The notes under the pieces: model-generated
What the model saw: only the letters and a program-made list of their open reading frames with translations
Told to the model about the DNA's origin: nothing
The model's database searches: none
In this document: positions 1 through 64,000 of the stretch, in pieces
Layout: every line of letters begins with the position of its first letter
How positions within the stretch are numbered: the first letter of the stretch is position 1
Position numbers and translations under genes: made by a program
Origin: Acidimicrobiales bacterium MED-G01
GTDB taxonomy: Bacteria; Actinomycetota; Acidimicrobiia; Acidimicrobiales; Poriferisodalaceae
Assembly: GCA_002457435.1 (NCBI GenBank)
Contig: NTLA01000009.1
Coordinates: forward strand, 1 to 64,000
Reading direction: 5' to 3'
Length of the DNA stretch: 64,000 bases

Positions 1-767
1 ACCCAAATTGGAGCCAGAATGATCTCGCTCAGCAATAACAAGCTTGTGCGGGCCGCGGGAACGTGACGTCCCGCAGCATTGAAGATCGGGAGACCTACAC
101 CTAGGAGAATTCCGCCGCTAACCAAACCGAGAATGGCGTCGCGAACCGGTAGAGCAAACCCTCCCGTTGCGGCGCTGGCTATTACCCCGACCACAATGCC
201 GATCACGCCTGTGAAGAAAACTTGGGCCCGAGGGTCACGTTGTTGGGAATCTCTTAACAGCACTGTGTAAACACCAAGCATCAGAGGAATACAACACGCA
301 ACCGAAATACCAAGCACACTGCTGCTATCCCACGTTGTACCCATGACCCCGACCCCAACAACGGCGATGGCCATAGCGGCCCAGGTGTGTCGATCAACTT
401 TTTCGCGCAATAACAGCCATCCCAGCAACGCGGCAGAAAACGGCGCCAAACTCTGCAACAACAAGGTCGTTGCAGCGTCGATCCGGGCGATAGCAATAAT
501 GAATGACGTCGACATGCCAGCCATCAGCGCACCGGCAAGCAAATTCTTCCCTAAGCCGGTCGTGAGCGCATCCTTAGGGCTTCTCACCGAACCGACAGAT
601 AACGCAATCGAAGCGGAAATAAGAATTCCAACAGAACGCCACAAAAGAAATAACCATTCTGAGCTCTCACCCGATGTCCAACGAAACAGCAGTGGGCTAA
701 AGCTGAACAAGGTGCCCGCCAAAAAGACAAACGCTGAGCCATTTTGTTCGTTTAATCGCACCTTCAT
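1..767 (-). CDS. EamA/DMT-family permease, C-terminus cut by window edge
   Basis: Reverse-strand reading frame open from an ATG at 765-767 to the window edge, so the C-terminus is missing. About 255 residues are visible. They are strongly hydrophobic, with repeated helices and the two-repeat look of drug/metabolite (EamA) permeases: an early LFSFSPLLFRW segment, then a helix with DAATTLLLQSLAPF, which is the typical EamA position before the fifth helix, and a second repeat after residue 150. Such proteins export or import small metabolites across the inner membrane. The substrate cannot be told. It is divergent from the PhyH gene at 816, leaving 48 bases for both promoters. Family assignment is good; function is open. 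Confidence 0.8.
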   Translation of the reverse strand, partial: MKVRLNEQNGSAFVFLAGTLFSFSPLLFRWTSGESSEWLFLLWRSVGILISASIALSVGSVRSPKDALTTGLGKNLLAGALMAGMSTSFIIAIARIDAATTLLLQSLAPFSAALLGWLLLREKVDRHTWAAMAIAVVGVGVMGTTWDSSSVLGISVACCIPLMLGVYTVLLRDSQQRDPRAQVFFTGVIGIVVGVIASAATGGFALPVRDAILGLVSGGILLGVGLPIFNAAGRHVPAARTSLLLLSEIILAPIW

Positions 768-815
768 TGGAAAAGACTGTAACGATCGACTGACTAAAGC
801 AGCGAGAATGTAGCT

Positions 816-1706
816 ATGGCAGTAGGGAACAACGCAGCGGCGCGATGGCGGGCAATAGAAGATCTGCATGAACTCGTTTCCTCAACAGTTCGTGCCCCAG
901 CAGAGGTATCGCCGGAAATCGTTCAGTCATTTCAAGTTGATGGTGTGGTCCTAGTTCGAGAAGCGTTCCCCGATTGGGTGGAACCCCTCCGCGCCGGGCT
1001 TCAACGAAACCTCGAAACCCCCGAAGCATTCGCTTTTCCATGCGACAGTGTCGGTGATGACGAAGAGGGAAGATTTTTTGACAGTTACTGCAATTGGCAG
1101 TTAATCCCCGAATACCTTGATTTCGTTCTCACCTCACAAGCAGCTGCGATCGCGGCGCAACTCATGAAGAGCACAACGGCGCAGCTATTTCACGACCACG
1201 CATTCGTGAAAGAACGAGGCACAGCCAAAGCCACCCCATGGCATCACGATTTGCCTTATTACTGTGTCGACGGAACCCAGACAGTCTCCATATACGTGGC
1301 ATTGGACCGCACCCCCATCGAAACTGGTGTGAGGTTCTTAAAAGGTTCACACCATAACGGTGATGTCTATCGGCCCCGAGATTTTGCGTCAGGTGCCGAA
1401 TATGACAACGAAGACCGTTCACTGGTCCCGGTTCCCGATGTCGACCCCGACGCCGCAAACATTTTTGTGTCGGTGTTAAACCCTGGCGACGCAGTGTGTT
1501 TCGACTTTCGAACCCTCCATGGGACAACCTCAGCCAAAATAGAAAACAGACGACGCGCCTTCTCCACACGATGGTTAGGCGACAACGTCCGCTACCTTGA
1601 ACGCCAAGGTGAAACGTCACCACCACTCAACGATCTCGGGCTGCAATCAGGTGACGTGATGCGCTCCGACCTGTTCCCCGTACTCTGGCCGTCGTCTCTT
1701 GATTGA
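816..1706 (+). CDS. Phytanoyl-CoA dioxygenase (PhyH) family oxygenase
   Basis: 296 residues. Fe(II)/2-oxoglutarate dioxygenase of the PhyH type. The metal-binding H-x-D is visible in PWHHDLPYY (about residue 142-150) and the distal histidine in LHGTT (about residue 232), followed by the arginine-rich RRRAFSTRW segment expected to hold 2-oxoglutarate. PhyH enzymes hydroxylate acyl-CoAs or diverse small molecules using O2; the substrate here is unknown. The gene lies 9 bases ahead of an acyl-CoA dehydrogenase and likely shares its transcript, which suggests a role in oxidising a lipid-like or branched substrate. A second, quite different PhyH enzyme lies at 59220. Confidence 0.85.
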   Translation: MAVGNNAAARWRAIEDLHELVSSTVRAPAEVSPEIVQSFQVDGVVLVREAFPDWVEPLRAGLQRNLETPEAFAFPCDSVGDDEEGRFFDSYCNWQLIPEYLDFVLTSQAAAIAAQLMKSTTAQLFHDHAFVKERGTAKATPWHHDLPYYCVDGTQTVSIYVALDRTPIETGVRFLKGSHHNGDVYRPRDFASGAEYDNEDRSLVPVPDVDPDAANIFVSVLNPGDAVCFDFRTLHGTTSAKIENRRRAFSTRWLGDNVRYLERQGETSPPLNDLGLQSGDVMRSDLFPVLWPSSLD

Positions 1707-1715
1707 GGAATCTCC

Positions 1716-2891
1716 GTGATCCACCCAATCCAAACATCCGAACGCATGGAATTGGTAGAACGAATCGCCGCGCTCGGACCGCAATTCTCAGAACGAGCTG
1801 GCCAATACGACCGAGACGCCAAATTCCCAGCCGAGAACTGGAAAGACTTGGCAGACGAAGGTTTCCTTGGTCTTTGCGCTCCGGGAGAATCCGGGGGTCT
1901 CAACGGTGACTTTGTTGCCTACGCCCTCGTCAGCGAAGAGCTTGGCCGACACTGCCCAACTACCGCGCTTACTTTCAATATGCACACAGCAACAGCACTG
2001 CTCGCTGGATGGATAGCAGACCAACTAGGCATGGATGACGAACAACAAGCGCATCTTGATCGTGTCCGCCCACAACTCTGGGAGGGCATGTGCCGCCGCC
2101 ACGTCATTCATAGCCAACCGTTTTCTGAAGGGCGAACCCCTGGGAGTGGCCAACCGATTGGCACGAATGCAGTTCCCGTAGACGGCGGATACCAAGTCAC
2201 CGGCAAAAAGATTTTCGCCTCACTCAGCGGAATAGCTGACATCCACAATGTGGTGGCCGTTGTTGAAGGCGACCCGCGAGTTCGACTATTGGGAGTTCCC
2301 GCAGACGCCGACGGCGTCGAAATCCACGGCGACTGGGACCCCCTCGGGATGAGAGGAACCGACTCTCGCGACCTCATACTTGTCGACGCTTTCGTCCCAG
2401 AAGACAACGAAGTGTTACCACCAGGGGTTTTTGACGCGATGGTTGCGCGATTCCCCTACTTCTACATGACACTGAGCTTCACCTACCTCGGGCTGATGCG
2501 AGCCATTTTGGACCTCACAGGTGAATACCTGAGAGGCGAACACGGAGTTGCCTCCCGCAGAGACAACCATGTCAAACAGGCCGGATGGGCCGAAATGCAG
2601 ATGATCTACGACAAAGGCCAATCCTTGATGTACCGAGTGCTTGCCGAAGCATCGGTCGACCCGACCAAACCTGCTTTACGACGCGCTTGGAGCACCATGG
2701 TCGCCGTCATGGAAGGCGCCCCCGAAATGGCGTCACTCGCCATACGAGTTTGCGGTGGAAGATCCATGCTTCGACCCAACAAACTAGAACAGCACTATCG
2801 CGACGCACGATGCGGAGCAACGATGCTGCCATGGAGTGTCGAAGTGTGCCTCGACCGGTTAGGCCGCTACGACCTCTACAACGACAACTAA
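1716..2891 (+). CDS. Acyl-CoA dehydrogenase family flavoprotein
   Basis: 391 residues, the usual length for an FAD-dependent acyl-CoA dehydrogenase. The GTG start at 1716 is preceded by GAGGA at 1705-1709. N-terminal helical domain, then the central beta domain with VTGKKIFASLSGIAD (about residue 157) and GTDSRDLILVDAFVP (about 210-225), and a C-terminal helical domain ending in a segment with VCGGRSMLR. The segment order fits the family, though the usual active-site glutamate context is not obvious, so it may act on an unusual substrate. It sits between a PhyH oxygenase and methylmalonate-semialdehyde dehydrogenase, consistent with branched-chain acyl catabolism. Exact substrate not determinable. 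Confidence 0.85.
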   Translation: MIHPIQTSERMELVERIAALGPQFSERAGQYDRDAKFPAENWKDLADEGFLGLCAPGESGGLNGDFVAYALVSEELGRHCPTTALTFNMHTATALLAGWIADQLGMDDEQQAHLDRVRPQLWEGMCRRHVIHSQPFSEGRTPGSGQPIGTNAVPVDGGYQVTGKKIFASLSGIADIHNVVAVVEGDPRVRLLGVPADADGVEIHGDWDPLGMRGTDSRDLILVDAFVPEDNEVLPPGVFDAMVARFPYFYMTLSFTYLGLMRAILDLTGEYLRGEHGVASRRDNHVKQAGWAEMQMIYDKGQSLMYRVLAEASVDPTKPALRRAWSTMVAVMEGAPEMASLAIRVCGGRSMLRPNKLEQHYRDARCGATMLPWSVEVCLDRLGRYDLYNDN

Positions 2892-2940
2892 CAAGACGCT
2901 CGCCCTAGAGGTCACGGCCGGTGAGCATTAGAGTGACGCG

Positions 2941-4428
2941 GTGCGACGCATCCAACATTTCATCAACGGCCAACACAAAGAGGGAACCAGCGGGCGATCA
3001 AGCGACGTGTACGACCCCGCAACAGGGAAAGTGCAGGCCCAGGTCGACCTTGCATCAGTAGCTGAGGTTCACGAAGCCGTGACCTGCGCCAAAACAGCTG
3101 CAGTTCAATGGTCAGAAAGTTCGCTTACACAACGAACCCAAATCATGTTCCGCTTCCGCGAGCTCTTGGCTGCTCGAACCGACGAACTCGCGAGAGCTAT
3201 CAGCAGCGAACATGGGAAAGTCGTATCGGACGCAGCGGGCGAGGTCGCCCGAGGGCTCGAAAACGTCGAATTCGCGTGCGGTATAGCGCACCACCTCAAA
3301 GGTGAAATTAACGAACAAGTATCAGATGGCATCGAGGTGTACAGCCTTCGCCAACCCCTCGGTGTCGTTGCCGGCATCACCCCGTTCAATTTTCCTGCCA
3401 TGGTCCCAGCCTGGATGTTCGCGACCGCCATAGCTTGCGGGAACACATTCATCTGTAAACCATCAGAAAGAGATCCCTCGGCATCCATGCTCATCGCCGA
3501 ATGGTTTATCGAAGCCGGTCTCCCACCAGGAGTCTTCTCAGTAGTCAACGGGGACAAAGAAGCCGTAGACGCCTTAATTGACCATGAAGACATCGCCGCA
3601 ATCAGCTTCGTCGGGTCAACCCCAATAGCTAGCTACGTGTACGAACGCGCCACTTCGGCGGGCAAAAGAGTCCAAGCACTGGGTGGAGCGAAAAATCACA
3701 TGCTGGTATTGCCCGACGCCGACATTGAGATGGCCGCTGACGCAGCAGTGAGTGCCGCCTACGGATCCGCGGGTGAACGATGTATGGCTGTCAGCGCTCT
3801 GGTAGCTGTCGGATCAGCGGCCGACCAACTCGTAGAGGCAATCTCGAAAAGAATCCCCGCCGTAAAAATTGGAGTCGGGACCGAAATTGACGCTGAAATG
3901 GGTCCGTTGATCACAGCCGAGCATCGCGACCGAGTCGCCGGCTATGTCGAACGAGCACAGCAAGCAGGCGCCGTCGCAGTTGTTGACGGGAGTACCGCCG
4001 ATCTCCCTGCCGACGGATTCTTCTACGGACCGACTCTTCTCGATCAAGTGACGGCCGATATGGAGTGCTACCAAGACGAAATTTTTGGTCCCGTGCTCAG
4101 TGTCGTGCGAGTAGAAACCTTCCGAGAAGCAATGGACCTCATCAATTCAAACCCGTTTGGTAACGGCACAGCCATTTTCACCCGCGACGGGGGAGTGGCA
4201 CGTCAGTTCCAGCACGAAGTGCAGGTAGGGATGGTAGGTATCAACGTGCCGATACCTGTCCCGGTTGCGTACCACTCCTTTGGGGGATGGAAAGCTTCTC
4301 TCTTCGGGGATACTCACATGTATGGACCTGAAGGCGTTCGCTTCTATACCCGAGCGAAAGCAATCACTGCTCGGTGGCCTGATCCCGCGTCAAGTCAAAT
4401 AGACCTCGGTTTCCCTCAAAACAGTTGA
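2941..4428 (+). CDS. mmsA: CoA-acylating methylmalonate-semialdehyde dehydrogenase
   Basis: 495 residues from a GTG start. Aldehyde dehydrogenase fold with the MmsA signature set: PLGVVAGITPFNFPAMVP (about residue 138-155), FVGSTPIASYVYERA, GGAKNHMLVLPDAD (about 247-260) and the catalytic cysteine in GSAGERCMAVS (about 276-286). MmsA oxidises methylmalonate semialdehyde to propionyl-CoA, or malonate semialdehyde to acetyl-CoA, in valine, thymine or inositol breakdown. It differs from ordinary aldehyde dehydrogenases by lacking the general-base glutamate near residue 250, where the motif reads GGAKNH. The upstream acyl-CoA dehydrogenase supports valine catabolism; propionyl-CoA could feed the methylmalonyl/ethylmalonyl enzymes elsewhere in the window. 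Confidence 0.93.
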   Translation: MRRIQHFINGQHKEGTSGRSSDVYDPATGKVQAQVDLASVAEVHEAVTCAKTAAVQWSESSLTQRTQIMFRFRELLAARTDELARAISSEHGKVVSDAAGEVARGLENVEFACGIAHHLKGEINEQVSDGIEVYSLRQPLGVVAGITPFNFPAMVPAWMFATAIACGNTFICKPSERDPSASMLIAEWFIEAGLPPGVFSVVNGDKEAVDALIDHEDIAAISFVGSTPIASYVYERATSAGKRVQALGGAKNHMLVLPDADIEMAADAAVSAAYGSAGERCMAVSALVAVGSAADQLVEAISKRIPAVKIGVGTEIDAEMGPLITAEHRDRVAGYVERAQQAGAVAVVDGSTADLPADGFFYGPTLLDQVTADMECYQDEIFGPVLSVVRVETFREAMDLINSNPFGNGTAIFTRDGGVARQFQHEVQVGMVGINVPIPVPVAYHSFGGWKASLFGDTHMYGPEGVRFYTRAKAITARWPDPASSQIDLGFPQNS

Positions 4429-4436
4429 TGGTCTCG

Positions 4437-5588
4437 CTAGGGCTTACGAAGAATGTGCACCACACATACCGCACCAATTCCAACCATATGAGCCATACCC
4501 ACCCGGGCATCGGATTGTTGACGAGTACCTGCTTCGCCGCGTAACTGGCGGACCACCTCTGCGACCTGGCCCACACCGGTCGGACCAATGGGGTGGCCCA
4601 TCGCTAGCAGCCCTCCCGAGGGACTAAACGCGCAGCTTCCGCCAATATCAAAGTCACCCGATTCGATGCGTGACGCCGCTTCACCGGGCTGACAAAGCCC
4701 CAAGGCTTCGGCATACAACAACTCTTCGATGGCGAACGCATCGTGCACCTCAAGTACATCAAGGTCCGATGGTCCGAGGCTCGCTTCTTCGAATGCAGCC
4801 GCACCAGTTTCAGCGGTCAAAGCTGCATCAATACCGACACCCTCGCCGTAAAGTCCTTCGGTTTTAGTTGCTGAGGCAACAACTTGCATCGCCCGAGAGC
4901 GATCAATTTGAAGCCGATTGATCCCATCCTCTGAAGCAATGATGACCGCAGCGGCCCCTTCCCCCACAGGGCAACATTGCAACCTGGTGAGGGACCCAGA
5001 TATCGGTTCTGTAAGAATTTCTTCGAGGGTTCGAACCTTTTGTCGTTGCGCAAAAGGGTTTTGAGAACCGTTCCTGTGATTCTTTACCGCAACCTTCGCG
5101 ACTTGTTCATCACTCACCTCATGCAAGTTCATGTATTCCGAAGCAAGCAAAGCGAAGTGAGTGAATGGAACCACCGAACCACCCTCAAGGTTGTTGATAC
5201 CTGCCTCACCGGGTGCCGCCCCAAGACCCCCTCGGGGTTTATCAACACCCAGCGCGACCACAACATCAGATCGTCCAGACGCAACTTCTAAACATGCTTG
5301 GGCTATCGCCGACGACCCTGAAGCTGAAGCGTTCTCAACCTGTGTCATAGGGATGCCAGTCGCCCCAAGCCTGCTCAGCATTATCCGGCTCGCACCCATA
5401 CCTAGTAACGCGGTTCCCGTGTAGGCGGCCTCAACATCTGTCCACTCAAGGCCGGCATCAACCAAAGCCTCTCGAACAGCGGTTAAGCCAAGTGACACAT
5501 ATGTGGCATCGCTACGCCGCTGATACCGATGTAAACCAATTCCGACAACGAAAACAGGTCTGTCAGACAAAAGCTTTGGTGCGTTCAT
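4437..5588 (-). CDS. Thiolase-fold lipid-transfer-type protein with Ser in place of nucleophilic Cys
   Basis: 383 residues, SCP-x/Ltp-type thiolase fold. Visible are VENASASGSSA (about residue 84-94), EVHDAFAIEEL (about 275) and GGLLAMGHPIGPTG (about 322-335). In true thiolases of this group the first motif reads N-x-C-x-(S/T)-G; the DNA at 5300-5330 clearly encodes Ser at the cysteine position. The HDAF and GHP motifs are kept. The start codon overlaps the stop of a DUF35 protein by 4 bases (ATGA), so the two are surely co-translated and probably form a complex. Paired thiolase-like/DUF35 proteins include the steroid side-chain aldolase Ltp2 with a DUF35 partner. I infer a carbon-carbon lyase or related non-thiolase role here. 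Confidence 0.85.
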   Translation of the reverse strand: MNAPKLLSDRPVFVVGIGLHRYQRRSDATYVSLGLTAVREALVDAGLEWTDVEAAYTGTALLGMGASRIMLSRLGATGIPMTQVENASASGSSAIAQACLEVASGRSDVVVALGVDKPRGGLGAAPGEAGINNLEGGSVVPFTHFALLASEYMNLHEVSDEQVAKVAVKNHRNGSQNPFAQRQKVRTLEEILTEPISGSLTRLQCCPVGEGAAAVIIASEDGINRLQIDRSRAMQVVASATKTEGLYGEGVGIDAALTAETGAAAFEEASLGPSDLDVLEVHDAFAIEELLYAEALGLCQPGEAASRIESGDFDIGGSCAFSPSGGLLAMGHPIGPTGVGQVAEVVRQLRGEAGTRQQSDARVGMAHMVGIGAVCVVHILRKP

Positions 5589-5980
5589 TGGACCACCCGA
5601 AAATGTAGATCTACGATCACATTGCCGTCATCATCTTGTTCGCCGGGGGTCAAGAACCCTTCCACGGTGCTGCCGACTACAACACTGTCGCCCTCCACGA
5701 TGGCTTTCACAACAGGACCCCCAACCAACCCGATGACACCAACAGTGAAGGGTGTAACAGGTGTAGAACGATGATGTCGATGCACCGTTGCCACTGCCTG
5801 CACTGAACCTCGCGCCTCGAGATCCCACTGCTCAAAAGTTGACGCGGGAGAACCACACTTTTCGCAACCGTAGGGGTCTGGGGGGAATGCGACCCGTTCA
5901 CAGGTCACACACCTGTGTCCCACGATGGTTGGAGGATCAGTCATTTTCAATAGATGGGGATGCCGGGGTTCAGTAGTCAT
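5585..5980 (-). CDS. DUF35 OB-fold protein with zinc ribbon
   Basis: 131 residues. The N-terminal rubredoxin-like zinc ribbon is formed by CVTC (about residue 23-26) and CEKC (about 38-41), followed by an OB-fold domain with a conserved VTPFTVGVIGL segment. DUF35 proteins act as obligatory partners of SCP-x/Ltp thiolase-like enzymes and may bind the acyl-CoA. The 4-base overlap with the downstream thiolase-like gene (residues replaced at its active site) makes the pairing nearly certain. Family assignment is firm; the reaction of the complex is not. Confidence 0.92.
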   Translation of the reverse strand: MTTEPRHPHLLKMTDPPTIVGHRCVTCERVAFPPDPYGCEKCGSPASTFEQWDLEARGSVQAVATVHRHHRSTPVTPFTVGVIGLVGGPVVKAIVEGDSVVVGSTVEGFLTPGEQDDDGNVIVDLHFRVVQ

Positions 5981-6008
5981 AGCGTCTTTAGGTAATCAAA
6001 CGTAGTCA

Positions 6009-6311
6009 TTAGAGCAGCCGGACACCTGCGGTTACAGCTGCGGCAACAACCACAACCAGAAACATAGGAGCGCGTTTCCACGCCAACAACGCGGCCGCAG
6101 CAATGCCTGCAACCCGAGCATCGATAACAAGTTCGTTTTGGCTACTGAACGTCTGCAACGCAGTCACAGCGCACAGAACCGAGAGGGGTACCATCGCCAA
6201 CACCCGACGACTTCGGTCACCAATGCTTTTCGGCTCGATAAGCGCCATTCCCAGCACTCGTTGCCCATAGACACCGACAGCTAACACAGCCACAACCCCC
6301 CAGGTCAGCAT
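6009..6311 (-). CDS. azlD: AzlD-like small subunit of a branched-chain amino acid exporter
   Basis: 100 residues with about three hydrophobic helices, size and spacing typical of AzlD. The last base of the upstream azlC-like stop region is shared with this start (6311), so the two are translationally coupled. AzlC/AzlD form a two-subunit export permease for branched-chain amino acids or analogues. The assignment rests mainly on size, helix pattern and pairing, as AzlD sequences are weakly conserved. The location next to catabolic genes for branched acyl groups is compatible but not proof of substrate. Confidence 0.75.
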   Translation of the reverse strand: MLTWGVVAVLAVGVYGQRVLGMALIEPKSIGDRSRRVLAMVPLSVLCAVTALQTFSSQNELVIDARVAGIAAAALLAWKRAPMFLVVVVAAAVTAGVRLL

Positions 6312-7018
6312 CAGCTGTTCCGGTCTTCTCGGTTGCGCAGCGCCAACAACGCTGGAAGTGCCGCGACAAGAAACGGTAACCCGCCCTGCAATATTTCAAC
6401 CAGTCCCAACGCGACAAGGGCGCCTGAAAGAGCTATTAATCGGGCATTCTGCGTTGTCAATTGGGGGCGAATAATGGCAATAAACAACGCAGGGAACATC
6501 GCATCCATTCCCAAAGCCTTCGGGTCCGACACCAGGTCTCCGATGAGGGCACCGATCGAAGCTCCCAACCACCATGGCAGCACTAACCACAGGGACATCG
6601 CTACATAAACCCTGCGAACGTCTTCATCCTTTTCTTCCCGGTTAGCCAAAGCGATATTCGGATCGAATGCAGAAAAAGCCGCCAATGCGCGTTTCCAGCG
6701 TTGGGGCCACAACCGAGGTGCCAACGCAGCTGCGAGCACCCCAAATCTTGTGGAAGTCAACCAGCCGCTTGCAACACCTGCAGCGACACTTCCCCCCGCT
6801 GTCGTCACCGCCGCGTACGCCAGCGTTGCTGTAGCTGAATTTACGATCAGAGTTGCAGCAACGATGACCCACGTGGGAGTGCCTGCAGTGCTGTGAACCA
6901 ACGACACCGTGATAGCGACGGTGAAGTACGTGAACGCGATGGCCCAGGCTTCTCCAGTTTGTAACGAAGTGCCGTGAGGTATTTGACGCACCCGCAAATG
7001 ATGCCAGTCCAACGACAC
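6311..7018 (-). CDS. azlC: AzlC-like large subunit of a branched-chain amino acid exporter
   Basis: 235 residues from a GTG at 7018; another GTG at 6991 is also possible. Hydrophobic throughout, with the AzlC landmarks of a polar helix containing ATLIVNSATATLAYA, the loop with STRFGVLAAALAP (position of the family's N-L-R-H-x-L-Y segment), and a cytoplasmic FDPNIALANREEKDE loop (equivalent of the family's D-E-x-x-A region). The N-terminal part is shorter than in many AzlC proteins. Partner azlD follows directly. Divergent from the gene at 7043, leaving 24 bases between starts. Confidence 0.75.
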   Translation of the reverse strand: MSLDWHHLRVRQIPHGTSLQTGEAWAIAFTYFTVAITVSLVHSTAGTPTWVIVAATLIVNSATATLAYAAVTTAGGSVAAGVASGWLTSTRFGVLAAALAPRLWPQRWKRALAAFSAFDPNIALANREEKDEDVRRVYVAMSLWLVLPWWLGASIGALIGDLVSDPKALGMDAMFPALFIAIIRPQLTTQNARLIALSGALVALGLVEILQGGLPFLVAALPALLALRNREDRNS

Positions 7019-7042
7019 AATGTTGTCGCTAACTTGGTGAAC

Positions 7043-7528
7043 ATGTCCGATGTGTCAGATATTGCCCAATGGTGTCTGGATCGAGGACACGAAAAAATCA
7101 CCTTGCGGAGTCGACGCCCCCACCTTCTTGACGCCCTCCTCGACGCCGGCCTCAACATCACTGAAGGGCCATCAGACTTGGTGATGTGGCTGGACGATGA
7201 AATTGGAAGTTCGTCACCATGGCCACACGCCGACGCTTCATGCGAGGTCATCGTAGAAGGATGCCTACCGGTTGAACGAGGCGTGCACGCACTCGCCGTA
7301 GAAACCGACAGAGCAGTCATCGTCAGCTCCGATGGAATCGACTATCGCAGGATTGAATTCAAAGAAGGCGAATCGATTACGACCAAGATCCAACCCGTTG
7401 CGACCGACATCCTCGACGAATCAGCGCGCCAAGCAGGATTTACCCTGATCGAAAGGTGGGTTGACTGGTCAATGGAACCGGCGCTTGGAAATGAGCCTTG
7501 TCACTTGTCACTATTTCGTAACTTCTAA
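7043..7528 (+). CDS. Hypothetical protein
   Basis: 161 residues if started at the ATG at 7043. Earlier ATGs at 6974, 6998 and 7001 would overlap the divergent azlC start, so the later one is preferred, though no strong ribosome site is visible. Not recognised. It is acidic, soluble-looking and without signal peptide or membrane segment. The end, with ARQAGFTLIERWVDW and a final HLSLFR, resembles the last strand pair of some SAM-dependent methyltransferases, but no SAM-binding glycine motif is present, so no function is assigned. It lies 61 bases ahead of the beta-propeller lipoprotein gene and could share its transcript. Confidence 0.6.
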   Translation: MSDVSDIAQWCLDRGHEKITLRSRRPHLLDALLDAGLNITEGPSDLVMWLDDEIGSSSPWPHADASCEVIVEGCLPVERGVHALAVETDRAVIVSSDGIDYRRIEFKEGESITTKIQPVATDILDESARQAGFTLIERWVDWSMEPALGNEPCHLSLFRNF

Positions 7529-7589
7529 AAGGGAACTGAACCACGTCGCCGGTCGTTGTATTGGAAATCGCTACCAGATAGGAGCTTCT

Positions 7590-9638
7590 GTGCAGAGAGT
7601 CATCGCGGTGTGCACATTCGTGGCACTGCTATGTGCCTGCGGCGCAGATAATGCCGGAGATGCCGCAGACCCAGACAGGACGGTTCCGCTCCCACCGTCG
7701 CAGATACAACTCACGGCCGCCCTTACACCCTTCGAGTCATGCGAGCCTTTTCTCCGCCACGTCAAGACCAATGCACTTGACATGGTCAGCCCATGGGGGA
7801 TTGGAGGCGGGTACTTCCCAGAAACCATGGAAGCAGAAATGCTGCGTGGTTCGCCGCAAGCGATAGCTGACTCGGCAACATCAGTTCCCGAAGTCGACTA
7901 CAGCACAACGAACATCCAAGAAGCAGGCGTCGACGAACCTGACATCGTGAAAACCGATGGTCGGCGGATCGTCGCCCTTGTCGACAACACTCTTCACGTC
8001 ATCGATGCCACCGGTCAACAACTTCAGCGATTGGGAGAATTCGAGTTCAAGAAATTTTGGGCGCAAGACATGTTTTTGTCAGATGACCGGGTCGTCGTGT
8101 TTGGTCAAATGCATGACACAACACCGCTTCTGCGGTCAGTGCAACCCCGACCGGGGTGGCATAGCCCTATCACCACCCTGATGAGCGTCGATATAAGCGA
8201 ATCAATGCCTCGAATCACCAGGCGCCTCCACATTGACGGGAGCTACATCAGCAGTCGACTCGTCAACAACGCCGCGCGAATAGTTATCCAAAGCAACCCA
8301 ACAGGGCTCGAATGGGTTTACCCGAACGGGTCAGGGTTAAGGGCTGAAAGAGACGCCAAGGAACAAAATCGTCAACTAATCGAAGAATCGACAATCGACA
8401 ACTGGGTTCCATGGTTCGCGCTGGAAAACAGTGAAGGACAACTACTTCAAGAGGGAACCCTGACTGCATGCAAACGCATCTACCACCCTGCATCAAATAG
8501 CGGACTTCAGATGTTAAATGTCGTGACGGTCGACCTCGGCAAAGAACTGTTTGAAGAGCGGTTGGCGAGCACATCAGTTCTTGCCGACGGCCAAACTGTG
8601 TACTCATCAAAAAACAACCTGTACGTCGCTACAACCGAATGGTTCGATCAACGACAACCGCAAACGGATCGGGAAACAAGTTCAGACCAACCACCGACAA
8701 TAAACACTCGGATTCACAAGTTCGACATCAGCGACCCGACGAACACCCTGTACCGGAGTTCAGGTCAGGTGATCGGGACGGTCCTCAACCAATACTCAAT
8801 GTCGGAACACAACGACCATCTGCGTATAGCGACCACCAACCATGGATGGTGGTCACCACAACCAGAAGCCGCCAGTGAAAGTTTCGTGACCGTTCTCAAA
8901 GAAACTGACGTCGGGCTCTCCGAAGTAGGTCGAGTTGGCAACATCGGTAAAGGAGAAAGGATTTATGCGGTCCGGTTTCTCGGCGACATAGCGACGGTCG
9001 TAACTTTCCGTCAAACCGACCCGTTGTACACCATCGATTTGTCGCAGCCCGAGTCTCCGAAAGTGCTCGGAGAACTCAAAATCTTGGGGTACTCCGCGTA
9101 TCTTCACCCAGTCGGAGACAATCTTCTCCTAGGAGTAGGACAGGACGCGTCGGACACCGGACAAAGGCTCGGAACCCAAGTCTCTTTGTTTGACATCAGT
9201 GACCTGTCGAAACCGATCAGAGTCGACCAATGGCAGCTGCCGGGCGGAACGAGCGAAATTGAATACAACGCTCGGGCTTTTTTGTATTGGCCAAACGAGA
9301 ATCTCTTCGTCCTGCCCGTCACAACTCACCAGATAGCAACCCCAGACGGGGACGCGTTCTCAGGAGCGATAGCACTAGAACTCACTGGACAAACGCTGGA
9401 CGAACGTGGGCGCATCACCCACTTAAAATCCGACCCCAAAGTGACATGTCAACGATGGCTCGAAGAACGTGCAGATGGAAAAGAAATTGAAAGGCAACAT
9501 TGCTGGGTTGACTTCGACTGGCGAGGAGCAATTCGACGCTCACTCGTCATAGACGACGAAATCCACAGCCTCTCCTCGCTGGGATTGCTGACGAGTGATC
9601 TCAAGACTTTAGAACCACTGTCTTTCCTAGCTTTTTGA
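7590..9638 (+). CDS. Secreted beta-propeller domain lipoprotein
   Basis: 682 residues from the GTG at 7590, which has GGAG at 7581-7584. This start gives a short signal peptide ending in the lipobox LCAC at about residue 14-17, so the protein should be lipid-anchored outside the membrane. The diagnostic segment TTNIQEAGVDEPDIVKTDG at about residue 107 marks the beta-propeller family PF09826 found in Actinobacteria and some archaea. Repeated blades follow, for instance LHVIDATGQ, VSLFDISDLSKP and FDISDPTN. Several C-terminal cysteines (TCQRW, QHCWVD) may form disulfides. The role of the family is unknown; a structural or sensing role at the surface is a guess. An upstream in-frame start at 7461 would bury the signal peptide and is rejected. 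Confidence 0.88.
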   Translation: MQRVIAVCTFVALLCACGADNAGDAADPDRTVPLPPSQIQLTAALTPFESCEPFLRHVKTNALDMVSPWGIGGGYFPETMEAEMLRGSPQAIADSATSVPEVDYSTTNIQEAGVDEPDIVKTDGRRIVALVDNTLHVIDATGQQLQRLGEFEFKKFWAQDMFLSDDRVVVFGQMHDTTPLLRSVQPRPGWHSPITTLMSVDISESMPRITRRLHIDGSYISSRLVNNAARIVIQSNPTGLEWVYPNGSGLRAERDAKEQNRQLIEESTIDNWVPWFALENSEGQLLQEGTLTACKRIYHPASNSGLQMLNVVTVDLGKELFEERLASTSVLADGQTVYSSKNNLYVATTEWFDQRQPQTDRETSSDQPPTINTRIHKFDISDPTNTLYRSSGQVIGTVLNQYSMSEHNDHLRIATTNHGWWSPQPEAASESFVTVLKETDVGLSEVGRVGNIGKGERIYAVRFLGDIATVVTFRQTDPLYTIDLSQPESPKVLGELKILGYSAYLHPVGDNLLLGVGQDASDTGQRLGTQVSLFDISDLSKPIRVDQWQLPGGTSEIEYNARAFLYWPNENLFVLPVTTHQIATPDGDAFSGAIALELTGQTLDERGRITHLKSDPKVTCQRWLEERADGKEIERQHCWVDFDWRGAIRRSLVIDDEIHSLSSLGLLTSDLKTLEPLSFLAF

Positions 9639-9738
9639 CTCCATTTGAGTGCCGTTTCGAAAATCGGCTACAGAACAAAACCCCCATGCAACCTCGCTTA
9701 ATTATCCATGACGTCCTCTAGTAGGCAATAGTGGTGTC

Positions 9739-10590
9739 ATGACCGAAGTCGTATGGGACGAGGCACCCAGTCTGCAAAGCCCCCTCCTTGTTGTCGCTTT
9801 CGAAGGTTGGTTTGATGCTGGTGAATGCGCGACCGGCGCAATCCAATGGATTGTCGATCAATACGACGCCAGAAAAGTTGCGCGAATAGACCCGGAAGAG
9901 TTCTTCGACTTCCAAGAAAATCGACCTCACGTTGAAATCGCTGAAGACGGAGAACGACGAATCAGATGGCCATCGCTGGACGCTCATGTGATCGAAAATG
10001 ACTTCCCCCACGATCTGGTACTCCTATCTGGGCTCGAACCGCGGATGAGATGGCGGACATTCTGTGATTCGGTTGTCGAAATCGCGAGAGATACCGGATG
10101 CGAAATGGTTGTCACGTTGGGAGCGATGGTCGCTGGGATACCGCATTCGCGCCCATCGGAAGTTAAAGGCAGTGCAGCCAGCGCGGACCTGGCGCGAAGA
10201 CTTGGTCTCGACAGGCCGAGTTATCAAGGCCCTACCGGCATAATCGGCACCTTGCACGACGCTCTAGACAACGCGGACCTTCCAGTCATTTCACTACGAG
10301 TAGGCGTACCCCATTATGTTGCAGGACCCCCGAACCCAAAGGGGACCCGAGCCCTTCTCGCCGAGTTCGAAAAAGTTACCGGGGTCCCAACTGGCTACAG
10401 CGACCTAGATGCCAGCGTCCTGGAATGGGAGCAACGGGTCAGTGACGCCGTTGAACAGGACTCGGAGATCATTGGATACGTGCGGCAACTGGAAGAAGAA
10501 GCCGACCGCGCTGACGAAACAGACTTACCATCAGGAGACGACCTCGCTGCCGAGTTTCAAAAATTCTTGCGTGAAGAACGAGACGACTAG
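9739..10590 (+). CDS. PAC2 family protein
   Basis: 283 residues. PAC2 family features are visible: LLVVAFEGWFDAGECATGA near the start, a central DLVLLSGLEPRMRW, VVTLGAMVAGIPHSRP (about residue 125-140) and the TGIIGTLHDAL plus GVPHYVAGPPNP segments. Named after the eukaryotic proteasome assembly chaperone, the family is common in Actinobacteria with unclear function, possibly in proteasome handling. The C-terminal tail is acidic and charged. The gene stands alone, 100 bases after the beta-propeller gene and convergent with aroC, 13 bases away. Confidence 0.88.
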   Translation: MTEVVWDEAPSLQSPLLVVAFEGWFDAGECATGAIQWIVDQYDARKVARIDPEEFFDFQENRPHVEIAEDGERRIRWPSLDAHVIENDFPHDLVLLSGLEPRMRWRTFCDSVVEIARDTGCEMVVTLGAMVAGIPHSRPSEVKGSAASADLARRLGLDRPSYQGPTGIIGTLHDALDNADLPVISLRVGVPHYVAGPPNPKGTRALLAEFEKVTGVPTGYSDLDASVLEWEQRVSDAVEQDSEIIGYVRQLEEEADRADETDLPSGDDLAAEFQKFLREERDD

Positions 10591-10603
10591 CTAGCGAATA
10601 GCG

Positions 10604-11692
10604 TTAACTGACCGTGTTGGCCTGTTGGCGCAATAACTGGTCTGCCAACACCAAACACACCATTGCTTCCACCATCGGAACTGCTCGTGGAAGAACACAC
10701 GGATCATGTCTTCCTCGCGCTTCGAGAGTCACCGATTCGTTGTCTTGAGTCACAGTTTCTTGAGGCGAAGCAATCGTCGCGGTTGGTTTAAAGGCGACTC
10801 GCAGTACTAGATCCTCGCCGTTGCTGATCCCCCCTTGCACCCCACCGCTGTTATTCGTTGACGTAGCCGGACGGCCATCTGACCCTGGCACGAAAGGATC
10901 ATTGTGTTCGCGCCCGGTCATCAAGGTTCCAGCAAACCCGCTACCTATCTCAAATCCTTTCGCAGCAGGAAGTGACATCAAAGCTTTAGCCAAGTCGGCG
11001 TCGAGTTTGTCGAAAACTGGTTCTCCAAGGCCGGCCACCATATTTCTTGCTACACAAGTCACGGCCCCTCCTAAGGAGTTGCCGTCCTTTCGTGCCGCCT
11101 CAATAGCGGTAGTCATCAACGCGGCTGCCTCCGGGTCAGGGCACCTCGTAGGGTCCGCTTCAACCTCTTCGCGGGAAACGGTCGCACAATCAACTTGGGC
11201 GTCGATGTCGTGGACTGAACTCACCCAACCAACAACCTCGATTCCTGCGACGTGCTGAATCACCTTGCGCGCTACCGCTCCACCGGCAACACGGCCAATG
11301 GTTTCACGAGCCGACGCACGGCCACCTCCCTGCCAATTTCTGATCCCATACTTGGCTTCGGTCGTCCAGTCAGCGTGGCTTGGCCGGTACGTACTTTTCA
11401 TGTCTTCATAAGCACCCGGGCGGGCGTCCTCGTTGCGCACCAGCATCCCTATTGAGGAACCTAAGGTGCGGCCTTCAAACAACCCGCTATAAATTTCCAC
11501 TCGGTCGTCCTCGTTACGTTGCGTTACAAGACGACTCTGGCCTGGGCGTCTGCGGTCAAGCTCCACCTGAACATCGCTCGAGTCGAGTTCAAGGCGGGGA
11601 GGACACCCGTCAATAACGACTCCGACGCCCCCTCCATGAGATTCACCGAAAGTAGTAATACGGAATTGATCACCAAAGGTGTTACCGGCCAT
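10604..11692 (-). CDS. aroC: Chorismate synthase
   Basis: 362 residues when started at the ATG at 11690-11692, giving the classical N-terminus with [15 protein letters not shown]; a frame extension to 11773 is not family-like. It converts EPSP to chorismate with reduced FMN, the last shikimate step. Signatures present: [13 protein letters not shown] (about residue 46), [14 protein letters not shown] (about 105), [18 protein letters not shown] (about 124), [12 protein letters not shown] and [12 protein letters not shown]. The product feeds menaquinone synthesis through the isochorismate synthase at 42750 as well as aromatic amino acids. The first 80 bases upstream overlap nothing essential, and the divergent TauE gene begins at 11773. 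Confidence 0.97.
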
Positions 11693-11772
11693 ATCACTGA
11701 GAGTAGAGGTCGCGAGGCCTATCTCACGAAGAGATTCTTTAACTAGTGCTATTTGGGCGTCGAATACAGGCA

Positions 11773-12522
11773 ATGATTGCAGAGATGGAACTCATTGACG
11801 CCATGCTGGTTGTGGGCGCCGGGGTCGTCGCAGGAATAGTTAATGCGATGGCAGGAGGCGGCTCTCTGCTCACGGTCGGCTTTCTCAATGTCTTTGCAGG
11901 GCTCCCCGGATTGGTAGCTAACGGTACTAACCGGTTTGGCGTACTTGTTCAAAACGCTTCATCTGTGGCTAGTTACCGCAAAGAGGGCATCCGTGGATTT
12001 CGACGGGCTATACCCGTGATCCTCCCGGTCACTATCGGGTCGCTGGTCGGGTCGATACTTGTTTCCAGTGTCACAGACGAAGCCTTTGAAAGAATCTTTG
12101 GCTTTCTGATGATCCCGCTGCTGTTTATCAGTCTGCGACCACCGAGAACTTCCGGGACGCAAATCAACTGGCACCCGGCCCTAACAACGGCTGTCTTTTT
12201 CGGGATCGGGCTATATGGGGGTGCATTCCAAGCAGGGGTTGGTTTGCTCATCGTTGTTGCCCTGTCGAGATCCGGTCTGGATCTAGTCAACGCAAATGCG
12301 ATCAAGGTGGTCGTGATCTTCATCCTCACCGCAATAGCGTTGCCTGTCTTTATCGTACGAGGCCAGGTTGACTGGGGTTTCGCCCTGGTTCTAGCTGTTG
12401 GCTTCGCCATAGGTGGCTGGTTGGGTGCCCGACTAGCTGTCCGAGGAGGAGAAAAGATAATTCGACCAGTCCTCATAGCAGCTGTTGTAGCGCTTGCTGG
12501 CCGAATGATCGGACTTTACTGA
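11773..12522 (+). CDS. TauE/SafE-family sulfite/anion exporter
   Basis: About 249 residues from the ATG at 11773 (a second ATG at 11785 and an upstream GTG at 11746 are alternatives). Eight or so hydrophobic helices with the family's glycine-rich N-terminal repeat [22 protein letters not shown] and a central [18 protein letters not shown]. TauE/SafE permeases move sulfite, sulfoacetate or other small organic anions. The gene ends 23 bases before a PatB-like C-S lyase on the same strand, which hints at sulfur traffic, but this is context only. A second member of the family lies at 36283. Confidence 0.85.
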
Positions 12523-12545
12523 CGACTACGGCGTAGCCTCTCCCC

Positions 12546-13694
12546 GTGATCTTTGACCTGAACCTGGAACGTGTGCGAAATCGACCCGGTATCAAATGGG
12601 AACGTCACGGCAGCGACGTGTTGTCTGCATGGGTCGCAGACATGGATGTCGAAGTTCCGGATTTCATCAAAGAAGCGGTAGTGGCGAGAATTAATGAAGG
12701 CGGGCTCGGCTACGGCTTCTACGACGAGCCGATCCCTGTGCTCGAAGCATTCAAATCGCGAATGTCTCATGCGTTCGACTGGAATGTCGAAACGTCAGAT
12801 GTGCTTCGAGTCCACGACGTCATACAAGGCCTCGAATGGGTTCTAGACACTTTGACCCCACCAGGCTCAGGAATAGTTCTACAAACGCCCGTGTATCCGC
12901 CTTTCTATTCCAGCGTTGAAGGCACAGGACGAAACTGGGTCGCGAATCCGTTGATGGAAACTGAAGACGGTTGGGCGCTCGACTTCGACCATTTAGACCA
13001 GGTAGCTGCGCGGGACGATGTTTCGGCTCTGCTGCTATGCCACCCCCACAACCCATGTGGCTATGTCATGACGGCAACCGACTTGGTTCAGATCATCGAG
13101 ATAGCTGACCGTAACGACCTTGTAGTGATTTCCGACGAAATCCACTGCGATTTGGTGTATTCGCCCCATCAACACATCCCGGCCGCGTCGATAAGTGACA
13201 TCGCAGCACAACGAACTGTCACTCTTACTGCAGCCACCAAAACCTTCAATATGGCAGGGCTGAGGATGGCCTTTGTCCACAGTTCTTCGCAGCAGTATTT
13301 GCCACAACTGAAAGAAATCCGACCCCGAATGATTGGCGGCATAAATGGATTAGGACAAGTTGCCACTGTCGCTGGTTGGGAACAAGGAGACGCATGGATA
13401 GCTGAACTCGTTGAAGGACTCGATCACAATCGGCATCTGCTGTCCGAGTTGTTGAGTGAACATCTTCCTCAGGTTCGATATCGACCTCCACAAGCCACCT
13501 ATCTTGCGTGGCTGGACTGCCGCGAGTTAGATCTCGGTGATGACCCCGCAGAGGTTTTCTTGTCACGAGGCAAGGTTGCTCTCAACTCCGGTTTGGACTT
13601 CGGGGTTGAAGGAGCAGGTCACGTACGACTTAATTTTGCGACGTCACCTGAGATGCTCACCATGATTGTCGAACGGATGGCCTCAGCGGTTTAA
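12546..13694 (+). CDS. patB: PatB/MalY-type PLP-dependent C-S lyase (cystathionine beta-lyase-like)
   Basis: 382 residues from a GTG start. Fold-type I PLP enzyme of the MalY/PatB group: SAWVADMDVEVPDFI near the N-terminus (typical W-x-A-D-M-D), TPVYPPFYSS (about residue 115), the CHPHNPCGYV loop (about 165-175, Asn-Pro binding the cofactor), SDEIHCDLVY (about 198-208) and the Schiff-base lysine in AATKTFNMAGL (about 230-240). These enzymes cleave C-S bonds of cystathionine or cysteine conjugates, giving a thiol, pyruvate and ammonia. It follows a TauE-type exporter by 23 bases. Its stop codon overlaps the convergent SURF1 stop within a palindromic TTAA. Confidence 0.92.
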   Translation: MIFDLNLERVRNRPGIKWERHGSDVLSAWVADMDVEVPDFIKEAVVARINEGGLGYGFYDEPIPVLEAFKSRMSHAFDWNVETSDVLRVHDVIQGLEWVLDTLTPPGSGIVLQTPVYPPFYSSVEGTGRNWVANPLMETEDGWALDFDHLDQVAARDDVSALLLCHPHNPCGYVMTATDLVQIIEIADRNDLVVISDEIHCDLVYSPHQHIPAASISDIAAQRTVTLTAATKTFNMAGLRMAFVHSSSQQYLPQLKEIRPRMIGGINGLGQVATVAGWEQGDAWIAELVEGLDHNRHLLSELLSEHLPQVRYRPPQATYLAWLDCRELDLGDDPAEVFLSRGKVALNSGLDFGVEGAGHVRLNFATSPEMLTMIVERMASAV

Positions 13695-14434
13695 TTATCC
13701 ACAGGCCCTAAGTTTTCAGCTTCCCCTTTACGAGCGTGTCGACGCAGCACCAACGGATAGCCGACCGCCCCCACTGCGAAAAAGAGAAACCACTGGACGG
13801 CGTAAGCCAAGTGGGGCCCGAGGTGAGTGGGAGGCGGATCGAGTGGAATAGCACTAGTTGCCGAAGGGTCACTAGTGATCACTTCGACGTAAACAGGGGC
13901 CAGCGAGAATGGCACCTGTTGATCGATTCTGGCAACGTCAGTTCGAGCCAGAGAAGCAAGTATCCCGCTCGAAGAATCGCGTGCTCCGATTGCACCACGC
14001 TCCTGGCTCAGACGTACCCGTCCAGTTAGTGAAACAGTTTCCGAAGGCGGCTCAAGCTGGTTTGCATCGCACGAACTTTGATGAAGCCATCCAACAACGA
14101 CAAGAACTGCTCGTGCATCGCTGATGGCCAGTGGAACCGCTAAATGACAACCTGCCATTTCCTGGTGGCTTCTGTTCCGAATCAGCACAGCATCCTCGGG
14201 GGACCACTTTCCCTCCAACTGCACCATCCTAAATTCGATGCTCTCAGTTGACGCGAACAGATCGGTTGCTGTCAGAACGGTCGCGCTGGATCGTTCAACA
14301 ACGATTTCATTACGGTCACCTCGCGCCTGATGTCGTTGGAACTGCCAGACCCCAGCGGACATAAAGGCAATCAACAACAGCAACGTGAGAAGGTGTGCCG
14401 CTATCCATTTCGGTTCACGAACGAAGCCGTACAT
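13691..14434 (-). CDS. SURF1-family cytochrome oxidase assembly protein
   Basis: 247 residues from the ATG at 14432-14434; longer starts would run into the divergent CapA gene. Two membrane segments flank an extracytoplasmic domain: an N-terminal helix with LLIAFMSAGVWQFQRHQAR, the SURF1 hallmark W-Q-x-x-R, and a C-terminal helix at YAVQWFLFFAVGAVGYPLVLRR starting with the H-x-x-Y-A-x-Q-W motif. The central domain contains LEGKWSPEDAVLIRNRS and VVVGWL, also family-like. SURF1 helps insert heme into cytochrome c oxidase, so its presence points to aerobic respiration. No ctaA/ctaB or oxidase genes are near. Confidence 0.9.
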   Translation of the reverse strand: MYGFVREPKWIAAHLLTLLLLIAFMSAGVWQFQRHQARGDRNEIVVERSSATVLTATDLFASTESIEFRMVQLEGKWSPEDAVLIRNRSHQEMAGCHLAVPLAISDARAVLVVVGWLHQSSCDANQLEPPSETVSLTGRVRLSQERGAIGARDSSSGILASLARTDVARIDQQVPFSLAPVYVEVITSDPSATSAIPLDPPPTHLGPHLAYAVQWFLFFAVGAVGYPLVLRRHARKGEAENLGPVDN

Positions 14435-14471
14435 CAGGAGCACGCTAGCTGGCAACGTAGACTCAGCCGCC

Positions 14472-15701
14472 GTGGACCGCCGATACATCCTTGTGGCAAC
14501 CGTCGCTGTATGTTCCGCTTTCATAGTCGCGTGCGCAGGGCCCAAAGCAGAGAAAGCCATCTTTGTTGCCCGTGAAACAACGACAACTTCTGGCCTAGAA
14601 CTCGAACAAGAGGTAGATGTTTCTGCGACAAGTGAGGGAACGCGGGTTGACCAAAACGCTGCTCAACCCGCCGAAGTTGCTCCAACCACTGAGGGCGTAA
14701 CCCACAGTGTGACGACTACAACAGCAAAGAGGCAGCCGTGGAGCCTCCTTGCAGGTGGCGACGTGTTGCTTGATCTGACTGAACCTGAAGGAATCGATCC
14801 GTTCGCGAACGTTCAACCCGACCTTGCATCAGCAGATATAGCGATTGTGAACCTTGAGATGGCGATTACGGAACGTGGGGACCCTTATGACAAGGAATTC
14901 GTTTTTCGCGCTCCCGGGTCGGCCGCACTAACCCTGGCTGGAGCTGGAATAGACGTGGTGTCGTTAGCTAATAATCACGTGCTTGACTTCGGTCCAGTTG
15001 GTCTCGCGGACACCATTGCAGTTCTCGACGAAGTTGACATTTTGCGGCCCGGAGCCGGGTCAAATAATGCAGAGGCCTACGCACCTCGAGTCCTGACATT
15101 GGACAACGGTATTCGCGTCGCCTTTGTTTCTGCGACGGCTGTGGTCCCAGGTGGCTTTGCTGCATCAGCTGATCGCCCCGGGGTTGCTGATGCGAAGTGG
15201 GCGATTCCGCGGGTCTTAGCTTCAGTTCGGGCAGCGGCGGCGAGCAACGATGTAGTAGTCGTAAGTGTCCACTGGGGGATTGAACGCGAAACTTGTCCAA
15301 GTGACGATCAACGAGACCTAGCTATGGATCTCATCGAAGCCGGAGCGAACCTAATTCTTGGGCATCATCCTCACGTCCTACAACCCATAGAAACCTTTGA
15401 TCGCACAGTCATTGCGTACTCACTGGGTAATTTCGTGTGGCATCCGCGTTATGGGATAACCGGTGACAGTGGTGTTTTGGAAATCAGCTTTGACGGATCC
15501 TATGTAGAGGGCTATCGCTTCCACCCCCATATTTTGGATTACCGGGGAGGGGCGACTCCGGTCTCGAGCGGCGACCGATACGAGCGCATCGTTGATGTCA
15601 TTGAGGGAAGGTGCGAGGAGCACGACCCGGAGCCCCCGACGACTACCGAAGTTGCCGATGACGGGGCCACAGATACGACAACTTCAACCACAGCCGGCTG
15701 A
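14472..15701 (+). CDS. CapA-like metallophosphatase-fold lipoprotein
   Basis: 409 residues from the GTG at 14472, which gives a signal peptide with lipobox IVAC at about residue 15-18. The domain matches the poly-gamma-glutamate capsule protein CapA family: LLAGGDVLLD (about residue 93), IVNLEMAIT, SLANNHVLDFG (about 162), VVVVSVHWGIE, LILGHHPHVLQPIE (about 295) and YSLGNFVWHPR. These Asp/Asn/His motifs are typical metal ligands of calcineurin-like enzymes. The tail is rich in Thr, Glu and Asp and probably unstructured. No capB/capC genes lie nearby, so capsule synthesis is not implied; a periplasmic hydrolase acting on a wall or polymer substrate is possible. Only 37 bases separate it from the divergent SURF1 gene. 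Confidence 0.9.
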   Translation: MDRRYILVATVAVCSAFIVACAGPKAEKAIFVARETTTTSGLELEQEVDVSATSEGTRVDQNAAQPAEVAPTTEGVTHSVTTTTAKRQPWSLLAGGDVLLDLTEPEGIDPFANVQPDLASADIAIVNLEMAITERGDPYDKEFVFRAPGSAALTLAGAGIDVVSLANNHVLDFGPVGLADTIAVLDEVDILRPGAGSNNAEAYAPRVLTLDNGIRVAFVSATAVVPGGFAASADRPGVADAKWAIPRVLASVRAAAASNDVVVVSVHWGIERETCPSDDQRDLAMDLIEAGANLILGHHPHVLQPIETFDRTVIAYSLGNFVWHPRYGITGDSGVLEISFDGSYVEGYRFHPHILDYRGGATPVSSGDRYERIVDVIEGRCEEHDPEPPTTTEVADDGATDTTTSTTAG

Positions 15702-15703
15702 AT

Positions 15704-17605
15704 TCACAAAATCTCAACGGGGAAAATCAGATCTGCGGGGTCGAACCCCAGGACCTGTCCTAAGAAAGAAAGCTCTGCGTCCAAAGCACGAGCGATTGTG
15801 TCTGCTTTGCGGAAGCCGTGACTTTCCCCTTCGAAAAGAACATAAGAGTGGGGAATCCCGGCATTGGTCAGTGCCTCCACGAGCTGTTCAGCTTGAGACG
15901 GTGGTACGACGGGGTCATCTGACCCCTGAAGAACAATCATGGGTGTCGATAATCGGTGTGTGTGATGGATAGGCGAACGTTCGTCGTATATATCTTTTTC
16001 AGCAGGCCATTCCCCAACCAATGAGTCAAGATAACGAGCCTCGAATTTATGTGTGTCGCGGGCCAGAGAGGCAAGGTCGGCCACCCCGTAGCGCGACACC
16101 CCGGCTGCGAAAAGTGTGCTCGATGTCAACGCACAAAGCGTCGTGAAGCCCCCTGCAGAGCCGCCTTTTATCGCCAGCCGGCCAGGATCAACCAATGCGT
16201 TGTCGGCCAGATATTTTGCGGTCGCTATGCAGTCCTGGGTATCGGCAACTCCCCACTGGCCCCGGAGTTTGTTTCTGTAGGCCGTGCCGAAACCAGTACT
16301 CCCTCGATAATTCACGTCCACAACTGCGATGCCCCTATTGGTCCAATACTGAACAGCAGGATCGAAAGAAGATCTCGCAGCCCCGGTAGGACCGCCGTGG
16401 CTGAGAACCACGAGGGGCGGTGACTCAGAAGAACACAAAAACGCGGAATTATTTGGAGCAAAATAAAAGCCGTAAGTAGCTTCCCCCGACGGGTCCGTGA
16501 CCTCAATAGTTTCAGGAGTCGAAATCTCTTCTTGGCCGATAGGGAGTGGACGTGACGTGCTTATCTGTTCGGTTGAACCGTCGGTGTGCAACGTTCGGAC
16601 AGCAGCGTTTGTTTCCCAACTGGCTGCAATGGTGACTGCTCGTCCATCTCCCAAGATATCTAAACCGTTGAATTCGGTTAAACCGCTGTCAATTGTGACC
16701 CATCGAGAGTCGATAATCTGGCCCGCCCGGCCGACGCCTTCGTCGATCCAAGTGCACCAGATGGCATCACCAGCCCAGTCGTAGGTTTTTTGGCCAAACA
16801 CCCATCCGGGAATGCCGAACTCAACTTCTGCCTCAACAACCGGATGAGATGAGTCACTGTGCACGTCAACCTCGTGGATATTCCACCAACCGGTTGCATC
16901 GCTGATGACGTGAAGGCGACCGTCGGGTGAGAACCGTGGTTGCTGTAACGCCGGGCCGTCGAGTACCACCCGGTGTTGCGCCCACCCGGTCGCCTGACGT
17001 TGAGCCACATGCAGCCGCACGTGGTCCCAGGGCATTGAGGGATGATCCCAAGACAAATATGCAAGCAATTTGCCATCGGGAGAAATGGTTGGAGACGAGT
17101 AAAAATCTGCTCCCGAAGCCACTTCAATCATGTCACCAGTGGGAGTAATGGTGGCCAACAAATTTTGAGGATGGACACCGCTGTTCTGATGTCGTTCGAT
17201 AACCCAAATTGTGTCGCTGGTCTCGGGAACAACGACCCCGTTTGAGTACCGCAACCCATTAGGGAAAGCTGGCTCGACGGTTACCGGGCGGAAGTCGTCA
17301 TTGAGGAGCCAAAGCCGTTGGTCTTCGAAACGAGAAACCAAGATTCCATTATCGGTGGGCAGCCATGCACCGCCTCCATATTCGTGAACCAATGTGCGCA
17401 CGTTGAGGTCATCTGGCCCGACCGTGACGGTTTTAACGCCATCAAATTTAACTATTGTCGTCCGACCCGACTCTTCGGGTCGGCCCTCTAACCACAGCAC
17501 CTCGTCATTGAAAACGCGAGGCTCAGAAAGACGAGTCGCCCCGCTCGCGAGTTGCTCGGACGTGAGTTCCGATGGCCAACTGCCATAGGGTTGATCTTGT
17601 TTCAA
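15704..17605 (-). CDS. S9-family prolyl oligopeptidase-like serine peptidase
   Basis: 633 residues. The N-terminal 370 residues form a beta-propeller (repeats such as SPDGKLLAYLSWDHP and FSPDGRLHVISD), and the C-terminal part is an alpha/beta hydrolase: VVLSHGGPTGAARS, the nucleophile in KGGSAGGFTT (about residue 480), the acid in QGSDDPVVP and the histidine in GESHGF. This matches dipeptidyl aminopeptidase/acylaminoacyl-peptidase enzymes that cut small peptides. No signal peptide is seen, so it is likely cytoplasmic. It starts 241 bases downstream of xseB, with the structured region at 17730-17850 in the gap. Confidence 0.92.
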   Translation of the reverse strand: MKQDQPYGSWPSELTSEQLASGATRLSEPRVFNDEVLWLEGRPEESGRTTIVKFDGVKTVTVGPDDLNVRTLVHEYGGGAWLPTDNGILVSRFEDQRLWLLNDDFRPVTVEPAFPNGLRYSNGVVVPETSDTIWVIERHQNSGVHPQNLLATITPTGDMIEVASGADFYSSPTISPDGKLLAYLSWDHPSMPWDHVRLHVAQRQATGWAQHRVVLDGPALQQPRFSPDGRLHVISDATGWWNIHEVDVHSDSSHPVVEAEVEFGIPGWVFGQKTYDWAGDAIWCTWIDEGVGRAGQIIDSRWVTIDSGLTEFNGLDILGDGRAVTIAASWETNAAVRTLHTDGSTEQISTSRPLPIGQEEISTPETIEVTDPSGEATYGFYFAPNNSAFLCSSESPPLVVLSHGGPTGAARSSFDPAVQYWTNRGIAVVDVNYRGSTGFGTAYRNKLRGQWGVADTQDCIATAKYLADNALVDPGRLAIKGGSAGGFTTLCALTSSTLFAAGVSRYGVADLASLARDTHKFEARYLDSLVGEWPAEKDIYDERSPIHHTHRLSTPMIVLQGSDDPVVPPSQAEQLVEALTNAGIPHSYVLFEGESHGFRKADTIARALDAELSFLGQVLGFDPADLIFPVEIL

Positions 17606-17729
17606 CTTGGCCCCAAAAATGCTTTGAAGATGGACTAATTAACGCTACTCCCTCGCTATGATCCTGCACGTAAGAAATGAGGATTCGGGCAAATACGAGC
17701 GTTGCACACGCTGGTCCGAAAATAGAATT

Positions 17730-17855
17730 GGTGCCCATCTTGATGGGCGCCGTGAGGCCTGCGCCCCAGATTTCCCACCAATCTGCGGGCGTTCCGTGGG
17801 CCGAGGGAGTACCCACCGACCCCCTCGGCTCACATCTTTGTGAGCCTTAATCTTT
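17730..17855 (+). ncRNA. Candidate structured RNA with four stem-loops
   Basis: In the 241-base gap between xseB and the S9 peptidase gene. Stems: 17730-17739 with 17742-17751 (10 pairs); 17761-17772 with 17780-17792 (12 pairs, one bulge); 17801-17807 with 17822-17828 (7 pairs, extendable by 1-2), with GTGGG at 17796-17800 able to pair across it with CCCAC at 17812-17816; and 17827-17834 with 17839-17846 (8 pairs), followed on the plus strand by TTAATCTTT. Three pairs are G-T when read on the plus strand and would be A-C mismatches on the minus strand, which favours a plus-strand RNA ending in a terminator-like hairpin. A TATGAT box at 17657-17662 could be a -10 element but has no good -35. 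I recognise no known RNA family. The last hairpin may also end xseAB transcription. Confidence 0.45.
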
Positions 17856-18050
17856 GTCGAGGTCAGAAACGATCCGTTCAACCTCATGTCGCGTCGTTTC
17901 GAGACGTCCCCTGCACCATTCGATTAACTCTGACGCCCGTTGCAGATCAACGGTTAGCGAATCAATATTCACGTCGTCGCTGTCGAGCTTCTTCAGAATT
18001 GCATCCAATTCCTGGGTGGCGGCTTGAAAACTAAGATCTTCCTCGGTCAT
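17847..18050 (-). CDS. xseB: Exodeoxyribonuclease VII small subunit
   Basis: 67 residues, the usual size for XseB. It contains SFQAATQELDAILKKLDSDDVNIDSLTVDL, split here as the family's F-x-x-A-x-x-E-L-x-x-I-x-x-x-L-E and D-x-L-x-x-D-L-x-R-A-x-x-L patterns, then a C-terminal CRGRLETT. It binds XseA to form the nuclease that degrades single-stranded DNA to oligonucleotides. Its start overlaps the xseA stop by 4 bases, the normal xseA-xseB operon. A hairpin immediately follows the stop codon. Confidence 0.94.
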   Translation of the reverse strand: MTEEDLSFQAATQELDAILKKLDSDDVNIDSLTVDLQRASELIEWCRGRLETTRHEVERIVSDLDKD

Positions 18051-19303
18051 GTTTCCTCCTCATGGCCCCGAAGTTCAGACTCAGTGACTGTGCTTGTCAT
18101 CAGAGACGTAGATGTTTCGCTAACTATCGTGGTGCCGTCAGGTACAGCATCGCGGATCACGTTTCCCGCCTCGTCCCGGGTGATGGAAAATCCTCGAGCG
18201 AGCACTCTGTTTGGATGAAGTGCCTGCAGTAAATCAAAGATTCGGTTGCATCTCTCAACGTTGCGGTCGATCGCCATTGACGACAGGTCCCGCAAGCGAG
18301 CACTAGCAGCGGCCAGCTGCCCTTCTTTCAGGTCCAGTGTTCGACGCGTCCGGTCGTTGATCGCCCGACCAGAAGACGAAATCATTTCGGCTGCCCTGTC
18401 GTGACAATTATTGGCAAGAGTGACGATTCGACGAGCAGAGTCATTTAGCTCTTGGTTAAACGCGGTCACGATTTGGACTAACGCCGCTGCGCAAGCAGTT
18501 GGTGTTTTGAACGCTGTGTGGACAACCTCGTCGACAACCGATCGGTCGATCTCATGACCTATGCCCGAAAAGACTGGGATCGGGGCTAGAGCTACAGCTC
18601 GGGCAACGCTTTCGAGATCGAAAGCAAGCAGGTCAGTTCGAGCCCCACCCCCTCGCACAACTGCAATCACGTCGACATCTGCGTCCACCAGCTGTTGTAT
18701 GGCTGTCACCAAGCCGATTTCGGCTTCAGTTCCCTGAACCGACGAGTGTGCGAGTGAAATTTTGAACGGGTACCGACTTGAAGAGATCTCATTGACGAAG
18801 TCGTTGTACGCGGCACTTCCATCTGAGGTGACTAAGCCAATGTGAAGAGGAACAGTCGGAACCTGAAGTGCTGAGTTGGTTTCCAAAAGACCGGCCTTGG
18901 AGAGCGACTGCAAGACCCGTTCCCTATCGACAGATAATTGCCCGAGCGTGTGGTGCGGGTCGATCGCAGTCATTTGTACTTGTACTCGGCCTTGAGGTGC
19001 GTAGAAGGACAACTCACCTTTGATACGGACTTTTATCCCTTCAGTTAGTGGACCCGCATCGGCACGGTTCAAGACAGATTCCACTGCGTGTCGGCGTCCC
19101 TTCCACAAAGCGATCGACATCTTGTCGATCCGATTGCCGCCGGTGTCCGGTTCGATCAAATCGAAATACACATGACCTGAGGAATGAAACTTGAGCCCGC
19201 TAATTTCGCCTTCAAGCCATATCTCCGCAGGAAAGACGGCGGCGAATGTATCTCTGATCGCTTCGCACAGGTCCCCGACAGACCAGGTATGTGTCTCCGT
19301 CAC
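18047..19303 (-). CDS. xseA: Exodeoxyribonuclease VII large subunit
   Basis: 418 residues. N-terminal OB-fold with WLEGEISGLKFHSSGHVYFDL (written in two parts: WLEGEISG and SSGHVYFDL, about residue 30-50), followed by the nuclease domain with GLVTSDGSAAYNDF (family G-x-x-T-S-x-x-G-A-A-x-x-D), VIAVVRGGGARTDLLAFD (about 213-230), PVFSGIGHEIDRSVVDEV and AFKTPTACAA, then a long helical region. It processes single-strand DNA in mismatch repair and recombination. The translational overlap with xseB supports the assignment. The first gene of this operon; about 208 bases upstream separate it from the divergent tRNA-Ser, with nothing else I can identify there. Confidence 0.96.
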   Translation of the reverse strand: MTETHTWSVGDLCEAIRDTFAAVFPAEIWLEGEISGLKFHSSGHVYFDLIEPDTGGNRIDKMSIALWKGRRHAVESVLNRADAGPLTEGIKVRIKGELSFYAPQGRVQVQMTAIDPHHTLGQLSVDRERVLQSLSKAGLLETNSALQVPTVPLHIGLVTSDGSAAYNDFVNEISSSRYPFKISLAHSSVQGTEAEIGLVTAIQQLVDADVDVIAVVRGGGARTDLLAFDLESVARAVALAPIPVFSGIGHEIDRSVVDEVVHTAFKTPTACAAALVQIVTAFNQELNDSARRIVTLANNCHDRAAEMISSSGRAINDRTRRTLDLKEGQLAAASARLRDLSSMAIDRNVERCNRIFDLLQALHPNRVLARGFSITRDEAGNVIRDAVPDGTTIVSETSTSLMTSTVTESELRGHEEET

Positions 19304-19511
19304 GGTATTTCAGCTTCCAATTTGCGAGGCCGAGTTGATCTGTGAACACGCGAACAATTGGTCGTGTGGGCGAAGAAAAGAATTAGACGAAGCTGAAGCT
19401 TCCGACATCACAAGACGACCTTAGGCGCGAAGAGCCATGGAGCTATTGATAGCTCGGATATGACTGTCCATGTTGATGTTGGAAGCTATGACGAGAGATA
19501 GGATCAGAAAC

Positions 19512-19601
19512 GGAAGGTTGCCAGAGCGGACGAATGGGGCGGCCTCGAAAGCCGTTGTGGCCTCCGGGTCACCGTGGGTTCGAATCCCACACCTTCCGCC
19601 A
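19512..19601 (+). tRNA. tRNA-Ser (anticodon CGA)
   Basis: Acceptor stem GGAAGGT at 19512-19518 pairs with ACCTTCC at 19591-19597, discriminator G, and CCA is encoded at 19599-19601. The anticodon loop reads CTCGAAA, giving CGA (reads UCG). The long variable arm and the T loop TTCGAAT are as expected for a type II serine tRNA. It runs towards the tadA stop codon on the opposite strand and is nearly the mirror image of the second tRNA-Ser at 20083. Confidence 0.95.
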
Positions 19602-19636
19602 TTTCGATTCCCACAAAATAGAAGTGACTTAAGACC

Positions 19637-20083
19637 TCATCGTCGCTCAGCGAAAAACTGCGAGAGAATGTCGCCGCATTGGGCGGCCAGAACACCGCTC
19701 GTTATTTTTGTTTGGTGGTTGAGTCGAGGGTCGTCAAGCAAGTTGTACAGCGTTTCGACAGCGCCGGCCTTTGGATCGTGAGCCCCGAAAATGACATGGG
19801 CTACACGCGCGTTGAGGGCCGCTCCCGCGCACATAGGGCATGGTTCTAGAGTCGTCACTAGAATCGAATTGTCGAGATGCCAGGTCCCTAAATGAGAAGC
19901 TGCATCTCTCAGAGCCAAGATTTCGGCGTGGGCGGTTGGATCGCCGGTCAACTGGCGTTCGTTGTGACGTGAAGCGATCACCGTGCCGTCAACTATGACC
20001 AGTGCGCCTACGGGCACGTCCTCATGTTGGATAGCGCTTTCAGCTTCTTGGAGAGCGAGACGCATGGCTTCATCATCGTTCAT
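19637..20083 (-). CDS. tadA: tRNA adenosine(34) deaminase
   Basis: 148 residues with start ATG at 20081-20083. Zinc deaminase motifs HAEILALRDA (about residue 54) and PCPMCAGAAL (about 83) are complete, with the catalytic glutamate in HAE. TadA converts A34 to inosine in tRNA-Arg(ACG). The N-terminus MNDDEAMRLALQEAE matches the family, so the start is well supported. That start lies directly on the 3' end of tRNA-Ser(GGA): the A of the encoded CCA is the A of the ATG. The mRNA must therefore either read through the tRNA or begin, leaderless, at the tRNA processing point. No Shine-Dalgarno can exist outside the tRNA body. Confidence 0.95.
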   Translation of the reverse strand: MNDDEAMRLALQEAESAIQHEDVPVGALVIVDGTVIASRHNERQLTGDPTAHAEILALRDAASHLGTWHLDNSILVTTLEPCPMCAGAALNARVAHVIFGAHDPKAGAVETLYNLLDDPRLNHQTKITSGVLAAQCGDILSQFFAERR

Positions 20084-20173
20084 GGCGGAGAGTGTGGGAT
20101 TCGAACCCACGGAGGCCGGTTAGACCTCACACGCTTTCCAAGCGAGCCCATTCGTCCGCTCTGGCAACTCTCC
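20083..20173 (-). tRNA. tRNA-Ser (anticodon GGA)
   Basis: On the reverse strand the 5' acceptor GGAGAGT (20173-20167) pairs with ACTCTCC (20093-20087), discriminator G at 20086 and encoded CCA at 20085-20083. The anticodon loop reads CTTGGAAA, giving GGA (reads UCC/UCU). A long variable arm is present. It shares long identical blocks with tRNA-Ser(CGA) at 19512, for example in the D arm and T arm. Its 5' end is about 3 bases from the predicted SRP RNA, and its last base is the first base of tadA, so ffs, tRNA and tadA look like one transcript. Confidence 0.95.
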
Positions 20174-20175
20174 TC

Positions 20176-20310
20176 GATCATCGTCCCACGAGGCGACCAG
20201 GTGATCTGCGGCACACAGCGGAATCCGCTGAGAGCTGCTGCCTTCCGGCCCTGACTCGATTCACGGGCCACTGTTGCACAGGACCCGGCCGCCACGTGGA
20301 ACGATGATGC
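20176..20310 (-). ncRNA. ffs: Signal recognition particle RNA (4.5S/small SRP RNA)
   Basis: On the reverse strand the universally conserved SRP domain IV core is present around 20256-20233: GTCAGG, then GCCGGAAGGC with the GGAA tetraloop, then AGCAGC. Flanking arms pair over a long rod: ACAGTGG with CCGCTGT, GGCGGCCGGGT with ACCTGGTCGCC (11 pairs with wobbles), CGTTCCACG with CGTGGGACG, and further ATCATCG with CGATGAT, which sets the approximate ends given here. The exact ends are uncertain by several bases. The RNA targets membrane proteins with Ffh. It lies between tRNA-Ser(GGA) and dnaX, the usual genomic neighbourhood of bacterial SRP RNA. Confidence 0.92.
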
Positions 20311-20366
20311 GCTCCTAGGTTACTTGCCACTAAGCGCAGCGGCACGCAAGTAGCATCAGCGATTAG

Positions 20367-22073
20367 ATGGTGTATCAGTCCTTGTACCGACGTTTTCGGC
20401 CACAAACCTTTTCCGAGGTAATCGGCCAAGATCACTTGGTTGCAGCTCTTCGCAATGCAGTGGTCGAAGAACGCGTTGGGCATGCTTATTTACTCAGTGG
20501 CCCGCGTGGGACAGGCAAGACATCAACTGCTCGTATTTTGGCGAAAGCTTTGAACTGTCTGGAGCCGCCAGGAGACGGAGAGCCATGTGGGAATTGTGAC
20601 AGCTGCACAAACTTTGAGTCTGGCACTTCAATGGATCTCGTTGAGTTAGACGCCGCATCGCACAGAGGGCTTGACGATGTTCGTCAGATTAATCGCGATG
20701 TTGCATTAGGAAATCCGGGAAAACGCAAAGTCTATGTTCTCGACGAAGTCCACATGCTCACACGCGAGGCCTCCAATGCTCTGTTGAAGACCCTTGAGGA
20801 ACCGCCTGAGCACGTGATTTTCGTTCTGGCGACGACCGACCCTCAGAAAGTTCTGCCCACAATTCGTAGTAGGACACAACATGTCGAACTGACATTGGTC
20901 CCCGCGGGGCTTCTTCGCGAGCATGCCAAAGAAATTGCCGAACGAGCTGAATTGCAGATCGATTCGTCCGTGGTTGATTACGTGGTCGAACGGGGCGGTG
21001 GTTCGGTTCGAGACATGCTTTCGGCGTTAGACCAAGTTGTCACAGCGGGCGGTGTTCCTGAACATCGAGGCTCGGTTGATGCTCTTGTCGATGCGATCGT
21101 CGCGCAGGATCTCACGGAGTCAATGACTGCTGTTGCTGAAATCGTTGCTGCTGGTGTTGACCCGAAAGATTTGGCGTATCGGTCGACTCGAAAGCTGAGA
21201 GATATTTTTCTTGCGGGTGCAGGAATTAACTCGGGAGACTCGATACCTGAAGAGTTACCTGACCTTGCCGAGAAAGCCGGCCGAATCACCAAGGCAGTTA
21301 ATGTCCGCGCATTGGAACTGTTGGGTCAGGCACTGGTTGATATGCGACAGGCACCGGATCCGCGACTTGTTTTGGACTTAGCGCTGGTCAGGCTGTTTGC
21401 TGGGGCAGTGGAGCCGCAAGCGCCTCGAAAACCCGAACGCTCCGCGAGTCCAGCACAGGAGACAGGCAGTGGACCTGCGGCTCAGGCGAGAGCGGCATTG
21501 GCGTCAGTGAAAGGCTCGGAAGAATCGGAAGCGTCGACTGCTGATTCGGCCAGTGCCCCGGTTCCGCCGGCTCCTCCACCTCCACCAAGTAGTGACAGCA
21601 ATGTCGCCGACCCCCCGGACCCGATGTTGCCCGCAAGTCAAGCATCAGACAAAACCCCCGAAGAATTGTCGATGGCACAGGTCGCAAAGATTTGGGAGCA
21701 ACAAGCCCTTCCCGCATTAAGCGCTCGAGCTCGGGCACGATTCCAAGCGGCGACGCTCGTCAGTGTCTCAGCAGGACAGGTGCAGTTCGAGTTGCCGAAC
21801 GAAACTCACCGAGAACGCTGTGAACAAATGAAAGACGATATCGAAGCAGTACTCCGAAAGGCCCTCGAGGCCCCTGTCCGGGTCGAACTCACAGCCGCGC
21901 GGGAAGCGAAGCCCGACGCAGATAGCAAACCAATCGTCGTAACCGAGGAAGAGATCGTAGATCCCGCTGAATTCGAGGCGAGCGCCGACGGTGGTCCTTC
22001 GAGTGTTGATCGACTCTTAGACGCTTTCCCCGGTGCCGTAGCGTCTGATGATGAAGGTAATGGACGAGGGTGA
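20367..22073 (+). CDS. dnaX: DNA polymerase III subunit gamma/tau
   Basis: 568 residues. AAA+ clamp-loader ATPase with YRRFRPQTFSEVIGQ near the start, Walker A GPRGTGKTSTARI (about residue 45-57), the zinc motif with CLEPPGDGEPCGNCDSC (about 64-80), Walker B VYVLDEVHML (about 123) and the sensor SRC-like segment LPTIRSRTQ (about 168). Residues 350-430 are a Pro/Ala/Ser-rich linker, followed by a C-terminal domain with VAKIWEQQALPALSARARARF that likely contacts the polymerase. I see no obvious slippery run for a gamma frameshift. It heads the conserved dnaX-ybaB-recR operon. Confidence 0.97.
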   Translation: MVYQSLYRRFRPQTFSEVIGQDHLVAALRNAVVEERVGHAYLLSGPRGTGKTSTARILAKALNCLEPPGDGEPCGNCDSCTNFESGTSMDLVELDAASHRGLDDVRQINRDVALGNPGKRKVYVLDEVHMLTREASNALLKTLEEPPEHVIFVLATTDPQKVLPTIRSRTQHVELTLVPAGLLREHAKEIAERAELQIDSSVVDYVVERGGGSVRDMLSALDQVVTAGGVPEHRGSVDALVDAIVAQDLTESMTAVAEIVAAGVDPKDLAYRSTRKLRDIFLAGAGINSGDSIPEELPDLAEKAGRITKAVNVRALELLGQALVDMRQAPDPRLVLDLALVRLFAGAVEPQAPRKPERSASPAQETGSGPAAQARAALASVKGSEESEASTADSASAPVPPAPPPPPSSDSNVADPPDPMLPASQASDKTPEELSMAQVAKIWEQQALPALSARARARFQAATLVSVSAGQVQFELPNETHRERCEQMKDDIEAVLRKALEAPVRVELTAAREAKPDADSKPIVVTEEEIVDPAEFEASADGGPSSVDRLLDAFPGAVASDDEGNGRG

Positions 22074-22080
22074 TTAAACG

Positions 22081-22401
22081 ATGAGTGAGATTTCATCCGG
22101 GGACCCGCTTCTCGCGCAAGCACAGGGCTTACAGCAACAACTATTGGAACAGAGAAAAGAAATATCGACGACTGTGGTGGAAGGATCCGCCGGTGGTGGC
22201 GTGGTAACGGTGTCAATGCAAGCTGACGGAACCGTCCTTGAGGTACACATTGATCCTGATGCCGTGGATAGTGATGAGATAACCATGCTTGAGGACCTAG
22301 TAGCAGCTGCCTTTCGCGATGGATTGCGGCGTTGCGGTAACGCACAGGCAGCTGCGATGGCGCGGATCGGTTCGATTTCCCCGCCAGAGGACGGAGGTTA
22401 G
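22081..22401 (+). CDS. ybaB: YbaB/EbfC family nucleoid-associated protein
   Basis: 106 residues beginning 7 bases after dnaX. N-terminal helix LLAQAQGLQQQLLEQRKEI, a beta-hairpin with GGGVVTVSMQADGTVLEVHIDPD (given in two parts: GGGVVTVSMQADG and VLEVHIDPD) and a C-terminal helix with LEDLVAAAFRDGL fit the small dimeric DNA-binding family. It is almost always encoded between dnaX and recR, as here. The protein binds DNA and probably affects nucleoid structure or repair. The tail is short and acidic. Confidence 0.94.
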   Translation: MSEISSGDPLLAQAQGLQQQLLEQRKEISTTVVEGSAGGGVVTVSMQADGTVLEVHIDPDAVDSDEITMLEDLVAAAFRDGLRRCGNAQAAAMARIGSISPPEDGG

Positions 22402-22407
22402 AGAAGC

Positions 22408-23004
22408 GTGTATGACGGCCCAGTGCAAGATTTGATTGATGAACTCGGTCGGCTACCGGGGATCGGTCCCAAATCTGCTCAGAGGATTGCTTTCTATCTA
22501 CTGAAGTTGCCCAAGGGTGATGCCCAGCAGTTGGCGACAGCAATCATCGAAGTTAAGGAAAGAATCGGGTTCTGCCAAAAATGCTGGAATATTTCGGAGG
22601 GTGAGCTGTGCTCAATATGTGGAGACCCTCAGCGCCAAACCGGTTCGCTTTGTGTGGTGGAAGAACCCAAGGATGTCGTGGCTCTTGAACGGGCAGGATT
22701 TCGCGGCCGCTACCACGTTTTGCAGGGCGCCTTGAACCCGATGGAAGGAGTTGGTCCTGAGCAACTCCGTATTCGTGAGTTGATGTCTCGGATCAACGAC
22801 GAAGGCGTTGCTGAGTTGATTCTGTGCACCAATCCCAATATTGAGGGCGAAGCAACAGCAATGTACCTGGCTCGCCAGTTGCAGCCTCTGGGCATCAAGG
22901 TGACGAGAATTGCTAGCGGTTTGCCTGTTGGCGGCGATTTGGAATACGCCGACGAGTTGACGTTGGGTCGTGCCTTAGAAGGTCGCCGGGAACTGCAAAC
23001 CTAA
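22408..23004 (+). CDS. recR: Recombination mediator protein RecR
   Basis: 198 residues from a GTG, 6 bases after ybaB. Helix-hairpin-helix region [20 protein letters not shown] (about residue 10-29), a zinc finger with [16 protein letters not shown] (about 57-72), and a Toprim domain with [25 protein letters not shown] (in parts VVEEPKD and YHVLQG), [20 protein letters not shown] (ending the Toprim E-x-D-like region) and [14 protein letters not shown]. RecR loads RecA with RecO/RecF at gaps. The product and gene order are canonical. Confidence 0.97.
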
Positions 23005-23055
23005 GTTCCGGTCGATAGTGGGAGGGCGGATGCCGGAGTAGGGAGCGATCCGATT

Positions 23056-23074
23056 AACGTGTTGCGGGCACGTT
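23056..23074. other. Small inverted repeat between recR and the thiolase gene
   Basis: AACGTG at 23056-23061 and CACGTT at 23069-23074 form a six-pair stem with a seven-base loop, in the 179-base space between the convergent recR and thiolase genes. It has no T run, so it is at most a weak bidirectional transcription barrier. I see nothing else in this gap. Confidence 0.35.
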
Positions 23075-23183
23075 GTCACCGAACCACATAGCTTCCAACT
23101 CCGACATCCTTAAGAGCTGGACTCTTTGCAATTAGGTTACAAACATTTCAGGAGTATTACAACGCGGTGCTGAATCGGCAGGT

Positions 23184-24359
23184 TTATGCGACCTCGATCA
23201 ACAAAGCGTCGCCCTGACCGCCGCCTCCACAAAGAGCAGCAGCACCATACCCTCCGCCGCGTCTGCGTAACTCAGACATCAACGTGAGCGCAAGGCGACT
23301 TCCTGACATACCGATTGGATGACCGAGAGCTACGGCACCACCGTTGACGTTGACTATGTCGTCACTTACCCCGAGGTCTTCAGTAGCAGCTAGGCCTACC
23401 GCGGCGAATGCCTCATTCAGTTCAAAAAGAGAGATATCCGAGATATCTAACTCGGTCTTAGAGAGTGCTTGACGAATTGCCCTAGATGGCTGGGTGAGGA
23501 GTGAGGTGCCCGGTCCTGACACCATTCCGTAGCTGACGACCCGCGCCGAAATCTCAAGACCAAGTTCTTCAGCCCTCCCTGCTGACATCATTACCAGCGC
23601 ACAGCCACCATCAGAGATCTGTGAGGCATTACCTGCAGTCACAGCGCCATCGGTTGCGAAAGCTGCCCGCAACTTAGCGAGACTTGCTGCTGTTGTGCCC
23701 GGCCGCACACCTTCATCGGTGTCCACGATCAATGGGTCACCACCGCGCTGGGCTACAGAAACTGGCGAGATTTCCGCTTCGAAGCGGCCATCCTTCTGAG
23801 CAGCAGCAGCTCGTTCGTGTGATCGAGCAGAGAACTCGTCCATAGCCGTCCGACCAATCCCGGCAGCGTCTCGTTCAGTGCCATCTCCCATATGGCCATC
23901 GTCGAAAGCGCACCACAAGCCGTCATGGATCATCGCGTCGCGTACCTCGCCGTGACCCATTTGTAAACCGTTCCGACCGTCAGCAAGCAGATATGGAGCA
24001 TTGGTCATCGACTCCATTCCTCCGGCCACAACCACCTCTGCATCACCCGAAGAAATCATTTGATCGGCTAGATAGACGGCATTCAGGCCGGATAGGCAAA
24101 CCTTGTTGATCGTGATAGCTGGAACATCCATCGGTATTCCCGCGCCCACTGCAGCCTGCCTGGCGGTTATCTGACCCTGGCCGGCCTGAAGAACCTGTCC
24201 CATCACCACGTGATCGACCTGATCACCTGTTATTCCTGAACGTTCGAGAGCAGCAGAAATCGCGTGGGATCCCAATTCAGCGCCCGTGAAGTTAGCTAAC
24301 CCTCCGTTGAAACGACCAATGGGTGTGCGTGCTCCTGAAACGATTACTGAGCCGGGCAT
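23184..24359 (-). CDS. Acetyl-CoA C-acetyltransferase (thiolase)
   Basis: 391 residues, the usual biosynthetic thiolase length. All catalytic motifs are intact: nucleophile Cys in INKVCLSGLNAVYLA (about residue 88), ELNEAFAAVG (about 345-353 region), GGAVALGHPIGMSGSR (His base) and the C-terminal CGGGGQGDALL. It condenses two acetyl-CoA to acetoacetyl-CoA or the reverse. It is divergent from ccr (136 bases between starts) and so likely supplies the first step of the ethylmalonyl-CoA pathway; beta-oxidation is the alternative. Contrast this with the cysteine-less thiolase-fold protein at 4437. Confidence 0.93.
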   Translation of the reverse strand: MPGSVIVSGARTPIGRFNGGLANFTGAELGSHAISAALERSGITGDQVDHVVMGQVLQAGQGQITARQAAVGAGIPMDVPAITINKVCLSGLNAVYLADQMISSGDAEVVVAGGMESMTNAPYLLADGRNGLQMGHGEVRDAMIHDGLWCAFDDGHMGDGTERDAAGIGRTAMDEFSARSHERAAAAQKDGRFEAEISPVSVAQRGGDPLIVDTDEGVRPGTTAASLAKLRAAFATDGAVTAGNASQISDGGCALVMMSAGRAEELGLEISARVVSYGMVSGPGTSLLTQPSRAIRQALSKTELDISDISLFELNEAFAAVGLAATEDLGVSDDIVNVNGGAVALGHPIGMSGSRLALTLMSELRRRGGGYGAAALCGGGGQGDALLIEVA

Positions 24360-24494
24360 GAGTTACCTCTTCTCCAGAGTTTTAGACTTCTAATTTTAAT
24401 TGTAGATTTTGTGCACTGCCGGTGCTTGAGTCAATCAAATGTCTCGACCGCCGGTAAGCCATCCCCTTCAATACTGGAAAGTGACTTGTCACCC

Positions 24495-25859
24495 ATGCAG
24501 CACATCCTTGAGGCGATTCAGGCCGATGCGTCCAGCGATGAAATGGCGGCTCTTGAAATTCCTGACAGCTATAGAGCCGCCTACGTAACTCGCGACGAAC
24601 AAAACATGTTCGAAGGCCGAGAATCTTCGGAAAAAGATCCGAGGGAATCTATACACATCGATGAAGTAGCAACCCCCGAGCTTGCACCTGATGAGGTGTA
24701 CCTAGCCGTTATGGCCAGTTCGATCAACTTCAACACCGTGTGGACCTCAATTTTCGAGCCCCTTCCGACCTTTGGGTTTCTAGATCGCCTCGGTCGTGAG
24801 AGTAGTTGGGGAGCTCGGCACGCCCTTGACCATCATGTAATTGGGTCCGACGCTTCCGGCGTGGTTCTGAGAGTCGGTTCAGCAGTGCGCAACTGGAAAC
24901 CAGGAGATCGTGTTGCGGTTCATTGCAACTATGTCGATGATCAAGACCCAGCAGCGCATGAAGATTCCATGCTTGCCTCTAATCAACGAATATGGGGCTT
25001 TGAGAGTAACTTCGGCGGACTCGCCGACTTGTCGATCGTCAAAGCAAATCAACTTATGCCGAAGCCGGCTCACCTCACATGGGAAGAATCTGCTGTTAAT
25101 GCTCTATGCGCGTCCACTTCATATCGGATGCTGGTTGGAGATAACGCAGCCAGAATGAAGCAAGGTGACAACGTTTTGATCTGGGGCGCCTCAGGTGGAC
25201 TTGGTGGCTACGCATGCCAGCTTGTGATCAACGGTGGGGGTACTCCTGTTGGTGTGGTCAGTTCGTCAGACAAAGTGGAATTACTGCACGAACTAGGTGT
25301 TGAGCATGTGATTAACCGAAACGAAGAGGATTACCGATTCTGGTCAGATAGTCATACGCAAGACGAAGGGGAGTGGCGTCGCTTAGGAAAGAAGGTACGC
25401 GGCTTTATTGGCGATGATCCCGACATTGTGTTTGAGCATCCCGGCCGTTCGACCATGGGTGCTTCGGTATTTGTTACTAAGCGTGGCGGCAAGATAGTTA
25501 CATGTGCGGCGACCACCGGCTACATGATCGAATATGACAATCGTCACCTCTGGATGCGTCTCAAGCAGATCGTGTCGAGTCACTTCGCGAATTATTCCGA
25601 GGCTTGGGAAATGAACCAACTGCTCGATCAGGGACGAATCCAACCGATCCTTTCAAAGACGTTCGCGTTGACTGACACGGGAGAAGCTGCATTCCAGGTT
25701 CATCACAACGAGCACGAAGGAAAGTTGGGGGTTTTGTGTCTAGCCCCAGAATCAGGGATGGGAATCACTGATCCCGAGAAGCGTGAAGTGATCGGAGAAG
25801 ACAAAATAACGTTGTTCCAACGACACGCTCAATCTCTTGAAAACACACCCGGGAGCTGA
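24495..25859 (+). CDS. ccr: Crotonyl-CoA carboxylase/reductase
   Basis: 454 residues from the ATG at 24495. The frame is open back to a GTG at 24411, but the N-terminus MQHILEAIQ matches actinobacterial Ccr starts. MDR-superfamily NADPH enzyme that reductively carboxylates crotonyl-CoA to ethylmalonyl-CoA. NADPH site: VLIWGASGGLGGYA (about residue 220). Residues described for CO2 binding in Kitasatospora Ccr appear kept: Asn in SINFNTVW, Phe-Glu in IWGFESNFGG, and His in SSHFANYSEAW. The C-terminal KLGVLCLAPE is also family-typical. Its stop overlaps the epimerase start, forming ccr-mce, a core pair of the ethylmalonyl-CoA pathway. Confidence 0.96.
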   Translation: MQHILEAIQADASSDEMAALEIPDSYRAAYVTRDEQNMFEGRESSEKDPRESIHIDEVATPELAPDEVYLAVMASSINFNTVWTSIFEPLPTFGFLDRLGRESSWGARHALDHHVIGSDASGVVLRVGSAVRNWKPGDRVAVHCNYVDDQDPAAHEDSMLASNQRIWGFESNFGGLADLSIVKANQLMPKPAHLTWEESAVNALCASTSYRMLVGDNAARMKQGDNVLIWGASGGLGGYACQLVINGGGTPVGVVSSSDKVELLHELGVEHVINRNEEDYRFWSDSHTQDEGEWRRLGKKVRGFIGDDPDIVFEHPGRSTMGASVFVTKRGGKIVTCAATTGYMIEYDNRHLWMRLKQIVSSHFANYSEAWEMNQLLDQGRIQPILSKTFALTDTGEAAFQVHHNEHEGKLGVLCLAPESGMGITDPEKREVIGEDKITLFQRHAQSLENTPGS

Positions 25860-26263
25860 TGATGATTCTTACTGAAATCGACCATGTCGCAATTGCCGTC
25901 CACGATTTAGAGGCCGCTATTGCCTATTACCAAGAAGCTTTCGGTGCAGAAGTCCATCACCGAGAGATCGTCGAAAGTGATGGGGTCGAAGAAGCGCTAG
26001 TAAAGGTCGCCGATAGTTACATTCAACTGACCACAGCGACTCGCTCGGACTCGCCGATCGCAAAGTATCTGGAGAAGAGGGGGGAAGGGCTTCATCACAT
26101 TGGTTACCGGGTTGATGATTGTCAGGCTGCTCTCGACGCGATGGTTGCCGCCGGCGCGACCCCCATCGATCAGAGTCCTCGTCCCGGCTCTCGAGGTACG
26201 ACCGTTGCTTTCATGCATCCCAAAGGCAGCTTTGGAACATTGATTGAACTGGTTCAGGAATAG
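25859..26263 (+). CDS. mce: Methylmalonyl-CoA/ethylmalonyl-CoA epimerase
   Basis: 134 residues, VOC-fold epimerase. Metal ligands are visible in EIDHVAIAVHDLE (His about residue 8), the repeat-two GLHHIGYRVDD (His about 79) and the C-terminal glutamate in GTLIELVQ. It interconverts the (2R)/(2S) forms of methylmalonyl-CoA and ethylmalonyl-CoA. Its first base is the last base of the ccr stop codon, so translation is coupled. The placement directly behind ccr favours the ethylmalonyl-CoA pathway role; it may serve propionate metabolism too. Confidence 0.93.
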   Translation: MMILTEIDHVAIAVHDLEAAIAYYQEAFGAEVHHREIVESDGVEEALVKVADSYIQLTTATRSDSPIAKYLEKRGEGLHHIGYRVDDCQAALDAMVAAGATPIDQSPRPGSRGTTVAFMHPKGSFGTLIELVQE

Positions 26264-26286
26264 AACTGCTTTCGGGTCTCGGCTAA

Positions 26287-26904
26287 ATGACTGATCATCT
26301 CGGCGAAGAAGTTGGGGTCGGTCCGCACCGGCAACCGTGGCCCGAAGGAGATCAATACGATCCGGAACTTTTACGCGATGGCGATCGCCGCAACGTTTTG
26401 GACAAATACCGGTACTGGCGCCGAGAAGCGATCGTCGCCGACCTTGATTTGCGCCGCCATCCGTTCCATGTTGCGATCGAAAACTGGCAGCATGATTTGA
26501 ACATTGGAACGGTTGTCCGAAATGCGAACGCGTTTTTGGCTGCGGCTGTCCACATTGTCGGAGAACGAAAGTGGAACAGGCGGGGCGCAATGGTTACTGA
26601 CCGCTATCAGCACCTAGAACACCACTCCACTGTCGAAGAGTTTGTTGACGCGATGGTCGCTAATGAACTGATTGTGGTTGGCATTGACAACCTTCCCGGA
26701 GCTCAACCAATCGAAACAACTCCCTTGCCTCGCAATTGCGTGTTGGTGTTCGGACAAGAAGGCCCAGGTCTGTCTCCTCTTGTGCGCGAAATGGCTCAAC
26801 TGGTTCTTTCAATTACTCAGTTCGGCTCAACGCGGTCGATCAACGCAGGAGTCGCATCAGGGATAGCGATGCATACATGGATTCGTCAACACGCATCCAT
26901 CTAA
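26287..26904 (+). CDS. TrmH/SpoU-family RNA 2'-O-methyltransferase
   Basis: 205 residues. SPOUT fold motifs are visible: motif 1 around NLNIGTVVRNANAF (about residue 61-75), motif 2 around NCVLVFGQEGPGLSP (about 155) and motif 3 in ITQFGSTRSINAGVASGIAM (about 180-199), which forms the SAM-binding knot. These enzymes methylate ribose in tRNA or rRNA; the target cannot be told from sequence. The N-terminus is short, with no substrate-binding L30-like domain. It stands 23 bases after mce, on the same strand, and may be read through. Confidence 0.88.
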   Translation: MTDHLGEEVGVGPHRQPWPEGDQYDPELLRDGDRRNVLDKYRYWRREAIVADLDLRRHPFHVAIENWQHDLNIGTVVRNANAFLAAAVHIVGERKWNRRGAMVTDRYQHLEHHSTVEEFVDAMVANELIVVGIDNLPGAQPIETTPLPRNCVLVFGQEGPGLSPLVREMAQLVLSITQFGSTRSINAGVASGIAMHTWIRQHASI

Positions 26905-27007
26905 CGAAAGTTCAGATTCGTCCTCAGCAGCCTCCAAAACAGCACTAGGGTCAGGTCCGGTCATCATCTCGGGAAGGGATGAGACCTCAACAATGAAGGA
27001 TGTGAAT

Positions 27008-28021
27008 ATGGCTCCGATGTGGCGACGTCTCCTCGCCCTACTGATGGTCCTCGGACTTGTGGCTGCCGCCTGCGGCAGTGATAGTGATGGGGGAGAAGTT
27101 TCTGGTGGATACAAGATTGGTTTAGTTACCGATACAGGCAAGGTTGACGACAAAAGCTTCAACCAGTCAGCATGGGAAGGCGCCCAGGCGGGTGCTGGAA
27201 ATGTTCTTGGTGCGACTGCTAGCTATATCGAAACTGAAGAATCCAAAGATTACGCAAACAACATTCAGCTTTTTGTGGATGATGGAGCGAAAATCATTGT
27301 GACCGTCGGTTTCGGTTTGGGTGAAGCAACTATTGAGGCTGCTCAAGCTAATCCAGACGTCATGTTCATTGGTGTTGACCAATGGCAGAATGACGCGCTT
27401 CCAAACCTTGCAGGCTTGATGTTCCCCGAGGCCAAGGCTGGCTTCATGGCTGGAGCGTTGGCCGGTATGTTGACTGAAACAAACATTGTTGGCGCGGTCC
27501 TTGGTACTGACTTAGTTCCACCTGTTGTCTTCTTTAAGGAAGGCTGGGAGAACGGAGCTCGCTACACCAACCCGAATGTAGAAACCATCTCCACCTATCA
27601 CCCCGGCGGTTTGGATGTTGCCTTCGGTGACCCGGAATGGGGAGCAACAACCGCCCGTCAGGCTCTCGACCAGGGTGCTGACATTATCTTCGGTGCAGGT
27701 GGTGCAACCGGTAACGGAGCCTTGATCGAGGTGGCCGGTGAAGCTGGGGCCCTCTGTGTAGGCGTGGACTCGGATCAGTGGTTCACCGTGCCCGAGGCGC
27801 ATCCTTGCCTGGTGACCAGCGCGATGAAGCTCATCGATGTTGGCGTGGCTGAACTGATCGCTCAGGCCAACGCCGGGACCATGGAAGGTGGCAACTACTT
27901 CGGTGAAGTAGGGCTTGCCCCCCACCATGATTTTGACAGCATGGTCACTAGTGAGATGCGAGACATGCTTGCGGAGGTCATGGCAGGATTGGACGACGGT
28001 TCCATAAATCCCATGCCTTAA
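27008..28021 (+). CDS. BMP-family nucleoside-binding lipoprotein of an ABC importer
   Basis: 337 residues from the ATG at 27008, chosen because AAGGA lies about 8 bases upstream; an ATG at 26993 is possible. Signal peptide with a lipobox ending AAAC (about residue 17-20). The mature part matches basic membrane protein (BMP/PnrA) binding proteins: YKIGLVTDTGKVDDKSFNQSAWEGA (in parts KIGLVTDTG and DDKSFNQSAWEG), FIGVDQWQN, GFMAGALAGM, and VGVDSDQW. Such proteins capture purine and pyrimidine nucleosides. It is followed by two permeases and a double ATPase, with a strong hairpin after the stop codon that may raise its level above the rest. Confidence 0.93.
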   Translation: MAPMWRRLLALLMVLGLVAAACGSDSDGGEVSGGYKIGLVTDTGKVDDKSFNQSAWEGAQAGAGNVLGATASYIETEESKDYANNIQLFVDDGAKIIVTVGFGLGEATIEAAQANPDVMFIGVDQWQNDALPNLAGLMFPEAKAGFMAGALAGMLTETNIVGAVLGTDLVPPVVFFKEGWENGARYTNPNVETISTYHPGGLDVAFGDPEWGATTARQALDQGADIIFGAGGATGNGALIEVAGEAGALCVGVDSDQWFTVPEAHPCLVTSAMKLIDVGVAELIAQANAGTMEGGNYFGEVGLAPHHDFDSMVTSEMRDMLAEVMAGLDDGSINPMP

Positions 28022-28040
28022 GAGAAATATCGGCTTGAAT

Positions 28041-28071
28041 GGGGGCACCACTCAAATTGAGTGGTGCCCCC
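28041..28071 (+). terminator. Strong intercistronic stem-loop after the BMP lipoprotein gene
   Basis: 15-base arms at 28041-28055 and 28057-28071 are exact reverse complements (GGGGGCACCACTCAA and its complement), giving about 13 stable pairs and a small loop. It begins 20 bases after the lipoprotein stop and ends 10 bases before the permease start at 28082. There is no T run, so it likely acts as an mRNA 3' stabiliser or partial attenuator, allowing more binding protein than permease, rather than a full terminator. Confidence 0.75.
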
Positions 28072-28081
28072 GAGTCGCGTC

Positions 28082-29152
28082 ATGAGCCGTTCCATACTTC
28101 GAACCATCGCCGTCCCGCTTGTAGCGGTGGTCCTTGGGCTATTAATTGGGGCAGTTCTGATCCTTTCTCAGAACGCTTCCCCTTCAACCGCATACACAGC
28201 GTTGGTGGTTGGAGGGCTAGGCGATGCTGACGCCGTTTTGCGCACCCTACAAAAAGCCACACCGCTGATTTTTGGGGGCTTGGCCGTAGCATTCGCGTTT
28301 AAAGCCGGAATGTTTAATATTGGTGGGCAAGGCCAACTGCTAATCGGCGCGGTTTTCGCGGCGGGAGTCGGTTTCGGTATTGACGGACTTCCGATGGTGG
28401 TTCATCTGCCGCTCGCACTTCTGGCAGGTGCAATCGCCGGCGCAATATGGGGAGGTCTGGCAGGAACGCTGAAAGCGACAACCGGTGCCCACGAAGTAAT
28501 CGTCACCATCATGTTGAACTTTGTGGCAGGAAATCTCACGGACTGGTTATCTGCGAACCCCTGGAAAGACAATTCTGGTAACAACATTGTGGCCCGAACC
28601 CCTCTTGTTGAGGACTCAGCGACTATCCCAACGCTGGGCGCCGTACCGGTCGGGTTCTTATTGGCGGTGGCAGCTGCAGCAACATGCTGGATGGTGCTTG
28701 AAAGAACTACCTACGGGTTCGAAGTTCGAAGTGTCGGGCACAACAGAAATGCGGCTCAGTATTCCGGCATCAAAGTTGGTTGGATAATGAGCTCCACGAT
28801 GGCTGTAGCCGGGATGCTTGCAGCACTCGGCGGTGCAGTCGAAAGTCTCGGGGTTGACGGCCGTTTCGAAGCCGGCGTGAATGTGGGTCTTGGATTCGAA
28901 GGAATCACGATTGCTCTTTTAGCTCGCGCTAACCCCCTCGGTGTCATACCTGCAGCGCTGTTGGTTGGCCTAATGGAAGCAGGCGCATCTCGGATGCAAT
29001 TCAAAGCCGGTGTCGCCCCAGAGCTCATTGATGTCATTCAAGCCCTGATCCTGTTCTTTGTCGCAGCACCGATCATCATTAAGTGGTTGCTACGTATGCG
29101 TCATGACACGTCAGAACAACTCCAACTTGGAGCTGGATGGGGGAAGTCATGA
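28082..29152 (+). CDS. ABC importer permease, nucleoside (BMP) type, subunit 1
   Basis: 356 residues from the ATG at 28082; the upstream GTG at 28061 lies inside the hairpin and is unlikely. About nine membrane segments and the landmark segments of this permease class: PLIFGGLAVAFAFKAGMFNIGGQGQ (in parts PLIFGGLAVAFAFKAG and MFNIGGQGQ, about residue 63-88), AHEVIVTIMLNFV and a C-terminal cytoplasmic RVGHN-like loop VRSVGHNRNAAQYSGI. These proteins form the channel with the second permease. The stop overlaps the start of the next permease. Confidence 0.92.
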   Translation: MSRSILRTIAVPLVAVVLGLLIGAVLILSQNASPSTAYTALVVGGLGDADAVLRTLQKATPLIFGGLAVAFAFKAGMFNIGGQGQLLIGAVFAAGVGFGIDGLPMVVHLPLALLAGAIAGAIWGGLAGTLKATTGAHEVIVTIMLNFVAGNLTDWLSANPWKDNSGNNIVARTPLVEDSATIPTLGAVPVGFLLAVAAAATCWMVLERTTYGFEVRSVGHNRNAAQYSGIKVGWIMSSTMAVAGMLAALGGAVESLGVDGRFEAGVNVGLGFEGITIALLARANPLGVIPAALLVGLMEAGASRMQFKAGVAPELIDVIQALILFFVAAPIIIKWLLRMRHDTSEQLQLGAGWGKS

Positions 29153-30141
29153 AACCTCAACAAAGACAACTGCTCTACGCGGGTCTCGCTGTCATGCTCG
29201 TCCTCATTTGGATCTTTTACTCAGCCAATGGCCCACAAACCACGGCCGTGCTCGCTGGAACTGTGCGCGCCGCGACGCTTCTGGCCCTTGGCGCTATGTG
29301 CGGAATGATTGGTGAGCGTTCGGGAGTCGTAAATATTGGAATCGAGGGACAGTTTCTCCTCTCCGCCTTCGCTGCGTTCACGATTGCATCCATGACGGGC
29401 TCTTTGTTTATGGGGACCATCGCTGGTATTGGGATGGGCCTCATGATGGGCTGGTTGCTTGCCGCGATGGCGGTAGGCCTCAAGGTCGACCAAATCATTG
29501 CTGGCACTGTCTTAAACATCGCCGCGTTGGGTCTGACTTCATTTTTCTATGACCGAAGTCGTTCCTTAGGGATGGGCAAATACACCAACATTGATCTCGG
29601 TCCCCTTGCTGATATCCCACTGGTAGGGACTGTGTTCTTTAGCCGACCACCTCTTACGTACTTAACGATGGCACTCCTCGTTGTAGTTCATATCGCCCTA
29701 TTCCGGTCGGTCTGGGGGATGCGAACCCGAGCTATAGGAGAGCACCCCGGTGCCGCGGACACAGTAGGAATCGACGTTTTGAAATTGCGATATCTGAACG
29801 TCACTCTTGCCGGAGGGCTAGCCGGCCTCGGAGGTTCCTATTTAGCTCTCGAAGCCGTCGGCACGTTCAGCCGAGCAATGTCTGGGGGTCGGGGTTTCTT
29901 GGCTTTAGCCGTAATGATCTTTGGGAGACGTACTCCGTTTGGGGCCTACGCTGCCGCGTTGTTTTTCGGGTTCACAACTGCTCTTCAGAATCAATTTCAG
30001 CTAAACAACACCTTCGACATCCCCCCGCAATTTGTTGGCATGCTTCCGTTTGTTGTGACAATCGTCGTCGTAGCTCTCAGTGGACTTGTTGGTTCCATGC
30101 GTGACCCAGCAGCGCTCGGACAGAACTACGAAAAAGGTTGA
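29149..30141 (+). CDS. ABC importer permease, nucleoside (BMP) type, subunit 2
   Basis: 330 residues from the ATG at 29149, within an ATGA overlap and preceded by GGGGGAAG. Hydrophobic, with GMIGERSGVVNIGIEGQFLL (about residue 45-64), the hallmark of the second permease in nucleoside-type importers, DQIIAGTVLNIAALG, and the coupling loop with TRAIGEHPGAADTVGID. It pairs with the preceding permease. The run lipoprotein, permease, permease, ATPase is the complete importer of this family. Confidence 0.92.
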   Translation: MKPQQRQLLYAGLAVMLVLIWIFYSANGPQTTAVLAGTVRAATLLALGAMCGMIGERSGVVNIGIEGQFLLSAFAAFTIASMTGSLFMGTIAGIGMGLMMGWLLAAMAVGLKVDQIIAGTVLNIAALGLTSFFYDRSRSLGMGKYTNIDLGPLADIPLVGTVFFSRPPLTYLTMALLVVVHIALFRSVWGMRTRAIGEHPGAADTVGIDVLKLRYLNVTLAGGLAGLGGSYLALEAVGTFSRAMSGGRGFLALAVMIFGRRTPFGAYAAALFFGFTTALQNQFQLNNTFDIPPQFVGMLPFVVTIVVVALSGLVGSMRDPAALGQNYEKG

Positions 30142-30143
30142 GC

Positions 30144-31655
30144 ATGTCGGAAATTCTTCTCGCTGCGCAGAATGTTACGAAAAAATTTCCAGGTGTTTTG
30201 GCCAATGATGACGTTTCTATACGCCTTCGACCCGGACGAATTCTCGCGCTCCTAGGCGAGAATGGTGCCGGTAAAAGTACGCTCGTGAATGTTCTCTTTG
30301 GGATGTACCGGCCTGACAGTGGCCAGGTGGTCATCAAAGATGAGACGGTAGATCTTCATGGTCCGGATGACGCCATCTCCCGGGGCATTGGAATGGTGCA
30401 TCAACATTTCCAGTTAGTGCCACCCATGCGTGTCGTGGAGAACATTGTGTTGGGAGATGAACCGACAAAACGTGGTTTGGTCGACCTCGATGAAGCACGC
30501 AACAGAGTCGTCGAACTTTCCGAACGGTATGGACTGGAAATTGACCCGGACGCACTAGTTGAAGATTTACCCGTTGGCATGCAACAACGCGTCGAGATAC
30601 TCAAAGCGCTGTATCGCAACGCTGATGTCTTAATCATGGATGAGCCGACTGGTGTTTTGACTCCCCAAGAAGCAGACCATCTGTTAGGTGTATTGAGGGA
30701 GCTAACCGAAACCGGTCTTGGCATCGTCTTCATTACCCATAAATTGCGCGAGGTTCTTGCAATTGCTGACGACATCGTCGTCTTGCGTAACGGTCAAGTG
30801 GTTGGCGAAACAACCCCGTCACAGACTAGCGAGGGCGGCTTAGCGGAAATGATGGTCGGGCGCAGCGTCGTGCTTCAAGTAGAAAAATCCGCCGCAGATC
30901 CAGGTGACGTGGTTCTCAAGGTCAGTGAGCTAGAGGTAAACGATGACCGAGGCCAGGTTGCGCTTGACGGGTTGAACTTCGAAGTTCGAGCCGGGGAGAT
31001 ATTGGGCGTCGCCGGTGTGGAAGGTAATGGTCAACGAGAGTTGGTTGAAGCAATCACAGGGCTGCGCCACCCCGCCTTTGGGGTTATGGAAATTGACGGC
31101 GAAGAATTAACAAGCAGTTCGCCGAGACAAATAACCAAGAAAGGAGTGGCGCACATCCCAGAAGACCGTGAAAAGCATGGGGTTGTCGCCGTCTATTCAG
31201 TTGCTGAGAACTCGATACTCAACCGTTATCACCGCAAGCCTTTTTCTATTCGAGGGATATTGCGGAGACACGTCATTCGAGGTCATGCCCAAGACGTCGT
31301 AGATGAATTTGACGTGCGGACACCTAATGTCCTCGTCCCAGCCTCAAGTCTTAGTGGCGGAAACAAACAGAAACTCATAGTTGGCAGAGAATTCAGCGAC
31401 GAGATCAAATTGCTGATAGCGGCCCAACCCACTCGCGGCATCGACATCGGCGCTATTGAGTTCATTCATCGTCGAATTCTGGAGCAGCGAGATAAAGGCA
31501 CCGCTGTGCTTCTGGTATCGGCGGAACTTGACGAAATTCTTGGACTTTCAGACCGCATCGCTGTTTTGTATGACGGCAAGATAATGGATGTCATAGATGC
31601 CCACGATGCCGACCGAGAGAAAATCGGACTCCTCATGGCAGGCATCACCGATTAG
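30144..31655 (+). CDS. ABC importer ATPase with two nucleotide-binding domains, nucleoside type
   Basis: 503 residues from the ATG at 30144; AAAGG lies just upstream inside the end of the permease gene. The first domain is complete: Walker A GENGAGKSTLVN (about residue 36-47), signature region DLPVGMQQRVEILKAL, Walker B VLIMDEPTGVLTP. The second domain is degenerate at Walker A (GVEGNGQRELVE) and Walker B (LLIAAQPTRGID) but has an intact signature LSGGNKQKL. This asymmetry is normal for the monosaccharide/nucleoside importer class. It energises uptake by the two permeases. The gene converges on the aldolase/dehydrogenase gene 12 bases away. Confidence 0.94.
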   Translation: MSEILLAAQNVTKKFPGVLANDDVSIRLRPGRILALLGENGAGKSTLVNVLFGMYRPDSGQVVIKDETVDLHGPDDAISRGIGMVHQHFQLVPPMRVVENIVLGDEPTKRGLVDLDEARNRVVELSERYGLEIDPDALVEDLPVGMQQRVEILKALYRNADVLIMDEPTGVLTPQEADHLLGVLRELTETGLGIVFITHKLREVLAIADDIVVLRNGQVVGETTPSQTSEGGLAEMMVGRSVVLQVEKSAADPGDVVLKVSELEVNDDRGQVALDGLNFEVRAGEILGVAGVEGNGQRELVEAITGLRHPAFGVMEIDGEELTSSSPRQITKKGVAHIPEDREKHGVVAVYSVAENSILNRYHRKPFSIRGILRRHVIRGHAQDVVDEFDVRTPNVLVPASSLSGGNKQKLIVGREFSDEIKLLIAAQPTRGIDIGAIEFIHRRILEQRDKGTAVLLVSAELDEILGLSDRIAVLYDGKIMDVIDAHDADREKIGLLMAGITD

Positions 31656-31667
31656 GCCAACCGTGCA

Positions 31668-33641
31668 CTAGATCACTCGGTCACTGCCGCCATCGATAGG
31701 GATTTGAGCTCCCGTTATTTGACGAAATGAATGACCGCACATAGCTGCCACCAGTTCTCCGACGTCACTGCTCGTTATTTCCTGGCCCAGAAGATTTCTG
31801 CGCTTGTATTCATCTGCGGTAAGCCCATAATTTTCCGCTCTTTGTTCAACAAGTTCTTGCGACCATAAGCCGGTGTCAAATATCCCATCAGGATGAATCG
31901 TATTAACAACGATTCCGTCTTCAGCCCACTCCAGTGCAGCGACGCGTCCCAATTGTGTAACCGCTGCTTTCGAGGCGCTATAAGCAGCCGCACCTTTCCC
32001 TGGGGCCGGAACGTTCTTTGACCCGACTAGCAGTACCCGACCGCCGCTCGGCGCCAAGGTAAGAAATGGATGTGTCACCTGAAGCAAATTAGTAACTCCG
32101 TTCAGGTTCACAGACAAAGTCGTCTCCCAGTCACTTTGAACAATGTCAGCTATCTCATTAGAAGCACCGAAAATTCCTGCAGCAGCAACCACTATGTCGA
32201 TACCTCCGAAATGCTCAACCCCCATGTTGATGGCAGTGGCTAAAGATTCAGGATCCGTGACGTCGGCGGTCAACTCGAGAAACGATGGAGTTGCAGGAGT
32301 TCCCGATGTGTTCAGGTCTATTCCGATAACGGCCGCACCCCGGCTAACGAGAGCTTCGACGCATGCCCGTCCGATTCCAGATGCGGAACCTGTCACCACC
32401 GCCACTTCGCCCGACATAGCAGAGGGTTGCCCTGACTTCGCCAGCTTCGCTTGTTCGAGTTCCCAATACTCAACTTCGAACAGATCTGTTTCTGGAAGAG
32501 CTACAAACCCTCCGAGTCCTTCGGAAGCTTCAATCACATCGATCGTATGCAAGTAAATGTCCGAAACTATTTTGCAGTCACTAATCCTTGCCCCAGCGGT
32601 TAATAGACCCAACTCTGGGTCGAGAACCACTCGGGGAGCAGGATCAAGTTCTTGGACACCGGGGAAACGACCTTGGTTACGTTCGAAGTAACTGTGATAG
32701 TTCGAAACAAACTCATCAATGTTGCGGCCGATGAGCGGAAATTGTTTCGTCCTAATGATGTGATCAGGTGTCGCGGGTCCGCGACAGGCAACATCGGCGA
32801 TGTCAGAACGTGCAGCGAAAACGTTTGCTCGCTGATTTGGAGTTCGAGCTAGCAGCATGGGCCGGCCCGCGGCATTCGACAAATGCCCTCTGAGCGTTGC
32901 CTGGTCCAAGGCAGAGCCCGTCGCATTTGCTGGCGCGGCCATAGTGGCTGAAACGGTTATATCGACTTCTGCCTTTGCCCTTAGGTAATCCTCGGCCTCG
33001 GTGATTACTTCAATCATGTTGTTGTAGGCATGCTCGGTTGTGTCGCCGAAAGTGAATACACCGTGATTCATCAGCACCATCGCGACTGTGTCAGAGTTCG
33101 CCTGTTTTTCGAACTCCAATGCACATGCTTTTGCTAAGTCAAAACCCGGCATTACATAGGGCACGACGACGACGGATTGTCCCCAAAGCTCCCGGACGCG
33201 TTGTTCTCCGTCACTGGTATTGGTTAAAGCCAATGCAGCGTTGGCATGAGTGTGTTGCACCGCTGTGAACGGCAGAGAAGCATGCAAAATCGCTTCGACT
33301 GATGGGTTAGGAGCCGAGGCGTCAAGAAGATTGAGCCTTAACTGATTGACCATTTCGGTATCAGTGAGTGTTGGTAGTTCAGCTAAACGTTTGACGGCTT
33401 CAAGACGAAGTGGGGCGAACCCTTGAGGTTCAATTGTGGCGAGATCCCAACCGCTGCCTTTGACGTACAGCACGTCGACTGGATCACCATGTATGTCGTC
33501 TTCTTGAGCCTTTACAGAAGTGTTCCCGCCGCCGTGAAGTACCAGGGATGGTTCAGCTCCGAGAAGTCTTGACCCATACACACACTCGCCCAGTGCGTCT
33601 GAAAAGATTGAAGCTTCGTTGGCGTTCCACAAATTTTTCAT
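31668..33641 (-). CDS. Bifunctional class II aldolase / short-chain dehydrogenase
   Basis: 657 residues, a natural fusion. Residues 1-400 are a class II (RhaD/FucA-like) sugar-phosphate aldolase domain: LHGGGNTSVKA (about 37-47, phosphate binding), zinc histidines in QHTHANAALAL (about 134) and VLMNHGVFTFG (about 192). Residues 420-657 are a short-chain dehydrogenase: VVTGSASGIGRA (NAD binding), VVAAAGIFGA and the catalytic AYSASKAAV. Such fusions cleave rhamnulose-1-phosphate and oxidise the aldehyde. Here it is the last gene of upp-mtnA-like-aldolase with a 1-base overlap. With an MtnA-type isomerase upstream, the likely substrate is a ketopentose or 5-modified ribulose 1-phosphate, giving DHAP and a C2 aldehyde. 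Substrate is inferred. Confidence 0.9.
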   Translation of the reverse strand: MKNLWNANEASIFSDALGECVYGSRLLGAEPSLVLHGGGNTSVKAQEDDIHGDPVDVLYVKGSGWDLATIEPQGFAPLRLEAVKRLAELPTLTDTEMVNQLRLNLLDASAPNPSVEAILHASLPFTAVQHTHANAALALTNTSDGEQRVRELWGQSVVVVPYVMPGFDLAKACALEFEKQANSDTVAMVLMNHGVFTFGDTTEHAYNNMIEVITEAEDYLRAKAEVDITVSATMAAPANATGSALDQATLRGHLSNAAGRPMLLARTPNQRANVFAARSDIADVACRGPATPDHIIRTKQFPLIGRNIDEFVSNYHSYFERNQGRFPGVQELDPAPRVVLDPELGLLTAGARISDCKIVSDIYLHTIDVIEASEGLGGFVALPETDLFEVEYWELEQAKLAKSGQPSAMSGEVAVVTGSASGIGRACVEALVSRGAAVIGIDLNTSGTPATPSFLELTADVTDPESLATAINMGVEHFGGIDIVVAAAGIFGASNEIADIVQSDWETTLSVNLNGVTNLLQVTHPFLTLAPSGGRVLLVGSKNVPAPGKGAAAYSASKAAVTQLGRVAALEWAEDGIVVNTIHPDGIFDTGLWSQELVEQRAENYGLTADEYKRRNLLGQEITSSDVGELVAAMCGHSFRQITGAQIPIDGGSDRVI

Positions 33642-34696
33642 TAAGAGCCTCTAACTCTCGAAACTGCTTCAGCTATTGAATCTTTAAATGGGGCTCGTAG
33701 CACCCCTGCTTCAGTAATGATTGCCGTGATCAGGTGATTCGGTGTCACGTCAAAAGCAGGATTGGAAGCAGCAACCCCCTTTGGGGTGAGTCTGCTACCG
33801 CGAATCTCATGAACCTCGACTGCATCGCGTTGTTCTATCTCTATGTGGCTTCCACTTGCTAACCCAATGTCGATAGTTGAGGTAGGGGCCGCGACGTAGA
33901 AGGGTATTCCAGCTTCCCGAGACGCGAGAGCGTGCCCAACAGTACCGATCTTGTTTGCAGCGTCGCCGTTGGCTGCGATGCGATCTGCGCCGACGATGTA
34001 GGCATCTACCTGACCGGACAGAACGGTTGAAGCCATTGCGCCGTCTGGAACAACCGTCACGTCTATTCCGGCGTCATCCAATTCCCATGCCGTCAGTCGA
34101 GCACCTTGTAACAAGGGTCGAGTTTCAGACGCTAAGACATGCAGAGGCTCGCCGGCTTCTGCTTTGGCGTACATCGGGGCCAAGGCTGTTCCTGTTCCGG
34201 CTGTTGCCAAGCGGCCTGCGTTGCAGTGGGTTCCGATGACGCTGGCTTCCCGCAACAGTTCATGTCCGAGTCGACCGATCTCGTTGCATGCGGCTTCGTC
34301 TTCGGCAGCAACTGCATGTGCTTCGCGGATCAGCGCCGTTCTAAGTGACGCGAGGTCGCTAGCGCTATTGGTCGCCCGATCGATTACACGGTCGACCGCC
34401 CAACGAAGGTTGACTGCAGTTGGTCTTGCATCGCCTATAAGGGTTCGACATTGCTCAAGCCTGCTTGTCGCCTCTGCGAGAGAACTGGGTTGAACCTCGT
34501 CGAGAGCCACAACCAAAGCTAAGGACCCGAAGGCCCCCAAGGCAGGAGCGCCGCGGATAGCTAGCCGTTGAATCGCATCTACTGCCTGTGCAGCATTTCG
34601 TATCTCAATAATTTTGACTTCTGTGGGTAACAGTGTCTGATCGATGATCTGAATGTGGTCGTTGGCCCACACAGTTGGGGGCGTCCTGCCTTTCAT
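33641..34696 (-). CDS. mtnA: MtnA-like aldose-1-phosphate isomerase (S-methyl-5-thioribose-1-phosphate isomerase family)
   Basis: 351 residues. eIF2B-alpha-like isomerase fold with RGAPALGAFGSLAL (about residue 48), the catalytic cysteine in GTHCNAGRLAT (about 154-164) and the catalytic aspartate in VGADRIAANGDAANKIGT (about 236-253). MtnA converts 5-methylthioribose 1-phosphate to the ribulose form, and relatives use ribose or 5-deoxyribose 1-phosphate. No mtnB-E, mtnK or mtnP genes of methionine salvage are near. Instead a fused aldolase/dehydrogenase follows with a 1-base overlap and upp precedes with a 1-base overlap. A role on nucleoside-derived pentose 1-phosphates or 5'-deoxyadenosine remnants is inferred. 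Confidence 0.9.
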   Translation of the reverse strand: MKGRTPPTVWANDHIQIIDQTLLPTEVKIIEIRNAAQAVDAIQRLAIRGAPALGAFGSLALVVALDEVQPSSLAEATSRLEQCRTLIGDARPTAVNLRWAVDRVIDRATNSASDLASLRTALIREAHAVAAEDEAACNEIGRLGHELLREASVIGTHCNAGRLATAGTGTALAPMYAKAEAGEPLHVLASETRPLLQGARLTAWELDDAGIDVTVVPDGAMASTVLSGQVDAYIVGADRIAANGDAANKIGTVGHALASREAGIPFYVAAPTSTIDIGLASGSHIEIEQRDAVEVHEIRGSRLTPKGVAASNPAFDVTPNHLITAIITEAGVLRAPFKDSIAEAVSRVRGS

Positions 34697-35316
34697 TATT
34701 CAGTTCCATAGAGACGATCACCGGCATCGCCCAGCCCTGGCAGAATGTAACCAACATCATTGAGACCTTGATCAAGGGCTGCAGTAACGACTCGTACATC
34801 TGGATAATGCGTTTGTAGATGAGCTACGCCTTCAGGAGCAGCTACAACGCACATCAATGTGATACTTGCGGGGGCTTCAATGGCCACCCGGTCTAGAGCA
34901 GCGACTGCGCTGTGTCCTGTCGCCAACATTGGATCGACAACTAGTACGTGACGGCCTGACAGCTGCGGAAGTTTTACAAGGTATTCCATTGCCTCCAGGG
35001 TTTCATGGTCTCTTTCGAGGCCAATGAATCCGACGTCAGCGTCAGACAAGATCGTTAAGACTCCGTCGAGTAGGCCGTTCCCCGCGCGGAGTACCGAAAT
35101 GACGACCGGCGTGCCGCCCTCTAGTTGCAGCCCTTTTGTTTTCTCGAGCGGAGTGTGGACAACTATCTCCGTAGTTGGTAAATCCTCGGTGGCATAGGGG
35201 ACCATCAACTGACCGATCTGACGCAATAACCGTCGGAACTCTTCATAATTAGTATCAATAGACCGCAAACGGTCGGTCCAAGCCGTGACTACAGGATGCT
35301 CTACAAGGTTAAACAC
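34696..35316 (-). CDS. upp: Uracil phosphoribosyltransferase
   Basis: 206 residues, standard length. PRPP-binding motif VLVVDPMLATGHSAVAAL (about residue 123-140) and the uracil-site C-terminus GYILPGLGDAGDRLYG are both complete, as is PVVISVLRAGNGLLDG (about 71-86). It makes UMP from uracil and PRPP. First gene of the reverse operon upp-mtnA-aldolase and divergent from psuG, whose product would release uracil; 70 bases separate the two starts, which must hold both promoters. Confidence 0.96.
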   Translation of the reverse strand: MFNLVEHPVVTAWTDRLRSIDTNYEEFRRLLRQIGQLMVPYATEDLPTTEIVVHTPLEKTKGLQLEGGTPVVISVLRAGNGLLDGVLTILSDADVGFIGLERDHETLEAMEYLVKLPQLSGRHVLVVDPMLATGHSAVAALDRVAIEAPASITLMCVVAAPEGVAHLQTHYPDVRVVTAALDQGLNDVGYILPGLGDAGDRLYGTE

Positions 35317-35375
35317 GACCCCACAGTAGAAGCCGGCACGACTAGATGCCGCATGGCTGACATGCTGTAGCCAAT

Positions 35376-35381
35376 AGGAGG
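35376..35381 (+). promoter_or_regulatory. Consensus ribosome binding site of psuG
   Basis: AGGAGG, a perfect Shine-Dalgarno, five bases ahead of the ATG at 35387. Most genes in this window have weak or no such site, so this one stands out and fixes the psuG start. Confidence 0.8.
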
Positions 35382-35386
35382 CTTAA

Positions 35387-36286
35387 ATGATTGAGTTGGG
35401 TGACGAAGTCAGAACCGCTATCGAAGCACATCAGCCGGTTGTAGCCATGGAATCGACGATCTTTTCGAACTTAGGACTGCCATCACCAGCTAATGCTGAG
35501 GCACTGGAATTATGTGTGTCGGCCATTCGCGAGGCAGGAGCAATCCCGGCATTGACAGCGGTGCTCGACGGAGTGATTTGGGCCGGTGTTCCAGAAGAAC
35601 TTTATGAACGCGTGCTTGACTGTTCGGTCAAAGTGGCAGCTCGAAATTTAGCTGCTGCGACTTCGCAACAATTCTCGTCCGGAGTGACCACGGTTTCAGC
35701 GAGTGTTGTTATAGCTGACAGAGTTGGGATTGAAGTCTTTGCAACGGGTGGAATCGGAGGAGTACATCGCGAGAGTGAGCCCACTGGTGACGTCTCAGCG
35801 GACCTGGATGCCATAGCTCGACATCAAGTGATGGTGGTGAGTGCTGGCGCCAAAGCTTTTCTGGACTTACCTCGCACCCTCGAATATCTAGAGACTCAAT
35901 CAGTTCCCGTAGTTGGATGGCAGACCGATGACTTTCCCGCGTTCTATACGCGCAGCTCTGGCCTAGGAGTCACACATCGAGTTGATGATGCGAGGGGTGC
36001 AGCAGATTTTCACCTTGCTCGTCGAACTCTTGACCAAGGGGGCACGCTTCTCGTAGTGCCTATTCCATCGGCTGCTGAGCTTGACCGTGACGAAATTGAT
36101 CAAGCGATCAATAAAAGTCTGGAAGAGGTGCAAGATCGCGGGCTTGTAGGCCCGTTGGTCACACCACACGTACTGGCTGCTGTTGAGAAGGCGACCGAGG
36201 GTGACAGCGTGTCGGCGAACCTTGCCTTAGCGAGACACAATGCCAGTGTTGCGGGGCAAGTCGCTGCGGCGATAGCCGCGCAATGA
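35387..36286 (+). CDS. psuG: Pseudouridine-5'-phosphate glycosidase
   Basis: 299 residues. PsuG splits pseudouridine 5'-phosphate into uracil and ribose 5-phosphate. Motifs: VVAMESTIFSNLGLPSPAN (about residue 17-35, catalytic glutamate in ESTI), TAVLDGVIWAG, FATGGIGGVHRE (about 121-132) and the lysine in SAGAKAFLDLPRTLEYLET (about 146-164). The usual H-G after ESTI is replaced by a longer NLG segment. No pseudouridine kinase gene is adjacent. The uracil released can be used by upp, which is divergent. The ATGA at its end is shared with the start of the TauE-type gene. Confidence 0.93.
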   Translation: MIELGDEVRTAIEAHQPVVAMESTIFSNLGLPSPANAEALELCVSAIREAGAIPALTAVLDGVIWAGVPEELYERVLDCSVKVAARNLAAATSQQFSSGVTTVSASVVIADRVGIEVFATGGIGGVHRESEPTGDVSADLDAIARHQVMVVSAGAKAFLDLPRTLEYLETQSVPVVGWQTDDFPAFYTRSSGLGVTHRVDDARGAADFHLARRTLDQGGTLLVVPIPSAAELDRDEIDQAINKSLEEVQDRGLVGPLVTPHVLAAVEKATEGDSVSANLALARHNASVAGQVAAAIAAQ

Positions 36287-37020
36287 GTGCGTTCGAACTG
36301 TTGGTAGTGGCCCTTGCAGTGATCTTGGGATCACTTGTTAAGGGCACAACCGGTCTTGGGTTACCTCTTACATCAGTGCCAGTAATAGCTTTTTTTGTAG
36401 GTGTTCAAGATGCCGTGGTCATCATGGCTGCGCCTACCGCAGTTAGTAACGCGATGCTGCTGAGAGAGCACCGAAAGGAACTGCGGTCCACTGAGGGTCT
36501 TTTGACGTTCGCCTGTTTGGGATCAATCGGTGCCATTACTGGCGCATGGCTACTCCCTCGAATCAATGATCGATTCCTCTTTCTCCTGTTGGCTTTGCTC
36601 CTCACTTCCTTTTTGGTTTGGAGGTTTACTGCTGCGAAACCGACATGGTCCCCGAGCTTTCAGAAGTGGGGCAAGATGCCTGTCGCACTCACTTGCGGAG
36701 TTGCGCAGGGTGCGACCGGCATCTCCGGCCCACTTGTTGCTGCCTGGTTCCAGGGCTTGGGTGTTTCTCGTGAGCGTTTCGTCGTGTCAAACGCAGCGAT
36801 CTTTCTGTTTGCGGGAATTGGCCAACTCATTACTCTGATTGCCACTGGTCAATGGTCAAATCAAAGAATTTTAGGCGCCTGTATGGCCGCCGTAGTTGTG
36901 GCCGTAGCCCTTCCTTTTGGAATAAGAATCGGCCGCAGCATTGATGCCGCCCGTTTCAACATGGCAGTGAGCACAATCATCACCGTCTGTACGATCAGTT
37001 TGTTGATTCGGGCGTTCTAG
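36283..37020 (+). CDS. TauE/SafE-family permease
   Basis: 245 residues with about eight hydrophobic helices. The N-terminus ALAVILGSLVKGTTGLGLPL and the second repeat GVAQGATGISGPLVAAWF are the two family repeats. These permeases export sulfite or organic anions; nothing here shows the substrate. It overlaps psuG by 4 bases, so it is translated together with it, an unusual partner. It differs clearly from the TauE-type protein at 11773. An alternative is that it exports a nucleobase-breakdown product, which is only a guess. Confidence 0.85.
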   Translation: MSAFELLVVALAVILGSLVKGTTGLGLPLTSVPVIAFFVGVQDAVVIMAAPTAVSNAMLLREHRKELRSTEGLLTFACLGSIGAITGAWLLPRINDRFLFLLLALLLTSFLVWRFTAAKPTWSPSFQKWGKMPVALTCGVAQGATGISGPLVAAWFQGLGVSRERFVVSNAAIFLFAGIGQLITLIATGQWSNQRILGACMAAVVVAVALPFGIRIGRSIDAARFNMAVSTIITVCTISLLIRAF

Positions 37021-37038
37021 GTCGCCGGTAACGTCATC

Positions 37039-38139
37039 ATGGTGAATCGTCTTGTGGCCCTATCGATGCCTGGTGGACATCAGTTCGTTGAAGCCGTCCA
37101 ACGTGTGTGGGATGAAGGCGACGCTGTGCTGCCGGTAGATCAAAGGTTGCCCAAGAAGGCTCAACTCGACTTAATTGCGCAGATGGGAGCTTCGGCCGTG
37201 CTTGACCCGTCAGGGGCCTCATCGCTCGACGGCTGGCCGGTTGAACCGGGTGACGCACTGGTCGTAGCGACTAGTGGCAGTACCGGCCAGCCCAAGGGTG
37301 TTGTCCTCGAACATGGGGCTTTAATCGCTAATGCTGAAGCTACGAACGCCTTTCTGGGAGTTGATCCTGTTGATGATAAATGGCTGGCTTGCCTGCCTTT
37401 GAGTCACGTAGGCGGTTTTTCAGTCATCGTTCGCGCGCTTCACTGTGGGGCCGCACTGGAAGTTCACGATGGTTTTGAAGCTGATCGAGTTATGTCGGCT
37501 GCCCATGGCGGAGTGACGTTAGTTTCACTGGTACCCACGGCGATGCGGCGAATAGATACAGATTTATTTCGGAAGGTTCTGGTCGGTGGTTCTTCTGTTC
37601 CCTCTGATCGCGCTGACAATGTCGTAGCAACCTACGGGATGACCGAAACTGGTAGCGGAGTTGTTTACAACGGGTACCCACTTGAAAATGTTGAATTGCG
37701 CATAGTGGAAGGTCAAGTTCAGATCCGTTGCCCGATGCTGTTCAGGTGTTACCGGAATGGGGACAATCCGAATACCAGAGACGGGTGGTATCCCACTGGT
37801 GATGCCGGCGAATTGGACAGTGAAGGCGTCTTGACCGTGCATGGGCGCATGGGCGACATGATAATCACGGGTGGAGAAAACGTCTGGCCCGTCACGGTTG
37901 AACGCATATTGAGTAAGGCGGCAGGCGTGCGTGAGTGCGCCGTAGTTGGACGGCCCGACGCTGAATGGGGTCAGTCCGTCGTTGCGTTGGTAGTGCCTAG
38001 TACTGTCAGGCCTTCGTTAGCTGAGCTTCGTGAGTTAGTTAAGGACTCTCTGCCTGCGTATTGCGCGCCGCGTTCTATCGAGTTTGTTGAACAACTTCCG
38101 AAAACCTCCTTGGGGAAGCTTCAGCGCCACCTGCTTTAG
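37039..38139 (+). CDS. menE: o-Succinylbenzoate-CoA ligase (short actinobacterial type)
   Basis: 366 residues, shorter than most acyl-CoA ligases but normal for actinobacterial MenE. Adenylation motifs: ATSGSTGQPKGVVLEH (about residue 76-91), ACLPLSHVGG (about 117), ATYGMTETGSG (about 198), GWYPTGDAGELD (about 252) and the C-terminal lysine in KTSLGKLQRHLL. It activates o-succinylbenzoate for naphthoquinone ring closure. It is the plus-strand member of the menaquinone block; menC, menH, menD and menF lie on the other strand from 39301. Starts 18 bases after the TauE gene. Confidence 0.88.
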   Translation: MVNRLVALSMPGGHQFVEAVQRVWDEGDAVLPVDQRLPKKAQLDLIAQMGASAVLDPSGASSLDGWPVEPGDALVVATSGSTGQPKGVVLEHGALIANAEATNAFLGVDPVDDKWLACLPLSHVGGFSVIVRALHCGAALEVHDGFEADRVMSAAHGGVTLVSLVPTAMRRIDTDLFRKVLVGGSSVPSDRADNVVATYGMTETGSGVVYNGYPLENVELRIVEGQVQIRCPMLFRCYRNGDNPNTRDGWYPTGDAGELDSEGVLTVHGRMGDMIITGGENVWPVTVERILSKAAGVRECAVVGRPDAEWGQSVVALVVPSTVRPSLAELRELVKDSLPAYCAPRSIEFVEQLPKTSLGKLQRHLL

Positions 38140-38253
38140 ATTTGCGACCGACAGACGTTAAGTGAACTTTTGGCAGCTCTTCATGCCTAAATGTGCACGA
38201 AACAGTGCCTGCATCTAAGTCCTTAAGGGTTTGAGGTCCGAAGACCGCAAAGA

Positions 38254-38269
38254 CCGCCCCGGAGGGCGG
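38254..38269 (+). terminator. GC-rich hairpin after menE
   Basis: CCGCCC at 38254-38259 and GGGCGG at 38264-38269 with loop CGGA, extendable by flanking bases, then CCTCTC. It lies 115 bases after menE and 21 bases ahead of the small gene at 38291. Nearly identical to the hairpin at 38516, with the same AGGACCGCC/AGACCGCC lead-in. Probably a terminator or RNA-end stabiliser. Confidence 0.6.
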
Positions 38270-38290
38270 CCTCTCATAGGCTGTTAAGCG

Positions 38291-38500
38291 ATGGCTAAAG
38301 ATATTTGGTGGTTGTTACCGGGGTTCTTGGTTCTACTTTCGGCAATGTTTGTGACTGTGAAATCAGGTTTTTCTCAGCGTGACAACTCTGCAAAAACTCG
38401 ACGTGCACGTACGACGCTCAACCCAATTGAACAAAAACGCAAGTTTCCTCGCATGTTTCGCAAGAACAATAGCAACGCCGGTTCAGACCTCTTTCGCTAG
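38291..38500 (+). CDS. Small single-pass membrane protein
   Basis: 69 residues. Residues 5-25 form one hydrophobic helix (WWLLPGFLVLLSAMFVTV), followed by a very basic tail (KTRRARTTLNP, KRKFPRMFRKN). No recognised family. The composition suggests an inner-membrane protein with a positively charged cytoplasmic tail. It is neatly bracketed by two near-identical GC hairpins at 38254 and 38516, which supports it being an independent transcription unit. Reality of the gene is likely but not certain. Confidence 0.5.
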   Translation: MAKDIWWLLPGFLVLLSAMFVTVKSGFSQRDNSAKTRRARTTLNPIEQKRKFPRMFRKNNSNAGSDLFR

Positions 38501-38515
38501 CGCAACGACAAAGGA

Positions 38516-38531
38516 CCGCCCTGAAGGGCGG
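38516..38531 (+). terminator. GC-rich hairpin after the small membrane-protein gene
   Basis: CCGCCC at 38516-38521 and GGGCGG at 38526-38531 with loop TGAA, 15 bases after the stop at 38500 and ahead of the convergent gene ending at 38571. Near repeat of the hairpin at 38254. Likely a bidirectional terminator. Confidence 0.6.
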
Positions 38532-38570
38532 CCTGAGCGAATTGATCAGTATGGCTAGAAAAATCGGTGC

Positions 38571-39173
38571 TTAGCCCATTGACCGGTTTATGGAGCGATT
38601 TGTAATCCGGCCGCCATTGTCAGTCATGAATCCAACAAATTCAGCGTTCTGGGAAAGCTCGGCAGAAGCTGCCAAGTAGCCATCCACTGAATCTGTGTAA
38701 AAGATATTCAGATAAGAACCAGTTTGTTCCCCAGCAGCAACCGCTCGAAGGCTTCGCATGCCGTTCACGCCGTGATTAGATGCGACACCCCACACCAGTT
38801 CATTTAATTGCTTGTTCAAAGCTAGGTCATGGTTAGCGGACTCAGCGGAGACGCCTATTGAATATGCGCCCTCGCCGTTTCCGTGTTCGCCCAGAACTTG
38901 ACCGATATTGAGGGCGATCGGTGACCATCCCGCTGTGCCAAATGCGGACTGCGCTTCAGGGTCGGCGTAGAGGGCTGCTCGTCCAGCGATACTCGCGTCA
39001 ACTGAATCCCAACTCGATGTCGCAATGCCTGCACCGGCAAGCTCACCTGTGAGAATCAGAGACGAGGTGACTCGTGATGAACCTAGAGCCATCAACTTTT
39101 CTTTCACCAGTGGCGCCAGGGTACCTATGTGACTCATATCTGCTGAGCCGACCGAAAAGACCATGTAAGACAC
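38571..39173 (-). CDS. Hypothetical protein
   Basis: About 200 residues. The GTG at 39173 is chosen since AAAGG lies 8 bases ahead; GTG 39182 and ATG 39164 are alternatives. Not recognised. It is soluble-looking and slightly acidic. Two halves each show an alternation of a strand, a helix and an acidic loop (MVFSVGSADMSHIG and LNIFYTDSVDGYLAAS), suggestive of a duplicated ferredoxin-like fold, as in dimeric alpha-beta barrel proteins; this is an impression only. It stands alone between the small membrane protein and menC, and 127 bases separate it from the menC stop. Confidence 0.6.
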   Translation of the reverse strand: MSYMVFSVGSADMSHIGTLAPLVKEKLMALGSSRVTSSLILTGELAGAGIATSSWDSVDASIAGRAALYADPEAQSAFGTAGWSPIALNIGQVLGEHGNGEGAYSIGVSAESANHDLALNKQLNELVWGVASNHGVNGMRSLRAVAAGEQTGSYLNIFYTDSVDGYLAASAELSQNAEFVGFMTDNGGRITNRSINRSMG

Positions 39174-39300
39174 AACTTCCACCTTTCTAGATGTTTGCTA
39201 GTGCATCGACCCTAGCGAAATAGGCATCGCGGCGGCGACTAACTCCGAGGTCCGATACCTGTCGGATGATGGAAGTGTTTCAGAATGTTTTGGTGTTGCC

Positions 39301-40248
39301 TTAGAGACGGTGAAGGTGACCGTTGATGGGTTGGACATCTTGAGGCAAGTCCTCAACAAAAAGGGGAGCGGTACCTAAGCCGTGGATCTGTTCGGGTGCC
39401 AGCTCCAAAGCTAAGTCCCTAGCGGTTCTCAACGCTATTGGGCCGTCCAAAAATGACGAGATAACAATGTCGATGTCGTTCGTGGCCGCGAGAGCTGCAA
39501 TGACTCGGGTAGCTGGGGGCCCTCCCAGGATTGAGGGCTTTATGACGAAGGTTTGGGCCGCCTCTAGTTCGATAAGACGATCAATTTGCTGTCGGTCAGT
39601 GAGATGTTCGTCAGCGGCCACCCTGATTCCCGTTTCTTCTTTTATCTTTCCCCAATTTGACGGATCAGAAGTTGGTTCTTCCACGAGCGCTATGCGACTG
39701 GCTTCCACACTCGTCAGAACCGCGAGCGCTTGCCGTTTTGTCCATCCCCCATTCGCGTCTAAGCGAAGTAACACCTGTGATTCACTGAGACTTATCGCGA
39801 GGTCAATTCTTTCGATGTCAGATGCGGTGTCGGTTGCTGCGACCTTCAATTTAACGGCGCGGTAACCGTCGTTGATCGCATCAGAAATCTGTCTTTCCAC
39901 TGACGCAGTTTCAAGGCCCCCGATTAATGCTTGAACTGCAACGGCCCCGGGTTGCAAGGGGGTTTGTGATTTTGACTGGTGTAGATGATCAAGAGCGGCA
40001 GCGGCGCCGCTTCGTGCAACTGGCGGGTCAGGAAGAGAGTCTGGGTTTTTTGACCATTCCGTGAGAGCGGTCTGTGTTTCTTCAAATGTTTCTGCCCCGA
40101 AACTAGGTAGTGGGGCAGCTTCCCCGTAGCCAACAAACCCATCCTGCTTTGCTGTGATTTCGATGATGCGTCGATCGGTCGTTGTGCCATGGGCTGTCAC
40201 CATAGGACTGCGAAGCCGCAAGGTTCTGTTCTTGAGAGTTATGAGCAC
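39301..40248 (-). CDS. menC: o-Succinylbenzoate synthase
   Basis: 315 residues, enolase superfamily. N-terminal capping domain then the barrel with the KxK-like base AVKLKVA (about residue 130), metal ligands in LRLDANGGW (Asp, about 162), LVEEPTSD (Glu, about 190) and VAADEHLTD (Asp/Glu, about 212), and the second catalytic lysine in VIKPSILGG (about 236). It dehydrates SHCHC to o-succinylbenzoate. The start overlaps the menH end by 10 bases. Last gene of merR-menF-menD-menH-menC. Confidence 0.92.
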   Translation of the reverse strand: MLITLKNRTLRLRSPMVTAHGTTTDRRIIEITAKQDGFVGYGEAAPLPSFGAETFEETQTALTEWSKNPDSLPDPPVARSGAAAALDHLHQSKSQTPLQPGAVAVQALIGGLETASVERQISDAINDGYRAVKLKVAATDTASDIERIDLAISLSESQVLLRLDANGGWTKRQALAVLTSVEASRIALVEEPTSDPSNWGKIKEETGIRVAADEHLTDRQQIDRLIELEAAQTFVIKPSILGGPPATRVIAALAATNDIDIVISSFLDGPIALRTARDLALELAPEQIHGLGTAPLFVEDLPQDVQPINGHLHRL

Positions 40249-41045
40249 GAGAAGTGTTCCATGATGGCTTCAGCGGTCGCGCTGGGTTGTTCAAGGTGAG
40301 TTGCGTGACCTGAGTTTGTTATTACCCGAATAGACGCATCTGGCATTCGTGGCGCAGATTGTTGGGCAACCTCTAAGAACTTGTGGTCCTTTTCGCCAAC
40401 GAGGAGCAAGGTGGGAGGGTCTAAATATTGGAGTACGTCGTGTAACGGCCTCATAGTGCCAGTGCCGCTTGCCCTAAGGCTGTTGGCTAAACCGAGGGGA
40501 TGATTTGAAAGACGTTGGCTGATCGAGTCTTGCCACTGTTGTGAAGTCAGACTTTGACGAAGGCTCTCCCACATAGGTTGAGCGACCCAGTTATTGACGA
40601 AATCGCTAATACCGCGCTGGGAAATTGATGCCCCAAGTTGATAGTCACGTTCTAAACGCTGTGCTCGGTCTCTTTGGTCGCTGATCCCGGGACTTGTGCC
40701 GATGAGCGCTAACGATTTCACCATTTCTGGGTGAGACAAAGCGAAAGTTAGCGCTATCCGGCCGCCCATTGAATAGCCCACTATTGATGCTGGCGAAGCA
40801 TCGAGTTGGCTGAGTAGCGATGACAATTGTGACGAGATGCTTTCGAGGTAATAGGGGCCTAATGATGCAGGTGACTCGCTTCGGCCGTGACCAATGAGGT
40901 CTGGAATGATTCGGCGACCATGTAATAACTCCGCAAGTGGTGTCATAGCTGACCCACACCCGGTGAATCCGTGAATAATTAGGATGGGTTCGCCATCACC
41001 TATCACTTCGACTTCTGTAGCGACGTTGTCGCAGAGAAGTTTCAT
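40239..41045 (-). CDS. menH: MenH-type alpha/beta hydrolase (SHCHC synthase)
   Basis: 268 residues. Alpha/beta hydrolase with IIHGFTGCGSAM (oxyanion region, about residue 24), nucleophile in VGYSMGGRIAL (about 89-99), an acid in the LLVGEKDHKF region and the histidine in NSGHATHLEQP (about 245). MenH removes pyruvate from SEPHCHC. The assignment is supported by its position between menD and menC with overlaps on both sides (4 bases with menD, 10 with menC). On sequence alone it could be a generic hydrolase. Confidence 0.88.
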   Translation of the reverse strand: MKLLCDNVATEVEVIGDGEPILIIHGFTGCGSAMTPLAELLHGRRIIPDLIGHGRSESPASLGPYYLESISSQLSSLLSQLDASPASIVGYSMGGRIALTFALSHPEMVKSLALIGTSPGISDQRDRAQRLERDYQLGASISQRGISDFVNNWVAQPMWESLRQSLTSQQWQDSISQRLSNHPLGLANSLRASGTGTMRPLHDVLQYLDPPTLLLVGEKDHKFLEVAQQSAPRMPDASIRVITNSGHATHLEQPSATAEAIMEHFSCS

Positions 41046-42745
41046 AATGCTGATATTGCATCGGTGACCGCTTCTGTGAGCCGTCGATGCTGATCTAGAT
41101 CAAGATCTGGATCAACAGGAATTCTGATGACCCGCAAGCCCTGCGGGTTCTTCAGTAGTTCTGCCAGCTTTGTAGCCTCAGTGACCTCGAAGTAATCGAT
41201 ATTGAGTGCTTCCGTAATTTCGCGAATGGGGAGCTGCTGAGGAGTGGTGAAGAACTCCTTGAATAGGGCTGGGTCGGTTGACTGTGAGATAGGTAAGTGG
41301 CTGAAAATTCCTCCACCCTGATCGTCGACAACCACGATGTTTAATGAGAGTTCGTCATTCAGGGTTGCCAATAGTCCGCTGATGTCATGCTGAAATGCCA
41401 GGTCCCCAATTAACAGTGTTGTGCGGTGGCCTGTGGCCGCTGCGCCGGCAGCACTGGAGATGACGCCGTCTATGCCACTTGCGCCTCTATTGCCCATAAC
41501 CCAAAGTGATTCTGAACGAGCTTCGAGGAAGCTGTCAACATCGCGGACAGGCATTGAATTAGACAGATAGAGCACATGGTCGCTAGGGAGTTGTCGACCT
41601 AGCTCGCGGGCAACTGCTGGCTGCAACAGAGGTTCGCTATCGAGGACGTCGTTGATGACTGCGGCTGCTTGTTGATCGGCAACTTCCCACCTCTGCCTCC
41701 AGTCCTGTTCGGGTGTGGGCGACTTAATAGATTCAGCTATTCCCATGAGCCCCTCATGGCCAGTGGTAACGACGTCCGAAACGGTGAAGCTCGGTTCTGC
41801 CCAACTACTCGACGGGTCGAACATGACCAGTGGCGACTTGTGCTGTTCCAACCAAAGTCTTAGAGGTTTGCATGTGGGGGGACCGCCGATCCGAATCACG
41901 ACTTCTGGTATGACGGTCTCAGCCCATGAACTGCGCAGTAAGTGATCATGATGGTTGATCACAGTTACGTCCCGAGATTTTGTGCGGAGTTGAGACAGTG
42001 GCTCAGCCAGCAGCGGATAGCCCGTCTTTCGGCAGAAACTGTGCACTGCCTCTTTCCAATCTGAACCTTGAACCATGGGGCCAGCGATCACAATTCCTCG
42101 TGGTGCTTGTTCAAAAGTGTTTGCTAACGCTTTGGTGCTAGAAGGACTGAGAGTCGCTATTGGGCGGTCAAGTCGGATTGGAGTTGACCTTGCGGAGACT
42201 GAGCGTCCTAACTTTGGTTCCAAAGGCTCTCTAAATGGCCAATCCAAATGAACAGGGCCTGGGCGTAAACCGGTGGACGAATGAACAGCTCGAGCTGCTG
42301 TTCGCTGGAACCAGTTCGAATTTGGTTCTGTGATCACTGGGACTTCAGCGAACCACCGAATGTTGCTGCCGTAGATGTTTGTCTGGTCGATGGTTTGGCC
42401 TGCACCCCAGCCGCGTAACTCTGGTGGCCGATTCGCGGTCAAGATGATTAGAGGAGTCTCCGACCAATTAGCTTCCGAAACTGCGGGTAGGTAGTTCGCG
42501 GCGGCGGTGCCAGATGTGCAGAGTAGAACTACGGGACTGCCTGAAGACTTGGCCAGTCCTAGAGCGAAGAAGGCGGCTGAACGCTCATCAAGTCGAACCC
42601 AAGTCTTGATGTCTTGAGTTTCCGCGAAAGTGAGCGTCAGGGGTGTCGACCTAGATCCTGGAGAGATGACTGCATGGCCGACGCCTTGACTGGCGAGTTC
42701 GTTGACGAACGCAGCACAGGCGTCATACACCGGATCTTCAGTCAT
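41042..42745 (-). CDS. menD: SEPHCHC synthase (2-succinyl-5-enolpyruvyl-6-hydroxy-3-cyclohexene-1-carboxylate synthase)
   Basis: 567 residues from the ATG at 42743-42745, which sits 4 bases after the menF stop; a start at 42775 inside menF is less likely. ThDP enzyme with the MenD N-terminus AISPGSRSTPLTLTF (about residue 28), DERSAAFFALGLAKSSG (glutamate/arginine contacts), CTSGTAAANYLPAV (about 80) and the ThDP/metal motif LIGDLAFQHDISGLLATLND (about 430-449). It joins isochorismate and 2-oxoglutarate. The menF-menD order is standard. Confidence 0.95.
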   Translation of the reverse strand: MTEDPVYDACAAFVNELASQGVGHAVISPGSRSTPLTLTFAETQDIKTWVRLDERSAAFFALGLAKSSGSPVVLLCTSGTAAANYLPAVSEANWSETPLIILTANRPPELRGWGAGQTIDQTNIYGSNIRWFAEVPVITEPNSNWFQRTAARAVHSSTGLRPGPVHLDWPFREPLEPKLGRSVSARSTPIRLDRPIATLSPSSTKALANTFEQAPRGIVIAGPMVQGSDWKEAVHSFCRKTGYPLLAEPLSQLRTKSRDVTVINHHDHLLRSSWAETVIPEVVIRIGGPPTCKPLRLWLEQHKSPLVMFDPSSSWAEPSFTVSDVVTTGHEGLMGIAESIKSPTPEQDWRQRWEVADQQAAAVINDVLDSEPLLQPAVARELGRQLPSDHVLYLSNSMPVRDVDSFLEARSESLWVMGNRGASGIDGVISSAAGAAATGHRTTLLIGDLAFQHDISGLLATLNDELSLNIVVVDDQGGGIFSHLPISQSTDPALFKEFFTTPQQLPIREITEALNIDYFEVTEATKLAELLKNPQGLRVIRIPVDPDLDLDQHRRLTEAVTDAISAL

Positions 42746-42749
42746 TGAT

Positions 42750-44030
42750 CTACGGAGTGAGGTCGAGAGCTCCAAGCAGAGCCTCGAATTTGGTAGCTGT
42801 CTCCGCTAGCTCACGCTCAGGCTCAGCGCCGTCGACGATGCCACCCCCAGCGAACAAAGTAAGAGACTTATCCGTCAGGAGAGCGGATCGCAAGGCAACT
42901 CGGAATTCGCCCCCACCCTCCGGAGTCATCCAGCCGACTGGAGCTGCGTACCAGCCGCGATCCATCAACTCGTTTTCATCGATCCAGTCCTGCGCGCATT
43001 GTCTGGGCAGACCAGCAACTGCAGGAGTCGGGTGTAGTGCCTTGACCAGATCAAGAATGTCGGTGTTTCCCGGCAAATTCCCTGAGATGGGGGTGTGGAG
43101 ATGTTGTATGCGTCGAAGCTTCATCACTCCGGTAGGTGCTGGTGGGTCCAAGTGAACGCCCGCATTAGTCAATGAATGTGTGATGTCGTCGATAACTATT
43201 TGATGTTCAGTGCGCTCCTTAGGGTTGGCTAAGAGTTCGGCTCGCAACCGGGCGTCAGCTCCAGGGTGCTCATGGCGGGGTCGCGAACCTGCCAAAGCAG
43301 CCGTTTCGAGGCGTTCTCCGTCAACGTTTACAAGTGTCTCGGGGCTAGCACCGAGGAAAACTTGGCTTCCGTGAGCTATTGCGAAAGTGGCGCAAGAAGG
43401 GTGTCTCAGCCGCAGACGTTCTAGCAGTGCCGCCGAATTAAGGTTTGCGGGAAGAGAAAGAGAGCGAGCTGTCACTACTTTGGTCATGTTGCCCGCATCA
43501 ATTTCTGTTAACGCGCGGGAAACAAGGTCTAAATAGTCCTGGTCGTTTTGGTGGTCGACTTCTTTAACCCAGCCAAGATCTTGATCTAACGCGGGAGTCA
43601 GAGGCGGGATCGTTGCTCCATCGATATGTGTCATCCAGGTGGAGCCATTGGACCGGACCACAAAAATTTCGGGGAGCACCAATTCGCCGCCCCCGAACAC
43701 GGCCCAGTCGGGGTGGCGCTCGATTTCGCGGTCACTGAATGCGAACCCACCGACAAGAACCCCTCCCGAAAAATCCGGGCCATTTTCGCCGACTAGCTCA
43801 ATCTTTAACGCGTCTAAGGCTTCGCGTACCGATTGGAATCGCGATCCTCGTTCTTCGGTTCTGAAATGTTGGGCTCTACCTAGGGCAACAAATTCGAAAC
43901 CTGTGTCCGGAACCGTCCAGTAGGCCTTTTGTTGGTAGGAGGTCGAGGCCCAAAGAGCCAGCAGATCCACGGGTTCTTCTATTTGTTTCCGGATAAGGGT
44001 TAACTGACGAGACTCAGCCAAGGTAGTCAT
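42750..44030 (-). CDS. menF: Menaquinone-specific isochorismate synthase
   Basis: 426 residues. Chorismate-binding enzyme fold with KVVTARSLSLP (lysine, about residue 186), FLGASPETLVNVDGERLETAALAGSRPR (in parts FLGASPETLV and ETAALAGSRPR), KERTEHQIVIDDI (about 292) and VAGLPRQCAQDWIDENE, the usual catalytic set. It turns chorismate into isochorismate for menaquinone. EntC-type siderophore use is made unlikely by the men neighbours. Its start overlaps the stop of the MerR gene by 4 bases. Confidence 0.93.
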   Translation of the reverse strand: MTTLAESRQLTLIRKQIEEPVDLLALWASTSYQQKAYWTVPDTGFEFVALGRAQHFRTEERGSRFQSVREALDALKIELVGENGPDFSGGVLVGGFAFSDREIERHPDWAVFGGGELVLPEIFVVRSNGSTWMTHIDGATIPPLTPALDQDLGWVKEVDHQNDQDYLDLVSRALTEIDAGNMTKVVTARSLSLPANLNSAALLERLRLRHPSCATFAIAHGSQVFLGASPETLVNVDGERLETAALAGSRPRHEHPGADARLRAELLANPKERTEHQIVIDDITHSLTNAGVHLDPPAPTGVMKLRRIQHLHTPISGNLPGNTDILDLVKALHPTPAVAGLPRQCAQDWIDENELMDRGWYAAPVGWMTPEGGGEFRVALRSALLTDKSLTLFAGGGIVDGAEPERELAETATKFEALLGALDLTP

Positions 44031-44674
44031 TCTGAGCGGCCGCCATCTAGAAGGTGTCGACCGACCTGTTCAACCAGCGTTTGACGAAAATGTTGTGCTA
44101 CGAGTTCTGTAACTAGCGGCACGATGCTTTCAACCAATTGAGTCTGTGAAGAAGTCGATGTCTCATCGAGGTGTTTTACAAATAGAGCAACAGCATCTTT
44201 GGCCACACTCTCTACATGATCGGCGTGTCGAACGGCCAAGTGAATTAGCTCGTCAAATGGCACTCCAGCGTCAAGCAGTTCGACACCGGCTTTCAGCATC
44301 GAAAGTGTGGCGATTCCGAACTGTTCGCCGTCGGTGTTGAGTGGTCTGATTAACCCTGCGTCCACGGCGAGATGCACGATTTCTCGGTTGATACCGGAGG
44401 CGGTAATTAATTCATCGAGAGACAGTGAATCTGCAGCACCATTCAGTGAAGTCAGTAGTGGATGCGGTGCTGAATCAGCTAATCGTTGAATCTGGGCCAA
44501 GCTGAACCCATCGTCGGATAACTTCCTGATTTCATGGAGCCGGTCTGAGTGCGAACCGTCGTAGACGGCCACCCGCCCTTCGCGGGTAGGGGCGTGCAAA
44601 ATCCCAATCTTTTGGTAATACCGAATGGTGTCGACGCTGAGCTGAGCGTCTCCGGCTAGTTGTTCGACTCGCAC
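44027..44674 (-). CDS. MerR-family transcriptional regulator
   Basis: 215 residues from a GTG. N-terminal winged helix with MRVEQLAGDAQLSVDTIRYYQKIGIL, written in parts as VEQLAGDAQLSVDTIRYY and GILHAPTREGR, the classic MerR DNA-reading head, then RLHEIRKLSDDGFSLAQIQRL. The long C-terminal part has a second helix-turn-helix-like GINREIVHLAVDAGLIRP and an alpha-helical region, with no obvious metal or cysteine site. It is the first gene of the menF operon with a 4-base overlap, so it probably controls menaquinone synthesis. Two imperfect palindromes in front of it are candidate self-regulating operators. Confidence 0.88.
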   Translation of the reverse strand: MRVEQLAGDAQLSVDTIRYYQKIGILHAPTREGRVAVYDGSHSDRLHEIRKLSDDGFSLAQIQRLADSAPHPLLTSLNGAADSLSLDELITASGINREIVHLAVDAGLIRPLNTDGEQFGIATLSMLKAGVELLDAGVPFDELIHLAVRHADHVESVAKDAVALFVKHLDETSTSSQTQLVESIVPLVTELVAQHFRQTLVEQVGRHLLDGGRSE

Positions 44675-44687
44675 ACCACCAGTTTAA

Positions 44688-44714
44688 GAGTGATTACTCC
44701 AAGAGTCACCACTC
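44688..44714 (-). promoter_or_regulatory. Tandem GAGT-N4-ACTC palindromes upstream of the MerR gene
   Basis: Two 12-base palindromes, 44688-44699 (centre GATT) and 44703-44714 (centre CACC), separated by three bases, 14 bases ahead of the GTG start at 44674. Both have arms GAGT and ACTC. A TTGATA lies further upstream on the reverse strand. The placement is right for binding by the MerR product and autoregulation of the merR-men operon. Binding is inferred. Confidence 0.5.
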
Positions 44715-44738
44715 TCACTATCAATATGTGTGGCAGAC

Positions 44739-46274
44739 CTAGTTAATTTGTTTTGACATGCCGTCCCAATAAGGGGCGCGGAGCTTAAATTTTTGGAGTT
44801 TGCCGGTAGCAGTTCGAGCCAACTCATCTCGAATTTCAACAGAAGTCGGACACTTGTAGTGGGCCATTTTCTCTCGGCAGTAATCAATCAGGTCCTGCTC
44901 GGTAGCGGATTGGTCTTCGGCCAATACGACGAGAGCTTTGACCGTTTCGCCCCACTTTTCGTGAGGAACACCGATGACGGCAACTTCAGCCACCCCCTCG
45001 TGGCTGAACAGCACGTCCTCAACCTCGATCGAAGAGACATTTTCACCTCCGGAAATGATCACGTCTTTCTTCCGATCGGAGATCGTTACGTGATGTTCAT
45101 CGTCCATGATTCCACCGTCGCCGGTATGGAACCACCCATCCACGATGGCTTCAGCAGTTGCCTGTGGCTGTTCCCAGTACCCCTCGAGAACAACGTTCGA
45201 GCGAGCCAGGATCTCTCCCTGGTCATCAACCTTGATCTTCACCCCAATTGCGGGTGCACCGGCGCGACTCAATTTTCGCGCCTTTTCTTCGAAATCGAAT
45301 TCGTCCCACTCTGATCTGCATCGATTCATCGTCAGAAGGGGTGAAGTTTCGGTCAGCCCATAAATTTGAATAAATTCCCAACCCAACTCTTCTTCCATTC
45401 GGGCAATGGTCCGCGTTGGAGGTGGAGCCCCCGCTACGACCATCCTCACTCGACCTCGTCCGGGAATCTCACCTTCCCAGTCTTGGGCTGCCTCTAGAAC
45501 CGCTGCTACAACTGCGGGAGCTCCGCACATGTAGGTGATGTCGTGGTCTTCGATGCGCTGAAGGATGTCTTCTCCTCGCACTTCGCGGAGCACTACATGC
45601 TTGCCGCCCATGCCCGTAACGGCGTAGGGCATTCCCCATCCGTTGCAGTGGAACATGGGCAGGGTGTGCAGGTAGTTGTCCCTATCGCTGACTCCCGCAT
45701 GCCATCCGAACGTTGTTGCGTTGACCCACAAGGCTCGGTGGGTTTGCTGGACACCTTTCGGGCGAGCTGTTGTGCCCGATGTGTAGTTGATGGTCGCGGT
45801 CGCGTCTTCGTCTGGGACCCAGATTTCGGGCTCACCACCTGATAAGTACATCTGATCATCGCTGTCGGTACCCATGACCACAAAGTGATCAACATCGATG
45901 TCTTTGCAGGTGTCCTCCATTGAAGGATCGACCAACAACATTGATGCTCCACAATGGTCAACTATGTACGCGATCTCATCGTGGCTCAGGCGAAAGTTAA
46001 TGGGTACAAACACGCGGCCGTAGCCCGAAACTCCCCAAAATGAGGTCATCAACCTGCCGGAGTTTTGTGAGACCATCGCGACTCGCTCACCGACGCCGAT
46101 ACCTAACTCGTCCAGCTTTGCGGCTTGCTCACGGACTTTGACCCCAAACTCGCGCCAAGTCAACTCACCCAAACCGCCGCCAGGCACGCCAGGTTCATCA
46201 ACTAGGGCGATTCGGTCCGAATAGACGTTCTCTGCCCGGTACAAGAAATCGGAGATTGTGAAAGGCACCTTCAT
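44739..46274 (-). CDS. Acyl-CoA synthetase (AMP-forming)
   Basis: 511 residues. Adenylate-forming ligase: ATINYTSGTTARPKGVQQTH (about residue 165-184, phosphate loop), LPMFHCNGWG (about 207), QIYGLTETSPL (about 300), GWFHTGDGGIMD (about 385), DRKKDVIISGGENVSS and the C-terminal catalytic lysine in RTATGKLQKFKL. It activates a fatty or other organic acid to its CoA ester. Substrate unknown; FadD3/medium-chain type ligases are similar in layout. Divergent from the exonuclease gene with 84 bases between, containing a GACCT-GTA-AGGTC palindrome. Confidence 0.9.
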   Translation of the reverse strand: MKVPFTISDFLYRAENVYSDRIALVDEPGVPGGGLGELTWREFGVKVREQAAKLDELGIGVGERVAMVSQNSGRLMTSFWGVSGYGRVFVPINFRLSHDEIAYIVDHCGASMLLVDPSMEDTCKDIDVDHFVVMGTDSDDQMYLSGGEPEIWVPDEDATATINYTSGTTARPKGVQQTHRALWVNATTFGWHAGVSDRDNYLHTLPMFHCNGWGMPYAVTGMGGKHVVLREVRGEDILQRIEDHDITYMCGAPAVVAAVLEAAQDWEGEIPGRGRVRMVVAGAPPPTRTIARMEEELGWEFIQIYGLTETSPLLTMNRCRSEWDEFDFEEKARKLSRAGAPAIGVKIKVDDQGEILARSNVVLEGYWEQPQATAEAIVDGWFHTGDGGIMDDEHHVTISDRKKDVIISGGENVSSIEVEDVLFSHEGVAEVAVIGVPHEKWGETVKALVVLAEDQSATEQDLIDYCREKMAHYKCPTSVEIRDELARTATGKLQKFKLRAPYWDGMSKQIN

Positions 46275-46358
46275 GACTTATTTCCTCGGTCTGCTGATCG
46301 ATGTTGGAGGTAACAGTAGACCTGTAAGGTCCATATAAGTCCAGTGAGATGACCCAAA

Positions 46359-47240
46359 ATGTCTTTTCAAGTACACCTAATCGATGGAACCTACGAACTG
46401 TTCAGACACTTTTTTGCGGTGCCGGCACGGAAAACGGATGCCGGCGCGGAGGTTGGAGCTGTTCGAGGAGTCCTTAGTAGTGTTGTAAGCCTGCTTGAGC
46501 AAGGCGCGACCCATTTGGCAGTCGCCACTGACCATGTCATCCCGTCGTTTCGGAATGCCTTATGGCCCGATTACAAAGATGGCTCCGATATCGACCCCGA
46601 GATCGCCGAACAGTTCGGGCCCCTCGAAGAAGGACTGCGCGCTCTTGGCGTTGAGGTTTGGCCAATGATTGAGTTCGAGGCCGATGATGCCCTAGCGGCA
46701 GGTGCTGTGATGGCGAGCGCTGACGCGAGAGTCAGCGAGGTACTGATCTGCACACCAGACAAGGATTTAGCTCAGTGCGTCGGCGGAAAAGTTTTCCAAT
46801 GGGATCGCAGGAAGGACTTTGTATTCGACAGCACCGAAGTTCACAACAAGTACGGCGTTTCCCCTTCTTCAATCCCCGACTACCTAGCTCTCGTCGGAGA
46901 TTCAGCAGACGGATTCCCGGGTTTAGCGGGGTGGGGGCAGAAGTCCTCGGCGACCCTGTTGAATCACTACGGTTCGATCGAGATGATTCCAGATGAGGTC
47001 GATGAGTGGGACGTCACTATTCGTGCGGGCCGTGCGTTGGCTGCGACCTTGACGGAACACCGCGACCAAGCTCTGCTTTTCAAAGAAATAGCGACCGTAC
47101 GCACCGATGCTCCGGTAGCGAAATCGGTTGAAGACCTTGAGTGGAAAAAGCCAGCATCAAACTTCGAAGCATTCTGCACAAACAACCGGATGGAGGCTCT
47201 TGTGCCACGAATGGAGAAGCTCCTTGCACATCGGATCTAG
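46359..47240 (+). CDS. Stand-alone 5'-3' exonuclease (flap/PolA N-terminal type)
   Basis: 293 residues matching the N-terminal nuclease domain of DNA polymerase I, with no polymerase domain. Acidic metal ligands are seen in HLIDGTYELFRHFF (about residue 6), IEFEADDALAAGA (about 105), CTPDKDLAQCV (about 130) and LVGDSADGFPGLAGWGQKSSATLL (in parts LVGDSADGFPGL and GWGQKSSATLL, helix-hairpin-helix). It removes RNA primers and 5' flaps. Actinobacteria often carry such a separate copy. Followed by a VOC gene 9 bases on. Confidence 0.9.
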   Translation: MSFQVHLIDGTYELFRHFFAVPARKTDAGAEVGAVRGVLSSVVSLLEQGATHLAVATDHVIPSFRNALWPDYKDGSDIDPEIAEQFGPLEEGLRALGVEVWPMIEFEADDALAAGAVMASADARVSEVLICTPDKDLAQCVGGKVFQWDRRKDFVFDSTEVHNKYGVSPSSIPDYLALVGDSADGFPGLAGWGQKSSATLLNHYGSIEMIPDEVDEWDVTIRAGRALAATLTEHRDQALLFKEIATVRTDAPVAKSVEDLEWKKPASNFEAFCTNNRMEALVPRMEKLLAHRI

Positions 47241-47249
47241 GATGGGTTA

Positions 47250-47609
47250 ATGGAACTTGGACCAGTTCACCATGTATCAATCAATTGCGCTGATGTTGAA
47301 GCGACGGCACCGTTCTACACCGAGGTGCTCGGGATGAAAACCCTCGAACGTCCCGATTTCCCTTTCAACGGACGATGGTTACAAACTGGAGGTGGTGGCG
47401 AAGTGCATCTCATCGAGGTGGAAGGCTGGCAACCCCCGAAAGGTCAGCACTGGGCCTTTCGCGTAGACGATATTGATGCCACGGTGGCGGAGTTACGAGA
47501 TAGGGGAGTCGAAGTCAAAGACCCCAAAGCCTTGCCTGGGACAACTGCACGACAGACTTTCTTCTTTGATCCATCAGGCAACATGATCGAACTAAATCAG
47601 CCCGCCTAG
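47250..47609 (+). CDS. VOC-family (glyoxalase-like) protein
   Basis: 119 residues, one VOC module pair. Metal-ligand positions: VHHVSINCADVEA (His about residue 6), VHLIEVEG (about 52), HWAFRVDDIDATV (His about 70) and NMIELNQ (Glu at the C-terminus). Members include glyoxalases, extradiol dioxygenases and fosfomycin-resistance proteins; a function cannot be assigned. It follows the exonuclease by 9 bases, but the two have no evident link. Confidence 0.82.
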   Translation: MELGPVHHVSINCADVEATAPFYTEVLGMKTLERPDFPFNGRWLQTGGGGEVHLIEVEGWQPPKGQHWAFRVDDIDATVAELRDRGVEVKDPKALPGTTARQTFFFDPSGNMIELNQPA

Positions 47610-47714
47610 ATACATCTGGTAAGACGTTGAGTCGCCGATAGAGCAACTTTGTATTGTCTTCTGGTAGCTGAGTGACATGGGTCAGGCAGGCGCTGGACGC
47701 TACGCTCAGGTGTT

Positions 47715-49271
47715 GTGTCAAACCCCAGCATGTCCGAACGTCTAAAAGATCTTGAAGAACGTCGCCAAGCGGCTATTAGTGCTGGCTCTGAACGAGCCGT
47801 AGCTCGCCAGCACGAAAAAGGGAAGATGCTCGCTCGTGAACGTATCGAGTATCTCCTCGACGACGGTTCGTTCCATGAACTCGACATGCTTGCCCGTCAT
47901 CGAGCTCATGATGTAGGGCTGGATGAACGCCCTTACACAGACGGAATTATTACCGGGTGGGGAACAGTTGATGGACGCAAAGTCTTCGTGGCAAGCCAAG
48001 ATTTCACGGTGTTCGGTGGAGCACTCGGTGAAGTGTTTGCCGAAAAAATGCACAAGATCATGGATTTGGCTGAGTCAGTCGGAGCACCCATGATTGGCTT
48101 GAACGATGGTGCCGGTGCTCGGATCCAAGAGGGAGTTGTTTCTCTCGCTGGTTATGGCGGAATTTTCCGCCGGAACGTCCAAGCTTCGGGCGTCATCCCA
48201 CAAATCAGTGTGATTCTTGGACCTTGTGCAGGTGGAGCTGTGTACTCGCCGGCCATGACTGACTTCATCTTTATGGTCCGGGACACGAGCCACATGTTTA
48301 TTACTGGTCCTGATGTGGTGAAGACTGTTACCGGCGAAGAAGTGACTCTCGAAGAACTTGGAGGTGCTGGTTCGCACAGCACAAAGTCGGGTGTCGCTTC
48401 TTTCGTCGCGACCGACGAGCAGAGCGTTCTGGACGATGTGAAATATTTACTGTCTTTCTTGCCGTCGAACAACCTTGATAATCCACCCGTCCTTAACGAC
48501 GGTGATGATCCGGAAAGAGACTGTCCTGCACTGCGAGAAATACTGCCTGACAGTTCAAACGTCCCGTATGACATCAAGGACGTGATCTCCGAAGTCGTCG
48601 ATGATGGCGAATTTCTTGAGTACCACGCAGGCTGGGCGGGATCGATCGTCTGTGGATTTGCGAGGCTTGACGGCCGGTCGGTTGGCATCGTGGGTAACCA
48701 GCCAATGATGATGGCTGGGGTGCTCGACATCGAGTCTTCTGAAAAAGCGGCTCGGTTCGTTCGTTTTTGTGACGCCTTTAACCTGCCGTTACTCACCTTT
48801 GTCGATGTGCCCGGCTTTCTGCCCGGCGTGGACCAAGAACATGGGGGCATCATCCGACATGGAGCGAAACTGCTATACGCATATTGTGAAGCAACAGTTC
48901 CGAGGGTTCAGGTCATAACTCGTAAGGCCTATGGAGGCGCTTATGTCGTTATGGATTCGAAGTCAGTTGGATGTGACGTTTCATTTGCTTGGCCGACGGC
49001 GGAGTTGGCGGTTATGGGGCCTCAAGGCGCCGTCGAAATATTGAATCGCCGGGAATTACAGCAGGCGGCGGACCCTGAGGCTCGCAAAGCTGAACTGGTT
49101 GACGACTACACCGAGAGATACGCGAATCCCTACGTGGCGGCGGAACGAGGAATTGTTGATGCAGTCATCGACCCCGCTGAGACCCGACAAAAAGTAGTAG
49201 CGGCCTTTCGGATGATCGAAAGTAAACGAGAAGAACTTCCCAAACGCAAACATGGCAACGTCCCGCTGTGA
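47715..49271 (+). CDS. Acyl-CoA carboxylase carboxyltransferase (beta) subunit
   Basis: 518 residues from a GTG. Two crotonase-fold halves with KMLARERIEYLLDDGSFHE near the start, GARIQEGVVSLAGYGGIF (acyl-CoA site, about residue 132), GPCAGGAVYSPAMTDF (about 164) and RKAYGGAYVVMDSKS (about 402). It moves carboxyl groups from biotin to acyl-CoA. In the S. coelicolor propionyl enzyme PccB the GGAY motif continues with Asp (422), and in the acetyl/broad enzyme AccB with Ile; here it is Val, so strict propionyl specificity is doubtful. No biotin carboxylase alpha subunit is in the window. Coupled by a 4-base overlap to the epsilon-like ORF. Confidence 0.93.
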   Translation: MSNPSMSERLKDLEERRQAAISAGSERAVARQHEKGKMLARERIEYLLDDGSFHELDMLARHRAHDVGLDERPYTDGIITGWGTVDGRKVFVASQDFTVFGGALGEVFAEKMHKIMDLAESVGAPMIGLNDGAGARIQEGVVSLAGYGGIFRRNVQASGVIPQISVILGPCAGGAVYSPAMTDFIFMVRDTSHMFITGPDVVKTVTGEEVTLEELGGAGSHSTKSGVASFVATDEQSVLDDVKYLLSFLPSNNLDNPPVLNDGDDPERDCPALREILPDSSNVPYDIKDVISEVVDDGEFLEYHAGWAGSIVCGFARLDGRSVGIVGNQPMMMAGVLDIESSEKAARFVRFCDAFNLPLLTFVDVPGFLPGVDQEHGGIIRHGAKLLYAYCEATVPRVQVITRKAYGGAYVVMDSKSVGCDVSFAWPTAELAVMGPQGAVEILNRRELQQAADPEARKAELVDDYTERYANPYVAAERGIVDAVIDPAETRQKVVAAFRMIESKREELPKRKHGNVPL

Positions 49272-49456
49272 GTGCCCCGATCGTGGGTGCGATTCACCCT
49301 TCACCCACCGATGAAGAAGCAGCAGCGATTGCAGCAGCGATTGAAGTGTTGTGGCCAGAACCAATGCAACAAAGTATTGAAAGATCTCAATCAAGTTGGA
49401 GATTCAGCGGTCGTTGGTGGACCGAAAGTACACGTTGGCCGCATAAGTCCTATTAG
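49268..49456 (+). CDS. Acyl-CoA carboxylase epsilon-like subunit
   Basis: 62 residues starting at a GTG inside the beta-subunit stop region (GTGA overlap). It resembles the small AccE/PccE subunits of actinobacterial acyl-CoA carboxylases: a helix with PTDEEAAAIAAAIEVLW after a short N-terminus, then a tryptophan- and arginine-rich end (WRFSGRWWTESTRW). These subunits tighten the alpha-beta complex. The assignment is by position, size and pattern since epsilon proteins are poorly conserved. Confidence 0.78.
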   Translation: MSAPIVGAIHPSPTDEEAAAIAAAIEVLWPEPMQQSIERSQSSWRFSGRWWTESTRWPHKSY

Positions 49457-49497
49457 ATAACGTCCCGCCGATCACGACAACCGCTGATATCTGATCC

Positions 49498-50844
49498 CTA
49501 GTCCCAAATCCAGGATCCATGAAACCCAAAAGGCACTCGTTGAGGGAGTAGAACTTCAGCTATCGGATGTTCTCCAGGTTGAGAGGCATCAAGGATTACC
49601 AAACTACTTCTGTCCTCAGCATGGTCATATACGTAACCGAGTAGCCAACCATCGTCCTCAACATCAGCTCCTGGCCTTTCAACGAAGACAAATTCTCCCG
49701 GGTCTCGTCCCTCACCGAGATCCCAGACGGATGAGCGATTTCCAGATAGGTCGTATTTAACGATTGTCCCGGACTGAGAAGCAGATGTTTCTTCACTGGC
49801 GAGATCAAGACTGACCGCGTACCCATACTGATAATTCAATCCGACGCGGTTATCGGCAACTCGACCGAACTCAATTGGGCGATCGTCAAGTTGGGTCTCA
49901 GTAACCTTTCCCGCAGCGGTGTCAATGTCCCATCGCCACAACTCGGCTTTGGTGTTGAATGAGCCGCTTCCCGTCTCCCACATCGAGGGGTATCTGGCCA
50001 CGTCGATAATCACATGGTCGTCAACGTCATAACTGTTGACGGGGTGAAAAACATAGCAAGGGTCAATCTCGAGCCACTGAACGTCCGCATCGGTACTGTC
50101 CCGGTTCATTACGCCGAGCCGAGCGCCGTTATCTCTTTGGAATGAAAATGGCATGCTCCCTGCAACGGCCAAATCAAGATCGAAGACAACCGGCAAATCC
50201 ATGAAAATCACACGGCTTGCTGTGATGTTGAAATCGTGCATCATCACCGGAGCCGGGATATCGATCGCCTGTTGTTGAACTAACTCACCTGTTGCTGAAA
50301 CGCGAAGAAAGGTCAGGTATGTGGGTGGCAACAAGCCATATCCGAATGCCAACATCTCTCCGGTCAGAGGGCAAATCTTTGGGTGCGCGGTGAAAGAACC
50401 ATCGAGCCGACCTTCAAACGAGTGCGGCCCCACGGTTTCTAACTCATCCGATATTTCCCAAGGGACATGCCCCTCTTCAAGGCACAGGATGCGACCCGCA
50501 TGCGAAACGACGTGGGTGTTGGCTTTTGAGTTCTCGCTGCTGAAATCAAGGTTTTCAAGATCGATTACCGGTTTGGTCGGATTCTCATGGAATGGTGTCT
50601 TCACCCACCTGTTGCGGTACCAGTCGGCTTTACCCTCGCGAAGCCTGACACCGTGAATCATTCCGTCACCGAGAAACCAATGCGCGGATTCACCGGTGAT
50701 TGGGTTTGCGCCGTTACGGAAGTAACGGCCGTCAAGTTCAACGGGTATCGAACCGCGAACCTCGAGTTGGTCTGTCGTCACCTCCTCAAACACAGGGGCA
50801 TAGTTACCTCGAAGATGAAATGGGGCGCTGGTACTTGTGTTCAT
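49498..50844 (-). CDS. Carotenoid oxygenase (RPE65/CCD family)
   Basis: 448 residues from the ATG at 50842-50844; a TTG at 50868 is the longer alternative. Beta-propeller non-heme iron enzyme. The four expected iron histidines are in FTAHPKICP (about residue 155), MMHDFNIT (about 206), YVFHPVNSYD (about 268) and GFHGSW near the C-terminus. The N-terminus carries LDGRYFRNGANPI, the family's R-N-G-P region. Such enzymes split carotenoids or stilbene-like alkenes. No carotenoid synthesis genes are near; possible links are retinal for a rhodopsin or lignin-type aromatics. Substrate unknown. Confidence 0.92.
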   Translation of the reverse strand: MNTSTSAPFHLRGNYAPVFEEVTTDQLEVRGSIPVELDGRYFRNGANPITGESAHWFLGDGMIHGVRLREGKADWYRNRWVKTPFHENPTKPVIDLENLDFSSENSKANTHVVSHAGRILCLEEGHVPWEISDELETVGPHSFEGRLDGSFTAHPKICPLTGEMLAFGYGLLPPTYLTFLRVSATGELVQQQAIDIPAPVMMHDFNITASRVIFMDLPVVFDLDLAVAGSMPFSFQRDNGARLGVMNRDSTDADVQWLEIDPCYVFHPVNSYDVDDHVIIDVARYPSMWETGSGSFNTKAELWRWDIDTAAGKVTETQLDDRPIEFGRVADNRVGLNYQYGYAVSLDLASEETSASQSGTIVKYDLSGNRSSVWDLGEGRDPGEFVFVERPGADVEDDGWLLGYVYDHAEDRSSLVILDASQPGEHPIAEVLLPQRVPFGFHGSWIWD

Positions 50845-50928
50845 AGAGGTGCTCTTCGCTGATTCCAATGAGTTAATTCCATCATCTCACGGTGAGTGAA
50901 TTGCTTTTGATTATGGCAGGATCTTGAC

Positions 50929-52059
50929 GTGACTGACCCTTCTCCACCCCTTGCTAATTTGAAGGTTGTCGACATATCGACAATTTTTGCCGGCCCACAC
51001 TGCGGAAGATACCTGGCAGATTTTGGCGCTGACGTAGTGAAGGTTGAACAGCCGTCCGGGGATTCGTCTCGAAACATCGGATGGCGTGCAGAAGACGGTG
51101 AAACGCTGTGGTGGAAATTAGCTAATCGAGGTAAACGGGCCATCACTTTGGATCTGAAAAATCACGAGGATCTGGCGACCTTGAAGCGGATGCTCAGTGT
51201 GGCTGACGTCTTAGTTGAAAATCTTCGGCCAGGAAAGCTAGAAGCATTGGGCCTGATTCCCGACGAACTAATTGAAACAAATCCAAAGTTGACGATTACC
51301 CGGGTAACCGGTTTCGGACAAAGTGGTCCATACCGAAATCGTCCAGGATTCGCGACGTTGGCTGAAGCAATGAGCGGCTTTTCCTCCATGAGCGGCGAAG
51401 CCGGCGGCGCTCCGTTGCTGCCACCAATAGCGTTAACGGATGAAGTGACTGGCATAGCGGCAGCCTTCGCGACCATGGTCGCTGTCCACTCCGGGGGAGG
51501 ACAGACCGTCGACGTGAATCTGCTTGAAACCATGATGCAAATCATGGGTCCGCTCATTTCTGCCTGGCACACCGAGGGCTATTTGCAGCCACGACTCGGT
51601 TCAGGGATCGCGTACAGCGTTCCCCGAGGCACCTACCAAGCTTCCGATGGTGGGTGGATTGCAGTTAGCACCTCAAGTGATGCGCTTGCGCAAAGAGTTA
51701 TGGAACTCATCGGTGTTGGCGATGACGAAAGATTCCAAACATTTGACGGTCGAATAGCGAACCGAGAAGAGGTCGACAGACTGATGGCCGAATGGGTTCG
51801 ACAACGAACACTTTCAGAAGCATTAGAGAGCTTCGAAGCAGCTCAAGCTGCTGCGGCACCGGTGTTGAACGTTGGTGAACTTTCATCTGACCATCACGTA
51901 GCAGAGAGAGGTTCCCTGGTTGAAGTTGATGGAATTGTGATGCAGTCCTTGATAGCTCAACTATCGAAAACACCTGGCAGTGTTCGTTGGGCTGGACGCA
52001 GCTTGGGTGCAGATAATGAAACGACGCCGGGTCCGGACGCATTTTGGTTTGAGGATTAG
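50929..52059 (+). CDS. Class III CoA-transferase (CaiB/BaiF family)
   Basis: 376 residues from a GTG. Family motifs: VVDISTIFAGPHCGRYLADFGADVVKVE, in parts VVDISTIFAGPHCGRYLAD and GADVVKVEQPSGD (about residue 12-45), NRGKRAITLDLKN, ADVLVENLRPGKLEALGL (about 91) and GQTVDVNLLETMM (about 185, active-site region). Members move CoA between acids or racemise acyl-CoAs such as 2-methylacyl-CoA. The gene is convergent with the mutase gene 18 bases away, which suggests but does not prove a role in the same acyl-CoA metabolism. Confidence 0.9.
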   Translation: MTDPSPPLANLKVVDISTIFAGPHCGRYLADFGADVVKVEQPSGDSSRNIGWRAEDGETLWWKLANRGKRAITLDLKNHEDLATLKRMLSVADVLVENLRPGKLEALGLIPDELIETNPKLTITRVTGFGQSGPYRNRPGFATLAEAMSGFSSMSGEAGGAPLLPPIALTDEVTGIAAAFATMVAVHSGGGQTVDVNLLETMMQIMGPLISAWHTEGYLQPRLGSGIAYSVPRGTYQASDGGWIAVSTSSDALAQRVMELIGVGDDERFQTFDGRIANREEVDRLMAEWVRQRTLSEALESFEAAQAAAAPVLNVGELSSDHHVAERGSLVEVDGIVMQSLIAQLSKTPGSVRWAGRSLGADNETTPGPDAFWFED

Positions 52060-52077
52060 CAGTCCGGCTCCTGCTAA

Positions 52078-54093
52078 TCAGGTTGCGCGCTGAGACTCCA
52101 CTAAATCGACTACGTCATGCATGATGCGAGTCAGTTCATAATCTTTCGGTGTGTACACCCGAGAGACTCCGGCGTTCAGTAAGGCGTCCCTGTCTTCATC
52201 AGGAATAATCCCACCGACAATCACTGGTGATGTAACCCCTTGTTCTTGTAGAGCAGATAACACCGACGGCACAAGGTGGAGATGACCGCCGGACAAGATT
52301 GACAACCCGATTACATCCACATCTTCGTCGCGAGCTGTAGCAGCGACGTGTTCTGGGGTGATCCTGATGCCTTCGTACACAACTTCCATTCCGGCGTTTC
52401 GAGCAGCAACCGCTATTTGCTCCGCCCCGTTGGAATGGCCATCAAGACCTGGTTTCGCAACTAGTAGGCGAGGTGGACCGTCAACGAGTTCTCGTGAGCG
52501 TTGGGCTACTTCTCTCAGTCCTGGAGAATTGCCCGAAGCTGTCTGTATCCCAGTCGGCCCCCTGTATTCGCTGAATACTTCCCTGAGCACTTGGGTCCAT
52601 TCACCGGTGGTTACTCCGGCCTTAGCTGCGGCGATCGTATGGGGCATGATGTTCTCATCACTCAGAGCAGCATCGCGCAAGCTTTGCAACGCAACTTCAA
52701 CGGCTTCTTGAGACCGAGAAGACCGCCACGCCTCAATTTCGGTAATCATTTCATCTTCGACTTCAGGGTCGACTTTTAGAAAGCTTCCTTCTCCCCCTAA
52801 TGGAGATTCTGCGGTTTCCTCGAATGCGTTGACCCCAACGATGGTCAATTCCGTTGATTCGATTTGTCGCATACGTTCTGTGTGGCTCGCTACGAGTCGT
52901 TGCTTTAGTTCGTGAATCGCGACGAAGGCGCCGCCTAATTCCATCACTTCGTCCAACTCTTGCTGGGCGTCATGAATGAGCTCTGCTGTCCGATTTTCGA
53001 CTACATGCGACCCGTCGAAGATGTCGTCGTATTCGAGTAGATCTGTTTCCAGGGCCAATACTTGCTGCATACGTAAGGACCATTGCTGATCCCACGGTCG
53101 CGGCAATCCAAGTGCTTCATTCCAAGCTGGTAACTGGATAGAACGAGCGCGTGCTCGTTTCGAAAGGGTTACTCCTAAAGCTTCGAGAATGATTCTCTGC
53201 ACGTTGTTTTCTGGTTGAGCTTCGGTCAGGCCAAGTGAGTTAACTTGAACTCCGTATCGGAAACGTCGAAGTTTCGGATCAGTAACTCCGTATCGATGCT
53301 CACAGATTTCATCCCACATTTGGGTGAAGGCGCGCATCTTGCACACTTCTTCGACGAACCTGATTCCGGAGTTAACAAAGAAAGAAATACTTGCCACCAC
53401 TTGAGCAAATTGGTCCTCAGGGACTTGGCCGGAGTCTCGGACGGCGTCAAGGACGTCGATAGCGTTTGCCAACGAGTACGCAATTTCCTGAACCGGTGTG
53501 GCTCCAGCCTCTTGAAGGTGGTAGCTGCAGATATTTATGGGGTTCCACAAAGGCACGTGTTGAGAGCAGTAGGCAATCATGTCGACAATGAGTCGCTTGC
53601 TTGCTTCGGGCGGGAAAATATAGGTACCTCGGCTGAGATATTCCTTAACGATGTCGTTCTGTGTGGTCCCCCGGAGAGCGGCTGGAGCAATTCCTTGCTC
53701 TTCAGCATTCGCGATGTACAGACCAAGCAACCAAGCTGCAGTGGCGTTTATGGTCATAGAAGTGTTCATCTGCTCCAGTGGAATCTCATCGAGCAGAATG
53801 TTCATTTGGCCTAGGTGATAAACGGGGACACCAACCTTGCCGACCTCACCGATAGCCAGTGGATGATCGGGGTCATATCCGGTTTGAGTCGGGAGATCAA
53901 ACGCTATGGAGAGGCCCGTTTGGCCTTTTTCGAGGTTGCTCCGGTAAAGCTCGTTAGAAGCCTTTGCGGTGCTGTGTCCCGAATAGGTGCGCATAACCCA
54001 AGGACGGTCCCTCCGAGATTTGGGTGCAGCGTTCACACGAGCTCCTAGCTTTGACGTTGAGCCTAGGGACTTTTGGTAGCTCTCAATCGTCAA
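52078..54093 (-). CDS. ecm: Ethylmalonyl-CoA mutase (MeaA type)
   Basis: 671 residues if begun at the TTG at 54093, but a GTG at 54036 with AGGAG just ahead would give 652 and may be the true start. Coenzyme B12 mutase with catalytic and B12 domains in one chain: MRTYSGHSTAKASNELYR (about residue 35), LSIAFDLPTQTGYD (about 61), MNTSMTINATAAWLLGLY (about 108) and the lower-ligand motif in VAKPGLDGHSNGAEQIAVAAR (DxHxxG, about 560-575 region) with GLSILSGGHLHLVP. The S-G-H-S-T and short N-terminus resemble ethylmalonyl-CoA mutase rather than MutB. Partner enzymes Ccr and Mce lie at 24.5-26.3 kb. Overlaps aat by 11 bases with the long start. Confidence 0.9.
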   Translation of the reverse strand: MTIESYQKSLGSTSKLGARVNAAPKSRRDRPWVMRTYSGHSTAKASNELYRSNLEKGQTGLSIAFDLPTQTGYDPDHPLAIGEVGKVGVPVYHLGQMNILLDEIPLEQMNTSMTINATAAWLLGLYIANAEEQGIAPAALRGTTQNDIVKEYLSRGTYIFPPEASKRLIVDMIAYCSQHVPLWNPINICSYHLQEAGATPVQEIAYSLANAIDVLDAVRDSGQVPEDQFAQVVASISFFVNSGIRFVEEVCKMRAFTQMWDEICEHRYGVTDPKLRRFRYGVQVNSLGLTEAQPENNVQRIILEALGVTLSKRARARSIQLPAWNEALGLPRPWDQQWSLRMQQVLALETDLLEYDDIFDGSHVVENRTAELIHDAQQELDEVMELGGAFVAIHELKQRLVASHTERMRQIESTELTIVGVNAFEETAESPLGGEGSFLKVDPEVEDEMITEIEAWRSSRSQEAVEVALQSLRDAALSDENIMPHTIAAAKAGVTTGEWTQVLREVFSEYRGPTGIQTASGNSPGLREVAQRSRELVDGPPRLLVAKPGLDGHSNGAEQIAVAARNAGMEVVYEGIRITPEHVAATARDEDVDVIGLSILSGGHLHLVPSVLSALQEQGVTSPVIVGGIIPDEDRDALLNAGVSRVYTPKDYELTRIMHDVVDLVESQRAT

Positions 54094-54808
54094 GCAAACT
54101 GAAATTCATGGGCCGAGCCCAGACTTCAGCTAATGGCCGATCCACGGCCTCTGCCAAAAGTTGCAGGTAATCATCGCGGCTGATTTCAACGGCCCCCATG
54201 CTTTCAAGATGGGGTGTATTCCATTGCACATCGATCAGTGCACCACCGGTGACCTTCATAGCGTCGACCAATGCGACGAGAGCGACCTTCGATGCATTAG
54301 GAACCGAATGAAACATGGATTCACCTGCAAAGAAAGCACCTATTGCAACGCCATACAGGCCGCCTACAAGTTCGCCGTCACGCCAGGTTTCCACGCTATG
54401 AGCCCAGCCAAGGCGGTGGAGTTCAAGATATGCGTCCCGGATATTGGCATCGATCCATCCGTGGGGGCGCACCGGACTGGCGCAAGCATCGATCACTTGG
54501 TCAAAAGCGTGATCCACTCGAATATCAAAGTCTCGACATGATCGGCGCAAAGATCGACCGACACGCAGGTATGAAAGGGGGAGCACTCCGCGCGGGTCGG
54601 GGGACCACCAACCGAGGGTGTCGCCTAAGGGCATAGGGAAAAGGCCGGAGCCATATGCAGATAACAAAGTGCCGGGTTCTAGATCTGCTCCCGCTCCGAC
54701 AAGACCGTTTTCGTCGGCAGTATGAGCAGGTGGAAACGTCCAGCTGCTTGCTTGTGGCTCAACCGGCCCAGTCAGAGTGTCCCCGCGCATACTCGTGAGC
54801 ATACGCAT
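54083..54808 (-). CDS. aat: Leucyl/phenylalanyl-tRNA-protein transferase
   Basis: 241 residues. The family motifs are intact: LVGAGADLEPGTLLSAYGSGLFPM (in parts LVGAGADLEPGTLLSAY and GSGLFPM, about residue 36-59), WWSPDPRGVLPL (about 66-77), HGWIDANIRDAYLELHRLGWAHSVE (in parts HGWID and AYLELHRLGWAHSVE) and GVAIGAFFAGESMFH (about 160). It adds Leu or Phe to N-terminal Arg/Lys for the N-end rule degradation by ClpAP/ClpS. Directly upstream of the ecm gene. Confidence 0.96.
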   Translation of the reverse strand: MRMLTSMRGDTLTGPVEPQASSWTFPPAHTADENGLVGAGADLEPGTLLSAYGSGLFPMPLGDTLGWWSPDPRGVLPLSYLRVGRSLRRSCRDFDIRVDHAFDQVIDACASPVRPHGWIDANIRDAYLELHRLGWAHSVETWRDGELVGGLYGVAIGAFFAGESMFHSVPNASKVALVALVDAMKVTGGALIDVQWNTPHLESMGAVEISRDDYLQLLAEAVDRPLAEVWARPMNFSLLDD

Positions 54809-54837
54809 TTCTCAGCGTCTGACCCAAAGCAGAATGA

Positions 54838-55665
54838 CTAATCAGTGAAATCTTTGTATATGTCGATCTCGGAAGAAGTGGCTTCAGAAATCGTTACAGA
54901 GCTGATCGACACTGGTTTGACAGGCAAATCTTGAGAATCGGTTTCGGCTTTCTGTATCGCCAATGCCACATCGAGACCGGCAACTACGTGACCCATTAAG
55001 GAGTAATTGGGATCCAAAGAAGCACCGAACGGCCCAGTAACGATGAAGAATTGTGAGCCATTGGTGTTGGGTGTTCCTTGGTTGGCCATAGCTAAGGACC
55101 CAACCAGGTATCCCTCCTCAGGGCCGTAAGCGCCAGTGAATTTGTATCCGGGCCCACCTCTGCCGTTTAACCCTTCAACGTCTCCGCCTTGAATTACAAA
55201 TTGGTCAATAACCCGATGAAATATTGTTTCGTCATAGGCATGGTGACGTGCCAAGAAGATGAAGTTATTGACGCTGCGAGAATCCAGAGTTGGGTCCAGG
55301 ACGACAGTGAAGTCCCCTAAATTCGTTGCAAATTCAGCGGAGTACAACTGACCGGTATCGATACAAAGCTTCGGCGGTGTCTCGAACTGTGTTTGGCGCT
55401 CTGATGACCCGTCAACTGCAGGACATCCTTCAATTCCGAGCGCCTCAGCACCAATTGAAGCTTCAGCTGCTGTGTCTTGGATTTGGGCGGTGTCTTCATC
55501 GTTGCCGGTCAAACTCCATAAAAATGCGATTACGAGGACAGCTGCACCGATAGCGACCCAACGGATCACAATTTTCGTTCGCTTGGAACTCTTTTGTGCC
55601 TGTTGCGCTGCGTCTGCCTGAGCTTGGCGGTGAGCCCGTTGACGTTCGCGCTTGTTATTGCTCAT
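54838..55665 (-). CDS. Membrane-anchored cyclophilin-type peptidylprolyl isomerase
   Basis: 275 residues. A very basic N-terminus ([10 protein letters not shown]) precedes one membrane helix at about residue 32-52 ([15 protein letters not shown]), so the domain is outside the membrane. From residue 110 the cyclophilin domain runs: [31 protein letters not shown] (about 157-170, catalytic Arg), [18 protein letters not shown] (about 205-222) and [11 protein letters not shown]. It isomerises prolyl bonds in folding secreted proteins. This layout is common in Actinobacteria. The gap to aspartate kinase holds the divergent promoter. Confidence 0.93.
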
Positions 55666-55796
55666 ACCAGTGAACCAACAATCCCTTATTACTGAACTTC
55701 ACCAATGAAGGTAGCAACGCCAAACCCTGAAGCCCACCTGAACAACCCGTTAAATCACCAAGGGCCACGAGGTGCTGACGGGTACCCTCGAATCTT

Positions 55797-57008
55797 GTGG
55801 CACTTGTCGTCCAAAAATTCGGTGGCACTTCAGTCGCAGATGCTGACCGCATGCGCGAGGTGGCTAACCACGTCAAACGCACTCGAAGTCGAGGCGATGA
55901 CGTCGTTCTTGTCGTCAGTGCTATGGGAAAAGAAACAGACGGACTTCTTCGATTAGCCAGTGAGGTCAATAACGATCCTCCCGGACGCGAAATGGACATG
56001 CTCATTACCGCCGGCGAGCGTAAGTCCATAGCTCTTATGTGCATGGCACTTCATGCCGCGGGGGTTCCTGCTGATTCGTTCACGGGAAATCAGGCAGGGT
56101 TTGAAACGGATGATAATTACGGCAACTCAAAGATCGTCTCAGTCGACCCCCATAGAGTCCGTGACTCGGTAGATAAAGGGCGAGTAGCGGTTGTGGCAGG
56201 GGCACAAGGAATGTCCGCGGACAACAACGTCACGTTCCTGGGCCGAGGCGGCTCAGACACCACAGCAGTGGCTCTTGCCCATGGACTCGGAGCTGACGCA
56301 TGTGAGTTGTATACCGATGTGTCGGGTGTCTTCACGACAGATCCAAGAGTCTGCCCTACAGCGAAACGCATGGAGTCAATTTCTTTCGATGAACTGTTAG
56401 AGATGACGGCTGTGGGGTGTCCGAAACCAGCGATGCGTTCGGTAGAAGTTGCCCGAGCTTTCGGAGTGCCGTTACACGTTCGATCTGCGTTTACCTGGGA
56501 ACCTGGTACATGGGTGCTTGAGGAGGACCCTGATATGGAAAGAGCAATTATCAAAGGGGTAGTGCCCGATGTAAGCCAAGCCAAAGTCACCTTGAGCGGT
56601 GTCCAAGATGAGCCAGGGTTAGCAGCGACGGTCTTTCGTACCCTTGCCGACGCGTCAATAAATGTTGACATGATCGTCCAAAATGTCAGTGACAGTGAGC
56701 GCACTGATATTTCGTTCACCGTTCCGCTTGAAGATTTAGAAGTTGCGACGACAACATGTGAGGCTCTTGCCGATCAATTGGGTTTTTCTGGAGTTATGGC
56801 TGACCCCAACCTCGGTCGTGTATCGGTAGTGGGTGCGGGTATGGCGTCCAATCCAGGTGTTGCGGCCACAATGTTTGAAACCTTGGCTCAAAACGAAGTG
56901 AATATTGAGATGATCGCCACTTCACCGATTCGTATTAGCTGCGTAATTGCTGAAGGAGATGTCGATAAGGCAACAGTTGCACTTCACACCGCTTACGGGC
57001 TGGATTGA
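55797..57008 (+). CDS. lysC: Aspartate kinase
   Basis: 403 residues from a GTG. N-terminal kinase domain with VQKFGGTSVADADRM (about residue 4-18), VSAMGKETDGLL (about 42), FLGRGGSDTTAVALAHGL (about 149) and a threonine-rich turn FTTDPRVCP. Two ACT regulatory segments follow: KVTLSGVQDEPGLAATVF and VSVVGAGMASNPGVAATMF. It phosphorylates aspartate, opening lysine, threonine and methionine synthesis, and is normally inhibited by lysine and threonine. Aspartate-semialdehyde dehydrogenase follows 56 bases later, the classical ask-asd order. Confidence 0.96.
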   Translation: MALVVQKFGGTSVADADRMREVANHVKRTRSRGDDVVLVVSAMGKETDGLLRLASEVNNDPPGREMDMLITAGERKSIALMCMALHAAGVPADSFTGNQAGFETDDNYGNSKIVSVDPHRVRDSVDKGRVAVVAGAQGMSADNNVTFLGRGGSDTTAVALAHGLGADACELYTDVSGVFTTDPRVCPTAKRMESISFDELLEMTAVGCPKPAMRSVEVARAFGVPLHVRSAFTWEPGTWVLEEDPDMERAIIKGVVPDVSQAKVTLSGVQDEPGLAATVFRTLADASINVDMIVQNVSDSERTDISFTVPLEDLEVATTTCEALADQLGFSGVMADPNLGRVSVVGAGMASNPGVAATMFETLAQNEVNIEMIATSPIRISCVIAEGDVDKATVALHTAYGLD

Positions 57009-57022
57009 AACACATCCAATAA

Positions 57023-58389
<1,367 letters not shown>

Positions 58390-58522
58390 GACACGACGTT
58401 AGGTCCCAGAATCGTTACGAAGTGACATCCCGTCGTGAGGCGTGAAACAGTGGATGCGTGCCAATCAATATTTGCCCCGTAGTCTTGTACCTCTTAGGCC
58501 ATTACGAAGAGTGCGACCACAG

Positions 58523-59173
58523 ATGAAAAAAACTCTGACAGTCATCCTTATAGCGCTCCTCAGCGTTGCGTGTGTTGTCACGATTGTCATCGGAATATCG
58601 GGTACCACCAAAAAAACCGCGACCCCAGAGATTGCTGAACCCCTATCTCGCCGAATTATTCAACCCGCTGAAGGTAGCGGGACGGCAGCTGAGGCGGTTT
58701 ACAACCTCGTCATCGCAGGCCCATCACAACCCTTGAGCAATGTGGCTGTGGGCACCATCACATGGCTCCCGAAGCCGGGCGATTTCGTTGAATTCGGAAG
58801 CGCCCTGTACGCAGTTGATGACAAGCCCGTCATATTGATGAAGGGTGCTTTGCCTATGCATCGAGACATCGCGTACAAGGGTGCTGACGGTCCTGATGTG
58901 GCTCAATTGGAACGCAATTTGGTTGATCTTGGGTATGTGCTCGATGAGGCCGTGACCGGCAAATCCACCGACCTCACTGTTGATCACCATGTAACACCCC
59001 TAACGGTGTCCTCGATTCGAGCCTGGCAAGAGTCCCTTGGTCTTATGTCCACAGGAACGGTTAGTCACAGTGATGTGGTTTTCCGACCAGCGGTTGTCCG
59101 CGTTTCAGAACTGCACGTCAGCCTCGGTGACCCCATAGAAGGTGGGAGTGTTCTCTCGGTCCTAATCGACTGA
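58523..59173 (+). CDS. Short efflux-type periplasmic adaptor-like protein with peptidoglycan-binding domain
   Basis: 216 residues from the ATG at 58523, which puts an N-terminal membrane segment (TVILIALLSVACVVTIVIG) at the front; the frame is open back to a GTG at 58442. The remainder resembles actinobacterial RND/ABC adaptor proteins: a biotinyl-lipoyl-like ITWLPKPGDFVEFGSALYAVDDKPVIL (in parts TWLPKPGDFVEFG and LYAVDDKPVIL), a PGRP-binding-like repeat DGPDVAQLERNLVDLGY and VSSIRAWQESLGL, then a final beta segment. It ends where related proteins continue into a barrel domain, and no permease or ATPase follows. Truncated or specialised form; function unclear. Confidence 0.72.
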   Translation: MKKTLTVILIALLSVACVVTIVIGISGTTKKTATPEIAEPLSRRIIQPAEGSGTAAEAVYNLVIAGPSQPLSNVAVGTITWLPKPGDFVEFGSALYAVDDKPVILMKGALPMHRDIAYKGADGPDVAQLERNLVDLGYVLDEAVTGKSTDLTVDHHVTPLTVSSIRAWQESLGLMSTGTVSHSDVVFRPAVVRVSELHVSLGDPIEGGSVLSVLID

Positions 59174-59219
59174 CGTAGATTAAGAACAACTAATTGAGAG
59201 AAAGAGCTATCTACGAGTC

Positions 59220-60122
59220 ATGGAAACAGGAGCACTCGAAACACGATTGAGTTCTGAACTGCGAGAATTTGGACTCGAAGCTTTCCTACTGCAGTTAGAA
59301 GTCGACGGCCTATGTGTTGTCCCACCTGAGAAAACCGGTGTTGACCCCGAAACGATCAGAGCTATACGAGAACAACTGTTGTGCGAAGCCGAAGCACTTG
59401 TCGGGTGCGGTTTTGATCTGGAGACCGGCCCTGAGGCCGAATTGACAATGAGCACGGATGACAACGTCATCGCGCGCTCCACCGGAGACGACGGCGAACC
59501 AACCCAATTCTTGGTCCAACAGCTTTGTGCCCGTCATCGCTTGTTCCGGGATTTAGCAATTAACCCAGTAGCGCTAGCGTTGATCCGTCATCTCATAGGC
59601 CGAAATGCCACCCGTTTCAGCAGTCACAATGCTTTCGTAAAGTGGCAGGGAGAGTTCGGATACGGAAGCAATCTCGGCCTCCATTGTGATCAGTTGGCCG
59701 TCCCGCGTCCGTGGGGGCGAAATGCTTTAACTGCCAATACAAACTGGTGTCTCACCGACTACACCTTGGATGGGGGAGCGCTCGCCTACGTTCCCGGATC
59801 GCACCGCAGAATGGAGCCACCCCGTTTTCCCGAAGCAGTTGAACTAGCTGTCCCAGTGGAAGCCCCGGCGGGCTCGCTAATCGTGTTCCACGGCGCCACA
59901 TGGCACGGGGCTTTCCCTCGCCACACCAGTGGGATGCGCCTGTCGATAGCGAACTATTTCCGTCACTACATGATCTTGCCGCAGGACGACATAAAGAATC
60001 TCTTCCCCAGAGATTTAGCCGACGACTGCTCGAATCCTGAACTCTTCAGATCCCTGGCAGGATTCGCAGACGAATTCCCTTATTCACAACAGACCGAAAG
60101 AGTTCCCCGACTGACTTCGTGA
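59220..60122 (+). CDS. Phytanoyl-CoA dioxygenase (PhyH) family oxygenase, second type
   Basis: 300 residues. Fe(II)/2-oxoglutarate enzyme: metal motif H-x-D in LGLHCDQLAVP (about residue 157-167), distal histidine in ATWHGAFPRHTSGMRLSIANYF, in parts ATWHGAFPRH and SGMRLSIANY (about 223-244, with the 2-oxoglutarate arginine). It differs from the PhyH at 816 in motif spacing and surrounding sequence, so they are not recent duplicates. It sits 46 bases after the adaptor-like gene and converges with the alcohol dehydrogenase operon, 10 bases apart. Substrate unknown. Confidence 0.85.
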   Translation: METGALETRLSSELREFGLEAFLLQLEVDGLCVVPPEKTGVDPETIRAIREQLLCEAEALVGCGFDLETGPEAELTMSTDDNVIARSTGDDGEPTQFLVQQLCARHRLFRDLAINPVALALIRHLIGRNATRFSSHNAFVKWQGEFGYGSNLGLHCDQLAVPRPWGRNALTANTNWCLTDYTLDGGALAYVPGSHRRMEPPRFPEAVELAVPVEAPAGSLIVFHGATWHGAFPRHTSGMRLSIANYFRHYMILPQDDIKNLFPRDLADDCSNPELFRSLAGFADEFPYSQQTERVPRLTS

Positions 60123-60132
60123 GATACCTGAT

Positions 60133-61146
60133 CTAGACCGAAGCGTCGGCGTTAATCACAATTTTGCCAAAGAACTTTCGTTCTTCCAGAGCACGGTGAG
60201 CAGCAACGCCGTCTTTGAGGGCGACTCGAGAGTCAATCACAGGAGAGAAATCGCCCTTTTGGGTCAAGTGGAGTAACTGATCAAGATCACTGCGCTGCCA
60301 ACCATTTGACCCGCGGATGTCCATCTCCGCCGTCCAAATAAAACGCAAATCAGTCGGCGGGTCGAATCCGGCGGTAGCTCCACATGTCAGCACTTGGCCA
60401 CCTAGCTTTACGCATTTGAGGGACCGCGCCCACGTATCACCACCCGTGAAATTCACCACCACGTCATATCCACCGCCACTAAAAAGGCTGCCTGTCTTTT
60501 CTCTGCAGTACTTCACAAAATCGGTAGTGCTGTAGTTGATCGTTTCATCGGCACCCAAAGACAACAGTTGCGCACACTTTTCGTCAGTGCCAGCAGCAGC
60601 AATTACAGAAGCTCCGCGCATCTTGGCTAGTAGCAACGCGCTTGTTCCAACACCGCCACTCGCGCCCAAAATTAGAACGGAATCACCGGCGTTGACATCA
60701 CCTCGAGTCAACATCATCCGATGCGCGGTGCCATAGGCGACTGGCAGGCATGAAGCATCATCAAACGAGACATCTGCCGGAAGTGAAATGAGTTGTTCAG
60801 CAGATACGACTACATATTCCGCGTAAGCGCCCCACAAGGTGTCCCCAATCATCCACAGCTTTCCATCCTCATAGCGAACCGGATCGACAAGAACTCGATC
60901 TCCGGTCGACCAATCGTGGATATCGTCTGCGACTTCGGACACTACGCCAGCGCAATCACAGCCAGGAATGCCAGGCAATGGAACCTTGATTCCGGGCATT
61001 CCCTGACGGGTGAAGACATCGTGATAGTTCAATGAGCAGGCTCGAACAGCGACGCGAACCTGACCCGGTTGTAGATCCGGTTCCGCGATATCTCGATATT
61101 CGAGAACATCGATCGATCCGTGTTCATCAAAGACAATTGCTTTCAT
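60133..61146 (-). CDS. Medium-chain (zinc-type) dehydrogenase/quinone oxidoreductase-like
   Basis: 337 residues. GroES-like N-terminal half with ACSLNYHDVFTRQG (about residue 32-45) and PGIPGCDCAGVV, then a Rossmann half with VLILGASGGVGTSALLLA (about 152-169). The four-cysteine structural zinc lobe of classical alcohol dehydrogenases is absent, and the usual G-H-E is GCDC, so zinc catalysis is uncertain. An NAD(P)H-dependent oxidoreductase acting on an alcohol, aldehyde or enoyl substrate is likely. Its start overlaps the stop of the ligase gene by 4 bases. Confidence 0.85.
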   Translation of the reverse strand: MKAIVFDEHGSIDVLEYRDIAEPDLQPGQVRVAVRACSLNYHDVFTRQGMPGIKVPLPGIPGCDCAGVVSEVADDIHDWSTGDRVLVDPVRYEDGKLWMIGDTLWGAYAEYVVVSAEQLISLPADVSFDDASCLPVAYGTAHRMMLTRGDVNAGDSVLILGASGGVGTSALLLAKMRGASVIAAAGTDEKCAQLLSLGADETINYSTTDFVKYCREKTGSLFSGGGYDVVVNFTGGDTWARSLKCVKLGGQVLTCGATAGFDPPTDLRFIWTAEMDIRGSNGWQRSDLDQLLHLTQKGDFSPVIDSRVALKDGVAAHRALEERKFFGKIVINADASV

Positions 61147-62636
61147 TGGGCATCCCTATTCGGAGTTAAGAGCTCTTCAGCCTGTTTCGTGAGAGCTGCT
61201 CGATCGATTTTTGCGGTCGAAGCCAGCGGTATCTCATCAACGAACCAGACATGTCGAGGATGCGCGTAGGCCGGCCCGTTTGCCAGGGCGTACTGCTTAA
61301 CCTCGTCAACAGTTATGGCAACGTCAGCTTCGCAGCGAATGAATGCCGCAGGTAACTGGCCCTTGAGGTCGTCTTCGACCGGAACGACAACTGCCTGATG
61401 CACCAATGGATGTCGTTCGAGCATTTGCTCAACCGAATCGGGATAGATGTTCTCGCCAGCGCAGACGAACATGTCGTCCACCCGCCCAACAAAGAAATAC
61501 CAGCCGTCTTCATCCCGGCGCATCAAATCGCCGGTGTGGTACCACCCAGCAGTTAACCGTTCGGCGTTGGCCTCTGGCAGGCCGTGATAGCCGAGCATGA
61601 CGCCCTTGGATTTAACCCATAACTCGCCGTAGTCAGATTCCGCTCCGCTATCCGGATCTATCAACTTCAGTTGAACATCCGAGTGTTCACAACCCAGAGA
61701 AATTTTGGGTCTTGGAAGTCCTTGAGGGTGAGGGCCAAACTCCAGAACCGCTTCTGTTGTTCCGTAGCCGTTGGTAACCAACGCGTGAGGAAAAAGCGCC
61801 TGAACATCGTCAAACAATGCCTCCGTTAAAGGTGCCGAACCGATCAGGACTCGCTGCACTGATGACAGATCATGGGATTCAGACGTCTTCTGCAACTCAG
61901 CCGTTACCAAGGCGTACATAGTTGGCACACCGGAACACATAGTTACGTTATGTTCAGTGATGGCTTGGAGATATTCGGCGGGCGAGAACTGAGGGAGTAG
62001 AACCACCCTCCCTCCGCTGGCGAAAGCGAGTTTCGATGCCATAGAGGCGTTCTTGTGGTACAGAGGTGCCGAAACCAGCATCACTTCACCGGGCAGAGCG
62101 CCCCCATACTCCAGAACCGTAAATGTGACGTTCTCGTGTGACAACAAGACGCCCTTCGGGTTTCCTGTCGAACCTGACGTGTAGATCTGAATAGCCACGT
62201 CGTCAGGTCGAACATCGACAACAGTCTTCGCAGGTGGCCCAGCCATCATTTGGTCCCATTGGCTTGAAGCGATGGCAACTTTCGGGACATCCGCTTGCAA
62301 CTCCGCGTGTTGATCATCAGTGATGAGCAACTTCAAGTCGGCGTCGTCAATTATGTACAACAAAGTGGACTCTGGAAGTCTGGTATTGAGTGGAACAAAC
62401 ACCATCCCTGCAGCAGGAGCACCAAACATCACTGTGTAGTACTCGCCAAGGTTGCCGGCCAACAATCCGATGCGAGAACCTGGAGGTAAACCAAGATCTG
62501 TAAGGGCCTGAGCGAATACATGCACTTGTTCGGTTATTTTTGCGACTGACACCTCCTGAGCAGGTTTCCGGGAACGATCGATTAAAGCAACATCGTCGGG
62601 TTTGGGGTTTTGATCGAGAAGCTCTGCGATATTCAC
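61143..62636 (-). CDS. Acyl-CoA synthetase (AMP-forming)
   Basis: 497 residues. Adenylate-forming ligase: IQIYTSGSTGNPKGVLLSH (about residue 148-166), SAPLYHKNASMASK (about 185), VTNGYGTTEAVLEFG (about 286), GWYHTGDLMRRDEDGWYFFVGR (in parts GWYHTGDLMR and GWYFFVGRVDDMF), ENIYPDSVE, and the C-terminal lysine in LASTAKIDRAAL. It activates an organic acid as a CoA ester. Middle gene of a reverse-strand operon SDR-ligase-dehydrogenase. The motif details differ from the ligase at 44739, so it is a different subfamily. Confidence 0.9.
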   Translation of the reverse strand: MNIAELLDQNPKPDDVALIDRSRKPAQEVSVAKITEQVHVFAQALTDLGLPPGSRIGLLAGNLGEYYTVMFGAPAAGMVFVPLNTRLPESTLLYIIDDADLKLLITDDQHAELQADVPKVAIASSQWDQMMAGPPAKTVVDVRPDDVAIQIYTSGSTGNPKGVLLSHENVTFTVLEYGGALPGEVMLVSAPLYHKNASMASKLAFASGGRVVLLPQFSPAEYLQAITEHNVTMCSGVPTMYALVTAELQKTSESHDLSSVQRVLIGSAPLTEALFDDVQALFPHALVTNGYGTTEAVLEFGPHPQGLPRPKISLGCEHSDVQLKLIDPDSGAESDYGELWVKSKGVMLGYHGLPEANAERLTAGWYHTGDLMRRDEDGWYFFVGRVDDMFVCAGENIYPDSVEQMLERHPLVHQAVVVPVEDDLKGQLPAAFIRCEADVAITVDEVKQYALANGPAYAHPRHVWFVDEIPLASTAKIDRAALTKQAEELLTPNRDAQ

Positions 62637-62644
62637 CGAATCGA

Positions 62645-63358
62645 TTATCCCAAAACCTCAGGCTCGCATGTCATCAAAATCTCGGCGACAGTTGCGGTGT
62701 TGGGAAGTTTGACAATCGTCGCAACAGTTTCGGCTAAGTCTTCAGGTTGGATCATTATTGAAGGGTCAACACCGAATGTAGAGGTCATATCGGTTTCGAC
62801 GTAACCCGGACAGATCGCGGTGACCCTTATACCGTCATCGAATGTTGCATGCCGCACAGCATGATGCAAAGCAAGGAAAGCATGTTTGGTCATTGCGTAA
62901 CCAGGGGCAAATGTTCCTTTAACTCTCTTACCGGATAGAGACACGACGTTGATGATTCGTCCTTCACCCGAGGAGGCCAGCAAGGGGCGAGCTTCTTGGA
63001 TAAGACGGAGGGGCCCTTTGACGTTCACCGCCCACATTTCATCCAAGATTTCCTCGGACAAGTCGGCTAACCCTTCCATGTGGCCAATCCCGGCGTTGTT
63101 CGTGAGCCCGTCTACGCGCCCTCGTAAATCGGCTGTCGCCTGCACCCAAACGTCTCCACTGGTTGGATCGAGAGCGTCGTAGCTATGACATGAAACATTT
63201 TGGTCAGCCCACCCTTGAACTGATGCTTCGAGTTGGTCGACGTTTCTTGCGCCGAGACTTACCACCCAACCATCAGCATGGAACTGGCGGGCCAACGCCG
63301 CACCAATACCCCGGTTAGCGCCACTAACCATCATCACTCGACCTTGTGGATCAATCAC
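62645..63358 (-). CDS. Short-chain dehydrogenase/reductase
   Basis: 237 residues. Cofactor loop SGANRGIGAAL (about residue 14-24), NNAGIGHMEG (about 87-96), INVVSLSGKRV with the catalytic serine, and catalytic GYAMTKHAFLAL (Y-x-x-x-K, about 150), then CPGYVETDM. Classical SDR size. First gene of the SDR-ligase-dehydrogenase operon, 8 bases before the ligase. Substrate unknown. With its neighbours it may oxidise an alcohol to an acid that is then CoA-activated. Confidence 0.9.
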   Translation of the reverse strand: MIDPQGRVMMVSGANRGIGAALARQFHADGWVVSLGARNVDQLEASVQGWADQNVSCHSYDALDPTSGDVWVQATADLRGRVDGLTNNAGIGHMEGLADLSEEILDEMWAVNVKGPLRLIQEARPLLASSGEGRIINVVSLSGKRVKGTFAPGYAMTKHAFLALHHAVRHATFDDGIRVTAICPGYVETDMTSTFGVDPSIMIQPEDLAETVATIVKLPNTATVAEILMTCEPEVLG

Positions 63359-63546
63359 TTCAAAAGCCCCTGCGTTCTTCTTGGTGTAACCGTAATCATG
63401 TCTGAGCCAGAGTTTCGCATGATCGGTGTCTCAAGGATCAAACGAATTGCCGGCAGAGAATATGACGTTGTTCAAGGTCACTCTCGAGGATGTGCCTTCG
63501 ACGGTCCTGTGACGAACCAAAAAGTCGCGACACAGGGGCCAATTAA

Positions 63547-63623
<77 letters not shown>

Positions 63624-63689
63624 TCAGACCGTTCTGGAACCCACGACGCTACAGCAAATAGGACTTAATTCCCCGATTGACAGGTACGT

Positions 63690-64000
63690 CTAACCGACTT
63701 CGGCGGGCTCGTCGTTTTGATTTTCGTCGCCCTCTGCAACCAGATCTTCCGCTATAACTGAATCTGATTTGCTTGCAACGTCATCAATAATCTCGTCTCG
63801 CATGTCCTCGCCGGCTAGAAGCCTGACCGAGGCCAACTTCAAGCGAAAAGAATCTAAGGGTTTCACCAACCAACCTTGAGCTCCGGCTTGCCGGGCAAGA
63901 TATACGTCTGCTGAGCGGTCTAAAAGCATCAGTATTGGGACATGGGTAATTCTCCCAGCACCAATTTCGAGTTGAAGATCCATGCACGTCGCCATGCCGC
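63690..64000 (-). CDS. Receiver-domain (response regulator-like) protein, N-terminus cut by window edge
   Basis: The visible C-terminal part is about 103 residues and the frame stays open through the window edge, so an ATG at 63993-63995 is probably internal. It contains the second half of a CheY-like receiver: [13 protein letters not shown] after the phospho-Asp region, [32 protein letters not shown], in parts [13 protein letters not shown] and [15 protein letters not shown], with the conserved Lys-Pro. A very acidic tail follows ([17 protein letters not shown]). No output domain lies after the receiver. Likely a signalling protein whose acceptor residue is beyond the window. Confidence 0.75.

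Follow-up and report, generated by a model that had tools for sequence, protein, structure and literature searches.

A probable new small RNA family with identical CCACC loops in two conserved hairpins of an actinobacterial family

Between a gene for an S9 peptidase and xseB, the genome of Acidimicrobiales bacterium MED-G01 carries a short gap that is dense in hairpins. A preliminary description, made from the letters of the DNA, had proposed an undescribed small RNA on the plus strand of this gap. Do the hairpins belong to a functional RNA, on which strand would it work, and what could it do? The window analyzed here is a stretch of 64,000 nucleotides of contig NTLA01000009.1, and the host genome is metagenome-assembled, 1.96 Mb in size, and 78% complete. 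In the open-licence literature, no described small RNA of such a kind was found for the host family, nor was this particular RNA found in any paper. The features of the locus are collected in Table 1.

Table 1. Features of the hairpin-rich gap, its neighbours, and one member of a candidate target family, as positions within the window
Feature	Position	Strand	Remarks
Candidate small RNA gene	17730-17839	+	Conserved structured RNA, ~110 bases; divergent S9 peptidase gene and convergent xseB on either side
Stem 1 (5' hairpin)	17730-17738 with 17743-17751	+	9-bp stem on folding
Stem 2 (hairpin A)	17762-17772 with 17780-17791	+	11 bp, one bulged base; loop UCCCACC at 17773-17779
Stem 3 (hairpin B)	17796-17809 with 17820-17833	+	Terminator-like; loop UACCCACCGA at 17810-17819
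Stem 4	17827-17834 with 17839-17846	+	Base pairing in the sequence
U-rich tail AUCUUU	17834-17839	+	Directly after hairpin B
Match of covariance model R1	17751-17849	+	103.1 bits, E 2e-22, for a sequence that is itself among the 26 used to build R1; single copy in genome
S9 (prolyl oligopeptidase) gene	15704-17605	-	PF00326, E 3.3e-51; divergent neighbour
xseB, exonuclease VII small subunit	17847-18050	-	PF02609, E 2.1e-9; convergent neighbour
Member of a multi-copy, weakly DUF6854-like family	about 38583-39180	-	GAAAGGTGGAAGTT directly before start

Paired structure, strand, and loops

All four stem-loops of the preliminary description are present in the gap, and its three G-T wobbles are real (17732/17749, 17761/17792, and 17799/17830, G-U on the plus strand). 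It was also right that the plus strand is antisense to both neighbouring genes. Hairpin B is longer than it appears, with 14 positions and one A-C mismatch in the host genome. In the comparison of folding energies that had been suggested as a check, the plus strand of the 126-base region folds at -66.2 kcal/mol (z = -6.9) and the minus strand at -64.7 kcal/mol (z = -4.9). As none of 200 dinucleotide shuffles folded as well on either strand, chance does not account for so dense a set of hairpins. Folding by itself leaves the strand undecided.

Relatives are more informative. By DNA search, most genomes of the family have the core, which lies immediately downstream of xseB; 28 loci were extracted and aligned, and covariance model R1 was built from the 26 distinct sequences. 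Covariation, the test named beforehand, proved strong, with changes on both sides in 13 of the 25 base pairs and 96.3% of cells paired over the whole structure. In hairpin A, 7 of 11 pairs have changed on both sides and 93.7% of cells pair; in hairpin B, the values are 6 of 14 and 98.4%. Cells changed on both sides number 62 against 19.8 in shuffled alignments. The covariation score, 0.343, compares with 0.200 (sd 0.011) after shuffling and is reached by 0 of 500 shuffles; the aligned sequences are related, hence this count is not a probability. When the partners were shifted by one to three columns, fewer than 50% of cells paired, instead of 96%. Given this slide control and the magnitude of the effect, there is little doubt that the paired structure is conserved.

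Where one strand forms a G-U pair, its complement has a C-A mismatch. Read on the plus strand, the 25 paired positions hold 46 G-U and 4 A-C cells, and the bias is found in each genus group; the innermost position, 64/73, is unpaired and was left out of this count. In genus g6, which lacks the U-run described below, the numbers are 15 and 0. This excess of G-U over A-C indicates that the functional transcript is most likely that of the plus strand. The good folding of the minus strand would also suit a cis-acting element, such as an S9 leader or attenuator or the 3' end of the xseB mRNA, but the wobble bias in every genus group argues against a functional leader or 3' end on that strand.

The loops are the most constant part of the RNA. 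The sequence CCACC is identical in the loops of both hairpin A and hairpin B in 28/28 loci, whereas identity is 81-89% in the stems and 49-53% in the flanks, which is the pattern expected if the loops are the working surface. They read CCCACC or UCCACC, with a longest run of four Cs (usually three), and an A interrupts the Cs in all 28 loci. Protein coding was considered as well and rejected, as indels of one base, or of other lengths not divisible by three, break the reading frames in relatives (L010, L015, L020, and L027).

The ends of the RNA are less uniform. A run of three to eight Us lies within a few bases 3' of hairpin B in 22 of the 28 loci. It is absent from all six loci of g6, the sole exception among the genera examined, and the host genome has just three Us in a row (CUUU). 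The T-rich stretch that had been placed after the last hairpin does exist as a U-run; the relevant one, however, directly follows the third hairpin (B) and sits inside the loop of stem 4. Stem 4, which only the host genus has, competes with the 3' arm of hairpin B. The overlap of the third and fourth stems, proposed earlier as a pair of alternatives, is thus present here, but the switch is not conserved. Cross-pairing of GTGGG with CCCAC fared no better, being nearly peculiar to the host genome because the base of the stem reads GUGAG, GUGAA, or GUGGA in most relatives.

At the other end, the 5' hairpin is highly variable in sequence and similarly placed in many relatives. The segment directly 5' of hairpin A has a mean folding z of -1.07 over the 28 loci, compared with -0.13 and +0.13 in control segments further upstream. 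Its membership in the RNA is therefore moderately supported. A scan for sigma-70 promoters at the locus found none, and no convincing promoter is seen: close relatives show only a TAGAAT-like stretch ahead of the 5' hairpin, where the host genus has a block resembling GAAAATAGAATTGG.

Distribution and gene neighbourhood

R1 matches 36 of the 39 genomes of the family, including all 25 of high quality, with one strong match each. Additional matches in these genomes are weak, and most fall on the complement of the same hairpin. Among 298 sampled genomes of the order, R1 matches convincingly in only 11, all of the host family, and the other 287 have no RNA by R1 (best ≤27 bits). Of 396 phylum genomes sampled, 395 lie outside the family, and R1 gave nothing above 30 bits in them. 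The two samples overlap, and these large searches used the stricter filters of Infernal, which are able to lose weak relatives. Weak matches elsewhere in the order and phylum (≤30 bits) look like chance hairpins and do not keep both CCACC loops. A pattern scan of all GTDB genomes yielded 64 matches, 33 of which are real by R1 (77 to 110 bits), and the rest score below 27 bits. The real ones are labelled Acidimicrobiia or lower taxa within this class, or just Actinomycetota or Actinomycetes; named relatives with the pattern include marine actinobacterium MedAcidi-G3, several Candidatus Microthrix sp. MAGs, and Acidimicrobiales MAGs.

The S9 gene lies upstream of the RNA and divergent to it in 33/33 loci, and xseB lies downstream and convergent in 29/33. 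Two of the four loci that lack an adjacent xseB end at a sequence edge, and in the other two, from genus g2, the distance to xseB exceeds 5 kb. In g2, the RNA and its U-run (TCTTTTTT) are retained beside S9 although xseB has gone from the neighbourhood; in one g2 genome, TRAP transporter-like genes (named by eye) follow the RNA. The constant proximity of S9 is what a cis element would predict, and hairpin B with its U-run could merely stop plus-strand transcription before xseB, or act as a two-way terminator. A bare terminator, however, requires neither hairpin A nor invariant loops, and the RNA stays in g2 without an adjacent xseB. Together with the wobbles, these points make a cis-acting role improbable.

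In 28 genomes from the order's other families, the xseB loci contain no RNA by R1 with filters off (best 14.9 bits); xseB was relocated by tblastn in 22 of them, and none of these 22 has an S9 neighbour there. By this comparison, the RNA and its position next to S9 look like a single innovation of the host family.

Several further features of the surroundings were recorded. Between the S9 gene and the RNA, a block at 17640-17680 is conserved between genera and reads approximately GGATCATA..CAAGGGCTAGCGTTAAT on the minus strand in relatives; it is possibly the promoter of the S9 gene. A PGA_cap (capsule synthesis type) gene at 14385-15701 (+) is convergent with the S9 gene. On the other side, a minus-strand gene for a tadA-like deaminase (19637-20110) is followed, just past its 3' end, by tRNA-Ser (cga) at 19512-19601 (+). 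The bacterial small SRP RNA (RF00169, 78.6 bits) at 20192-20290 (-) adjoins tRNA-Ser (gga) at 20083-20173 (-) and is divergent from a dnaX-like gene at 20367 (+, by eye).

Comparison with known RNA families

In Rfam 15, no family reached its gathering score over 17550-17950 or over the RNA in eight relatives, and the matches seen at gathering and permissive thresholds were rejected as chance. The central proposal of the preliminary description, an undescribed plus-strand small RNA, is thereby supported on four sides: covariation, the 46 to 4 wobble count, presence in all high-quality family genomes, and the lack of an Rfam match.

By definition, both loops of a 6C RNA have an uninterrupted run of six or more Cs. 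The loops of the 28 loci have runs of no more than four; two C-rich hairpins, the second a terminator, are found here as in 6C RNAs (hairpins A and B, with a U-run in 22/28 loci). The 6C model RF01066 (gathering score 47 bits) has no match in the region of the window or in eight family loci, and 0/39 family genomes exceed its cut-off, with weak hits of ≤29 bits at other places. The mycobacterial 6C RNA B11 has three stem-loops, of which loops 2 and 3 are C-rich and loop 3 is part of the terminator. Its C-rich loops pair with G-tracts next to ribosome-binding sites and block them (PMC12395582). For one target in M. abscessus, either loop alone is sufficient (PMC10470900). The likeness is one of layout: 6C/B11 RNAs, found in mycobacteria and other actinobacteria, also have about 100 bases and three stem-loops, the last two C-rich and the last an intrinsic terminator (PMC12395582). 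They differ in having 6 to 9 Cs, against CCCACC with an invariant A here, and in their gene neighbours (Rv3660-Rv3661 rather than S9 and xseB).

The shared layout and phylum could reflect descent, the RNA being a highly diverged 6C/B11 member. The silence of RF01066 in the family and of R1 in the rest of the phylum sample, the short C-runs with their invariant A, and the different neighbours make this highly improbable. Since it has no RF01066 match, no six-C run, and other neighbours, the RNA is not a 6C member by the available tests; it probably works like B11, judging by the architecture, and in our reading it represents a new sRNA family that is set apart by its loop sequence.

The alpha-r14 or cuckoo RNAs of alphaproteobacteria offer a second parallel, as an identical, ultraconserved C-rich loop motif is carried by several differing stems (PMC10746234). 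Their motif, CCUCCUCCC, is an anti-Shine-Dalgarno sequence and does not occur in the loops described here, whereas CCCACC would pair with GGUGGG and not GGAGG; they also belong to another phylum.

Proposed mode of action and candidate targets

We favour, with a probability of about 0.62, an independent plus-strand sRNA gene of about 110 bases that acts in trans by loop pairing at the ribosome-binding sites of mRNAs. Transcription would start near 17730 and end at an intrinsic terminator near 17839. The two hairpins, one of them the terminator, would display the same CCCACC in their loops, and by analogy with B11 a loop should pair with GGUGG(G) located in mRNAs at the ribosome-binding site or close to it. 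As in mycobacterial B11, pairing may block translation and speed decay. Several observations count against this reading: the lack of a convincing promoter, the lack of GGUGGG enrichment described below, the missing U-run in g6, and the short CUUU of the host.

Around gene starts (65-base window, 400-kb sample), GGUGGG occurs at six sites, without enrichment and at the density of gene bodies. At the Shine-Dalgarno position of first-ATG starts in the same sample, there are three sites against 0.7 expected, which are few counts. The partner of the loops may instead be a protein that binds C, such as one with a KH domain, so that the plus-strand sRNA would serve as a sponge or scaffold without mRNA pairing. 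Two copies of one loop suit a dimeric or repeated protein, and GGUGGG sites near starts are not clearly enriched. This alternative is possible but unlikely, as the closest architecture of known function, B11, acts by base pairing (PMC12395582).

For the base-pairing sRNA that we prefer, one lead to a target is available. A sampled gene that is weakly DUF6854-like (below the cut-off of Pfam) has GAGGTGGGAAC at the Shine-Dalgarno position, and 13 of 24 DUF6854-like homologues, which exclude the seed gene and are not independent, have GGTGG within 25 bases before the start. By comparison, GGTGG stands at Shine-Dalgarno spacing in about 3% of genes in a sample of the host genome. Some genera of the family have up to ten copies of this gene family per genome, many with an unusual AGGTGG Shine-Dalgarno-like sequence. 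The loops might accordingly be imagined to read AGGUGG but not the usual AGGAGG, and so control one gene class that includes the multi-copy DUF6854-like family; we regard this idea as quite doubtful. The nearest homologue (97% identical) has AGGAGGG instead, and AGGUGG may be a plain Shine-Dalgarno sequence, which leaves the DUF6854-like family as a lead only. DUF6854-like genes were not found in genera g2-g6, which keep the RNA.

A new RNA family is thus described that is invariably present in the high-quality genomes of a mostly uncultured actinobacterial family. This suggests that a distant class has its own version of the plan with two C-rich loops seen in mycobacterial B11, with another loop code. 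As the loop sequence CCACC is defined, targets would be predictable and testable.
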